A stretch of DNA of 64,000 bases from Cheilinus undulatus (Eukaryota; Chordata; Actinopteri; Labriformes; Labridae): the NCBI RefSeq assembly GCF_018320785.1, contig NC_054873.1, positions 28,052,196 to 28,116,195 on the forward strand, in the 5' to 3' direction. Below, in pieces: positions 1 to 64,000 of the stretch; within the stretch, counting starts at the first letter, position 1; every line of letters begins with the position of its first letter. The notes beneath the pieces are model-generated. The model made no database searches and was not told where the DNA came from. It worked only from the letters and a program-made list of their open reading frames with translations. Both the position numbers and the translations under genes were made by a program.

Positions 1-2495
1 AGCGTTTGATAGACCTGCATGAGCTGCAACTACAATGCTTTGAACCAGCTGCAGCAATGACTGCCCGTTGCTCCTACCCTCACCAACCAGCTTGCAGGGA
101 GAAAGCATGAAATACTTCTGCTGCACAAAACTAAAACAAAACAATACAGATCTAGAACATCATCAAAAAAAGAAAAGGGACGCAGGAGTCCAACCATGAC
201 ATTAGGTGTATTAATATGAAAATAAATCATTAAATTGAGTCAATGTGCAGTCTTTTTTTTCCAATTTAATTAACATTTTAGGTTCACATATTTAGATATA
301 TTTTTTCAGAAGCTTTTTAATAAAATAGTAACATACTTTCTGCTTTAGCATTGTAAAAAATGCAAAACTCCAGTTCATTTAAACCACTGCTTTCATTTTG
401 AAAATTGACAGTGTGTTTTCTATTAGTGAGATATTTACTCTGACATGAGGAATTGTAATTTCATCTGTGAAATTATTTTCTTTTTGGAAAAGTCATTATC
501 TCATTTTCAGATCTTTTAACAGTTTTGTTCAAAAATCACCAAAACTATTGTTGAGAAGGCAGCCACCAGTGGAAGAAACCTTTCATTTAAGAGTATTTAA
601 ATTGAATATGTTACAAAAAATAAATATGGACTGTATCAGAATATTCTGAACTTATATATTCTTGTCTTTCTGTTTTTCTTGTGTGTACAATTGCATGTGT
701 GTGTAAAGCAGTTGAGGAGGGGGCCCCTGAGGCTTGATTATGAGCTGTTGACCACAGGACTCTGAATATTTGGTAGAAGAGGAAGCACAGAAGCTCCGGT
801 CCACTAACACAGTAACACAGCCCCTGGGACTCCAGCTTATACAGACTCTGTGATGTTACTGCTGAGACGAAGCAGGGTTAGCACACACACCGCATAATGG
901 TCCCACCACAGACAGCAGACACTGAGGACTCGTAAGGGGCCGACAACTGAGGACTCCAGGGGCTGTGAACTTTTATTTCAAGTGTGACCAAAGACAATAT
1001 TTAGATCATAAATCCATGTGTGTTTATGTATGTGTGCACCAGCGCTCTGTATTGGGCCTATGACATAGTTCACTGCCTCCATACTCTCAGGGACCATCTC
1101 TGACATCATGGCTTAGCTGTCCATCAGTGAGTATGGCTCTCTACAAGATTTCTGCCTGTTAGAAATCCATTGTTTTAAAGTGATTGTTCATTTTAGCAAC
1201 ACATATAGTTGTACCACACACTTAGTTTACGAACAGAGTAAAAGGTTAGCAGTCAGTAAGGAGAAAGCAACACAGGCAGCCTATGCATCTTGGTCTCTCT
1301 ATATTAGCACCATGTTTCTCAGCTGTGTCTTTAATCTAGCTAATTGAATGCTCCAATAATTCTGAGGAGATTATACTCTGACAAGGTGTCACACTGGAGT
1401 CAGAGGTAGAGCAGGCCAGTGATCTATTTGTCAAATACATCAAGCTCTCCTCTAATTTCCCCTGAATGAAAGTGATCATTTTGTAAATGCACACTCCAGA
1501 TGGCTGATAAGATTTATTCCTTTTGTGTTGGAGGAGGTTAAGCTAATATTATTTAAAGGAAGTGCGGATAACTCTGGATTAACCAAAATCCAAGCGAAAA
1601 GCTTTATCTGCCTCAAGCTTCGGATTCCACTTAAAGCTAACGTGGTTTTAGTTAAGCCTGTTTGTGGCTTTAATTACTTACAGAGCAAAAAGTCTCTGTT
1701 TATTTAAATTTTGAATCATCTCATTTCTGTATATCTGTTGAATAAACAGAATAAACTTGTCTTAGTTAAAGCTTCTTAATGTTTCTTCTTGCGCTCTTGC
1801 TGTCTATTTCATAAACTGAAGCAATATAAGCCATTTTTATATATATTTTGGGTCTTTTTATGCTTTTACTTAGAGTGGAGAACAGTAGATAGGTTCAGAA
1901 ATGGGGATGTAAGAGGAGGGGTATGCTTCCTGCATACATGAGGCACAAACTAACTGCTAGGCCACCTGCACCCCAACACATTTTTACTGGATATATATGG
2001 TATGTAGGCCTGTATTGTATTACAGTTAGAATATTGTTTTGTAACTTTAGAAGACATTTGAAAAGATCCTTTAGTCAAATTGCCTTTCATTTCTTGCATC
2101 TCACTTGGCAGCTTGTTTGTCCCTCTGTCTGTGTTGGTTTGCATGTGTCACTGTTCCTTCAATTGTCCTTGATACCACTCAGAAGACTTCTTGGTTGTAC
2201 TGGTTAGGAAATGGTGCCATAAAATAAAATCATAAATGTGTGAAGATTTTCGATATAATCCTAAATGTTGCTCTGAGACTCCATTCTGGGACTTCCCCTG
2301 TGTAACGCATCCATTTTTCTCTCTTCGTTCTTCTTTCAGTCCTTGGGTGGCTTTGTTGCACCCTTCCCTTTAGCAATTCTATTACTTGGTCACGTGGCTT
2401 TCATAAACAAGGTTTGCAGTATTGCTTCTTCATAGTTGCACACTGTTTTCTTGCTGCCACTGCCAATTTATTTTGCCACAATGTTGAAGATGAGA
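1..2495. other. Intergenic, no gene recognised
   Basis: I see no coding exon, RNA gene or clear transposon. The sequence is AT-rich with short homopolymer runs. The stretch around 720-965 is richer in G+C and could be conserved non-coding DNA or an untranslated exon, but nothing in it identifies it. Confidence 0.4.
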
Positions 2496-2499
2496 TAAC

Positions 2500-3298
2500 C
2501 TTGCAAAGCAGATGGATCCGCCCATTTCCTTGTTTTTCACTGGCAAATCCATCTTGCAAAGCTCCCATCTGAACCATCTGGGTCGGTTAGAAAGTGAGAG
2601 GATCAATCAACGACGAGGGGCAGTACTTTCAGACGCAGCAGAGTCGTGATGTAAACAAGCAGCAACAAGAGGTCGGTGCAATTATGGTGGAAGAGATTAG
2701 CGTGGATGCTGCTAAAGGGCCAGTTTTATCAGAACTTGACGACATTTCTTTGTCAAAAGAAGAACAAAGAACAGCAGTGAGTTGTTTTCTTTTCAGAAAC
2801 GACAAAAGTCGTGTACTGACATGTCTATAGTTGCCATGTTTCGCGTTATTCCTCTGTAGCTGCGCATGCGCAGCTCGATAGCAGCTATGTCACGTGTTTT
2901 GTTGCTTTGATGGATACGCCTGTTTCCTTGTTTCTCACTGGCGAATCCATCTTGCAGAGCTCCCGTCTGAACCGTTTGGGCCCTGTTAGAAAGTGACAGG
3001 ACCAACCAGCGATGAGAGGCAGTACTTTCAGGCGCAGCAGAGTCATGATGTAACCAAGCAGCAGCAAGAGCTGGTGCAATTATGGAGGAAGAGATTAGCG
3101 TGGATGCTGCTAAAGTGCCCAATTTAACAGAACTTGATGACATTTCTTCGTTAAAAGAAGAACAAAGAACAGCAGTGAGTTGTTTTCTTTTCAAAAAACA
3201 ACAAAAGTTGAGTACTTACATGTCTATAGTCACCATGTTTCGCGTTAGCGCATGCGCAGCTCGATAGGGCCTACGTCCCGTGTTTTGTTGCTCTTATT
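2500..3298 (+). repeat. Tandem pair of RecQ-like helicase-start repeat units
   Basis: Two direct copies of a unit of about 390-410 bp lie head to tail, roughly 2500-2908 and 2909-3298. Each carries, in order, a GATGGAT/ATCCATC inverted pair, a conserved leader ending in AGCAGCAAGAG-type sequence, and a short open frame reading EEISVDAAK then LKEEQRTAVSCF. A LKEEQ..A motif followed by a Walker A of the type LLPTGFGKS marks the N-terminus of the multicopy RecQ/WRN-like helicase genes dispersed in fish genomes. Here the frame stops just before the Walker A, near what looks like a splice donor. Both units end in a GCGCATGCGCAGCTCGATAG segment. Related copies lie at 23.7 kb and, reversed, at 46.5-46.9 kb. 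The RecQ link is inference from a short motif. Confidence 0.55.
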
Positions 3299-3311
3299 GG
3301 CCCGTAGAGGT

Positions 3312-3573
3312 GTGACGGACAGAACGTTCATCAAATCACATTCCGAGTTTTTTTCAAAGACTCTGTCTTTTCTCAGACGTTTGCTGTTGAAGCTTTCCTG
3401 GATGGATGTGTGAAACAAATCCATCTGGCATGTCAGGTTAATGACAGACAGAATGTTCATTCAATCACACGCCGAGTTTTTTTCAAATCCTCTGCCCTTT
3501 CCCAAACGTTTAGTATTGAAGCTTTCCCAGATGGTTGTGTGAAACACATACATCTGACATGTCAGGTTAAGAT
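3312..3573 (+). repeat. Two-copy tandem repeat of about 130 bp
   Basis: Units at about 3312-3440 and 3441-3573 share the order GACAGAA.GTTCAT, CCGAGTTTTTTTCAAA, then a GAAGCTTTCC block and CATGTCAGGTTAA. They follow directly on the RecQ-like units and are probably part of the same dispersed repeat. The first unit carries a GATGGAT...ATCCATC hairpin like the one heading the upstream units. No function is recognised. Confidence 0.6.
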
Positions 3574-3605
3574 GAGACGGTGTTTGCTCACAAACACATG
3601 CTAAA

Positions 3606-4375
3606 ACTAAGAAACTACAACGGCCTCTTGAGTTAGCAGACGCCACAGGTAAGCTTCTTTATTACTCTTCCTGCCATGACCCCCTCTCGCACAGATGACT
3701 AAAATAGCTCATACAAAGTTTGGTGTAACATCATGCCAAAATGAAGGAAAAGGTACCTGCAATGTAGCATTACTTCTAGCTTTAGCTAGTCCTTGGTGAG
3801 ACAGCGGTCATATCAAGGTAAGGATGGCCTGTAACTGACAATGTAGCATGTTCATCGCCATGCTAGCTATTGTTACAAGCCTCATCACAATGTGGGGAAG
3901 GGCTAATAGTTACAAATGTGTGATAATATGCTACCTCCTTTATAATGTTGCTTTCCGTTACCAGCCTCCCAGTGAGGCTACATCAGAGAGAACTACAGTA
4001 ATGTTAACAATCAGATTTATGCCAAACCATGATACATAAAAACATAAATGAGAACCCTAATATACCAGAAATATATTTTGGCTAACTTATTGCACCCCCC
4101 AAAAGACCTCCACTACTGTACATAGCACATGAGCTTATGTTTTGTATTATGTGCTAGGCTACTACTTAGATTGAGATTTATCCGTATCTCAAGTACTTTT
4201 TTCCTAGGCACCAGAATAGCTTGTTTTGCCAGACTTTATCATCTAGATTGCTTTGCCTAGCTGCTAAGTTTTTTGCTAAACAAAATAATGATGGTCATAT
4301 CAAATACACAACGGCCCATGTTTTAACCACAAGGTACATGAAATGCTATTAAGAGGAAGAAAATACGCCAGAAAT
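3606..4375. other. Intergenic, nothing recognised
   Basis: AT-rich spacer between two repeats. I see no exon, RNA gene or recognisable transposon. Confidence 0.4.
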
Positions 4376-4379
4376 TGGT

Positions 4380-4790
4380 AATGGAATGGAAATAAATAAA
4401 TAATTGTTAGAAGAGGCAAAAAAAATTTGGTTAAAAAAGGTGATAACAATGAAGGAAAAGCAGTAAAAATATGCAAAAGCTAGAAAATTGTGTAAAAAAG
4501 CAGAAATGTAATAAAAGTGCCAAAATATTTGCCAAAATTGGTAAAGGTTGGAAAAAATGGGTTAAAAAAAAAGGTTAAAAGTGGCAAATAGAAAGAGGAA
4601 AAATGTGCAGAAGATATGGAGAAAAGTAGCAAGAAGGTTAAAAAAATGTGGTTAAAAAGGAGGTTAAAAAGTAGCATAAATAACAAGGATTCTAGCACCA
4701 ATATTACTTAACCAGCACACGAGCAATAATATTATCAATTATTTAAAGCTGGGTAGGGCCTATTCTCTGTCTTTTTAAGGGGCCCATACA
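4380..4790. repeat. Degenerate GGTTAAAA/GTGGCAAAA array, copy 1
   Basis: An A/G-rich, imperfect tandem array built from words such as GGTTAAAAA, GTGGCAAA and AAAAATGGGTTAAA runs to about 4680. It is followed by a unique-looking tail with TCTAGCACCAATATTACTTA, a GGGGCCCA block and AATTCTGTGTCCAGGCC. The same array plus tail recurs at 13.2-14.1 kb and 17.5-17.9 kb, so this is one dispersed family rather than a local simple repeat. The 13-kb copy sits inside a hAT-like element with target duplications, which suggests that all three came in on transposons. Confidence 0.55.
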
Positions 4791-4799
4791 ATTCTGTGT

Positions 4800-7205
4800 C
4801 CAGGCCTTCATACTAAGCTTCATACTAAACTTGTGTTTGCTGTCATCTATTTTGTTGTTGTTTTTTTAATCTTCACTTTATTCTGGTTATATCAGGATAA
4901 TAAGGCTGTGTTGTCTCTTTAAATGTAATGATTTATCATATTATCTCAGAAAACAAAGCAACAGACCAGAACATTACATGCCATGTTGTCACACTAATGA
5001 GGGAAGTTAAGTATATCTTTACATTTGTTTTGTGCTTTTGAAACTCAGGGGATAAGAGATAAATAAGTCAAGATTTTTAAAGAAAACTATCAAAAATGAC
5101 TCAATTTTATGGGAAAATGGAGTGAAGAAAATGTCAACATGCCTATCCATTTAGGGTGTGTGTAACTTTTGTCGTTGGGATTCTGTTTTGTGGTAAGGAT
5201 TTCATCCTCCAATCACTTTTCCTTAATTTACTGTATATGAAATTGAGCACTCCGCCTTTCTTCAAGTGTCTGGCCATTACTCTTTGAGCTGGTTTTGGTT
5301 AAAGTTGCCCAGGCCTGTACACACAGGAAGCCCAGAGTTATAGAAAACTGATCCAGTGAGACAGAGATGGAGAAGAAGAGCAGCAGGGATGACATTTTGA
5401 ACTACAGAAATTTTGAGATTGACCTGTCACTTCACATGCTTTTCTATATGCCCCTATAGTGTTGCTATGAACTGCTGAAATGCATTTCTCTTTTGACATT
5501 CAACAACAGGAGGAGGAGGGTCCACATTATTCCAAAGTCATTCCAAGTTTACCAAAGCAGGTTGTTTCTCCCCTAAAAAGTCACAGTCTATGTTACTCAA
5601 CGTGAGCCACACTCAGCATTTTGGAGAGTTTTTCTGTCAGCCTTGCAAAATAAACAGTTCTCTGTAATGCCCCTTCTGTCGCCCCCCTCTCCCCTCTCCT
5701 CTTTCTGTCTTTCTCTTGTCTCTCCCTCGCTGTCACAGTTGCTCATTCGCAGGTTGATGGGAGGCATCAGAAGGGATGAGTGCGAGGCATTTGAGGGAAG
5801 TGTGTGAGAGTAGGACGTCTTTCTCTGTGCCTGTCTCTGGTCATCTCCACAACAGGGAGACAACAAATGATGTAGAAGAAAAGGGTAACCCTGGCGATCA
5901 CCCAGGGGCAGGATGGCGATGTGGAGTGGTTACTGTACAGCGAGAGAACACAGGGGTCATCAGGCCCGATGTGAGCAAGCTTTCCTGCTCATGTCCCATC
6001 ATTTAAACTGTGTTTTTATCCGCCTGGTCCCCCCTCCTCCTTCCTAGTGCCATTCTCCTCCTCCCCATCACTCTCTGCATAGAACCTCATCGACTAGATC
6101 TGCGCTGACAGGCCCTAGCTGCATGTGTGCACTCTGACCGACTGCTCTTTTTGACTTTGTGTGTGTGCAGAGCGTAGTGGGGGAGTGAGTCTGTTTTCCT
6201 GGTGTCTGAGGGCTCTGATTTTTGTGGCAGGGCTGTCAGATCTCTGTTCCCTCCACGCCAGATCAATGCCAGCACCAAGCAAGTGGCAGCGCCTGATGAG
6301 AGCCACCCGCCCCTCTGACAGGTGCCCACCACGACAGGGAATATGTTCTTCCAAATAGCAAGCTGGTGGCTGAGTGATGCACATGCAGAGTGGCACTGCA
6401 GAGGGAAACGGGTTCTTTTACCACACAGGGGATGGTTTCTGTAGGGCCTCTTTTGGCCTTTAGATCTGAATGTTGTTATGAGCACAAATACTTCACACAC
6501 TTGTGGATCATTTTTCTAGGACGTGTGTCTATATGGATGCTTATTTAAAAAAATGATCACTGATTACCTTAAAATGTTGGTTAATAGCCACATTGTTATT
6601 CTCAAAGTAGTCTACTTTTATTTATCAGACACAGACCTTTAGCTATTTTCAAATAAAATATGTGCAGACAAAGATGGAAAAGATTATACAAGAGCAGATG
6701 TACACCTGTAAGAATATGTTACAAAATGAGGACAATCAAAATCACAAATCCCTCATTTAATCTTATCTTGTAGGAAAGCCCATTACCTCCAACCTGCTGC
6801 ACTGAGAAGAAGAAAGAAAGAAACCCCTGTTAATTTAATCACTAAGAAGTGTGTTGGCCTGTGGAGCTGCATTAAAATATCACTGACTGACTATCCCAAA
6901 ATCCTCAAGAATGATTGGCTATTATTATAAGAACGATTGGCTTGTGTTAGCCTTATCAGCCATTCATGTAAAGGCTGTGATTTTTTTTTATTACTTTTCT
7001 AATTACTGAACTGAAATGGATTGGTTTCAATTAAATGCACCAAAATGAGGTACATCAAGGTGGCTGCACCATTCTAATATTTTCCTGTATGCGGCCCTTA
7101 TATTATTGTTATTTTTACACCCCTGCTTTACCACTTATTTTGTTTTTCTAATGCTTAGTCATTCAACAGAAAACAAAGGGACAGCTTTATAAAAACAGGT
7201 ATAGA
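4800..7205. other. Intergenic, G+C-rich patch at 5.6-6.4 kb
   Basis: No gene is recognised. A patch at about 5600-6400 is clearly richer in G+C than its surroundings and opens with a pyrimidine tract (5670-5740). It could be conserved non-coding DNA or an untranslated exon. Frames through it are short, resemble no family and lack exon-like boundaries. Confidence 0.35.
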
Positions 7206-7368
7206 TATCCATCCATCCATTATCAACACTGTTCATCCCATTTCAGGTCACAGGGACTTGGAGCTAATCCCTGCTGTCTTTGGGCGAGAGGCGGAATACA
7301 CCTTGGCCTAGTCAGCAACCAGCCATGCTTACACTCACACTGACGGGCAATTTAGAGTCACCAACATT
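7206..7368 (+). mobile_element. 3' tail of a teleost LINE or LINE-derived SINE
   Basis: The stretch opens with a CATC microsatellite-like run and continues with GGTCACAGGGACTTGGAGC, then TTTGGGCGAGAGGCGG and GGGCAATTTAGAGTCACCAA. This order is the very common 3' tail of a non-LTR retrotransposon family dispersed in fish genomes. I do not assign the clade with certainty. No coding part is attached, so this is a 5'-truncated copy. Confidence 0.6.
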
Positions 7369-8879
7369 GTCATATAGGATAAGAAGAGATATGTGTTATT
7401 TGAATTTAAATATCTTTTGAACCATGGCCACTAACTTTTTTTTCCTCTTTAAGCTAGCCATTGTGCCTTTCTAATTACACTATCCATCCCTCTGTAGCCT
7501 TTATATAGGCCTGCAATTTTTATTTTTTTATTTTTTATCATTTCTGCTGCTAGTGGCTCATGCTAGTCACCATATTGTTTTGTCACATGGGCTGTGACAA
7601 CCAATGGTAAGCTGTTCCATTCTTGCATCATGCTTTGCCAAACTGTGCATGTCGTTACTCTTAGATCATGCAGGAGATGGCCAAAATAGCTCATAATGGA
7701 GAGAAATAGAGCCTGTGATGTGGCCCGCTGTGTCACTGCAGACAGCAACTGCTTTAAATAATAGCACAAATACAGGCATTTTAAAAAGTGCAGGACTTTG
7801 TTTTTGTAAATATGCAAATATTTTGAACACTTTTTTGCCACAGAATGTTTTTTTTTTTTTGTTCACTTTTTGGATCCCAAAAAAGGGGAGAACGTGTTTG
7901 TGCAAAAAACTCTTCATCAATATTGTCTACTGTGTGTGACACATACAAATTTTTGAGTTTAATTTCCATTTAGGTTTTCTTTTGTCTTTATAGTCCCATA
8001 ACTTTTTTAAATTCGAGGGACATTACTGGAGCACAGATATTCTTAAAACCCAGGTTGTACTTTCATAAAGGATGTTAGCTTGAATGTGCACCAAAGCGTT
8101 GATGTTTTACAAGCTTTTAAGACAATAAGTCCAGGCGAGGAGGAGGTCATGCAAACCTGTCTGACTGGGATTTGAACCTACTTGCAACCACTGCACCACC
8201 CTCAATTGTAAAGAATTTCCTTACTTTATTATACAAAGATATTTTCATTTTTGTTGAATGATTTGGTTATGACCAAACCAGTACCACTCTGTTAATGTAA
8301 CTTGGTGCTATTATGTTTGTGTTTTCATTGATTGCAGCCACTATTAGCTATTGTGCTTTAGAGGATTTCATTATAAAGTTAGAAGTCGTTAAATGACACT
8401 GCATTACTTGCAGTTATTATTTTTTTGTATAACGCTTTATTGCATTTATGTTAATATTGTGTGATTGGAAAGTATTTCAGAAAAGAAATATCTGTATTTA
8501 TTTTCAGTTTTAAAGTGCAATGTAAATTTAATATTCAGCCATAAAGAGGTCAGTTGTTTAATGAATTTGACCTAAGATTCTTTAAAAGGTTCAAACCCCT
8601 ACATAAAACATAAAACAATATGCACATATGAACAGAATATGAAGTGATTTTCAAACTGTTTTCTTCTCTATTATTGTGGTTAAAATGAGAATACTTTAAG
8701 CTCAATACCAAATGTTCCCTTAAACCATTTCCGTTTGCTGGAATAAAATAGGTGCATAAATATCCACAAACACATTTTTCACCAAAAGGGGTAAAGTGGC
8801 AGCAACCGTTAAATGCACACCACCAAAGCCATAACACTAAGTAGATGCTACCCACTTAAATCGTTTCTATTCTTCATTC
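7369..8879. other. Intergenic, nothing recognised
   Basis: AT-rich DNA with short homopolymers. No coding exon, RNA gene or identifiable transposon was seen on either strand. Confidence 0.4.
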
Positions 8880-10310
8880 ACTTTAGCTCACCAAACACGA
8901 CAGTCCCCATAGGCGAGTAATGAATAATCATTAGCAAAAGGTCCACAAATTATTGATGTAAAATAAGCAATGATTCTTTTTTTTTGTTTTACAATTTATT
9001 GCCATTAACAAGTAACTTGCAATCCAATAAATGTCAGCATGGCTTTCAGTTAATTAAAGGCAAAGATATTATACAGTAATGCAGGGTGGCGTTTATATCT
9101 CGATTTCCACAGACTGCAATTTACTGCCGAGCCTTTATTTGAAGGGACCCACAAATAATGGCTATTAAGCCGTCAGGGGATGGACAGGGGATCACATTAA
9201 TGAAATTAGATAAGGTGGAATGGTGATCTACACTGGCTGCACTCTGGAGACACATCCAGACGCACAAATCCACACAGACATGTATGCACACGGCACACAC
9301 AGAGCACATTAGGCCTGCATGCTGCTGGATTATCTCCCTGACCTGCTCGCCTTGTGTTTTCTTTTTCTTCACCTCTCCTGCACTTTGTCTGCAGCCTGGT
9401 GAGGTGTTCAACACAGAGGCCTGTCAGCTCATCAGGGAAAGTTTCCCTGTTTGTCCTGAGCTCTGTAGGCAGCCAATCAGTCCATCAACATTGCCAACGC
9501 ACACACATACACGGGGACAAACGTGTCCACATCTCCCCCACTAACAGGGAGGTGTCACTCGGGGAGGCAGCTGCAGTCGCTGGTGTGACTGCTCTCCTCA
9601 AATCAGAGACCCTCGTCCCTGTCAACAGCAACCTGGCCCTGAGGCTACCACTGTCACACCGCGCACACCACCCTTACATACACACCACGATGAGGGGGAG
9701 GAAGAAGAGGAGATGGAGAGGGAGGTGTTCTATCTAGAGAGCTGATTTGGACTGCATTGGAGAGAAGATGGAGAAGAGGAGAGGGAAAAGGAAAGAAGGA
9801 AGGATGAAGGGAGGGGTGAAGGTGTGCGTTTTAGTCAGAACAGCGGGCCTGATTTCCTGCCTGACAGAGAGTCCCAATTATTAGCCATGGCAGTTTAGGG
9901 AAATTGGCACAGAGTGTGACGGGACAGAAAGGAGAAGTGATAATTGTTGGAGAGATGTCATCCTTCAGGTCAGGTAGAAACCCAGCAGCAGGAGCCACAA
10001 TAAGACCTGGACCCCAGGATAACTCTGTCTTTGTTCTCCTCTCTCTCTCTCTCTCTTTGGGAGTGTGTGAAGGACTCGGCCTGTATTTGTGCTGGCAGCA
10101 TACATCAGAGGCCCTCTGTGCAATCGGACAAGGTGCCAATATCTCAGTCATGTGACAGTGACTTCCTGTCCCTGTGTCAGACAGCCACTGAAGGCTCGTC
10201 AATACAGGCTCGTGCTCACATCTGTCCTCATCTTCTCAAACACAAACTCACACAGCATAAGGAGGAACATGGAAATGACTTTCTAATTCCTTCTCTCCCT
10301 ACACTTCTTA
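8880..10310. promoter_or_regulatory. Candidate conserved non-coding region
   Basis: This stretch changes texture from its AT-rich flanks. It contains a block rich in homeodomain-type sites (TAATGA, CCATTAAC, CAATCCAATAAA, AGTTAATTAAAG) at about 8910-9060, a second block at 9120-9230, and a G+C-rich part from 9240 to 10160 with a TC microsatellite near 10041. There is no credible reading frame. By synteny, developmental enhancers of FRMD4A could lie here. The call is inference from composition alone. Confidence 0.25.
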
Positions 10311-10735
10311 AATAGGAAAATGTCACTGTGAGAAGTACTATTTTAACACCACAAACTTTGATTTATTAGCTTCTTTTTAATGACAATTTGAGGAGTGAGT
10401 GCAAAAACTTCTATCACTTTGCATTAAGAATGACTGCTTATCCCGACAGCAGACTTTATACATAAAACAAAATACAAATATTTCATGGAAGTATACCAGG
10501 AAATAACAGCGTGCAGTGTCCATCCATCCCATCCAAAATTCCTCCAGTTTTGGTTCTACAGCCAGCGAAGCAGCAGGAATGCTGTTCCGAAGGACAACAC
10601 TGCCCCCCTGTGGACTGATAGGGTTATTGAAATGTCATTCTGTCTGAGTTTACTCTCAAGTTGCATGTATTAAAACATATAAGAAGTGAACTCATCCAAA
10701 AAGTACAAATGCCACCTATACTCAGTGAGGAATAG

Positions 10736-11480
10736 CTACATTTTAAATTTGCTTTCATGTGTTTTGAACATGAGGAGAGGCCACTCATTCATAAATCCAA
10801 GATTGGTAGTGGCTGCAGTAATGGTTGTCCCTCTGGAGCTTTGTCCCATATCCATACAAGATCTTTGGAGCTCAGTCAGAGTGACCATCAGGTTCTTGGT
10901 CACATCTCTTACAAAGGCCCTCCTCCCCTGATTGCTCAGTTTGGCCAAGTGACCAGCTCTTGGAAGAGTCCTGGTTGTGCCAGACTTCTACCATTTGAAA
11001 ATTATGGAGGCCACTGTGTTCTTGGGAGCCTTCAGTGCAGCAGAATATTTTTTCTTATCATTCCTAAGATCTTTGCCTTGCAACAATCCTGTCTCTGAGC
11101 TCTGAAGGCAGTTTCTTTGACCTCATGGCTTGGTTTTTGCTCTGATATTCATTGTAAACTGTGAGGGCTTCTATAGAAAGGTCCAATCAGTTCAGTTTGC
11201 CGCAGGTGGACTCCAATCAAGGTGTAGAAACATCTCAGCAGGATCAAGGGAAACGTGAGGAACCTGAGTTAAATTTCAAGTGTTTTTGCAAGGGGTCTAA
11301 ATACATATGTCCATTTGATATTTAAGTTTTTTATTTCTAATAGTTTTTTTTTGTTGTTGTTGTTTTTTGTTTTTTTGTAGCAAATTTTCAATGTAGATTA
11401 ATAACAGAAAAAAAAATTAAACAACTGTCCATCAGGCTCAAACATAAAATAAATTGAAAAAAAACTGGAGGGGGTGTCAG
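10736..11480 (-). mobile_element. Tc1/mariner element, N-terminal half, degraded
   Basis: On the minus strand the high-coordinate end carries a 5' leader typical of fish Tc1 elements: a block with CAGGTGGACTCCAATCA in plus sense, followed by the start of a transposase. Reading down, recognisable pieces are a SELRDRIV-like start and the paired-type DNA-binding region with GRRAFVRDVTKNLMVTLTEL and a QRS..MG..SRGTTI block. The catalytic DDE half is missing, so this is a 3'-truncated copy. The frame is interrupted between the two parts. It is a plain DNA transposon fossil and not expected to move. Confidence 0.75.
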
Positions 11481-13000
11481 ACGGTTTCTTTTTAAATTTT
11501 TCCCATACAGTTGAAAAAGCAGAATGAGAGTTTAGTTAAAAATATTGATAAAATAAGCATAAAAGATCACTACTTACACATATGCAGTACAAAATCATTG
11601 ACAAGATAGAAGTTACTACTTTGTCTACAGGGGGCGCTAAAGTTGACACAAATGGAAAATTCCCCATAGGAGCTTTAATGTCAAATCAAACACAGAGGTT
11701 GATCAGTCTGCCAGCTCAATCTCAGTCCCTACTTCCAGCATTAAATATTCCCGGTTGGATTGATAGATGCCTGTTGCCGTGACTACCTATCCACTCTCTG
11801 CTTAACATTAGTCATTGATTGCAGCCAAGCCCCCATAGGCAGCTCTAATTCATTTACGAACTTGTCATTCTACATCATTGATTAAGTTGTCCTTCATCCT
11901 AGCTTTAATTATATGCAAAGATAAAAGATTTTCTCATTATTGTGTTTAATCTAATGAAAGACCTTGTGCTACAGCGGGGGCTGGTTCAGAGGTCCAGACT
12001 ATTGACCTTGGAGGGCACGGCGAGCAGATGAATGTTTTTAATTAGACAGAGGAGCGGCTTCAGGAGGTAGAGACTGGTGATGTCTGTTAGTCTGGAGAAG
12101 GGAAAGGCTGGCATGGAGCAGTTAATAGTTCTGTCTCTCAACATCTAGAGACTAAAGCTAAAGACTCTCCGTGTTAAGAACAACGCAGAGATATCTGTTT
12201 AAAAAACAAAAACTGAGTCTCGTTCTATTTGTGCTGATTTATTTCAGATTCACCCCCTTGGATGTTTTATCCTTTTATTAATTTTACAAATCAGTCATGA
12301 TCAATATAATTTGCCGTTTTTGAGAAAAACAAAGAAACAACAAAAAACCCTTTAATATCAAAGGGGTTTTGAGAAAAGCATTGTGAGAACCAGATGTAAA
12401 TGTGAAATTAATGCACAAAATGAAACATTGGTTTAATGTGTATAGGACATACACCTTATAGAGTTTAGTTTTAATGAAAAGACACCACAATTTAAAAAAG
12501 CATGTAGGCAAAGTGCATGCATTTATGAATGACCAAGTGCCCATGTGTTCATAAATGTCTGATGTCTGCAGCCAAGCTCTCTTGTTTTTTGGTGGCTCAT
12601 TTCATGTCATAATCTTTGATCTACTCAAAGTTCCTTTTCTTTCAAATAAAGGCCGGTTCATATCCAAACAGGAAATCATTTAGCCTTAATTAAAGACTGT
12701 GCAAAAATCCAAAATTAAACAAAAATAGTTTCAAATGCAAAACGGGAATGTGAAAAAGAGGATTGATAACAATAAACTAGTGAAATTCTGAGATTAAAGG
12801 ATATTATAATTTTTTCATCCTTTTACAGCCCGACGTTGTTCCTGGATTAAGCCTTTTAGGATTTTATCTATTGTTGTCAATTTCTCTTTTGTATTCCTTG
12901 TTTGTCTGGTCTTTATGAAGATCTTTGGGCAGCCTGTCTTCATGTATGAAAACTGCTGTATTTATAAAGTTAAGTTGAGTTCAGGGACGAACATCTAGAT
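11481..13000. other. Intergenic, possible conserved block
   Basis: No gene is seen. The part at about 11780-12130 is less AT-biased and contains several TAATT and CATTGATT sites (CAGCTCTAATTCATTTACGA, GTTTTTAATTAGACAGAGG). This looks like conserved non-coding DNA, but only by composition. The remainder is AT-rich spacer. Confidence 0.3.
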
Positions 13001-13229
13001 CAGTGAGCATCAACTGGCAGCCCAGGGGCCATGTCAGGCACCTCAAAGCCTCCTGTCCGGCCCCCAAAAGATCATTAAATTCAGAAAAGGAGGAAAAGAA
13101 GATGTAGTTTTAAGAGTATCCGTTGGCTTTAAAGGTCTGCAACTGTTAAATCCATCCCGCAAATAATTAATAGTGAAATAGTTTTAGAATGATTTACCAT
13201 TTGATCTATTTTTACTGAAATTTACTGTC

Positions 13230-13985
13230 ATAATTTGTAGATATTTAAAAAGGGGTTAAGGTTGGCAGAAGTGCTGCAAAAATGACCAGATTAAGTGTTG
13301 AAAAGGGGTTAGGGAGAAGCAAAAATGGGTGATAAGTGGCAGAATGGGTTGTGACACAAAGGGACAAAAATTGTCAGGAAAAGTAGTGAAAAGGGGTTAA
13401 AATGTGACAAAAATTGGTAAAAGAGGAAACAAGGGGCAACGAGTATCAAACATTTGTAACAAATGACAAAAAATAGTGCAAAAAAGTAATGAAAAGGGGT
13501 TAAAAAGAGGCAAAAACCGATAAAAGAGTGGCACAAAGGGGATAAAACATGCAGCAAGGGGCACAAGTGGCCCAGTCATTTAAGGCACGCCCCATATACG
13601 CATGTCTCTCCCCCACTCTCATTCCTGCTTTCAACTCTATCCACTTTCCTCCTCTATCAAATAAAGGCACAAAAATGCCCAGAAATAAATCTAAAAAAAA
13701 ACATGCAGGAAAAGTGCTTTAAACGGGTTAAAAAAATAACAAAAATTGGGGTAAAGAGGCCAAAAGTATCAAAAAGTGGCAAAACTTGGTTTTACAGTTG
13801 CAAAAATTGTTGAAAAAAATTGTAATGAAAAGGGGTTAAAAAGTGGCAAAAACAGAAGAAAAGTGGAAAAAATGGAAAAGAGAGGCACAAAGGGAAAAAA
13901 TGTTCAAAAGGGGTTTAAAACTTTCTAAAATTGGGTTAAAGAGGCAAAAAGGGGTTATAACTGTCAAAAATGAGTCAACACGGGT
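13230..13985. repeat. Degenerate GGTTAAAA/GTGGCAAAA array, copy 2
   Basis: Imperfect repetitions of AAAAGGGGTTAAAA, GTGGCAAAAA and TGACAAAAATTGG fill about 750 bp, interrupted by a SINE fragment at 13565-13700. The array is followed by a TCTCTGGGATTTTCAGGGGC tail and AATTCTGTTGTCAGGCC, as in the 4.7-kb and 17.8-kb copies. The whole array lies within the hAT-like element at 13001-14266. Confidence 0.65.
13565..13700 (+). mobile_element. tRNA-derived SINE, internally deleted copy
   Basis: The copy matches the SINE at 59154-59344: a GTGGCCCAGTCATTTAAGGC head, then CATGTCTCTCCCCCACTCT, a CTATCCACTTTCCTCCTCTA block and a tail AATAAAGGCACAAAAATGCC ending in poly-A. The segment that would hold the B box is missing. 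It has inserted into the array inside the hAT-like element, so it is younger than that array. Confidence 0.65.
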
Positions 13986-14266
13986 TCTAAATCACAATCC
14001 CCGTTCTCTGGGATTTTCAGGGGCTCAGTGAATTCTGTTGTCAGGCCTGTCTCCTTGTGGCCTGCTGCATTATAGATAATAGGGACTGATCTCACTGGTA
14101 ATGATTAAAAATGTCCTGCATTTTGAAAGAAAATACAAATACTACTACAATAATATTTCAATTGGACCAAAATATTTCTTTAATTTTTGTGTATTTGAAA
14201 GTCTGGCCCCCAGAGTTTCTGTCAAACAAAATCTGGCCTTTGTGCAAATGTACTTGATGACCCCTG

Positions 14267-15596
14267 ATCTAGACTATGTCCTCCAGTAACATTCAGAGTA
14301 TTTAGCAACAAGAAAAACTGCTCTGTGAGGGATCTTAACATTTACACAATTCTAACACCAAATGAGTGGTTGTTGTTTTAAAAACAGCAGATGTAATGGT
14401 TAGGCCACACCACTAGAGGGTAGTGTAGCCACATATTGTCACTATGACATAGGGGAGACAATGTATTCCCAGCACCATACTGTATTTACCTCAAAGGGTT
14501 TTGTTTCCAGATGTCACATTGAATAAACCTGATCAAAACCTGCTTTTATTTGTTATTAAGCAACTGTTATGCACATTATATAGACTGGCATTGATATCAA
14601 GATCCCTTTAGCCATGTTTGGGTGATTACTTTTTGTTTAGATCATTTCTCTCTTAATTAAAGTGCATTTAGCAGTTGGAAAAGATAAAGAGCAGAGACCA
14701 TCCTCATCACTCTTTTAAGAAATCCTCCGTTTGATCTGATTCAGCAGGAGCAGGTTACAACTGTCAGCAAATGTTCGTCCATCTGAAATAACCTTAAATA
14801 ATAACCTTTGTCTCCTATCAGGTTAACTTGACCAAAATATGAAACTGAAAGAGAAAAGAGGTCACCAGTGATTTACCCATGACAATGCAGGCTCATAGAT
14901 TGGTTGCATGAATGTTTATATTTAAAATATAAATCTTGATTTACAAGGCAGCAGACCAAAATGACACTTTAACAAACACTTATAAACATCATCAACACAA
15001 TTTTCACCAGTCAAACACAAACACAAAGGCTTGATAGAAAAACACTTTGGAGCGGCAGCTTCCTTACATGATCACTCTTCACGTTTGTCTGTTAAATCAG
15101 AGATATTAACAGGATTAAACCTCTCTGTCCTGTAGCTCATTTTACCTCTAGCACCACTGATGTTCCCTCAAGAGACCACAAAAGGGTTTGCTTTGGAAAT
15201 CAGGTCCATTCTTACTCCTCCTCTTACTCTTTAAAGATAAATTAAAAGTGCAGTCAATGCATCATTTTTAAGCATATCTTTTGGACACGAACACCTCTCT
15301 CTGCCACAGTTTGCTGCACTGAAAACCTTCTAATCTATTATACTTTACGTGGCCTCTGTTGTTCTCGAAGCATCCATCACAAGTAGATCCACTCAATGTT
15401 TGTCACAAAGACTTATGTTCACATGTTTACATCCATTATCCATCTGTGTACAGCTCATTCAGCCCTGTCCAATGCAGAGCCATCAGAGCTTCAATGCACA
15501 CTGATGATTCATTGTAAACATTCACTGTAAACACAAACCACCTACTGCCACTTTTCACTAGGGGGCGTTATGCATTCACCAGGCTGTCCTTCTGCT
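14267..15596 (-). other. 3' flank of the flavoprotein gene
   Basis: The stretch lies just 3' of the stop codon of the minus-strand gene and should contain its 3' untranslated region. A minus-strand AATAAA is present at 14545-14550, about 1 kb past the stop; no nearer canonical signal was noticed. A sequence with TAATTAAAG and TGATCTGATT sites around 14640-14760 could be conserved non-coding DNA. No other gene is seen. Confidence 0.35.
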
Positions 15597-18500
15597 TCAG
15601 TCATACATGGATTCAGCCAGGCCTGTCTGTTTAATGGACTCAGCCACCTGTCTGGAGTGCTGCATCTTAGCCGACAGAGCCTCCAGAATGTCGTTCTGGT
15701 CCACAGCGGTGGCTGTTCGGTAAATAAACGACCCCATTGACTCCAGACCTCGCATACCTAGATTCACCCCACAACCTGAGGAGAAAAGGAAAGAAAAAAA
15801 TTAAATCATTCATGCATTAGATCATGTATAACATGGTAATGGCAGCCCATGTTTACAGGAATCATCTTTATTCTGCTTCAATTAAAAGCTGCTCATAAAA
15901 ACAGTGAGCATCAGGGAGACAGAGGCGGATAAGGCCACTGGGTGCAGTAATGAGTCACACACCCATTAACAACAAACATACTGCACAAATAAAAAATAAT
16001 TTATTGCTTTTCTCTACAATGCAATCACTATTATTTATAGATGTGTACCTGTGTCAAAGTTGAGCACACGTGCCGCCTCCCCCTCAACAGTCACCGCCAC
16101 GTCGTCCCCCTCGATGTATGCTGCACTGATGCGTCTGTGAGATAACTGTATCTCAAAGAGACGCCGGCTGCACTGCATGTGGTGCAGTGTCACATCGCTC
16201 AGACGAGGTTCAATGTCTGTCTTATAGGCATTGAAGGACTGGTGGAAAATGTTCTTCATGATCTAGGAAGACAAAAGGCAGATTTAAGGATATTTATCAA
16301 CACTTCTGAGATGAAAAAAGGACAATTTTTTTTTTTAAAAAAACTGTTGTTTCAAGAAAAAAACATGAGATGACAACAAAAATCCTCAGATTTCTTTAAA
16401 GACAGGTCATTAGAAATATGCTGCTCCAGCCAGGAGTGCTTATTGACATTTTGCTTAAAACTGAGCAAGGCCAAACATAAGGGGGGGTGAAAGGGAGAGC
16501 TTTCTGTGGCCAAGCCAAATATAGGGGCAATCGAGGTCAGCAAAAACATGGTCCATTGTAAAGTTAAGCAGTGAAAACTGTACTTTAATTTTTTTTTTAC
16601 CAGAATAATAACTATTCTTATGAAAGCAACAAGTTATTTAAATCTGTTTGTGCCATAGTAGCCTTCTTTAAAATGCAACCCCCTTTGCTTAAAACTGAAT
16701 TACAATGAGTAAATTAAATAATAAAAGTGGATGAAATGAGTTAAAAGTGACAAATAAATGGTTTGTTCAATTCCAGTGTTAGCTCAACTCTTTAAAGAGT
16801 TACCTTAAATCTGGGGGGATGTGTTGGCAGATTTCCCCATCATGCCTTTGGGTAAAGTGTTGTTATGTTTGGATGTTGCCTGTTGGACAGTGGTCACTGC
16901 ATGGGTTATTTTGCTCATGTTTCTGTTTGATTGTTGTTGTTTTGTTAATGTGATACACATTTGCACCATGAGTGAAGTTATCCACTGAGCTAGAGTTCCC
17001 ACCTGTACTAACTTTGGGTGCTGCTGAAGAACACAGAGAGCTTATTCCTGATCAGTGTTCTCACCTGTTCTTGCTGTGAGATTGACTCTACTTTGTTTTG
17101 CCAGAAGAGGCCCACTATGCCACAGATTTGAAGGAGTTACTACAGCTTTGTCAAAATGTAGAATATTGTACCTGAGACTTTCAAAAGTGTAGTTTATCTA
17201 TGTAAGTGTGGACAAATACAAACATTTTAAAGTGTCAAATTTCACTCTATATGAGTTTAATAAATGCTTCTATTTTTTTCCTTGCATTTTTCTTTATAAT
17301 AGAGTTTGACGACGTGGTGTCAGTCTCTTGTTGTTCTGGCCAATAAGGAAAGATTATATTTTACTGTATAACTCCACAGTAGCTACTCAGTACTAAAAGT
17401 AAACTTTAAATCAAATAAATTTTACTTTTACTGGTGTAGTTTTATAGACCAGTGCTTTTACTTGAACTTAGGTAATTCTAACCAGAGTAACTGCACTTTT
17501 ACTAGAGTAGCCTTGTACTTTTTACACCACTGGTTAAAAGTGGAAAAAATGTGTTTAAGAAGCAAAAATGCACAGGTAAATAGTGATGAAAAAGGTTTAA
17601 AATGTGAAAAAAATTGATAAAAAGGCACAAATATTTGCAAAAAAAATGATGAAAAGTGGTAACAAAGTGGCAAAAATGGGCAGTAAAAGTGGTTTTAACA
17701 AATTTTAACAACAGAACCTAGTAACAGCGTGACACGCTTTTCAGCTCCAAAATGAGTTAACTGTTAGTCAGGAGGCTAGCACCAATGCTATTTATCTAAC
17801 ACACATACATGAATATTATCAATAAATCAAAACTAAGGATCACCCAGTCTCTGGGTTTGCCATGGGCCCAGTAAAATCTGTGGGCTCTGGGCTCTGAGAG
17901 ACAAAAAAAGGAAACAACACTGAATTCAGGACATATTCAAACTTAAATACTAAGCTTAGTCATGAATAATGTACTTAAAATGACACTCTACTTTCTACAA
18001 TTATGAATTATTTTGGTTGATACAAGTTATGCCTTCAAATAGCTTACCTTTTGATTTTGAACTACTTAGATAACTGAATTTGTAATTTTGGGCTATGAAG
18101 AACTTTGGCCTGCATCTTTAGGGTAGAATAGGTGGAATTAAAAAATCTATTTATTCACCAAACATTTAGTTAAAAACCTATTACTGCTAAAACTAAGACT
18201 TCCAACATAAAGAGCAATCCCTCCTCTAAAATACCAAAAAGCTTTTCTTGTGTACTTTCTTCAGTCCTATATAATGGGACAAAAAGAAAAAGAAAGAAGA
18301 GGGTTTCTCCACCTAATTTCTGTTCTCATTGATTTTCAGGTGATGGTGGGTATTGAGTGATGTGCATTTCTCCCTCTCTTTCTCTGTGCTCCTTTGCCCC
18401 GTACTCACATAGTCATCTGTTACCAAGTAACAGTGCATCTAAATGGCCACCCACATAGCAACAAGAGCTCCAAGGATGGTCTTGGTATTTACCTGTGTGT

Positions 18501-21500
18501 ACTCCACTGTATGCTGTGTGTGATCAGAGAATGACTTTACATAGAAACCTGGAGAGTTTAAATAAAAAAACAACAGCCCAGTAGTCACTAAAGCGACCAC
18601 TGTCTGATGTAGAAAAAGTGCTGCCCTCTGTTTATCCACTGGTGCGTTAAAGCAGGGTACAGATGGCCTCTACAAACACTTTAGTGAGGTCTTTTTCTCC
18701 TCCCCCTTTTCCCCATTTCTTCCTCTAATGCTCTCAGCCAACCACACACTCACACATCTCCACAGACTTCAACGTTTGTGCACACTCACACCAACATGTA
18801 CACATTCAGACACTAATGGACTCCAACAATAGTGCAGTCAAAGGCTATTTGCTAACTGAAAGGTGAAGAATAAGTAGGTGGGCAGGATTTATTATTAGCC
18901 GCCTTTCCCTTGCACTAAAATGGAAACACAGCTGCATGTTCCTCACACATAGAGTCTTTATAGAAATGTATTTGTAAGAAGTCAACAACAAAACAAACAA
19001 GCAGAGCTGGAGTGGCTCACAGAGGAGTTGGCCGTGTGCCTGAGGAAGCGGACCATCTTGGTGTCAGATGCAGGGCAGACGAGGGCCATGTAGCGGTTTC
19101 TGAAGGTGCCGTAGATTTTCAGGTGGAAGCCGGTTTTGAATGCCGGGTTTCGGTGCTCTCGCAGTGCCTCCACCCCGTAAGCAGACAGGTCAAAGTAGAG
19201 GCTGTGGGCTCTGATCTCAGGGGTGGGAACCTAAAGTGTAGAAAGACAGGAAAAAAGACAAATGGCATATGAAATCATGTCAGATAATAAACAATATTGA
19301 TACAGGGATCTTCATTTTGATATTTACCATACGTCTGCAAATTGGCTTAAATTCTTTTACATGCATTTCATGTACAGTGAGTTTAGTTCACTTTTTTTCA
19401 GTTTTGTTATGTTGCAGCCTAATGCTACAATAAAAATGAATATTTTTTTATTCATCTACACACAGAATGAACAAATAAATAAAAAGAATTTTAGAAATGT
19501 TTTTTAGCTGAGATGTTTGGAGTCACCTGTGGTAAGTTAAGTTGATTGGAAAGGCACACACCTCTCTGTAGAAAGCCTCACAGCTGACAATGTATTTGAA
19601 GACAAAAATAAACAATTAGCTCATGACAAAGAAAAGATTTGGAGTATTACCAACAGGCCTATAGAACTGTCATCACTTGAGATTAACAACACTTTTTTTT
19701 TACTTTTAGTGGCCCCACATTTCCCCTAAAGCCAGAATTGATCAATTTTCTCCTCAATGGCATAAACTATCCGAGTGGGATCAGACAGCACCTAGTGCAG
19801 ACGAGGGAGACAGAGCAAGAGCAGAGCAGCGATAGGGAGGGGATGAGGAGACGGCGGGGCCGAGCGGGTCATATCCTGGGAGGTAAATTCAATCACTACA
19901 GGAAACAGCCGGGGAGAAAAGCGGGCAATAAAAAGCAGACCACAGACACTAAAGAGAACGTGATGGGAATGGTTATGGCAGCATAAAATGGGAAAGGAGG
20001 CTAAGCCTGTGTCCAGGTATTAGTTTATATAAGCCTGGATGTTTTTTTCTTACCTAAACTGATTTTTTCACCATAATAAAATCTACCTTAGCTGCAGCTT
20101 GTCACTGTCTGTAATAATGACAACATTCTATCTTAACAAGTTCATATCAATAATATAACAACAAAGCTTTGGGTGATCTGTGCAGGATAAATACCATTGG
20201 TCTGGCTTTTTAATCTTATGTGTGCACTAACATATTACAACACATGCTTTATTTCTCTATCTAAATACAGGCAAATAAAAAAGCCCATTTTTATAATCAG
20301 TTTCTCGATTAAAGTGCTCTCTATTCATGTATTCTGTCTTTTGTAGGCCTCTTGGTATCATCACTGAGTCATCCTTCAAAGAACCATCTGCTTATTTAAT
20401 ATCAGGTGACTTTTTCCACATTTTGAAAAAAAAAAAGCATTGGCTCTGATATTTTTTGTATCTTGATTCATATTCACAGATTACGAATGTGGTCAAGGGG
20501 GTGTAGCAAATCTCTGGCCTTATCATCCTTCATCACGTGAATCCATCAGAGCAACAGCTGCTCCTATCAAACTCAATGAGTAAATCAAAACAGGGCCAGT
20601 GTTGAGTCTGCTCAGATCTGTCTGTTTATATGAGAGTCGCATATTGTGTTTAATATTGCATTCGGCTGTTACTGGCAGGCTCACGTCCCTGTTTGCCCAA
20701 CCCGGCTTTATTAGGCCAAATAAAGTCGCCTTCACCATGATATCCTGTAATATCCTGTTTCTACAGCTTTCATTCTTTACTCAAACACACACCTGTCACT
20801 GATTGCCTCAGCGTGTGTGCATGAGTGAATGTGTGCACTAAGGTGTGCGTACATTCATGTTTGCGTATGCAGATTGTGTGCTCTGACCTGTCTCTGATCC
20901 AGTCTCTCGATAGCAGCGTTAGCTCCATAAGCATGGCAGGACTCCACAGTGTAGTCTGAGCTGATGCCCAGCACAGAGCAAGAGTCTCCACACGAGCCAT
21001 CAGCCACCACGATCACACGTGGCCAGTTATTTTGAGGGATCTTCCGCAGGTACTCCTCTGTGAACTATGAAGACAAGAGATACAAAAAACAAGGAAAACT
21101 CTAAAAAATCTCATTTAGATTTTGTAAAGATTTGTCATTCACCTAACAGAGAGGGATATAACATAGCACATACTCTGAAGAACACAGATTCTAATTTCTG
21201 TAACTAAAGGTGCAGCTTTTAATAAAATTTTGTAAAAATAAGTGTTTGATTGCAAAATATTCACAATTCTCATAAAAGGCTTAATGCATGTAATTGTATC
21301 CCTCAGATGGTGTAAAGGAAATTTTTACGCTAAGGGTGTAAGTGGCTGAAAATGGCACCATACATAAATAACAATACATATATAATAAATTATTTTTTCC
21401 CCATTTTTTTTAGATTGTTTTTTGATAAAGATCAGACCTGACCATAAATATCAAACATGAATTAATGTTTGTGAATTTAAAACTTTAAATGCCAGTTCAA

Positions 21501-22172
21501 GTGCAAACCCCTGGTGTTTGTGATATAAAAACACACAGAAAATGACAAATTTTATATGGACTAAATGCAAATTGAATTTCCTGGAAGAGGATTATCAGAG
21601 CCTTCAATGTGTTATTAATGAGTAAAAAAATTGATTTTTATGGGGTTTTTTTTTCAGGAATGTAATTAATCAATAAATTGTTATGCTCAAGGTGTAAGTG
21701 GCCAAAAATGGACACTGTATGGACACTATATTTGTAATTAGCTTTTTTATTTAAGGAATTTAACCCTTTTCGTGCCAGTTTAAGTGCAAAAATTCAAGAT
21801 TTTTGTACTATAAAAAAACACAACAAAATATTTTCTACATAGAACATACTTGTTAGATTTCCTTGAGGAGGATTGTCACAGACTTGAATATGTTGATAAT
21901 GAGCGACAACTTTAATTTTATGCATTATTATTTTTGTATATTTTAAGATTATAATAAATCATTTAAAAAGGCGTCCCTATAGGGAACCTGGAAAAAAGCA
22001 TGCAATTTCCCCTACCAGACCTATTTATAGACATCCCACACCTTGAATGTTTAGAAGAACTCTCAAGAATTTTTTTTTGACCCATAACAAGTTCTGGTAT
22101 TAAAATTTCAAGTCTGCTTAAAAAAAAAAAACATACCTTCCAAAATGTATGTTGTTTGCATTAACACTTAAA

Positions 22173-22208
<36 letters not shown>

Positions 22209-25200
22209 AAAATTACAAAATGTCACATATACCCTCTATTGGCTAAATAAGAATTATTTTGAGTTTTCTTATGCACTCATTGGAGAGTTATGACAGGGAA
22301 TAGAGTTAGAAACCAGGCAGAGTGGGGAAAGATATGCAGGAAAAAGAGCCACAGGCTGGCTTCACACACAGGCCAATTGTGTTGAGGACTAGAGCCTCTC
22401 TATATGGGGTGTACCACGCGTTGACACAACCACCAAGCTACCAGAACCAAATATCATGTTTTTTTAAGTTGCCATGTGCCAGCAAGGGAGCTCATAGTAG
22501 CCAACACACTACCACCCCTCGTCAATGACTGTCAATGGCGACCAGATGGGAGTAGTGTCTCCAAGCAGTCTAGTTTGGTTCAGTATAGTGAGGACCCTGA
22601 TCCATCTTGCATTTCCAGAGTGCCTCAACCCAACTTGGTTGGCAGATATGTGAGCTAGATGGCAATACCCACATCAGCTATAAAATAGTGTGACATCTTA
22701 GCAGCCTGAAAAAGTTTAGCCTGGCAGTTCAATAAAGAAGACGAATGTAGCACAGGAAATGCAACACAACAACAGAGAACATCCAGCATTTTGTGTTTTT
22801 TTCTTCTTCTTCTGTTTATCACAATGAAAGGGAGCTATTGGCCAATCAGCAGACTCTAATGAGTCTTACTGCATCCTTTAGAGTCCTAACTTTCTGGCAC
22901 AACCCGCCAGAGGAGTGCCTAAAAGGTAGGATGATACAGATTGTTTTTTTTTTTTTTTGCACTTTTCCCTAATTTGAACCAAACCATACTAAACTACACT
23001 GTTGAAAGCTGCAGAATGGGCTCAAGCCATTGTTTCTTAAGATCAGAGCATCTTTCAAAGAGATTTTTTACTGTGTCAGTGTGTTACAGTAAACACCATC
23101 CACTTAGAGAAAAAAGAGCATGGCATGAGTGATGAAAATTGGAATAAAAACCCTATAGAGGCTCAGAGTCAATCAGATCTATGTTAAATCCAGTTACACA
23201 GTTGAGAGCATGGGCTTTAAAAAAAGAAATCTTTGTATTCTTAGACATTTGAAGCCCTGACAGGCGAAAACAATCATTCATTAACACTATGTGCTGTCAA
23301 ATGAAAAGGAAATGGCAAACTTGGCAGTGATTCTAAAGTAAACTGAGGTTTTCAGTGATCTCAACCCCTCCTGACCTTGTCTTACTCCTCCTTCTCCATG
23401 TCGATGAGTCACAGAGAGCAGAGACAGCTAACAGGAGCAGCATCAGAATAAAAGACGCTGCTTTTACTGCTTTAGTTTTATTGTATGAAACCCCAAGTCC
23501 AAAAAAGTTAGGTTGTTAAAAAAGAATGAAGTGATAGGCAAATCATTTCAGTCTATATTTGATTTATTATGGCACAGTCCAATATATGTAACTGTACAAA
23601 TGCTGAACTTTATCGTCTTTTTGGAAATATACACACACTCTGAATTTGATGCCTGCAACATGGTCCAAAAAAGTTGGGACAGGATCATGTGTACTACTGT
23701 GTAACATTAACTTTTCTTCTGACAATACCATAAATATCTAACCTTGCAAAGCAGATGGATACACCCGTTTCCGTGTTTCTCACTGGTGAATCCATCTTGC
23801 AAAGCTCCCATCTGAACCGTTTGGGCCCGATTAGAAAGTGACAGGACCAATCAGCAACAAGGGGCAGTACTTTCAGGCGCAGCAAAGTTGTGATGTAAAC
23901 AAGCAGCAGCAAGAGCGGGTGCAGTTATGGAGAAGGAGATTAATGTTGATGCTGCTAAAACGCCAGTTTTACCAGAACATCACAGCAGTGAGTTGTTTTA
24001 ATGAAGTTACACTGATAACCATTCAACGGTCATGAAGTTACACTGATGACCTCTCAACAGTCATGAAGTTACACTGATGACCTCTCAGCAGTCATGAAGT
24101 TACTCTGATGACCATTCAACAGTCATGAAGTTACACTGATGACCATTCAACAGTCATGAAGTTACACTGATGACCTCTCAACAGTGATGAACTTACACTG
24201 ATGATCCCTCAGCAGTCATGAAGTTACAATGATGACCCCTCAGCAGTCATGAAGTTACACTGATGACCTCTCAACAGTCATGAAGTTAAACTGATGACTA
24301 CTCAGCAGTCATGAAGTCACACTGATGACCCCTCAGCAGTCATGAAGTTACAATGATTACCTCTCAACAGTCATGAAGTTACACTGATTACCTCTCAACA
24401 GTCATGAAGTTACACTGATGACCTCTCAACAGTTATGAAGTTACACTGATGACCTCTCAACAGTCATGGAGTTACTCTGATGACCATTCAACAGTCATGA
24501 AGTCACGCTGAGGACCCTTGGCAGTCATGAAGTTACACTGATGACCTCTCAACAGTGATGAACTTGCACCGATGACCATTCAACAGTCATGAAGTTACAG
24601 TGAGGACCCCTCGGCAGTCATGGTGTTACACTGATGACCATTCAACATTCATGAAGTCACGCTGATGACCATTCGACAGTCCTGAAGTGACACTGATGAC
24701 CTCTCAACAGTCATGAAGTTACACTGATGACCCCTCGGCAGTCATGGTGTTACACTGATGACCCCTCAGCAGTCATGAAGTTGCACTGATGACCATTCAA
24801 CAGTCCTGAAGTGACACTGATGACCTCTCAACAGTCATGAAGTTACACTGATGACTCCTCAGCAGTCATGAAGTTACACTGATGACCTCTCAACAGTCAT
24901 GAAGTTACACTAATGACCCCTCAGCAGTCATGAAGTTACACTAATGACCTCTCAACAGTCATGAAGTTACACTGATGACCCCTCAGCAGTCATGAAGTTG
25001 CACTGATGACCTCTCAACAGTCATGGAGTTACTCTGATGACCCCTCGGCAGTCATGGTGTTACACTGATGACCTCTCAACAGTCATGAAGTTACACTGAT
25101 GACCTCCCAACAGTCATGGAGTTACTCTGATGACCATTTAACAGTAAATCATTTTTACTCAATCATGGCAATATCCCCTGTGGTTTTTTAATTAATCTAT

Positions 25201-27124
25201 TCACTTTGGAATGTTCAAGATGTTTTTGAGCATGTTACAACCTCTCAACTTTTTTGAACATGTTGCAGTTATCAAATTTACAATGTGGAAATTAAACAAA
25301 ATCATATTTCATCAGTTTGAGCATTAAACATTTAGTCTTCGTTGCAAATCACCGTATCCCCATTTTACACAGTTGGGATGTGTACACTGCTTCCTGGCTT
25401 AGTAAAACTTATGGTTATGAAAGCACACAATAGTATGACTTTAACAGAGTAGAAACAGAGCCTCATCTCTTGGTTTCCAGCCATGACACAGATATTCAGT
25501 GAACATTTCATAATTGTTTGCCCACAATTAGCGCTCACTGCTCCCCGCTGAGGTTTGGGGTTAGTGGGTTGTTTCTTTGTTTGTAGTCAATGACCAGCAG
25601 GGAAATTGTTCTCATTGTGTTATCTCGGTGTCATGAAGCACATGCTGAAGGAAAAAAAATAAGCAAAATATTTTCTACTGAAATTGTGATAACATTTGCT
25701 GTTGTTGTTTTTAATCTCCAAAGCTCTAATACTAACTTGAGGTGTGTTTTACAGTAAATTAGGCACTAGAACACACAGTTATGAATCTAATCAGGATTTT
25801 ATGTTACAATCCATTTTATGTGCAGTTTTACTCTTAATGATGCAACGTTTAGATTTTCCACCATTCAGTTTAACAGTCTTTACCCCCAGCCTAAAAGCTG
25901 TGGGCAGGATTCTCCTCAGGTTTGAGGTCAGCTTACATAACAAGTTATTTCAACTGATGAGCGTGCTTTTACTCGGACATTACACAATGTTGTGTGAGAA
26001 GAAGCTTTGGGAGTAATGTGGGAGGGTATATGTGCAGTCAGCCTTTTATAAATGAGCACTTTTAGCACAGAAAGTCAGATTTAAGGAATTAGGAATGACC
26101 AATAAATAGCCTATAGTTAATTTGAGTTATAAAATATGTTTGTCAAGTTTCAGGGTGCTTTAAGAGCAAATTGTGTCATGTTGAGAGCAGAAGCCACAGC
26201 TCAAAGATGTTCTGATGTAACACACAGCAGCATTGTTCAGGATCGGGGTAAAGCTGATGTGGCCTCTGAATGGTCCTGGGAACAGGGATCTCTGTCCCCA
26301 TTAATACTAAGAGCTATCTGACCCAGGCTGGAGTGGAGACACACACCAGCCTGTTTGCTTTGACCGCTGCCACTGAGGGAGGATCAGGTTTGACAGACTG
26401 TAAAGGCCCAGTCATTACAGGATGGAGGTGAGACTGAGACTCTTTGCTGTCTACAGTGTCATCACAGATTGTTTCTAGATCAGTGCTCTGAGTTTTTCTG
26501 ATAACTTGCATGAGCTAAATCCTGACAGGAAGAAAGGTTGTGTAACATGGGACTGTAACACATCAGGATTACTTCATAAAGCTCTACCAGTACTGTGAAG
26601 CGCTATGCTGACTGATGTGCAACGGTGTGTTATAGTACCTTGGTACCTAGTTGAACTTTGACTTCCACTTTCTGCTTCTTCTGCTCCAGGATGCTGAGCA
26701 GGTACTCCTGAAACACACCGATCCTTGTAAAAAAGTGCTCGTTGTGCCAGCAGCCCTCCATGTTATCAAAGTCCACCCCGAGTCCCAGCAAGAACTTGAC
26801 ACTGCGGGGGTCCAGGGCGATCTGCTGCGGCCGGCAGAGCAGGGCGGTCCGGTACCTCTCATCCAGCACGGTCAGTTTCAGCACCTTCCCGGAGCGGACA
26901 GCAACCAGGGCAGCCGTCAGCCCCACGGGACCAGACCCCACGATGAGCACCGAGATCCTGGCCCGCCACTGCCTGATGCCGTCCAGGCTCACTTTGACCA
27001 CCACGTAGACGCAAACGGCCACCAGGGTGCTCAGCGCGGTGTCATAGGCGAGCGCGCGGTACCTCTCTTCTGCGTTTTCCCCCATGTCGCCAACTCCAGC
27101 GTTTCCTGCCTGCAGCCCGCCCAT
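15597..27124 (-). CDS. Membrane-anchored FAD monooxygenase-like protein, family unassigned
   Basis: Five minus-strand exons, 26639-27124, 20888-21064, 19021-19230, 16049-16262 and 15597-15775, join in frame (phases 0,0,0,1) into 421 residues ending ...GLAESMYD. The start is the first ATG after an in-frame upstream stop. Residues 27-47 are a hydrophobic segment followed by RQWRAR, suggesting a single N-terminal anchor. Residues 58-90 form a Rossmann dinucleotide fold with GSGPVG (63-68) and an acidic strand end (LDER). VVADGSCGDS (about 181-190) matches the DG motif of group A flavin monooxygenases. GEAARVLNFDTGCGVNLGMRG (352-372 region) resembles the GDAAH...GqGlN.G flavin-binding block, with GE in place of GD. 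The order recalls PHBH, MICAL and kynurenine-monooxygenase folds, but I do not recognise the family or substrate. PRPF18 lies upstream on the same strand. Exon structure is well supported; catalytic activity is inference. Confidence 0.8.
16263..17524 (-). other. Intron 3 of the flavoprotein gene, 3' part
   Basis: Non-coding. Beyond the acceptor polypyrimidine region and short homopolymers I see nothing identifiable. Confidence 0.4.
17525..17890. repeat. Degenerate GGTTAAAA/GTGGCAAAA array, copy 3
   Basis: A shorter copy of the family seen at 4.4 and 13.2 kb lies in intron 3 of the flavoprotein gene. The array (about 17530-17700) is followed by GGCTAGCACCAATGCTATTT, then GTCTCTGGGTTTGCCATGGG and CCCAGTAAAATCTGTGGGC. 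The tail shared with the other copies shows that a longer mobile unit, not a local expansion, is repeated. Its ends were not found. Confidence 0.55.
17891..19020 (-). other. Intron 3 of the flavoprotein gene, 5' part
   Basis: Non-coding sequence without a recognisable transposon. Runs of CACA and TCTC type occur but no long microsatellite. Confidence 0.35.
19375..19600 (+). mobile_element. Tc1-like terminal fragment
   Basis: In intron 2 of the flavoprotein gene, a block with TTTTGTTATGTTGCAGCCT is followed, 100-odd bases on, by GGAGTCACCTGTGGTAAGTT and GGAAAGGCACACACCT. These are 5'-leader parts of the same kind of fish Tc1 element seen at 10.7-11.5 kb. The intervening sequence is shortened and no transposase remains. 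It is a plain DNA transposon remnant. Confidence 0.6.
19740..19990. other. Purine-rich, G+C-rich stretch in intron 2
   Basis: A GAGA-rich patch (19800-19870) in otherwise AT-rich intron. It resembles no exon of the host gene on the minus strand and no known repeat. It may be conserved non-coding DNA, but nothing proves this. Confidence 0.25.
21316..21930. repeat. Diverged direct duplication in intron 1
   Basis: Two related segments lie about 365 bp apart. The first runs from GGTGTAAGTGGCTGAAAATGG through TGCCAGTTCAAGTGCAAA to CCTGGAAGAGGATTATCAGA. The second runs from AGGTGTAAGTGGCCAAAAATGG through GTGCCAGTTTAAGTGCAAAA to CCTTGAGGAGGATTGTCACA. Order and spacing are kept while many bases differ, so this is an old tandem duplication or two parts of one repeat. 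Confidence 0.5.
22174..22208. repeat. (AAC)n microsatellite
   Basis: About eleven uninterrupted AAC units lie in intron 1 of the flavoprotein gene. Confidence 0.9.
23742..23998 (+). repeat. RecQ-like helicase-start repeat, truncated copy
   Basis: This copy begins CCTTGCAAAGCAGATGGATA, carries the same leader as the 2.5-3.3 kb pair (GGCAGTACTTTCAGGCGCAG, AAACAAGCAGCAGCAAGAG), and reads MEKEINVDAAK in place of EEISVDAAK. The middle of the LKEEQ segment is deleted and the copy stops at GCAGTGAGTTGTTTTA, where the minisatellite begins. Confidence 0.6.
24001..25145. repeat. 31-bp minisatellite, about 37 units
   Basis: The unit is ATGAAGTTACACTGATGACC followed by an 11-base variable part. Three main variants are visible: CTCTCAACAGTC, ATTCAACAGTC and CCCTCAGCAGTC (or CCCTCGGCAGTC), the last often paired with ATGGTGTTACACTGATGACC. 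Phase is kept almost throughout. The unit is not a multiple of three and no long frame runs through it. The variants are interspersed, so the array grew by repeated unequal exchange or slippage. It should be length-polymorphic. Confidence 0.9.
25384..26638 (-). other. Start of intron 1 of the flavoprotein gene
   Basis: Non-coding sequence between the nested transposon and the first exon. No repeat, exon or RNA gene was recognised. Confidence 0.4.
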
Positions 27125-27330
27125 CCCGTCAGTTGCGTCCCCTTTTTTCAATGTGTGGCCGTCATCTTAGCTTAAATAAAAGAAGAAAAGACCTTCCGTC
27201 CATGCACACAGCAAAAGCAGCTGTGCGCGTCCTCTGCGCTCCCTGCGCTGCAAGTGGAGTTGTTGCAGCACGCTGGACTCTCTCTCTCTCTCTCTCTCTC
27301 CCTCTCTCCAAGAGAGCGTCAGCACAAAAT
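27125..27330 (-). promoter_or_regulatory. 5' region of the flavoprotein gene with a five-codon uORF
   Basis: Upstream of the chosen start, the minus strand carries ATG ACG GCC ACA CAT TGA (27148-27165), an uORF encoding MTATH that ends 23 bases before the main ATG in another frame. A TAA in the main frame lies further up, which supports the start at 27124. A TC/GA microsatellite lies at 27279-27308. The region has the higher G+C of a promoter. No TATA box was seen, and the transcription start is unknown. Confidence 0.45.
27279..27308. repeat. (TC)n microsatellite in promoter region
   Basis: About 14 TC units just upstream of the flavoprotein gene. Confidence 0.9.
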
Positions 27331-27545
27331 GAAACCTTAAATATATCCAAACGTTTCAATCCAGCACAATTCTCCAAGTGCCAACGCTTCTAAAAGTCAA
27401 TGAAAAAGCAGCTGCAGACATGTGAAAGCCAGCAGATGCTTCAACAACAAACTGCAGGGCCTAGGACAGCGTGTCTCTGTTTTACTCTGAGAAACTATTG
27501 ATTGACTGTTGCTATAACAAGAGAGGTCGATTCTCCTCTCGATGA

Positions 27546-27588
<43 letters not shown>

Positions 27589-27589
27589 A
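27546..27589. repeat. (TC)n(AC)n compound microsatellite
   Basis: About ten TC units pass directly into about twelve AC units, 0.4 kb upstream of the flavoprotein gene. Confidence 0.9.
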
Positions 27590-27789
27590 AACCAGAGAGG
27601 GGCAGCACAGCAACGTGTTGTAAAACCTCAAAGGGCTGGTTACAAAGGACACTACTGCTACAATGATGCTCCCACAGGAGGAGAGAAACATGCTGTAAAA
27701 GAGGAAGAAACAGACAGATGTTACTGAATGATGATAGTCAACAGATGTGATCTACCATGGCCAATAAAGTTTCTCTTTTTGACAAAAAA

Positions 27790-28790
27790 ATCCTTTAAAT
27801 GTCAAAGTGAAAACCGATTTCTACACAATAATGTCCATTTAATAGAAATACTGTATATAATGTAAAAAAGTGATTGCATTCACCCACTTTTAGGTGACTG
27901 ACTTAATTCAACAGAGGTCCAGCCAACTGGGGCCAGAAATCAGGATCACCTGTGTGCAATCAATGCATCTCAAGTAGTATAAGGACACCTGTGTCTGGAA
28001 GGTAGCTGAGATGGAAGAGACTCTGCATATAACAACTGTTGCCCGGGTTCTTCACCTAAATGGGAGTGGACAGGAAAAAGTCAGTGTTGATGAAAACTCA
28101 TATTTAGTCATGACTAGACTTGACTGACGAGAAGGCATGTGGGTGACTCCATGGTAAATTGGAAGAAAGTTATTTTGGTCTGGTGAGACCAAAATGATGC
28201 TTTCTGGCCATCAGACAAGACGTATGTTTAGATCACCACTAGCACACCATCCCCACTGTGAAGCACGGTGGTGGCAGCATCATGCTGTGGAGATGCTTCT
28301 CAGCAGCCGGCCCTAGAAGGCTTGTAAAGGTAGAAGGTACAATGATTGCAGCAAAATATAGGAAGGACAATCTTATTTAGTCTGTAAGAGAACTACAGCG
28401 TGGAAGTAGATTCATTTTTTCAGCTAGACAATGACCCGAAGTATACAGAAGCTACACAGAAAGGGTTTACGTCCGATCCCTGTGCAACCTGACAGGGCTT
28501 AGGCAGTTTTGCAAAGAAGGATGGAGTAAAATCGCAGTGTTCCACACAGACTCAATGCTGTGATTGCAGTCAAAGCATCTACAAAATACTGATTTGAAGG
28601 GGGTGACTATTTATGTAGTACCTTATTTATTTCAATTTAATTGACATTACTTTGTAGAAATCTGTTTTCACTTTGGCATTAAATAGGTTAGTTTTTTGTT
28701 AAACAGCCAGTATATATTGATGGAGATTAATTTATAAAATCAATAAAGGGTAAAACATCCAAGGTGGTGAATATTTTTTACGTTCACTTT
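27790..28790 (+). mobile_element. Tc1/mariner element with terminal inverted repeats, degraded
   Basis: Inverted termini are visible: AATGTCAAAGTGAAAACCG and TTTCTACACAATAATGT at 27797-27834, and the reverse complement of the 28640-28690 region, AATGCCAAAGTGAAAAC then TTTCTACAAAGTAATGT. Inside, GGTGGTGGCAGCATCATGCT is the nucleotide hallmark of fish Tc1 transposase genes. LFWSGETKMMLSGHQ matches the WSDETK region, with the first catalytic Asp replaced by Gly. The internal part is shorter than a full element, so it has lost blocks and is inactive. Confidence 0.8.
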
Positions 28791-28799
28791 AAGTAACCT

Positions 28800-30310
28800 T
28801 CCATCACTTCCATGTAACATGCATTTCCAGCTCAACTCTCCATCTAATCTGTACAGTTTTGTTGTTGACACTTATGTCCAATCCCTCTCCTTTTTTTATC
28901 CCTCTGAACTAAAGAAAGCAAGGATGATGAGCTCACTTCACCATGGTGATGGCTCCTCAGATGACAAGGCCAATTTATATGAAAAGATGCATTTCTATGA
29001 TGGCAACTGCAGCAAATTATTTTAACGGCACACTGAAAGTGGCAGAACAGAGATGCTGATAATACACTGCTCTTTTCTTTTAAACCAGACTTATTTTATC
29101 TCTTTGATGAAAATGTGATCAAACTAAATCATTTCTCTTCAGGGGTTTTTTCCCTTTGCCTTCGATACATTTAAACCTAAAAATAGGTTTGTTGTTTAAT
29201 TTGATCCAACTGGGCACATCTAACAGCAGCACCTTCAGCCATTTTACTTCACCAGACTGATACAAATTACTGTCTTTGTAATGTTTTTTTTTGTTCCATA
29301 TTTCATCTATACTGTACTCAGTGGATATGAATTGGGCTTTTTTTTTTTTTTTTTTTTAAAAAGCCTGCCTTTAAATAAATGAGTTCATATTTATTCAGTT
29401 AAGGTTAGCTTTCAATGGCACCCTCTTTCAATGAAATTCAACCTCATTTTCCACCTCTCTGCGGCAACTGCATGACCCCTACAGTCGTGGAAAGGTTTGG
29501 CCTTTGAGCCCTCCCTAATGAAATGAGCACCTTAAAGGTACAAGTGATATCATCTCAGAAGAGTGACTCCTAATAGAGGCCAAGCTTTCACGGACAGAGA
29601 GGTTTGTGTCTTCGTCTTTGAAAACTACAGCTGTGAGCAAACAGAACTTAATTTAAAGGTAGAGAAAGTTTTTCAGTTGAAAGAAAGAAAGGTAGGAATC
29701 AGTGTGACACACTACACCGCTAATTGGTTTCCACCTCCTCTTCAGGTGCCTGGCAACGATCATACGGTCCAGCCAGTGCAGATGAAAGAGAAATGAAGCT
29801 CTAATTACAGTTAAGACCTGCAATCTGGCAGCCAACCACAGGCGAGACATTTTCCTGGAAATGAAAGTAAAGAGGTCACCTGGAAACAAAATGATGAGCT
29901 GAAATATTCTATAATAGTGCACTGATGATGCATTTAGACTGCTATGTCATTTTACCCAAATTGAAGTTTCAGAAATAACAGAAGCACTTCCATCAGGTTA
30001 TCACAATTAACACTTGTGCTTTGATTTCCACATTGCTATGCTAATCAATGCAGTTATATATGGTCGACAGAGAGTCTTTCCATGAAGCCTGGGATTTGAA
30101 TGTGCTAATGACACTGAGTGGATCCCTCACACGTCCTGCTCTGACAAAGAAGCGCAAACAGCAGCTTTTAATCAGCTTGCATGCATCTTACAAACACTAA
30201 TGAGGTTGTGCATAGATCTCAGATCATTAGAGAAGAAATAAAATAGGCCCACATATGATTAACACAATCATTGTTGTCAGGGAGTTCAGGCTGAATTCAA
30301 TTAGCTCTTT
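28800..30310. promoter_or_regulatory. Candidate cluster of conserved non-coding elements
   Basis: About 1.5 kb of repeat-poor DNA with mixed composition and many homeodomain-like sites: CTAATTACAG, CTAATGACACTG, CACTAATGAGG, TTAACACAATCATT, CTCCCTAATGAAATGAG. It lies between the 5' end of the flavoprotein gene and the 3' end of PRPF18. No credible coding frame is present. The texture resembles vertebrate conserved non-coding elements, but conservation cannot be tested here. Confidence 0.35.
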
Positions 30311-30744
30311 CACATACAAGGTCTCTGGCAAGACAATGTGAGAAGGCTACATTTTAGCAACACCACATAAGAGAAGGATTTGTGCTGAATTTCAGCAAAG
30401 ATTGAGACAAAAGGATGCTGGCCAGAAGAGACAGTCCCTGTCATGCAATTATTCAGTGTAACATTCCCACCTTGAGTGTGTATAGCTTTTATGCAAAACT
30501 TTACAAATAAAAGGATGCACCAAGGATAATCTAGTTTGAATAATGTAATCTTTCTGGATGTTTCCATGTATTGTGCACACAAGGAGAAAATCAGAAGACA
30601 TTTGAAAATATTGTCCTGGTGAATAATAAGGTTTGCTGTAACTGTAACTATTGTGCAGATAAATCCAAATGCTGTGTGATACACCTCAATTTAGGTCCCA
30701 TATGAAAAAGATGACAATGAAATTTCTTGACTGGAAAACCAGAT

Positions 30745-31030
30745 GTGACTTTTGGGTACAGTACTAGATTGGTCTGCATCCTACCTAAAGGACAGGGGCC
30801 CATGTAACCTTAAATCCGAACTGACAAAATATACATGTGAGGTCCCCCAAGGCGCCATCCTGGGGCCTCCACTGTTTAACTACATGCTTCCACTTGCTCA
30901 GATCAAAGAAAACAACAAAATAAATGACCAGAACTATGTAGACGACATTCAGCTTTACATTTCAGTGTCCTCAGGTGACCATGGCCCATACAAGCACTTT
31001 TTAGCCATAATCAAGCTGCTCTAGCTTAAA
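30745..31030 (+). mobile_element. L2-type LINE reverse-transcriptase fragment
   Basis: One open frame of about 90 codons contains, in order, VLDWSASYLKDR, CEVPQGAILGPPLFNYMLPL and NYVDDIQLYISV. These are the finger/palm motifs of non-LTR reverse transcriptase, with YVDD for the usual YADD of L2-clade elements. The endonuclease and the C-terminal part are missing. It is a short 5'- and 3'-truncated remnant. Confidence 0.8.
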
Positions 31031-32271
31031 GCACTTTGAGAGGTTGAAATACATGAAAGTAAACATAGTGGTGTTTGTCATACAAACTACAGAGAAAGTC
31101 ACTCTTAGGCCCAGAAAACAATTCAAAGATTCACTTTTTCCCTTGTTCAACTTTAATAGATGTCTTGTACATTTTATCCCCTATCCTCCGTGTGTAATCA
31201 ATGTAGGCCTTTCTGTCCACTCTAACAGCGTCTGCCTCAGAGTAAACAGCAGCTTCTCATGCTAGCTTACTGGCATGTAAACCTCTATTTTAGGGGCTAA
31301 CATAATGCAAGACATCAGGACTTAGACAATCCAAAAGGTTTGATTTAAAGCAAGGGTGTCCATTCAATAACAAAAAAGTGCAAATACTTTTCATTAAACC
31401 ATCAATTGAAGGCCTCAGTAAACCTCACAGCTGACATTGAAACACCAGATAAGGCTGGACAAAAGCCAAAACACAAAGTAAAGCATAATGCCAAGGACTG
31501 AGTGAGACCTGATGTCAAAGAAGGACAAATGACTCCTGAAGTTATTTCACTTTTTTGATGTTAAGAAGGGTCACAAAAGAGGCAAGAGTTCAGTGTTTTG
31601 TCTGGCCAAATGTCAGCCTGATGTTCTTTGTCTTAAGAAGTGTGTTCACAGCTGACGAACTGAAACTGTGCTGACGTGGGCTAAGGCAGCTGAGAACACC
31701 AAACAATCACAAGGAACAGACCAGATCACCATGGTAACCCAGTGTAATAAGGTCAGTGTGTGACGCCTGATGTTACCATCATAGCAAAACACTGAAGGCT
31801 TTCTATTAGCAATCAGTCATTGCAAATAAAGTTTCTGAGATTACTGTACCTACATGTATTCAGATAATAGTTGCATGTTCATTTTCACATATCCTTGATT
31901 CTTATTTTTAAACCTTTGTAAAGCTCCAAGGTTTGTCAGCAGTGCAGTTCACTTATGCTTTTAGATTATTTAGTCAGTACAAGTAAGATAACAGCATTAT
32001 CTGCTGTGCTTTCAAATGCATTTCATTACAGAAAATTTTTCCTTGTTAGATAAATTAATCATTGCTAGGCAGAGTAAAATACTGTATTTTAATAATGCTC
32101 TACGAGAGACTTCAGAAATCAGAAACCAACCAAAGCCATGGTGGCTAAATTCAGTCCCATTAGGTAAAGTAGCTGCAGAATAAGTGAGCACAACCTCTAC
32201 AATTATTAACCAAAATAGTTCAAAGAGGGGATTTTTTCACCACAATGCAACACCTGGTGTAATAAATCAAC
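31031..32271. other. Intergenic spacer 3' of PRPF18
   Basis: AT-rich DNA with no gene recognised. The first part may be leftover LINE sequence without readable frames. Confidence 0.35.
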
Positions 32272-32277
32272 TTTATT
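32272..32277 (-). terminator. Polyadenylation signal of PRPF18
   Basis: Minus-strand AATAAA about 445 bases after the PRPF18 stop, followed downstream by a GT-rich stretch (CCAGGTGTTGCATTGTGGTG). It is the nearest canonical signal noticed; use of it is inferred. Confidence 0.5.
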
Positions 32278-32721
32278 TTTTGATGGAATAATAAAGAGAC
32301 AGATTGATTGGTTCAATGATCAGAAAACACAGAAGTTTAAAATAGGCTTTTGAAACTGAACTTTACTGCTCTAACCTGTCAAAAAAGAGAAAAGAACTTT
32401 GATGTAATAAAACTCACATGATCATATCTTTCCTGCAAATAATTTACTTAACAGACCATAAGTTAAGTAACTTATGTCTCAAGCAACAACTGAAATTTCA
32501 AATGTAAATAAATGTTATTCGGTGAAAAGGGTACATTTTTTCAGTTTTCCCTGCAAAATGCACAAGTGGTCGATGATGCCCCTTGATATACAAGATTTTG
32601 AGAAGTTTCTCGACTACTGTTGTGCCAGAGCGCACAACTTATCTGCAGTGAAAATAAATCTGTTTGAATTATGTCAAACTGGACCTGACAGCCATTATGT
32701 CAGTGAAGCTGAAGTCAGAAG

Positions 32722-35700
32722 TTAAAGAGCGTTGTACTCCACACACTTTGATGGATCAGTTGTAAAGTGTTTCTGGCAGATGGTCATTAGCCTCTTCAGT
32801 CCCTGCAGAGAAAATTAGGGACAAGGTTATTCAAGCACTAAAATGAATGATAACATGGAGAAAATCTTATGAAGCAACTTATTCAGCTACTTCATGCACA
32901 CTTTTTTGGACGAAAACACTTTGCATTCATGTTAATTTCACAATTAAAATTTTTCAGAGAAGTAAGTGCAAATTGACATACTAACATCATCTAGTGACTC
33001 AATTGAACTAGTGTTTATGATGTTAAATAATCAGCATCAGAAATCAGTGGAATGCACAGAATTAAAATATGAAAAATGCAGGTTCATTGAGATGTTCTGA
33101 GTTAAAAGAGCAACAAATACCAGACATGAAAAAAATCCAGTGGGTTGAATTATTTAGGTACTGCAATTGCCCTTCATTAATGCAACTTACACAACATCCA
33201 ACTCTCCCAGAGAGCACAGAAGTGTTATAAAGAGAGATCTTAAAAAGAAGGTAATCTCTTCTTAGGTAATCTAACTACAAATGAGAAATAAGAACCCCCC
33301 TGTAAAGTAAAGATTTATTTTAGTTTAAATTTCACAATAGCTTCAACACCGCAATAAAACAAAATTAAATAACGAGAATAATGAGTTACTCTGGTGCTTT
33401 GTCACACAGAGCTTCATTAAAATGCTTCAAATTATATTCTTTTCCAAGTATAATAACTTTGGACGGTCAAATGTGAGCAAAGTTATTCAACAAGCCAAGG
33501 TTTCCAAAATATAGGACACAACAATGATGCAGATTATGAAATCCTTCACTGTGAGGGTGATACTCTTGCAACCAAGGTTATTATAGTTAACTACAACTAA
33601 TGAAATTACCTTTTTAGAATTTGAGGGCAGGTGGGACACCGGCTTATGGACTTGCAGGAGTTAATTTTAAGTTTGTGTCCACGTAAGTGTATGTATTTAC
33701 ACTTTCTATAACATATCTCCAAAAATCATACCTACTTTAACATTTAAAGTAAATATGTTGGGTTACCAAATCTATTCCCCTGTAGAAAGTATTACCAGTA
33801 TCTCAGCGTTCATAAATCAGTCTCATTACCCATGTATTTTTTGTGCTTTCTCAGTAATTTTGTTTAGTTTGAAAAAGACATGTTGCTAGATTGTTGTCAA
33901 AACTTTTAAAAACAGCTGTGATAAGCATTTAAAATATAATGCCATGGCTCATATTGCCTTATTGGAAGATTTAGTATACCGTGTGCTCTGCAGGCAGTGC
34001 ATTTTAAGTACATTCTAGAAGGAGCGTCACTGCCTGGTTTCAAATCCCAGAGAAAGCTGTGTCACGGAGGTGATAATTGTTAGGTATTGTGTTATCCTCC
34101 AGTTGCAGATACTCCCAGTTTGTGTGCTGTGATCTTTTTATGCAATTAGCTAAATATCAAATGTTAGTGGCCATTAGTACCTTTTGTTTTTGTTATTCGC
34201 TATTCACGTTACGGGCGGAAGCCGACACCCCGGAACTTGTATAAATAGTTTCAATTAGCATTTCCACACACTGGCCTCATCAACACCAGGATGGAGCATG
34301 ATAAGTTACAACCAGTTTGTTCATTTCTTTCATTTGTATAATGCACTGTATTTGTATGCCTATTTGAGAGGCTGAGTGTTATTTTGTTGTCTTCTAGTTT
34401 CACGGTGCTGAATGATTAATAAAAGAATTGCACCTGTTGAACTCCACGTGGTTTATTGATACCAAGGAGACAGCTACATCAAACCTTTCTCTTGATTTCT
34501 GAAAGTGAACTGACTGAACAGAATGTACAGTATGCATCATCATCTCACATATAGCATGTTGTCTTCTGTTAATAACTCTCTCGCTAGGTTAGCAAACAAA
34601 TTATTTGTTTCAGTAAGTGTAAGGATTTCTCTTACTGTATTTTCATCAAGCTTATAACCTTTTAACCTCAGTTCCTATGAAGCTGCTTTAGTTTTCCCTT
34701 TTTGTCAATATTCTGGGCAGGTAAAAATACTCACATGGCTTTTTAAGAGTGTCTTGTTACCACATATGGTATAGAGGAGGCGTCTCTGATTGCAAATGTC
34801 TCTGATTGTGCCCAAATTCACCCATGAAGAGCAAGTGGGTTTCATCACCACTGATTACTAAGTAATATGCGTGTGATTGGCATGCACAAGTTTGATAAAT
34901 ATGAAATTATTTGCTTTGAGGTAATTCTGCATTTCATTCGTGAGGTAAAATCAAGGATATTTTCTTCACAATGTTGATAAAAGCGGGCTTTGGTACCATA
35001 TTCCTAAGCTAATAGATTTGAAAGCTTGCTGTGGAGGATAGTATCACAGTCTTACCTGGATGTATTTTCTCTGTGTCTCATCGTTGAGAACGTGGGCCAC
35101 GTGCTTGGAGAAGATCTTTTCTCGTCCTGTACGGGCATGAATACCCACCATAGTCACACCAATGGGCCATGGAGCGTTACCAATGGCCATCTGCAGATAG
35201 GCATCATTTGCCTGCACAAGTCAAATGACTGTTAATTAAGAAATGGGCTTAAATGGAAAAAAAACAAACAGATAATAACATACCTTAACATATTCTCTCT
35301 CCAGCATGAACTTAATGATGTCTGTGATTGACTCTTTGATGTCAGCTGGTAAACTCTGAAATGCACAAAATAAAAAAATTAAACCTTAAATTCACATCAT
35401 CCTTACAACCTCCCTGTAGCATGTTTTGATCTTACCTTCTTCCTGAGCTTCCTGAAAAGAGGTTTAAGGTAGGACTCTGTCTGTGAGTGGGTTGCACTGG
35501 CCAGTTTTCCCTGGACGCTTCGCTTCACATGATCTTCCCGACTGTTCAGATCTTTGGCCCAAACACCAAGAAGAAACTACAGCAGAAGGAATGCAACTGT
35601 AATCAACATCTTCAGCAAGAGATTTTAATAATGCAGATGTGAATTGAGTGATGAATGCGTTGTTGTCTATGTCTAGCCTGAACTGTTTGAGAGGGATGTT

Positions 35701-38700
35701 TGAAAATGCCTGAGGAACATCTGATGGATCAGCACATGGCTCTGTAAAATTTTATTTGATTGAATCTGTCACTATGTGTGGATCTCTGCAATCTCCTTAA
35801 ATGTGAACGGATATTCATCTTTTGATAAACAAAGCAGATAGATAATTACAATCAAATACAGAAAAGCAAAATGAACAATATAAATATTTTCTTACCCAAC
35901 AGCTCCCTCTAGACCACATTAAGAGCATTCTTTTTCTACCTTACCCTTAAAAACTTGTCAATAACATCCTGGTCTCCATGGTCATCTCCTGTGCCTAGAG
36001 TTTTTCCAAGGGCCTGAAGAACAATTTGCACATTAGAAACAAACTGAACCATAACTTAAATATACTTACTGTAAAAATCACATGTATTACACTTTAAAAA
36101 TGTATGATAATCATGCTGTAACAAGAAATAAAGGGTAAATAATAACCTAATAGAAAAAACAGTCCTGAACATGGTTACTATAATAATATGTACCTCTAGT
36201 TCTTCTATAGTTGTGTTTTCTTCATGAACTTTAAGGTCATGCTGTGTATCCCCTTCTCCTGACTCTGTTCCTCCAACAATCTCATTCAGGTACTGCTGGT
36301 CGATCTTGTCCATAGCAGCTTTTAGGTCGTTTCTCAAACCCTGGAATTATGGTAAATGTCAGAAGTTTCTATCAGCTCACTGGAAAAGATAACATTAACA
36401 TAAAAAACAGCCACAACATTGTTTTGTAGAAAGAAAAAAAGTCTGATTCCAATCGCCAAATAAAAAGATAGATTTTACAAACCTATGATACATATAGCGA
36501 GGATATGAATAATCATTACCAGTGTTACATTTTTTAAATTAATTTCCAAAACAAATGTTCATTTGAAAAACAATGGACTAAACCTGTACATTCAGCTTTT
36601 TTTTACCCACAGTTAGTCAATTAACCTCAGAGAGAAGAAGTATCTAACACTGCTCCATCAGGGTAAGATGGTTCCCAGACGCCTTAAGTAAGAGCAGATG
36701 CCTCTAGTACTTCAGACAGATTTCTGAATATTGGGGCAAAATGCCTGTCTCAGCTCAGAGCACTTTTATTGATAAAATGATGCTTGACTTACATGATTTA
36801 AGCAAGCTGGAGTGAAGACTGGTAATACATGAGGAAAAAAACACCTTGTATGTTTATTAGGTTTAAAGCGAATTGTAGATCTTTATACAAGATTAAAACT
36901 TTTGTAAGATGTGGTTTGTGGGGACCCTTTACTGATACAGCAGGACTGTTTTTGTTAGAATATTATGATCAGAAGAGTACATCAGAGCTTTAAAAGGTAG
37001 GTTAAATGACCAAAAATCATTGTTCGTCAGTGTTCTGACAAATGCATGTTTAGTGGCTGCTGTGTTGGTTGGATCTTGACAGGGGTGTTCTGATCCCGAT
37101 CTTGTGTACTGGACCCGAGACGATATAAGCATTTTTAGAATTGATCTTAGATTTTCAATTTGGTCCTATCAGTCCAGCCGATCATTTACATCAGCTGTCG
37201 TTGGCAGACACCAATTTGTGGCTAGTAGCAACAACATCATTCCTGTGGCTAAAATGTCAGCAGTATGCAAATACTTCAGGCTTGAGAGTGAAAATAATCC
37301 AATAACCACATGCAGCATCTATTTATCATTTTGATCCAACATTTCCAATCTACGAATGCATCGTAATACAGTGACTTCACTATAGTAACAGAGGAGAATG
37401 CTCCACTGAAGCAACAAACTCTGGACTTAAAGTGGAAAGATAAATACCCTGGAGAGAGCAATAAGGCAAAAAAAAAAGATCACAGAAAAGATGATGAAGG
37501 TTCTACTTTTCCTTAACAAGACCATCGGTTCATTTTAAGGAAACAGAAATAAGTGTGGAGGTGGAAAAAGTTCTGTTGCAGCTCTAGTTGCACTTCAAAA
37601 TGTCCCTGTGATAACAAGAGTGCCGTTTGATATTCAAGTTTTACTGCAGTTTCAGCATTCTCTCGTGTCTCAGATTAAGCTGCTCCATTTAAAGAGGGGC
37701 TGTTGTTTTGAAGCTGTATGATTTATTTGTTTTTGATCCTGTTGTTATTTAAGTCAAACTGTTTGCCCCACTTTTAAGTGGAACTGGGGTTATTTGGGTT
37801 TCCTTTAAGAATTATTTCTTTACTGCTCAGGTCAACTTTAAGAGGATTTTAGATTCTTGTCTAATTTAATTCAAACACTGCGTTTAGTTTATATGAAACT
37901 TTATTTTTTGACTTATTATTAAAGTGAAACAGAACTATTACACCATTCTGAGTAGAAATATGATTCTATGTGCTTTACAACATTAGCTGTACTAAGTTAA
38001 ATGAAATAAGCCCGAAACATCTAGTAGTTGTTCTGTTCACTTAAGTTATCTTTTTAAACAAAACACATTGAAACTCTAATCTACGCAAACAAAGAGTATC
38101 AGATCCGGACACAGAATCAGTAGATACTCAATATTAAAAAATCAGATGGCCAAAAATGCTGACCGTGGCACCCCTAGATTTTGAAATGGTTAATTTAGTC
38201 AAAACAAGTGATGTTTGGCCTGAGAAATACACAGCAGTAGAGTAAATAACTGTGATGATAAGAAAACATACTATAGATGGGCTGTTGGATTTTCAACAGC
38301 TTTGATGTTAATGTTGACTTTAGTTAATTTTGAACAGAATTAACAGATGAACTTCAATCAAATGTAATGTCTTTCTTACTGGACTTCATAAATCTTAAAC
38401 TGTGCCCATCTCACCTAGTTTTACTAGATGCTGTCTCAGTCTTACCTTATTCACTTCTGGGGTCAGGATCTCAATCTTTCGTAGTCTCTGAAAAGCGTCA
38501 TAGTCTGACTCTCCAAACAGTCGGATAGGTTCACCACGTTCTCTAAGCCGTCTGATTACCTACACAAATAAAGTGATGAATAAAACACACAAACATACTG
38601 CTCGTTCAATGTTGCTGTATTTTTCTCTGATGACTCACCTCCTGTCGTGACAGTGTCATTGGCAGCTTCTCTTCTGTTAACTCCAGCTCTAACACAGGGT

Positions 38701-40225
38701 TAGCTGCAGTGGAAGGCTCTTCTTCTTCTTCTTTATCAACCTTCAAAGCAGAGTAGAAGGAGAGGAAATGTGCTGAAATTATTGAAGGGGTTGAAGAGAA
38801 ATGTGCATGTCCATAATTTACAACTGGGATATGTAAACAGCCTCTGCTATGTCTGCATGACACCAGAGTTCAGGACTTAAGGGGATGTGTGCCACAATGA
38901 CAAACACATTCACTTCTTCTTTCCTCTTTAGGGAAAAGTCAACAGAAGCATGTGAAGTGATAATACAGTAAGGGCATAACTTTGGCTGAATTTGAATGCT
39001 GGCTGCCCTGCCTTAAGCTGATCAAAGGCAAAGCATTTTGGGATTTTGTCCCAACAAAACAGGTAAAACTATGCTATCAGATCATGCTTTCAAAAGCACA
39101 TGCATCCCAACACTTTTAGATTGTGATTTTATGAGCACAATCTAAAAGAACAAACAGGAACTGATTACAAAAGAAAGCCTTTAAAATAAACAACAGGCTT
39201 TGCTAAAGTAAAAAAAGAATTTTGTATCTGTGCAAAAAAAAAAATAAATAAAAAAAAAAATCCCAGCCTGGAGTGTTTGATATTTAAGCTTTGCACAGGA
39301 TCAAACAAAAATGCTTTTTTTTTTCAGTAAGCAGCTGTTACAAAGCAATGCAGAATAATAACACACAACCAGGGAAAACTTAAAATTGTTCTAGATATTA
39401 AAGCTGCTGTTACAGAGCATTTGCAAAATAAGAGGTGCAGTAACCTAAAGTAGTGTAATTGTCTTCTACAGTTCAGTATTCCATGCTGAAATCCACACCA
39501 TGTCAGGGTCCCACTCTGGCTTTGTAGATTCCTTTCCTTGTTCCCTTTCCTTCTGACAAATGATTGTTGCAAAGTCAAAAGTTTAAAAACCAGCCAAACA
39601 ACTGATTATGAGTATGCTCCAAATAAACTTTTATAAGTATGCAAGAGGGTTTTAAACAAATGCACACTACAAAAAATGAACTGATTAATCACAAAAAGCA
39701 AAAGGGAGCTACTTAAATGGTTCTACTATCAAATTAGTTCTTGATTTGCTCACTGCCCAAATAAGTCTGGTGGATTTACTGTTAAGTTAAATAACTATAT
39801 ATCCACTGATTTAAAAGAAAAACATATTTACACATTGTACTATTTTTGCTTCTTTTCTCTCTTGATTGTCAAGAGTTATCTTTCAGAAAGGGTGCCAAGG
39901 AAACAGAGGCCTTTGGGGTACAGTGTTTATGATATTTTATCATGCATCCTGTCAGCTATTTTTACTGTGCAAACCCATACCTGGCTCTCAGGACTCTCTC
40001 GCTGAACCTACAGATGCAGGCAGCAGAGGCAGGTTGGGGAAAAACAGCACAGCAAACACAGATGTAAACACTAATACGGTCAAAAGAGCCTGATTTTTTT
40101 GTTCCTGTCAAAATTTTTAAACTTTAATATTAAAGAAGATAACTTAGATATTCATCCCAAACATGAGATAAAATGGAACTAAAGAAAGATTACAACAAGT
40201 AGCCTATGTTTGTGTTTGTCTGATG

Positions 40226-40260
<35 letters not shown>

Positions 40261-41227
40261 GTCTTGAGATTAACCTTGTAGCCACATCGTCTGTAATAAT
40301 CTTCTTGCTCCTTGCGAGCAAGATCAGACCTTTTGAAGAATCTTTTTGTTTCCTGTAAGAAAAGAAAATCCACTGTTAACAAGTGAAGTTCAATTTCAAT
40401 GTACAGTACAATTAAGAGATCAGATTAGTGGTGAAGTAGAACTAAGTAGCTATTCTTTAAAGGAAATATTCCATATCGTTACAGCAAAGCTAGATAGTTT
40501 TTTTGCCTTAATGGGTTAAAAACATAAAACACCATAACAGGGCAATAGTCAGCATGTATAATGAAACTGTGTCAAAATGGCAGACATATTGAATGGGATC
40601 TTAATACCACACATTTAAAACGATACTTTGTTATTTTCACTGACTACTTAAGATAGAACCTAAGCTTTGAAGCAACCAAAAGCTGCCTTATTAGGAGTGT
40701 AGGTCATAGGTATGGGATACTTCAAGGCAAGTCTGCATCCGACAGTGTAATTTCTTACATTTAGACAGTATGCACTGCAGGAATCTTCCTGTAACTTTAA
40801 TTGTTGAAAAAAATAAAGCATTCAAAATGTTACGAACGCTTGACCTTATCTATGTTGGTTTAGGGTTAAGATAGATGTCAACATCGTTCGTTTTTCAAAT
40901 TTATCGTAAGATTGTTAAAATGTTGTTGATGTTGTTGTTATAAATGTAGCTCGGGGAATAGATTATCGATACTATTGAGTATCAACAACACTGAATATTG
41001 GCTTTACGTATTAGATTCAGTATAATTCTTATATTGTAACGTGACATAACAACTAAAGCATGTTGATTCCAGAAGAGCACTGCTAACACAAAACGCAATG
41101 CAAACACCTTTGAGCTAACTTAGCATGCTAACAAAACAAAACAGCGTAAACATTTACTGACGTCAACGAGCTGCTTTCCTTCCACAAGTTTCCTTTTCCT
41201 TGCGATCTCAGCTTTTAGTATATCCAT
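32722..41227 (-). CDS. prpf18: Pre-mRNA-splicing factor 18
   Basis: Ten minus-strand exons: 41162-41227, 40275-40352, 38639-38740, 38446-38559, 36194-36340, 35945-36013, 35436-35576, 35284-35355, 35056-35211 and 32722-32802. All are multiples of three and join into 341 residues (human 342), starting [13 protein letters not shown] and ending [10 protein letters not shown]. Prp18 acts in the second catalytic step of nuclear pre-mRNA splicing with Slu7 and the U5 snRNP. The SFM-type segment ([20 protein letters not shown], about 78-97) and the helical Prp18 domain (193-341) with the conserved loop [20 protein letters not shown] (264-283) are intact. Exon 3 uses an AAG acceptor. Introns hold a hAT element (4), an LTR-like piece (9) and a CT microsatellite (2). 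BEND7 is divergent upstream. I regard the gene as functional. Confidence 0.97.
34078..34478 (+). mobile_element. Possible solo LTR fossil
   Basis: A stretch in intron 9 of PRPF18 starts TGTTAGGTATTGTG and ends GACAGCTACA. It carries a TATAAATAG box (34240-34248) and an AATAAA (34418-34423) about 175 bases further on, the order U3-R-U5 expected of a long terminal repeat. No internal retroviral or Gypsy-like coding region was seen on either side, so it would be a solo LTR. I found no clear target duplication, and the family is unassigned. Its age cannot be judged without a second copy. Confidence 0.4.
37080..38176. mobile_element. hAT element with 8-bp target duplication
   Basis: The element begins CAGGGGTG and ends CACCCCTA, an inverted terminal pair with one mismatch, and is flanked by GATCTTGA (37072-37079) and GATTTTGA (38177-38184), an 8-bp duplication with one difference. 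This is a hAT signature. Near the left end a short plus-strand frame, [14 protein letters not shown], resembles the BED zinc-finger start of ZBED-like hAT transposases. The catalytic domain is absent at 1.1 kb total length, so it is an internally deleted copy. It lies in intron 4 of PRPF18, in sense opposite to that gene. Confidence 0.7.
40228..40258. repeat. (AG)n microsatellite near a PRPF18 splice donor
   Basis: About 15 AG units. On the gene's strand this is (CT)n starting 16 bases after the donor of exon 2. Confidence 0.9.
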
Positions 41228-41659
41228 CTCGGGTATAAAACAATGTGCACGCTATGTCTTGATTAAATATAAATACACGTAGTACTACAGTAACATAAAC
41301 AGCAGGCTGCTACAACCGGAAGTCATCTACGTAATTAGACTTCCGAATTTCAGCGTAAGAGTCTAAAGTTTTATTCAAAATAAAATGAAAAACCTGTTTT
41401 AATGACGAGCCAAAAGATGTGGTTATCAGAATCGTAAACCCTGCAGCCACTTTAATATAAATGTTTCCAAGGTTAAAGTGAATAAAATATTTAAGATGTT
41501 GTCCAGCAGTTTTCAATTCATAATAAAGGGGATACAACTGATCGACTTAAAGTAACTTGGAAAGATTTAACACTTCTGAAGTCTCACTGTTATTATTTGT
41601 TAAATTGTTTTCAAGTCAGGGCTCCATTCTCTCTCAGGCGTTATATGTGGACTAGCTGA
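41228..41659 (-). promoter_or_regulatory. 5' flank of PRPF18
   Basis: The stretch directly upstream of the PRPF18 start should hold its 5' untranslated region and promoter. A short motif ACCGGAAGT (41314-41322), an ETS-type site common in housekeeping promoters, is present. No TATA box was seen close to the start. Beyond about 41400 the DNA is AT-rich and unremarkable. Confidence 0.4.
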
Positions 41660-42270
41660 GTGTAATAACATTGAAACGCCATTACATTAGGCTTTGCATT
41701 CATCAAAACTTTACTGGGGTAAAATCTGGTGTAAGGACTTGAACAAATCTGAGAGCAGATGAGCAGCAGAGCTGAGTATGTGTGCTGTACCCATGCCATT
41801 GCCTCTTGTTTGGTGGATTGGATGATTGAGTCATTCGGAACAAGACATATTGGCAATTCAACAAATTATTCATTTAACAAACAGGAGCCTCAGTAGAATA
41901 CCAGTAGCAACCACACAGAGCCACAACAGCCTGGCACCTGGTCACACACTGTTGTGGTATGGCATTCCATTCCAACCAGCAGTTGTCACAAGTCAGCCGG
42001 TGTGGTTGTGCTGGTCACTGGCACGAACAGCACACCCAAGCTGGTCCCACAAGTGTTCAATGGGGTTGAGGCCATTCCATCCTCCCCCAAATTCTGGAGG
42101 AAGTTTCTAATGAACCCCACTCTGTTGGGGTGAGCGCTGTAGTCTTGGAGGATAAGGTTGGCTCCCAGACTGTGGAGATATGGGTTTGCCACTGGTTGCC
42201 GAATCTCGTCTCGATATCTCTCTGCATTGAGACTGAATTCAATGATGACAATCAGGCACCTGACTGTCCC
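41660..42270 (-). mobile_element. Tc1/mariner-like transposase fossil
   Basis: On the minus strand, pieces matching the C-terminal half of a DD34E transposase are readable: LNAERYRDEIR, NPYLHSLGANLILQDYSAHP, a GFIRNFLQNLGEDGMAS block and NTCGTSLGVLFVP. In intact relatives these read LQDDNA.PH and WP..SPDLNPIEHLWDQLG, so the catalytic D-rich blocks are eroded. The frame is interrupted. It lies between the divergent PRPF18 and BEND7 genes. Confidence 0.7.
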
Positions 42271-42962
42271 AAAAATGCATGTTCCTCACAAATGTGACAC
42301 CATTTAAAGAGAAATATACAGGCTTTCCAACAGTATAAGATGTATTGCCAATAAGCACAACGAAATCATCTATCAAACACAAATTTTCTCAATTTTTGTG
42401 CAAAGTTTCTATTTAAGAAAAAAAAAAAAGATTAAAAAAAGCATCCATACAATTACAAAAACTGTGCACCAAAACAGAGAGCTAGGAGTTGCTGCGTCCT
42501 TGTGCACCGTCATATTTATCTTTATAAAATAAAAACTGTAGTTTGACCTTGTCGTGTCAAAGTATTCAAAATTGTTTTGATATTGTGGTGCAGAAAATAC
42601 AGCAGGCTACATTTTGATACCAATCAGTCCATGAACTCCTGAATTTTACAATGTGCCCTCTCTGTCCTTGTCATGTTAAGATATTTGCTTAAAGGTGTGT
42701 CAAGGGGGGGCCGGAATCAACCCTAGAAAGATGATTGGTCACCCCAGCGGCCACCCCAAAAAATTCAAAATTATGATTGGCTATGTCAGAGGCAAGTCTC
42801 ACACTTCATTTATTTGCTTGACATATTTACCTTTGTACTTGAAAGAGTGAATTCCAATATCTTTTTGAGATATAAAAATGAAGTTATGATGACTTATAGT
42901 ACATATTTTTAATCTGCCATGTTACTTTAAAAGTCTGGCAACACCACTGCTTTTACAGTAAA
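42271..42962. other. Intergenic, nothing recognised
   Basis: AT-rich DNA between two transposon fossils. GGGGGGCCGG-type and CACCCCAGCGGCCACCCC stretches near 42706-42755 hint at another old repeat, but its ends were not found. Confidence 0.3.
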
Positions 42963-43416
42963 CAAGGGGTGTCCAAACTATGGCCCGGGGGCCAAATGCA
43001 GCCCTTTGTCTATTTTTTTAATGGGCCCACTGCAAACTGTAAAACATAAAGAAAAAATGGCCCACATCAGAACATGAAGCTTGTGCTTGACTGTATATTT
43101 TATCTGTTTTCTTATTGACAGACAGGAATATTATTGTGTCACCTTGGGGGCTCGTCTCAGGAAGGTAACACAAAACTATACTCTTCTGTCAAGAAGGAAA
43201 CAAAAAAATTATAGTTTGTGGAGATGGTATGAATCACCTACTGTGCTAAATCTGTAAACAAACATTTTGACATGACAATTTGTTGACGTGCATCTTTTTG
43301 TGACTTAAATCTTTACCTAACTTTGATAAAATAAAGGAGAGGTATTTAAAAGCGGCCCCACCATCCTTCAGATTTTTTGTATGTGTCCCTCAGTGGAAAA
43401 AGTTTGGACACCCCTG
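42963..43416. mobile_element. hAT-like MITE
   Basis: The element begins CAAGGGGTGTCCAAACTATG and ends with AGTTTGGACACCCCTG, a near-perfect inverted pair of about 15 bases. It is flanked by ACAGTAAA on the left (42955-42962) and GCAGTAAA on the right, a 7-of-8 match as expected for hAT. The internal CCCGGGGGCCAAATGCAGCC is a motif of many such vertebrate MITEs. It has no coding capacity. Confidence 0.75.
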
Positions 43417-44055
43417 CAGTAAAGAAACAGTTTAGACTACTTAGAGCAGGTAGGCATAGATATAGGTAGGCTTCTTAAAAAGCAAATTTGACATCTCACA
43501 ACAACCTAACATCCTTCTCCACAACAAGTAAAACCAATCTGTTAGCACACTGTAGTTTAAAAAGAGATGTTCAACTGACTTTTAATGTAGAAAATATGTA
43601 GTTTACAGGGTTTACATGAATATAATTTAAGACTTTATGAGAGAAAGTTCATGTTTGCTGCAGTCTGTGTTCCTTTTATTTACCCAAGGCCAGTCCCTTG
43701 TCTGGATACTACAGGGGCAAATTTCTGACTCGACCTTTTAGATGAGAACATACCATCAGGTGGCGCAAAGGGATATGTGACGAATTTTTAGTATTAAAGT
43801 CATTAATTTATTTACATGGCGAGAGGGAAGAACCAGCATCTTAGTGGGAACGGGTATGGATCATACAGTGGCATCTATATGAGCTTTTTTCAAGCTTAAC
43901 ACAAAGAAAAGGAGCCGATGAGGGGACGTGTAGCAGAGCCTGAGGAGAAATTTAACTGATTAATAAAGCAGACGGACAGTCATTCCGCTCAGTCTGTCAC
44001 TGATCTCGTCTTTCTGAAGAGCGACTTACTCTAGACTATAGGCTACATTCTGAAG
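43417..44055 (+). promoter_or_regulatory. 5' flank of BEND7
   Basis: The stretch upstream of the BEND7 start must contain its promoter and 5' untranslated region. I see no TATA box near 44 kb, and the local G+C rises only after the start codon. No other feature is recognised. Confidence 0.3.
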
Positions 44056-47000
44056 ATGGAGTTCGGGGAGAGAAAGAGGAGAAGGAAGTCACAGAGCTTT
44101 AAACTGGTCACGGATGAAGGTAGGCTGCTGCTGCTGAATGAATGCGAGCCCTTACGAGACGCGCGTCTGTGTCTGGTGTTAGTCTGGCGCTGTGTGCCAG
44201 CAGAGACGGCTCTGTAAACAAAAGCGACGGCCACGACAATGCCCACAGTCTGCGCCTCTGTTGACCACCAGCTAAGTCCGATGATGCAAGTCTAGTATGT
44301 CAGAATGAACCCTACTCTAAACATAGATTTGATCATCACATAAGTAAACTCCCAGATATGAGCTCAGTCGCGCATTCTGATCATGCAACCTGCAGCTGAA
44401 TTTTTCACTTTTTGCAGAAGATTTCGCTCCAGCCCACCCCTCGACTACAATTCTTCATACCACCTACAGGTGGTGGTTTATGCATGGAGGGGAGGGGGGT
44501 TGTCATGGTTGACATCACAGCTTATTAGCTTGCACGAGCTTCATTATTACAATGCAACATAATGTCTCATTCCTGTGTCACACAGGTCTTATAATAAAAG
44601 TTAAATTCAATCTAGCAGCTGTTTGTCTTTCAGATTCTTCATTTACGATGAATTTAAGCAGAAAAGATGCCAACAGAGAGCCCATGGATGCTGCTGCACC
44701 TGAAGGTATGTGCCACTGTAACTTTTTATGTATGATACATTATTGTAAATGTCACCTATGCTACCCACCCACTTCTCTCACCATAGTTTGGGTTGGAGAT
44801 GAAGGTATGGAGATCAAGAAGCAAATCACAGGAATGATGAGGCTTCTGAGTGATAAAACCAGCAGGTTTTATCAGCGTGTGGGAGCAGAGCAGGACAGCT
44901 TCACAAAGGAGACCCAGGACGGGCATCTGAGCTGGGTACAGCAATCTGCAGCTTTATCAGAGGAGCGGCACAGTAACAGCTGGAGCTCTACAGAGGAGCC
45001 AGGGCCTTCACTTTCATCCATACCCACCTCTAGTCACAATGGGTCAAGCTGTGTGTATAGCACCCGCTCCAAAGCCACAAGAAACCTCCACAACAGCACC
45101 AAAGATCCAGTTAAAGAGCATGAAGTTGACGGTAGGCTATAAAAGCATGAAAAAATGACACATGAAACATTGCCCTTGGAATAATGATGCAATAAAAAGA
45201 TATGGCTTTATTGTGTAGCTGATCTAGTGAATATTTAGTCCACTTTGAGCAGAAATTTGTAACAATGGCTGGATAAAATCTGTTTACAGGTAGAAACCTA
45301 ACTCATTGGTGAAAAGTCAACTGACTTGCTGTGGAGACTAACCCAAAATTCTGAATCTTAGGTTGTCATTACAGCAAAAATAAGAAAGTATATTCACATT
45401 TGAAAGTCTGAGACAGTCACTAACCAGTACAATGACTTTCCGGCAGATGTAGCCCCTCCTGCAGAGCCAGAAACCCCCTGCTGTATGTGTAACTGCAAGG
45501 GCACCTTGCAAGCTATTCTACAGGAACTGCGTTCCATGAGGAAGCTGATGCAGACTCAGAGAGGTCAGTCCATGAACAAACACATTTCATAGTATAAGAA
45601 ACTCAAAAATGGAAAATGCATAATGTGTTCCTTTTTCTAGTGTATGAAAGACAGGAACAAGCAGCGCCACCGTGCCTACCTCGTCTTGGTCAGGGCCCCG
45701 CTCCTCGCTGTCGGCCCCGCAAGAGGAGGCCGATCTATAAAGTGGCACCGCTCACTGTGTCTAATTCTAGAAAAGCTGCCCCTGCCCCTCCGGAGGCCTC
45801 AGTGTATGTAGCTGTACCTGCAGAAGCTGACTACAGGGAGGGATGTGAGAAAGAGCAAAAATCATCTCCACCAAACAGTCACCCTGTTTGCTCTGAGGTA
45901 TCTGTGCTGCCATCTCATAATGATCCAGTAACTCCAAACAAAACACACAATGCTCTACTGAACCCAGCGAAGGAGCCTCAGCTGTTAGAGGTAATCCATT
46001 TTAATGTAAACTTGTCTATTTTCTGTGCCTAATTTTATTATCTGCTTTTTATCAATCATATACTGTACACTGCAAATTTTATGACCATAAATCAGCCTAA
46101 CATGCACCCTACAATGTTGAGAATTAGCAGAATACCATTCAACTTAAATCAATAGCCTGGGCTTTTATTTGCTTTATTTGCAAAACTTGCACAGCAAAGT
46201 GGAGTAACAATGACAGATAAAAGTCGCTTAACTTACTTTGTAAAGCATCCCATCTATGTCAACTTGCTGCGTCATGGTTGAGAGGGAGAAAGAACCCTGT
46301 TAATATTATAATTAATAAATACTATGCTGGCCTATTCTGTGTTAACATATCAGAAAATATTTTGTTATTTAAAACATAGCTATAAAAGTAACATTTCTAA
46401 TTATTCAGTCCTTTTTGAAGATGCTTGGTTTCATCTTTATTTTTCTGTCTTGTACCTTTTTCTCCTTATTTGTGCTCTGCAAACAATTTCAACAATGAAT
46501 AAGGATAGGATAGACTCACACATCCATTGCATGGGATGTGTGTCCCATCTATCAAGGCAACTGCCCAGTTTGGGAAGGGCAGCACATTTGAAACTATAAA
46601 CAGAGTCGGTTGGTGAAACAAACTCATGCTGAAGCCTGTTGTGAGAAGAGCAAAGATGTATTTTCTGCCACGAAAAGCTTTTGGAGTGATTTTTTGCTCT
46701 TCTTTTAATAAATAAATGTCATCAGGTTCTGAAAAAACTGCCGCTGTAGCTACATATGAGCAAACAGCTACAGCAGCAGCCATTGTATAACGTCGCATAG
46801 AACAACGTAACCCCGCCCACCTGAATTTCCTCAGATTACGCTAATTGGTCTTTTCTCAGACCGGACACAATCGTTTCAGACTGAAGCTTTGCAAGAAGGA
46901 TCTACCTGATGACAGGGATGAAATCTGGCCAATCAATCTTGTATGCATGGTTAATGAATAGGGGTCTGCAAGTGCGACCTACCGGTATTTCTCTAAATGC

Positions 47001-49057
47001 ACAGCAACACCAGGCTGGTAATTAACTGGGTCTAAAAATAGGATGGACATTCATTTGAAGTTTTACAGTATCCTGCTGAATTACTTCAGCAAAAAGGACA
47101 GAACAAATAAACGCAGGGGTTGATGAAAAAACTAGCGTGCATTAATGGGACATAAAAACATAAAGAGAGATGCGGGAAAGACAGGAACTTGGTGTATAAA
47201 GTCACTTAGCAGTCTAAGCAAATAGCAGCATAGTAGCTGCCTGGTTTAGCCTTTGTTTCCCCCATTCAAGCCTTTAAAATGTTAAAGTTTTAAGCCTATT
47301 CTTAAAAAGGGAAGAGGAAAGAGGATGTCTGCCTCCCTGACCCTTAAGATTCTAAAAGAGAGTGGCCTGATAACTGAAGTCTCTACCTCCCACACTACTT
47401 TTAAAGACTTCTGGTACTAGCAGCAGGCCTTGCAGATATGACAGTGCTGACAACTCAGAGCTTTGAGCTGTTTAATTAATACCCACTGTTAGAAAATAAG
47501 CGGAGCCACGTTTGCTTCGATGATGAGCTTTCTGTCCTTAAACCTCTACAAGCCTGACTCATGGGAAAGCATTACATTTTAAGCCCTCTTGCAGTCATCT
47601 TCAGTTTAGGTTTGTGATGACACAAAAATGAAGACATGATTATCTCAGGCTAAATTTATCTTGTCCTTTAAAATGTATCTTCTTTTTTTTTTTTAATGGA
47701 ACTGTGTGCCAACACATCTCTCAGTATTTCCTGTTTGTTTCTCTTTAAGTCTGAAGTACGTCTGGCTGAAGATTATGACGTGTATATATCAAAGGCTCAG
47801 CTGGACTCCATCCTTGTGAACTACACACGCTCTGGCAGCCTGCTATTCCGGAAACTGGTGTGAATCATTGAACCTTTGATATTGGTTAAATTTTGCAGTC
47901 ATGTGGCATCACAAGTTGATCCCCTTTTATAAAATTCAAAAACATCTGATTATCCACAAGCTAAGTTCACTTAAGGTTAATCACAGGTTTAACATGGTGC
48001 TTCAATATCCCTAGGTGTGTGCCTTCTTTGATGATGCTACTCTAGCTAATTCTTTGCCAAATGGAAAAAGAAAGAGAGGCCTTAATGATAACCGGAAGGG
48101 CTTGGACCAGAATATTGTGGGTGCTATTAAAGGTAGGGAAGATTACAAAATAAATGTACAAAAATATTGATAGTGAAGGCATTAATCTAGGTTTGTGAAC
48201 TGTCTCCAGTGTTTACAGAGAAATACTGCACTGAACACAGAATAGAGAAGTTGCCTGGGCCTCGGGACTGGGTTCAGATCCTTCAAGACCAGATTAAACT
48301 TGCCAGGAGGAGGCTGAAAAGAGGTACAGACTTTATGCCTGTAAGATTTTTCTCTTGAGCCTTTAATCCTGTTTTAATATGCAAATGGAGTTTTTAATTT
48401 GTTAAGACTAAGTTTAGTTATTTCCATATTAGAGTAGTTGAATAGTTAAGAATGAAGAAAAAGTTAAAGAAGTGCTTTTTTCTCATGTGTCAGGTGATGT
48501 TTGTTCTCTTTTTGTTATTACAGATGGTGTAGAAGCAGAGGAAGTCATAAATGGACCTTCAACAAGTATGAGCCTTTCTCCTCATATCTATACCCAAAAT
48601 CTTTTCACTCGCTCCCTTTGAGCCCATACACTGTCTTCACTTTTCAACACTTCACTGTAATAACATGCTCACAGAGTGGAGTAACTGGCTCACTCACTGG
48701 CTCATATGTCTTTGTCATGCTGGTCCCGTTACATCTGACATTCTCACACAGCTTCCCAAAATGTCAGCTAATTACCTTCAAACCATACACCTCATCCCCT
48801 CTGTCACATCTATTTGATTCTTGTCGTCTCAATTGCAGATCTTTTCCTGCCTTATTTTTTTCGAAGAAAGACAGATTTCGATTAATTGACTAAATTTGTG
48901 AACATGATAATGCACTAATGTATGTATTCATACAAAAAAATTAGGCATTTTTCCAATTGATGATCTATTGACAATAAACACAATTTTGTTCCCTTTTTCA
49001 GCATGCAACTTCAGCAGGCCTGCAGGTGTGGAAGTGACCGTAAACATGACTGGTTAA
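44056..49057 (+). CDS. bend7: BEN domain-containing protein 7
   Basis: Ten exons: 44056-44119, 44634-44705, 44787-45131, 45447-45563, 45641-45990, 47750-47857, 48015-48132, 48210-48323, 48524-48565 and 49002-49057, together 1386 bases (461 residues). The start MEFGERKRRRKSQSFKLV matches vertebrate BEND7. EMEIKKQITGM-like sequence, a cysteine knot PCCMCNCKGTLQAILQEL (about 171-188) and a basic RPRKRRP (224-230) follow. The BEN domain spans about 320-430, with YISKAQLDSILVNYTRSGSL, FRKLVCAFFDD and LPGPRDWVQILQDQIKLARR. BEN domains bind DNA and partner proteins in chromatin; the role of BEND7 itself is poorly known. Exon 6 uses an AAG acceptor. If the donor at 48566 is not used, exon 9 reads through to a stop near 48619 with a different tail (SMSLSPHIYTQNLFTRSL), so the last 20-odd residues are less certain. 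Confidence 0.93.
46480..46935 (-). repeat. RecQ-like helicase repeat running into a Harbinger-like motif
   Basis: On the minus strand a leader (ATCCTTCTTGCAAAGCTTCA, AGAAAAGACCAATTAGCG) parallels that of the 2.5-kb and 23.7-kb repeats, showing common descent. It is followed by an open frame of 110 codons with LLKEEQKITPKAFRGRKYIF and ALLTTGFSMSLFHQ. In fish RecQ-like genes the last part reads ALLPTGFGKSLIYQ, so this is a decayed Walker A lacking the Lys. Next, in the same frame, comes LPFPNWAVALIDGTHIPC, which resembles the first DDE block of PIF/Harbinger transposases. The copy lies in intron 5 of BEND7, opposite in sense. Confidence 0.5.
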
Positions 49058-49231
49058 TTAAAGGGCTGCCTCATGACCTTACAACAGATTTGCCATCTTC
49101 ATTATTTGTCAAACCTGATGCATTTTGCCATTTTGGGTGGTTCTTTTGCAGCTTTACTGTTTTGTGCAATTGATGGTAGCGGGTAACATTTGGTCTAAAT
49201 GAAGGAGCTTGGTGTCTAGGATTTTGTTTAA

Positions 49232-49481
49232 AGTCCCTTTAAAGTGAAATTCTAACTTTGAGAATTCTCGTGAGTGGGCGTGGCTTCAGCTCATTCCACT
49301 GAAACACTCACACCATCCTAGAGCGGATTTTACTGCCTCATTTTTTAATGATTTTGAAGCTTAATTTTATAAACTTCGAGCTGTTTTTCATGACTCAAAT
49401 TTGGCCTGGTGGTTTATTACACAGTGGCCTGTCATACATCAAACCTACAGTAAAGATTTTTTTGTTCACTTTACAGGGACT
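49232..49481. mobile_element. MITE with TTAA target duplication in the BEND7 3' UTR
   Basis: The element begins AGTCCCTTTAAAGTGAA and ends with the reverse complement of AGTCCCTGTAAAGTGAA, an inverted repeat of 17 bases with one mismatch. It is flanked on both sides by TTAA (49228-49231 and 49482-49485), as in piggyBac- or Kolobok-type insertions. At 250 bp it has no coding capacity. It lies between the BEND7 stop and the likely poly-A signal, so it should be part of the mRNA and could fold through its termini. Confidence 0.75.
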
Positions 49482-49863
49482 TTAAGTAGACAGTGAACTA
49501 ACTATATAGGTTCAACAATGTCTCATTTTCATGTTTATCAGTGACTATCTGTTTAAATTATATACTACAGCTTTGGCAGTGTCTTTTAAGTTATTTACTT
49601 ATCTTACACAAAATACTTTATCCTGAGAGCTGTCTACTGTGGTGCCTTTAAGTGTCTGGTACTTCAATAAGTGTAATGTGCTGTTCAACTCAGTTACAAA
49701 CAATAATTCCAAAACTATATATATTTGGCTTATTTTTGACCCCGTTTGGTAATTAAAAATAGTTAAATGTTAATGCCTGGCTACAGTAACATTTTTTCTT
49801 CATACAGTCTTAATGCATCTGCTGCTGTTGTTGTTATCGTGATGGGTTTCCACTCTCACTGTG

Positions 49864-49869
49864 AATAAA
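49864..49869 (+). terminator. Polyadenylation signal of BEND7
   Basis: AATAAA about 800 bases past the stop, followed by a G/T-rich stretch. A second AATAAA lies at about 50054. Which is used cannot be told. Confidence 0.5.
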
Positions 49870-49875
49870 AGATGA

Positions 49876-50460
49876 AAAGTTGCTTCCACCATTAAATATG
49901 GTTATTTGCATAGGCTTGCTTTTGTGTGTTTTTATCCTATGGGTCATAGATAAAGTCAGAGAAGCTAAATCTTAACGTTTTATATTCCTCAAGCCTAAAT
50001 GATAAATATGTTATTTCTCTGATGTAAAGCACTGTAAGATTTGCCTGTTACCAAATAAACATATTATTCCTATGGTAACATACATTGACAATGACAGGTT
50101 ATATAACCCAAAGATTAATGGGGTACTTGCACTTTGATCCGGGCATTAGTGTGTTGTTCTGGTGCAATTGGAGGGAAAACGGTAAATTAAAGGTACACTC
50201 CATTGTACTGATTTTGTTGCCAGACTTCTCAGCTCATTAAAGGGGATGTTGAAGCCGCCACTGTGCAGGTTGAGGACCCTTTGAGATCTTACGGGATTCC
50301 TCTTTGAATTTTAAACCGTATATCGTTTTTACAAGCCCAGCCCTGGTCGGGTACGGATGTTTATAGTAGTGCGTTAATACGCAGTGAAAGCATTACATTT
50401 TTTCGATTTATCTTTCGATGTAGAAGGGAAACATTTATCATTTTTGGTCAGGCATTCTCA
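49876..50460 (+). promoter_or_regulatory. Intergenic, BEND7 end to SEPHS1 promoter
   Basis: Less than 0.6 kb separates the two same-strand genes. The 3' part, about 50200-50460, should contain the SEPHS1 promoter. No TATA box was recognised and no repeat is evident. Confidence 0.35.
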
Positions 50461-50540
50461 GAGGACGCCCAATTCTAGCCCCAATGCATTCTGGTGCCTT
50501 CCCCGCTCTTCTGTCGGGATCCACCGCTAACGTGAAGCTG
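50461..50540 (+). other. sephs1: Non-coding first exon of SEPHS1
   Basis: A G+C-rich stretch ends CCGCTAACGTGAAGCTG directly before GTAAGG, a strong donor. The next good acceptor is that of the coding exon at 52579, whose first 27 bases are also untranslated. The 5' limit is a guess, as the transcription start is not visible. Confidence 0.45.
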
Positions 50541-51838
50541 GTAAGGATAAACTGGTCAGAGGAATTAAAGGGGAAATGTTGCAAGAATATAACTCCGCAT
50601 TGGTCCTAAAATAGTACCTATGGCTATCGTAAACACTTGTAATACACCATATCAGCATAAACTTTACAGTAGTAGCATGTTTGGCTCTGTTTTATTGATA
50701 CCAACTCTGATGTTGCACACCTCGCATGGCGGAGGACAGGAAAGGGTTAATTTTTTCCGCCGCCGACATTTTTATTCAGCGCTCTATGGCAACTTTTTAA
50801 CTTACATGTGCACCCAGCTGGCGCAATGTTTTACTACTATGCATCGCTTTTATGCAGCAGCGTGCACACCTGTTTGTAAATGCTCGTAGGTTCAGGCAGA
50901 CTCTGGTCTTTGTTGCAGAGACGGAGCTGCTTATGCTCATCACCTCATGCATGGATCGGCGTTAGAGAGCAAGAGCTAGCAAGGAAACAAATACTGCTTT
51001 CACATCCAAACAAACCACTGTGAACAGATGCAGTTGTCGCTGTTTGAATTTTATTCTCAAGGTTGTTTCTAATGTGTGCATTCAGCACAGACGAGTTTAC
51101 CTGTAGTTGTTCGGCAGTGTCTGGGTTCAATGAACTTAGCAGCATGTTGTATCTTGAACACTCCCACTTTGTCCTCACTACAGCCCCTTCTGTAATTTAC
51201 AGTATTTAAGCAGCAAATAGGAGTCATAACTCGCAGTAACTGAATGGACTTTAAATAACTGGAGGCGAAGTATTCCTCTTTTTTAGATTAATGTCTTTTA
51301 ATTTTACTGATGCTGAAACTGAAAATATGAGCGTCGATCAGCAACGAGAACGGGGATCTAGGTTGCCAGTTTTGTGTGTAATAACGCTCATAGTGTTTTG
51401 TTGTATGACATTTTATAAAAACTAATTAGTGAGAAGACCCCCATTACCTCAAACAAAATCTTTTCCATCACTTAATTATATTAAAAAAAACAGTTATGTT
51501 CACTCAGGATGGATGTACACCTATGTTTATTGTTTTATACTCATGCCAATGCCAAGCATACGTGTTTTTTTTTTGTTTTTTTTTCATTTTTATCCACAAC
51601 TTTAAACCTATTCAGTATTATGCAGTAATTTCAGAGTTTTGAAGTAATAAAAGTACTACTTGTGGATGCGTCCCTTGTTTTCAGGTTTTGCTGGGTGATA
51701 TTTTGTGCACCAAACACTTAAACACTTGTTTCAGCTCTGTTAGCAGAAAGACAGAAATAAACAGAAAAGATTTGTCAATGAATCTATGGGTTAACTGAAA
51801 GGAAACTGTGAGGTGTCCTTCATAGTTAATTTAGATCA
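50541..51838 (+). other. Intron 1 of SEPHS1
   Basis: Inferred intron. It contains G+C-rich, CpG-bearing sequence at 50690-50900 typical of promoter-near introns. No further exon is recognised. Confidence 0.4.
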
Positions 51839-52189
51839 CTGGTTCCCAGAGTGTGGGCTGGGGCCCACTGGTGGGCTTTGGAGGTACAAAGTATATTTAC
51901 AGGTATAAATAGAAAAAATTAATTGCCTTTGTAGATGCCTAAGTAAAACAAAGAAAGTAACAGTGGCTCATTAATTTTACTTTGTGAACCTGAAAAAAAC
52001 TCTTTCGGAGTAACATTAATGTCCCTGAAAGCATTTGCATTGAAACTTTGTGTATTAAACAAAAATATAAGAATAAAATACAGTTATTTAACTACCATAT
52101 TATGGTTGTACAGGGGTTTTTGCTGGGCCCTAGAAGACTTTCAACTCTCAAATTTGGCTTCAGCATACTGAAGTTTGGAAAAGGTTGTT
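51839..52189. mobile_element. Probable hAT-like MITE in SEPHS1 intron 1
   Basis: The segment starts CTGGTTCCCAGAGTGTGGG and ends AAGTTTGGAAAAGGTTGTT, so short, weak inverted ends (TTCCCA.A / TTCC.AA) face each other. It is flanked by TTAGATCA (51831-51838) and CTAGATCA (52190-52197), a 7-of-8 match as in hAT duplications. The GGTTCCCA start is shared with many vertebrate hAT MITEs. No coding region. Confidence 0.45.
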
Positions 52190-52605
52190 CTAGATCATTA
52201 ATGAATATTGTTTCAATGAGAATATTTATAGGATTTTTTGTGTTGGTGAAACAAATCCAGAAACATTACAATTCGTTACACCTTTATGTAATCTAAATAA
52301 GTTTTTGGTTTCTGAAGCTTAACTTTATAATTGATGACTGAAAAGCTGTCTGATACAATCAGTAAAGACATCATTAGCAACATAAGCATGTTTAACTGTT
52401 CTGCTATTGCTTAAGACTATACATCATCTAGCAAATTTATACCTTCCCTAATAAACATACAATTCTAATGAAGTGTAATGAATGCTTTTTTTTACTACTA
52501 AAGTCCATGCATGATTTTGTTCACATAAGTGTCTCCTCTCATCAGTGTCGTTGATATCTTTCTCTGATATGTTTCTAGTGGTGAGGGCCCAGACTTTCTA
52601 CAGAC

Positions 52606-55600
52606 ATGTCGGTGAGAGAGTCCTTTAACCCTGAAAGCTATGAGCTGGACAAGAACTTCAGGCTCACACGCTTTGCTGAGCTCAAAGGCACAGGCTGCAA
52701 GGTCAGCTTTTAATGCAATATTTACCTTGAATGCAACAGTTTCTTTGATTTTAATATTCTGCTAATCAGTCATGTTTTAAATAAATATAATGTGAAAATG
52801 AAGTTTGAAAATGGTTGTGTACTCTTGTCACAGGTGCCCCAAGAAGTGTTACAGAAGCTGCTAGAAAACCTACAGGAGAACCACTATCAGGAGGATGAAC
52901 AGTTTTTGGGGGCTGTTATGCCTCGATTAGGTACAGCAATGATGATCTTTGTGCAGCATTTTAATAACATACAACTCGATGTGGTTCAATTCTACAAACT
53001 GTACACTTTGCACACTAAAAACGAGGAAACCAGATTCTTTTAGTATGAAATATGTAAAAATCAGGAAGGAAATAGTTTAATATTATTATAACGGCTAAAT
53101 CATTTAAAAAGGCAGCAAGATTTGATCAAAGAGGTTTTCATTAGGGCCTGTAAAACTTTTTTAGATGGTAAGATTTCTAATAATGTATGAGATAAGATAA
53201 ACATTATTTTCCCACAGAGTGACATATATTATAACATGATTTTGTTGTCAGTGATCAACGAAGAATAAAATTTGTTATTATAAAAGAATGTCTTTATGAG
53301 CCACTCCTTAAGGTGTGTCAAGAATTCCCCTTAACAGCTGAAACCTTTCGTTCCAATGAAAGCACAGGGGTTTTTTTTGTTTGTTTGTTTGTTTGTTGGT
53401 TTGTTTTTTTCTGTGGTACATTTGAAATGACATCCCCTCCCTTTCCGTGATCTAGTGCTATAATATGTATTGTATTATCCCCCTTCCCCTACAGTGTTGC
53501 AGGAGGGACCTTGCATCAGGAAAACAAGAAATGCAATATTGTACAAAGTGATTATAATCAACCCTAAATTAAAGAAATGTCAAGAACAGTAGTAATAGCA
53601 TAAGTAAAAAGGAAATCTCTTGTTTTTTATAGTAAATGCCCTTCTAATATAGCAATTTCTAACTATTGTTTATGTTTGTCTTCTGTGGATGCATGATGAA
53701 GCATAATACTGAAGTCGTCACAGTAATTATGAAGTATTATTTTATGTATACATGGGATAATTCTTCACTCAAAATGGCTGCATTTTATCTGTTTGAATAA
53801 ATCTTAGGTATAATGACCATACTTTAATACTGTTTCAATGCAGTAAGATTACATTTAGATAGCCAACCTCAGGTTAATTGCTGGTAATGAAATAATAAAA
53901 CATCAGTGTTGAGAAATACTCCTAATGTAGACACAGAAAAAAATACTTTTTATGATTTTCCTCTCTGTTTGTTCCCAGTGGCATATAAGACAACCCAGTT
54001 TCATTAATTAACATACAGCTCTCTTTATTTTTGTAAGGCATAGGCATGGACACATGTGTGATCCCCCTCAGACATGGAGGCCTTTCTCTGGTCCAGACGA
54101 CAGACTACATCTACCCTATTGTAGACGACCCCTACATGATGGTATGATTCTCCTCTTTCATTATCTCTTTTGCGTTTAAGTCTTGAAATCATGGCTAAAG
54201 TTACAGCTTGGCGGATATCATTTGAACTTTTATTTCATAATCTTTATTATTGGGTCAGATGTTGGTCTATACCCCAACCCTTTATGTGCTAAATTTTCAG
54301 TACTATTCTTTTCCAGGGAAGAATTGCTTGTGCCAATGTTCTAAGTGACCTATACGCGATGGGAGTGACAGAGTGTGACAACATGTTGATGCTTCTGGGA
54401 GTCAGCAACAAAATGTCAGAGAAGGTGAGCAACGTGTTCATATTTGGATGCTTTTTATTCTGAATCAACATGAAAACAGAAATACATGTCAGTGTGCATT
54501 TTAGGAGGTAAACCGTGTCAATAAATCTTTACTACGTTGTGCCCTGGTTCTCTACAGGAGAGGGATAAAGTCATGCCATTGATCATTCAGGGGTTCAAGG
54601 ATGCATCAGAGGAGGCAGGCACGTCTGTTACAGGAGGACAAACAGTGCTCAACCCCTGGGTGGTGATGGGAGGTGTTGCAACAACAGTTTGCCAACCCAA
54701 CGAATTTATCATGTATGTCTGAGTTTCAGATTTATATATTCATATTCATGATTTCAGGAATATTCAAATATCTTTTTTCTTGTTTTGTTTTGATGCAAAT
54801 CATGACAATATTGTTTGACATCACTTAGGCCAGACAACGCAGTACCAGGAGACGTGTTGGTGTTGACTAAACCTCTTGGAACACAAGTTGCTGTTGCAGT
54901 ACACCAGTGGCTAGATATTGTAAGTATTTCTACAAACTTGAAAAATCTAAATGTACTATATCTTTACAGAAACTTATGTTATTTGCTTTTATACCTCGTT
55001 TTCTCTCTCAGCCTGAGAAGTGGAATAAGATCAAACTGGTGGTGACCCAGGAAGACGTGGAGCTAGCTTACCATGAGGCCATGATGAACATGGCTCGGCT
55101 TAACAGGACAGGTAAAACCACTCCAAATGTGTGCAAATAATTGCTTTGCTCCTTTTATAAGGTTCAGTTTTACAAGTACACAAAGTTAGCCGTGACTTTA
55201 TTAGTTGTTATGTATCAGGTACTGTTGAATTGAAGACACTTTTTAAAAAATTGTTAACGGCAGCAGCTTGGCTTTATTGCACCATCTACTCATAATATGA
55301 AGGCAAAGAAACAGCTGAAGAAAGATAATGCTCCACCAGAGAGAGTTATCACATAATTAATATTTTTAACAGTCATGATGGTTAGACACCAATGATCCAA
55401 ATTGTCACTCATTTTAAACTTTTCAACCAGTTTATCCTTTACCCACCCATGCAAATGTGTGCTGTGTGACTTATGGGGGCACTGCACATTCATTTGGCAT
55501 TTTTATTAGTAAATGATTGTCAGACTCAAGAGAAATAAATATTGTGTGCATGATTCCTGCAGTTTCTCAATTCAGGCATTTATTAACTGTCTTGGACTTA

Positions 55601-55999
55601 AAACGAGTTAAACACTGGTTTATAGACACCTTCATCATGTAGACCAGTCGCAGCTCTACTTATGTGATACTGAATGAAGCCATTCCAGCAGACAGCTGAC
55701 TGTAAACATTTTATCAATTAGTGATTTATTCTGCTCAGTTCTGGTTATATAGTTGGTAGAAACCAGCACAAACAAACTGAAGTCAATTCATATAGTTTAC
55801 AAAATCATTCTGCTATGGTACTTTTATTTACCCGTCCCAGTGGCTGGTATGTTGAGCAAATTCACCAGACACTGCTCAAAAATACTTGCATTTGGCTGGT
55901 GGTGGGTGTTGATTTCCCCCCTGCATGCATACCTGCTTCAATCAATCAGTCATCCATATCTCATCTTTAACACTGCATCTCTCTCTCTCTGTCTCTCTG

Positions 56000-56049
<50 letters not shown>

Positions 56050-57024
56050 GGTCCTTTTCAGCGGCTGGTCTCATGCACACTTTCAACGCTCACGCTGCCA
56101 CAGACATCACAGGGTTCGGCATCCTTGGCCACGCACAGACACTGGCAAGGCAACAACGAAGTGAAGTGTCATTCGTAATCCACAACCTCCCCGTGCTTGC
56201 CAAGATGGCCGCTGTGTCTAAGGCCTGTGGTAACATGTTTGGACTCATGCATGGCACTTGCCCTGAAACATCAGGTATGTGTGTGTTTGTATACAAAAGG
56301 TTTTGTTGTTTTGTTTTCTTCTCAACTATTGTATGACTTACGTACATAACATTGTATGGTCCTGTTTTAGAGTGAGCATGAAAAAGAGATTTATAGATTG
56401 AGTAAACCAAATAAAACTTTGATGGTATGGAGTCACAACATAAATGTTTGTTACCTTTGGTCCACTTTTACTGAAACCTGCCCTGATGATTTAGCTGGTG
56501 TGTGCATTAACAGTTGTAATTAGAAATGAGTATAGATAGCTGAAGAGCATGATTAGAGTAGTGTATTCATGTCAAAATACCTTAATTTTAAACTTTGGTG
56601 TAATACTGCCAAAGTAAAATGAAAGAAGCAAAAAATAAACAGTTGTAAATGTGTGAAAGCAAAGCAAATCTCATTTATAATAAGAAATTTATGTGGTCAA
56701 CAAAGGTAACTTAGATCACTGTGGTGACAGACTGAGCACTGACTAGCATCACTAGAAATGCATATTACCCTACCCCTATGTCACTGGCCAAATCTCCCTT
56801 TCTTTACAGGAGGCCTGCTTATCTGTCTGCCTCGGGAGCAAGCAGCCCGCTTCTGTGCTGAGATCAAATCCCCGAAATACGGAGAGGGCCACCAAGCGTG
56901 GATCATTGGTATTGTAGAGAAAGGAAACCGCACTGCTCGCATCATCGACAAACCGCGGATCATAGAGGTGGCACCACAAGCAGCCACACAGAATGTCAAC
57001 CCAACTCCTGGTGCAACCTCTTAA
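52606..57024 (+). CDS. sephs1: Selenophosphate synthetase 1
   Basis: Nine coding exons: 52606-52701, 52834-52930, 54038-54141, 54317-54424, 54558-54712, 54829-54919, 55012-55111, 56062-56274 and 56810-57024, giving 392 residues, the same length as human SEPHS1. The protein starts [20 protein letters not shown] and ends NPTPGATS. It belongs to the AIR synthase/SelD fold of selenide water dikinases. The residue that is Sec or Cys in active SelD/SEPHS2 is Thr29 here (KGTGCK, residues 27-32), so this is the SEPHS1 paralogue, which is linked to redox balance rather than to making selenophosphate. The glycine-rich [12 protein letters not shown] and the [12 protein letters not shown] segments are intact. 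A CT microsatellite abuts the acceptor of the eighth coding exon. It converges on CPT1. Fully intact. Confidence 0.98.
53371..53398. repeat. (TTTG)n microsatellite
   Basis: A T-run followed by about five TTTG units in a SEPHS1 intron. Confidence 0.85.
55979..56046. repeat. (TC)n microsatellite at a SEPHS1 acceptor
   Basis: Almost pure CT with a few TG interruptions in its first half, ending 15 bases before the AG acceptor at 56060-56061. It therefore forms most of the polypyrimidine tract of that intron. Confidence 0.9.
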
Positions 57025-57611
57025 TCCTTCCCCCTTCTGCTGCATCAAAAACCAGAATCCAGAAGCTCTGCTGAGTGATTTTAGACACATAAACTACAAA
57101 ACCATCCTAGAGTGTTGAAAATATACACACAAAGTAGTACTTGCACAGAAAAGACTGTGTTGGCGTGTATCTACATGAAAAACAGCTCCACACAGTGGCC
57201 CAAGGGGGCACATCATCACCCAGTGGACCCAACCTGCAGTATCCACATGAAAAACTAGAGCATACTTAAAATCCATTTGCCTTCATGTCTGTTCTTTTCT
57301 GTTTTGTTTAACGTGTGTGAATGGCAGGCAGCTTTCGATTAGAGAGTGCCGGTAATACAGACGATACTGATACTGCTGATTCGGTTAGAATCTTAGGAAG
57401 GCCGGTGTCTGTTGCCTCTTTGGGTCTTTTAAAACTGCTCTCATCCAGCAAGTGGCCGAATGAAAGTGTTTTTGTTGGTCCATTCACTTTGTACAGTTAA
57501 AAAGCCTAGTTTTAGTTCATTGCTGTAACTGATGCCTTGAGAGAAACTGAGTGTGACCAGAATGGTTTGTTTTTTATTACTTTGACTTTTTGTACTGTCC
57601 CCACCTTAACT

Positions 57612-57617
57612 AATAAA
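57612..57617 (+). terminator. Polyadenylation signal of SEPHS1
   Basis: AATAAA about 590 bases past the stop. Another lies at 58032-58037 and could give a longer 3' UTR. Confidence 0.55.
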
Positions 57618-58543
57618 TACTCCAGTGAAGATGGTTTGTTTCTGCCCACTTGCACTCATATGCATAAACTTAATCAGAGGTGACTTACACCATGAAACTG
57701 CACGTAGATTTATTTTTCAAAAAAGCGTATTTCTGCTGCTCCCCGGTGCATCGACCTGAACTCTGAAGGACTAGAAATCTGCATACCCCTCAGGAGATAA
57801 CTCATGTTCTCTTCACGTTCCCAGTTTTTCATCTTATCATGGGTAATATGTGGAAAAGAGTTTACATTATTTGGATTGCAGTGTGATTTTTGCAGGTGCT
57901 TTATTAAAGCAGCCTGAATCAATGTTATGTCACCTTCAGGCTGATCAAAGTTCAGATCTTTGATTTGTTTGTTCTCATCACCTGGATGGTTCAGGAAGGC
58001 CTCTGTAAATGTTCATATGGATATCATGAACAATAAATGACCTCCATAACACCCGTTCAAATAAACTTCTCTTACAGTAAAATGTTTTATCTGCATCCAT
58101 TTTCTATATTTTTCAAAGATTTACCTTACTGTTCAACTGATGATGAATGGAAGCTTAAGCAAATTAACCATTGCGATTAACTGTGTAATGATCTATGTGT
58201 CTATATTTTATAAGAGAAAAGGTTCTAATGGTAATCTTCATGTTAAAATGGCACAATAACTTTAACCAAAAGTACAATGCATAAATGAACAAGTTCATCA
58301 ATACAGTTTACAAATATTTATATTTTAAAAAATAAGAAATCTTAAATCAGATATATTTACAAATAAATTTTACATATTGTAGAACATATACAAATATTAG
58401 ATTTATATTTCTAACATAACTAGAGCTATGTACAGTCAGTGGCACAACTGACAAAATTCACACCTAAAAAGAAAATATCTTTCCCTCAGCACCAAAAACA
58501 GCTCTTGCAAGTATATAAATACAAATAAATTAGAGGAGTAACA
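57618..58543. other. Convergent spacer between SEPHS1 and CPT1
   Basis: The two genes point at each other. The stretch holds the alternative SEPHS1 signal at 58032 and AT-rich DNA. No gene or recognisable transposon was seen. Confidence 0.4.
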
Positions 58544-58549
58544 TTTATT
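58544..58549 (-). terminator. Polyadenylation signal of CPT1
   Basis: Minus-strand AATAAA about 110 bases past the stop codon; the closest canonical signal. Confidence 0.5.
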
Positions 58550-58657
58550 CCCTTTGCCTGACAGACTGGAATGACCTGCTCTCATTATATGACCCACCAC
58601 ACCAGAAACACTAATTGATTATTAGTGCAAAAGCAAAAAATCATTAAACAGTTTTTG

Positions 58658-61600
58658 TCATATGTGCTTTTTCCCATTTTCTAGTTGTACGTGCTTAGAA
58701 TACTCCACCATCCTCTTGTCATTTTCAAGCTTGAAAAGTGTTTGAATATCAAGCATGGCCTTCCAAATGTGCTGGCCAAACCGGTACGAGTCCTGCACAC
58801 CAAAGGGTAAAAGAGGGAGAAACAGAGAGAATAAGAGGGTTGAATCTTGAAGGGATGCACAATCAGTAAACAGAGATGTATTGACCACTACCAATGGCAG
58901 CTATTTTCCAGAGACATCAGGCTGCAGACTTCTGTGGTGAGGCATTTTGGGCTCATCTGTTACAGACCTAAAAGGGCACCTCAACCATGGGGCAGGAAGT
59001 GATGTACAAACCTTTGTTGGGGTTTTCCTTAGTTTGTGATATAATTTTTAATTCTAACCCCCTCCCCTTACCCTAACCTTAAGGGTTTGGGTACCCAACC
59101 CTAACCCTCTTTGGGGTTTCCTTAGTTTGTGCTGTGTTAAAATTTTAATTATCAGGGAGCAGGTGGCCTAGTGGTTAAAGGCACTCCCCATGTACGTGGG
59201 TGGCCCGGGTTTGAATCCAGCCTGAAGCCCCTTACCGCATGTCTCTCCCCCACTCTTGACCCTCTATCCAACTCTATCCACTGTCCTCCTCTATCTAATA
59301 AAGGCACAAAAATGCCCAAAAAATAAATCTTAAAAAAAAAAAAAGAATTATCTCAATCAGCAAATTGTTGATTTTTATTCATAAAGTTATGCTTTTGTGG
59401 AAAAATAGCCACTAACTGTAACCTCTGACAGTGAGCGGGAAATATACATCATTCAGTATGTAATTATGGTTCCAACTTAGGCAATGTACATCATCTTCCA
59501 GCCCCACTAGCACATCATGCTGCTAGCAAGGAAGCTGTTCAAAGCATTCAATTATTGTTCTTTGTCATTTTCACAAGTTAGAATATAAATGACCTGAAAA
59601 TAAAGTGATAAAATGTTAGTTTGGAACATTTGACTTGTCAGTGTACTTGCTAGCTACCATAAATATGAATGCCAGCAGTAGCTGTTTTCTAAGTTAAACT
59701 TTTTGGTTATGAAATTTGTTATTTTGATTCAAAACATGGTCAGACTTCCCTCTTGATTACTTTTTTTATAGTGAAAACTACTGTAAAGGCACTTCACCAG
59801 AAATACAAGTGTGACTGTCTTTAAATGGCTAGCATTTAAGCTTCCCACCTTCAGCATGATTTCAGCATAAAAATTGATGTTTCTGAATATTGGTGAGTGT
59901 GCCATGCCTATATTGTTCTCTTACTGTGTCTGGGCTGGAGAACTTGCTGGAGATGTGGAATGTTATGAGATTTTCCCCAACAATTATATAAGACACACCA
60001 TAACCATCATCAGCCACCTGCAAGTTGACAAAATATGAGCATTATACAAATCCTCCATGATCACAAAAGGCATTAGTAATGTGGAATTTCTAACATCACA
60101 CAATTTTACTCACTGGGCCAAATCCACCACCAGCACCGACATATCTGGGGAACTTATTGATGTCAACTAAATTGAGCTGCTGCTGTGGAGTCTGGCTGGT
60201 CGACAACTTCCATGGCTCTGAAAGCACCTGGACAAAAAAAGACAGGGCAGGTAAGAAACATAAAGCCAGAAGCTATTCACCTGATCGTAATTCAAAAGAT
60301 GATCAGAATCCTAACCTTCTCCAGAAATGGAGAGTCCACCCCGAGGTATTTGGACACAATGTAGAGACAGAAGAGGTGGCGGTCAATGCCAGAACCAGTC
60401 ATGGCTAGACGATACATGTTTTGATGCTTATTTGCTGCTGTCCGAAATAGGGCAAGTCTGTGAGCATTCTGGATTCAAAAAAGTGACAAAAACACACATA
60501 AATACAACAGCACAGCACCTCCAAATGGCCTTATTTCTGTTTGTACTACTGTCAAATGTACCCTGCCAGAACAGCAGACAGATCAGAGTCTGAGTACAGA
60601 CTTCAGAGACATACTGGCCCTGGGTTTGGGTGACCGAGTACTAAACAGCACAATGTGACCTTCAAAGTGTGCCCTTTAACACATAACGATTGGGCATTTT
60701 TGAACCAGATAACACAAATTTAACCCTCTATTTACCAATGTGGTCTGCGGTCTGCAGTGGTTTTGACTGAAATTTATGAAGATGTGCCTGAAGTGAAGAC
60801 TTTTCAGCTTTAATTTGAGGGCTTTCACAAAGCACTTTCTGAAGTGTGGAGCTCATGGACATCACCATATTCTGAGTTTCCTCCCTGGAGATGTTTTAAC
60901 AAGCCTTTACTGTAGCCACCTTCAGTTGCTGCTCATTTTTGAGTCTTTTGGTCTTCAGTAAATACAAATTGTGCTCTAATGGGTTGAGATCTTGTGACTG
61001 ACCTGTTCATTGCAGAGCATTCTATTTCTTTGCCTTCGGACACTCTGGTGTTGCTTTCATGGTATGTTTTGGGTCATTTTTCATCTGCACTGTAGTGCTA
61101 TCCTTTCAGTTTTTCAGCATTTGGCTGAATGTAAGGAGAATATTCCTATACACTTTCTTGCCAAAAGGAAATAATTGACCAAACACAAATTTCCTAACTT
61201 TTTGTTATAAGTTTACAGACGGACCTGACTGTAAATAAACCAAAATCTTTGTTACTCTGCATAATAAAGAAATAATTAGCTCACACTATATTCACATCCA
61301 TGCAAAATAGCCTCTTAAACACACATTGCAGTAACTTTAATTATTTTATCTGTGTAGTAATAGGATATATTTCCATATTCCCACAGCACACCTAGCCTCA
61401 GGCATACCATTTGGGAGTCACTGCTCTAAATGGTTCTGAAATCCTCAAACTGACCAGACCCCCATAAATGTATCTGAATTCACTAAGCCACAAGCCTTTG
61501 TCATTTTTCCTGATTTCTTTGTTTCTTACTGTTGCACCTGGATCCTCCATGGCTCTAACAAAAGCAACCGCCTCAGAGGTACAGGAGCGTACCGTCTCTG

Positions 61601-64000
61601 TCCGACCATCTCTGAACATACGCGTCATTGATGACTCGTATGTCAGACAGAACACTCCCTGGTCCTGCAAAGGCAAGGATAGGAGTCATGGGGGATGATG
61701 CGGTTGAACGTTCACAAATCAGCTTCGAACAACAATGTTGGTGATGTTATGCCAGAGGTTGTTGGATGAGAAGCCCTACCCTGAACTGAGCCAGCTGCAG
61801 GGCCAACTGAATGAAGGCATCAGGGCTGGTCCTGCACTTCTTGATGAGTCCTTTCCCAAACTCACTAAACAGACAGCCATGGAAGTCCACGTCATCAGCT
61901 ATCTGCTTTGCTAATATGTATGAAGCCTCAATGGAGTCTTGGCACTAAGAGAAGAGAAAATATGCAAATAATCAAGTTAATTTTGTGTTTAAACCGTTGG
62001 TGATGAATGATGTAAGGCTCTGATGTACCTCCTTTGGAATCTTCCACTGTAGCCGAGTGGGATACGGTAGGTTTTTGTTTACATCCCCTTTACAGTGTCC
62101 CTCTTCTGTGTAGCCAAGATGGAAGCAGTCTGTTGAAAGGACATACTACACAGACAGACAATGACAGCTGAAATTACCTGAGAACTTTAAATCACTGTTT
62201 TATGATACAGTGTTGATAACCTTTTTTACCTCCCACATATGTCCAACAATTGGAGCGTCAGCCCAAGAATGTTCAGCACTGATTCCCATTTTACCATTTG
62301 GATAAGAGATCAAGGTGAAAGATTTATCAAACCATCTGTGGGAGAAGAAGAACGGGTGGCAAGCACAGTTAGTCTAAACAGTAATGCTGCTACTGTCAGT
62401 ATCATTCCTTTGATCCTCTGCCTACCTGTCGTAACATTTTCCATGAAGTAGGGACTTGGCGTAACTATCAAGTGAACGTTTCTTTGCAGGGTCATAACCC
62501 TGTGGCTCATCATCTAGTGTCAGGAAGAAGGCAGCTGACTCCACAGCATCCAGGGACACTTTGTTTGCTCCTTGGCCAAAGTATTTAACACGAGTCTGAG
62601 CCCATGGAACTCTAAAACATGATGTCAAGTTAAGAATATATATAGATTTTTTTTTTCTTATGTGTCTGCTATTCCACTTAGTGTGCGGTTTTATACCTGT
62701 TTCCTGCAGTCAGGGAAGCTAGTTTGAGTTCTCCTGGCTGTGGTTCTGAGGTATCATTGAGGATCCTTTGAAACTGCATCTCCAGTTCACTGGGTAAGAG
62801 GTGGCGCCCCCCAGTGTACAGCCACACCTGGAAGAAACGGCCCTTGTGATAGACAACCAGGTGCTTACGGTCAGTCAGGTGCTGTACGATATCTAAAGGA
62901 GAAGGAGGACAACCAGAGGAAAAGTGTGTGGATAAAGGAGGAATAAGGGTGAGAAGTATTACCATCATATGTGATAAACTATACACACATGTTTGTGCAA
63001 AGCTATAGATACAACTCTTCTACCTGTTTCAATTCCAGGGATACGGGTGGTGTTAAACATCCTCTCCATCTGTGTGGAGCACATGGGAACAGTCCCCAAA
63101 GCCCTCAGCTGGGCAAAAAGGAAAAAAACAACAAAATATTACAATTAAGTTATCCAAGACATGAAAGATTTAAAGAAAAATAAAGGTTTGATGTTCATAC
63201 TTGAGCTTGAGCGAAGATCATAGGAAACAAGTTAAAAGTACAAGACTAAGAAAGGATATGATTGTATCAAGCCTTGTAGGTGTCTGAGATTGAGTAAGAA
63301 AGTCAAAACAAGCCTTACCGGTGCATGTTCACCACGCTCCAGTTTGCGTCTGTACTGCAGCATTGCATGCACCATATTTCCTGCCCGTGCAGCTTGTCGG
63401 TGTGTTGGAGTCACATACAAGAGGTCCTTCACATAGATTTATTCAATAAACAGAGGAGGCAGACCAAAAAGAGAAAGTCAAATCACATTAATCATAAATC
63501 AGAGACATGTTCTCCCAAAATGTTTGGTTTAAAGCTGGGGTTCCCAACCTTTTATCCTCAGGCCCCCCTACTCATATCTCAGACAAGCTAAGCCCCCCAG
63601 GACCTACTTGGAACATTTAAACATCGATTTTAATTGTTTCATTGAGAATACTCCAACATAATACACCACATACACATTCTTGACAAAAGATCTATCTGTG
63701 TAAAAAAGTCATTATTATGTATTATATGATAATAAAGATCTAGTGATAATCAAAAAAAAAAAAAACCTCAAGTTTAAAGGTATTAATCTAAGAGACTTTT
63801 TTCTCCAAAATGTTGTAAATGTACAGGAACCAGAACAAAGGTTTTTTTAAACTCATAAAGTTGAAAAATTGAAAGTCAAACCATTGTCTTCACAACTGCT
63901 GCATTAAGCTGATCAAATAACTGTCCACCTTACCATTATATAAAAGTTACTGTTGACCATGATAGGACTCCTGCCACGAAGGTAGATGTACTCCTCCCAC
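58658..64000 (-). CDS. cpt1: Carnitine O-palmitoyltransferase 1, C-terminal part
   Basis: Thirteen minus-strand exons are in the window: 63934-64000 (runs off the edge), 63319-63426, 63024-63108, 62697-62892, 62426-62611, 62230-62335, 62029-62145, 61780-61944, 61530-61664, 60316-60468, 60114-60227, 59925-60017 and 58658-58792. They join in frame into 552 residues. CPT1 sits in the outer mitochondrial membrane and moves long-chain acyl groups from CoA to carnitine, the malonyl-CoA-controlled step of fatty-acid import. Visible landmarks are [18 protein letters not shown], the catalytic His in [35 protein letters not shown] and DDGYGVSY. The two membrane segments and N-terminal regulatory part lie past the edge. 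Residue choice leans to the CPT1A side (HCKGDVN, QTPQQQ), but the paralogue is not settled. The tail after the conserved domain is longer than in mammals, ending LENGKKHI. Confidence 0.95.
59154..59344 (+). mobile_element. tRNA-derived SINE
   Basis: A polymerase III promoter is readable: A box TGGCCTAGTGG (59164-59174) and B box GGTTTGAATCC (59208-59218). A tRNA-unrelated body (CATGTCTCTCCCCCACTC, CTATCCACTGTCCTCCTCTA) and a tail AATAAAGGCACAAAAATGCC ending in poly-A follow. A deleted copy lies at 13565-13700. It sits in the last intron of CPT1, antisense to the gene. Confidence 0.85.
60690..61430. mobile_element. DNA transposon remnant in a CPT1 intron
   Basis: The block with GCTCATGGACATCACCATAT, GCCACCTTCAGTTGCTGCTC, TGGGTTGAGATCTTGTGACTG and GGTATGTTTTGGGTCATTTT matches, from memory, a sequence repeated many times in fish genomes, where it belongs to a DNA transposon. 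Superfamily and ends are not certain. Near 61400-61430 a separate end-like motif, CAGTGACTCCCAAATGG on the minus strand, resembles a hAT terminus. Confidence 0.45.
63535..63800. mobile_element. Possible hAT-like MITE in a CPT1 intron
   Basis: A GGGGTTCCCAACCTTTT start and CAGGCCCCCC and AAGCCCCCCAGGACC motifs resemble the terminal part of common vertebrate hAT MITEs. No matching right end or target duplication was found, so limits are approximate. Confidence 0.3.

Follow-up and report, generated by a model that had tools for sequence, protein, structure and literature searches.

This study addressed the question of which gene lies on the minus strand beside PRPF18 in Cheilinus undulatus, where a preliminary description had proposed a membrane-anchored flavoprotein carrying the three motifs by which group A FAD monooxygenases are recognised. 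The window, which here means the whole 64,000-nucleotide stretch of NC_054873.1 that was analysed and to which all positions refer, contains a five-exon gene that is real and has an intact reading frame. We consider it probable that this intact teleost gene encodes a member of the group A / FAD_binding_3 superfamily of FAD enzymes, attached at its N-terminus by what is likely to be a single membrane pass. Judged from its sequence, the product is best read as an FAD enzyme of group A-like type that has diverged strongly and whose GD block has been remodelled; its putative C-terminal flavin block is closest, among the families tested, to that of the UbiH/UbiI/UbiF/COQ6 hydroxylases.

The open frame proved to be as described, and lies on the minus strand, which the preliminary description had left unstated. 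The joined exons (Table 1) amount to 1266 bases, in which 421 codons run to the stop without interruption, and all four introns are of the GT-AG type with a pyrimidine-rich stretch before the acceptor. The junctions had been called clean, which is true of the GT-AG boundaries but not of every detail: two in-frame splice pairs are usable at the junction of exons 1 and 2, giving 421 or 416 residues, and the exonic side of the exon 3 donor is weak. Exon 1 lies within the most CpG-rich of the seven 400-base blocks between 25600 and 28399 (observed/expected 0.84 and GC 0.62, with 0.11 to 0.51 observed/expected in the other six). Codon usage was scored after training on 10 PRPF18 exon pieces, themselves located with a human probe, and 5000 segments, each of 180 bases, drawn from five stretches presumed to be non-coding, served as control and background (mean -0.28, maximum 0.114). 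The proposed frame scored highest of the three frames on the same strand in all five exons (0.08 to 0.35). Another frame came close in exon 1 (0.197 against 0.214), and the weakest was exon 3, its score of 0.082 lying below the non-coding maximum and below two frames of the opposite strand (0.094 and 0.099). The nearest AATAAA stands 1046 bases past the stop codon, within the 1500 bases searched. Intron 1 also holds a minisatellite, with 36.6 copies of a 31-bp unit, and nothing points to a role for it in the gene.

Table 1. Window positions of the flavoprotein gene, its exons and the other features discussed (a slash within a donor sequence marks the exon boundary)
Feature	Position	Strand	Length (bases)	Splice sites and phase	Content
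Flavoprotein gene	27124 to 15597	minus			five exons
Exon 1	26639..27124	minus	486	donor AAG/GTACTA	open frame with start codon; hydrophobic segment, residues 29-47; GSGPVG ADP-binding motif, residues 63-68
Exon 2	20888..21064	minus	177	acceptor CTTCATAG, donor CAG/GTCAGA, phase 0/0	VVADGS DG-like string, residues 181-186
Exon 3	19021..19230	minus	210	acceptor CACTTTAG, donor TCT/GTGAGC	middle region without supported profile similarity
Exon 4	16049..16262	minus	214	acceptor CTTCCTAG, donor CAG/GTACAC, phase 1 exit	GEAARVLNFDT, first half of the GD-like block
Exon 5	15597..15775	minus	179	acceptor CTCCTCAG	GCGVNLGMRG, second half of the block; C-terminal region; stop codon
CpG-rich block	26800..27199
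Minisatellite	24001..25135
Tandem repeat	3313..3570
Open frame through both repeat copies	3308..3601	plus
Apparent Tc1-like transposon remnant	28200..28700	minus			one motif located at 28258
Reverse-transcriptase-like fragment	30749..31021
PRPF18	41227-32725	minus
AIRS_C match of the SEPHS1-like gene	55971..56333	plus
Carnitine acyltransferase exons	61401..63019	minus

At the N-terminus, both the hydrophobic segment and the GSGPVG motif named in the preliminary description are present. The latter has the GxGxxG form that binds the ADP part of FAD, and the HMM search that had been proposed as a check gave a match to Pfam FAD_binding_3 (PF01494) over residues 57-183, a narrow pass at 23.6 bits against a cut-off of 22. 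Among the nine Pfam families listed up to E 1, it was the only one above its own cut-off, and hhalign also aligned the N-terminus (residues 57-121, probability 83). Other Rossmann families match around residues 50-101 as well, in both Pfam and NCBIfam, and the NCBIfam mycofactocin FadH/OYE model matches the N-terminus with E 3.1e-5. The hydropathy peak formed by the hydrophobic segment (mean 2.04) lies upstream of the Rossmann strand (residues 57-75), whose own hydropathy (mean 1.97) comes close to that of the supposed anchor, so hydropathy alone is no proof of an anchor. Taken together with the place of the segment before the Rossmann strand and the positive charges after it, however, it makes an N-terminal membrane anchor probable.

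For the middle third of the protein, no supported profile similarity was found either in NCBIfam or with a profile of E. coli UbiI, UbiH and UbiF, which was built as a comparison model with 2000 shuffles as control. The region scored at shuffle level against this profile, 146 of the 2000 shuffles scoring at least as high, and its single NCBIfam match was to the mycofactocin model, an unrelated oxidoreductase (E 0.086). A DG motif is described in a statement of PMC6043778 as serving the recognition of FAD and NADH in group A flavoprotein monooxygenases. The VVADGS string is present in the fish protein as claimed, and MAFFT did not place it on the DG columns of the E. coli enzymes. The stretch that separates it from the first motif is shorter than in UbiI (63 to 184, compared with 10 to 164), bringing the two about 30 residues nearer to each other. 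Because this stretch is short, introns 1-3 were searched for an additional exon in phase 0, 30-237 bases long and flanked by fair splice sites, intron 4 being omitted as it is of phase 1; the three introns gave 0, 0 and 2 candidates, respectively, and both of the latter had negative codon usage scores and were rejected.

The C-terminal third contains GEAAR, beginning at residue 352, and TGCGVNLG, beginning at residue 362, which had been described as resembling a flavin block. The best NCBIfam match of the whole protein, among the best 25 of the 36 families matched up to E 1, was TIGR01988 (UbiH/UbiF/VisC/COQ6), with 27.4 bits and E 1.5e-6, a score that falls far short of the curated cut-off of 224.65 bits, and identity to the three E. 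coli enzymes was 20-21%. Positions 4-67 and 263-321 of the E. coli profile were matched by the full protein in that order, with 12.1 and 8.4 bits, and similarity to the UbiH/COQ6 hydroxylases (TIGR01988) is collinear at both ends of the protein. The C-terminus alone covered model positions 263-346 with 11.7 bits, which was reached by none of the 2000 shuffles (maximum 6.7; 1413 of them gave any reported match). When the C-terminal 142 residues were compared with NCBIfam, four families were matched, all four of them UbiF/UbiH-type hydroxylases (E 0.0033 to 0.084), while the reversed sequence and one shuffle matched none and another shuffle matched one unrelated family (E 0.049). These UbiF/UbiH profiles span parts of exons 4 and 5. 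The C-terminal part alone had no match in Pfam and matched six sequences among the solved structures, none of them a flavoprotein and all with E 0.94 or worse; it was also left unaligned by hhalign. The assignment to the group A flavoproteins was supported at the N-terminus by the Pfam result and, weakly but independently, at the C-terminus by NCBIfam and the shuffle test. The trio of motifs offered as a fingerprint did not hold in full: the first is present, the second is uncertain, as the VVADGS string lies in a region that scores at shuffle level, and the third is altered.

The nature of this alteration could be seen when GEAARVLNFDTGCGVNLGMRG was aligned by MAFFT, without gaps, with the GD blocks of UbiI, UbiH and UbiF. 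The fish protein has Glu for Asp in the motif, and Phe, Cys and Gly for the Pro, Gln and later Asp that are common to the three E. coli enzymes. Because the GD of group A flavoprotein monooxygenases is replaced by GE (residues 352-353), the protein is classed here among the group A-like FAD enzymes as a variant form, not as a proven member. Whether the change from GD to GE means an altered active site had been raised as a question, and it is a fair one, but the exchange of Asp for Glu is its weakest argument. E. coli UbiH, an annotated hydroxylase, has GN at this position, and for this reason GE by itself does not suggest inactivity; the loss of the Pro, Gln and Asp is more telling.

The same replacements, with the Glu that stands at the first Asp of the block and a middle third that is unrecognisable, could be those of a pseudoenzyme, one that has kept the fold, and perhaps FAD, but has lost hydroxylation through the remodelled flavin-site block and would act as a structural or regulatory membrane protein. 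This we regard as unlikely, as the ADP-binding motif is intact, FAD_binding_3 passes its cut-off, an E. coli hydroxylase also departs from GD, and the reading frame is fully intact. The loss of a Pro on which the three E. coli hydroxylases agree could also be taken to suggest a flavin oxidase or reductase, in which the same fold would serve to produce hydrogen peroxide or to transfer electrons, no small molecule being hydroxylated, as has been proposed for the MICAL oxidases. MICAL sequences may likewise have a Cys in this block and little sequence ahead of the DG-like string. However, no MICAL model is among the nine Pfam families listed up to E 1, and the block matches that of UbiI in length without a gap, so that this activity appears decidedly unlikely.

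The full protein matched 11 sequences of solved structures up to E 10, three of which were FAD monooxygenases (VibO, 2,4-dichlorophenol 6-monooxygenase and phenol 2-monooxygenase) that were matched only within residues 55-118 (E 0.043 to 1.8); the other eight were thioredoxin reductases, sarcosine oxidase, trimethylamine dehydrogenase, a zinc-containing alcohol dehydrogenase and threonine dehydrogenase. PHBH, KMO and squalene monooxygenase were absent from these 11 matches. An AlphaFold2 model made from the single sequence, without an alignment, was too poor to judge whether the fold is PHBH-like (mean pLDDT 31.2, pTM 0.20). None of the searches of prokaryote, viral, phage and plasmid collections or of solved structures found a close relative, the kind of relative that such scans favour. 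The scan of bacterial and archaeal genomes gave 53 pattern matches, and of these one locus (L001) was confirmed by tblastn, matching residues 55-97 only, in a frame that appears to encode an oxidoreductase of the pyridine-nucleotide-disulphide type. No relatives were found in three scans of viral contigs, and these count as weak negatives because the third, in which the E. coli enzymes were used, missed even relatives of UbiI. The phage collection held no relatives, and the plasmid collection gave two matches with E 0.5 and 0.7. The sole confirmed bacterial locus, the further Rossmann families that match around residues 50-101, and a C-terminus that by itself resembles neither a Pfam family nor a flavoprotein structure would suit another FAD or NAD Rossmann protein, for instance of the pyridine-nucleotide-disulphide or amine-oxidase type, with a C-terminus like that of UbiF/UbiH by chance, but this is very improbable given the collinear C-terminal match that no shuffle attains, the four of four NCBIfam families of UbiF/UbiH type, and FAD_binding_3 as the only Pfam family above its cut-off.

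If the protein is an anchored group A-like FAD enzyme, as we favour, a working scheme can be proposed. The N-terminal anchor would tether the flavoprotein to an intracellular membrane, with its catalytic part facing the cytosol because of the positive charges directly after the hydrophobic segment. FAD would be bound by the GSGPVG Rossmann motif together with the GEAAR...GCGVNLG block, and the flavin would be reduced by NAD(P)H. The substrate that the reduced flavin may then oxidise would be lipophilic, and hydroxylation with O2 is the simplest form that the reaction could take.

The gene had been placed between PRPF18 and the FRMD4A side. PRPF18 does lie upstream of it, on the same strand, but nothing found in the window supports FRMD4A, which was not recognised among 10 frames of the left 11 kb compared with Pfam, none of them above cut-off. 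That end of the window has a 129-bp unit in two tandem copies with 83% matches. Between the flavoprotein gene and PRPF18 are a sequence that looks to us like the remnant of a Tc1-like transposon and a reverse-transcriptase-like fragment (RVT_1, 20.8 bits, below the cut-off of 29.6). On the far side of PRPF18, an AIRS_C match above cut-off marks a plus-strand gene that we take, from its residues, to be SEPHS1-like. Further on lie carnitine acyltransferase exons, which account for three of another 10 frames compared with Pfam, all three above the cut-off, and are consistent with cpt1b of the teleost cpt1b-sephs1-bend7-prpf18 block. A paper on cpt1b of the mandarin fish, in its statement on this block, reports sephs1, bend7 and 'prpfl8' (a spelling taken here to mean prpf18) together with cpt1b in the teleosts it examined and not in other vertebrates (PMC13025966). 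The neighbours in the window fit this teleost arrangement and not simply that of human 10p13. A comparison with human 10p13 alone is therefore insufficient. BEND7 was not identified; two plus-strand frames between PRPF18 and the SEPHS1-like gene had no Pfam match.

The known group A flavin monooxygenases of vertebrates (KMO, squalene monooxygenase, COQ6 and the MICALs) are few, and each plays its own part in metabolism or the cytoskeleton. No gene of the flavoprotein type found here is known beside PRPF18 in human 10p13, and it may have been lost in mammals. It is possible, and is put forward tentatively, that membrane-anchored, group A-like flavoenzymes of this kind form a vertebrate lineage of their own that is still uncharacterised, in which the GD block was remodelled and the middle shortened, and which was kept beside prpf18 in teleosts and lost in mammals. 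If so, a new kind of enzyme would be added to the small vertebrate set, and the altered flavin site of such an intact, anchored lineage would hint at a reaction that has yet to be studied in fish. It would also show how much change the GD block tolerates before FAD is no longer bound. No paper describing the gene was recognised among the literature matches listed, and fish databases may well list it as an uncharacterised gene. Should it prove to be merely an unnamed but widely annotated gene, its value would be as a clear candidate for enzymology.

The relationship of the fish protein to known enzymes can be summarised family by family. With the flavin domain of the MICALs it may share a block that contains Cys and a DG-like string preceded by a short region, but no MICAL model is among the Pfam families listed for it up to E 1. 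Its tie to further group A FAD monooxygenases, such as PHBH, KMO and squalene monooxygenase, is a FAD_binding_3 score above the cut-off. It departs from the UbiH/UbiI/UbiF/COQ6 hydroxylases in having GE for GD or GN, and Phe, Cys and Gly for Pro, Gln and Asp; in an N-terminal extension that bears the hydrophobic segment; in a shorter stretch between the first and second motifs; and in being without their C-terminal extension of about 40 residues. With these same hydroxylases, however, it shares the N-terminal GxGxxG, a collinear C-terminal GxAA...GxGxNLG, and a length of about 400 residues.
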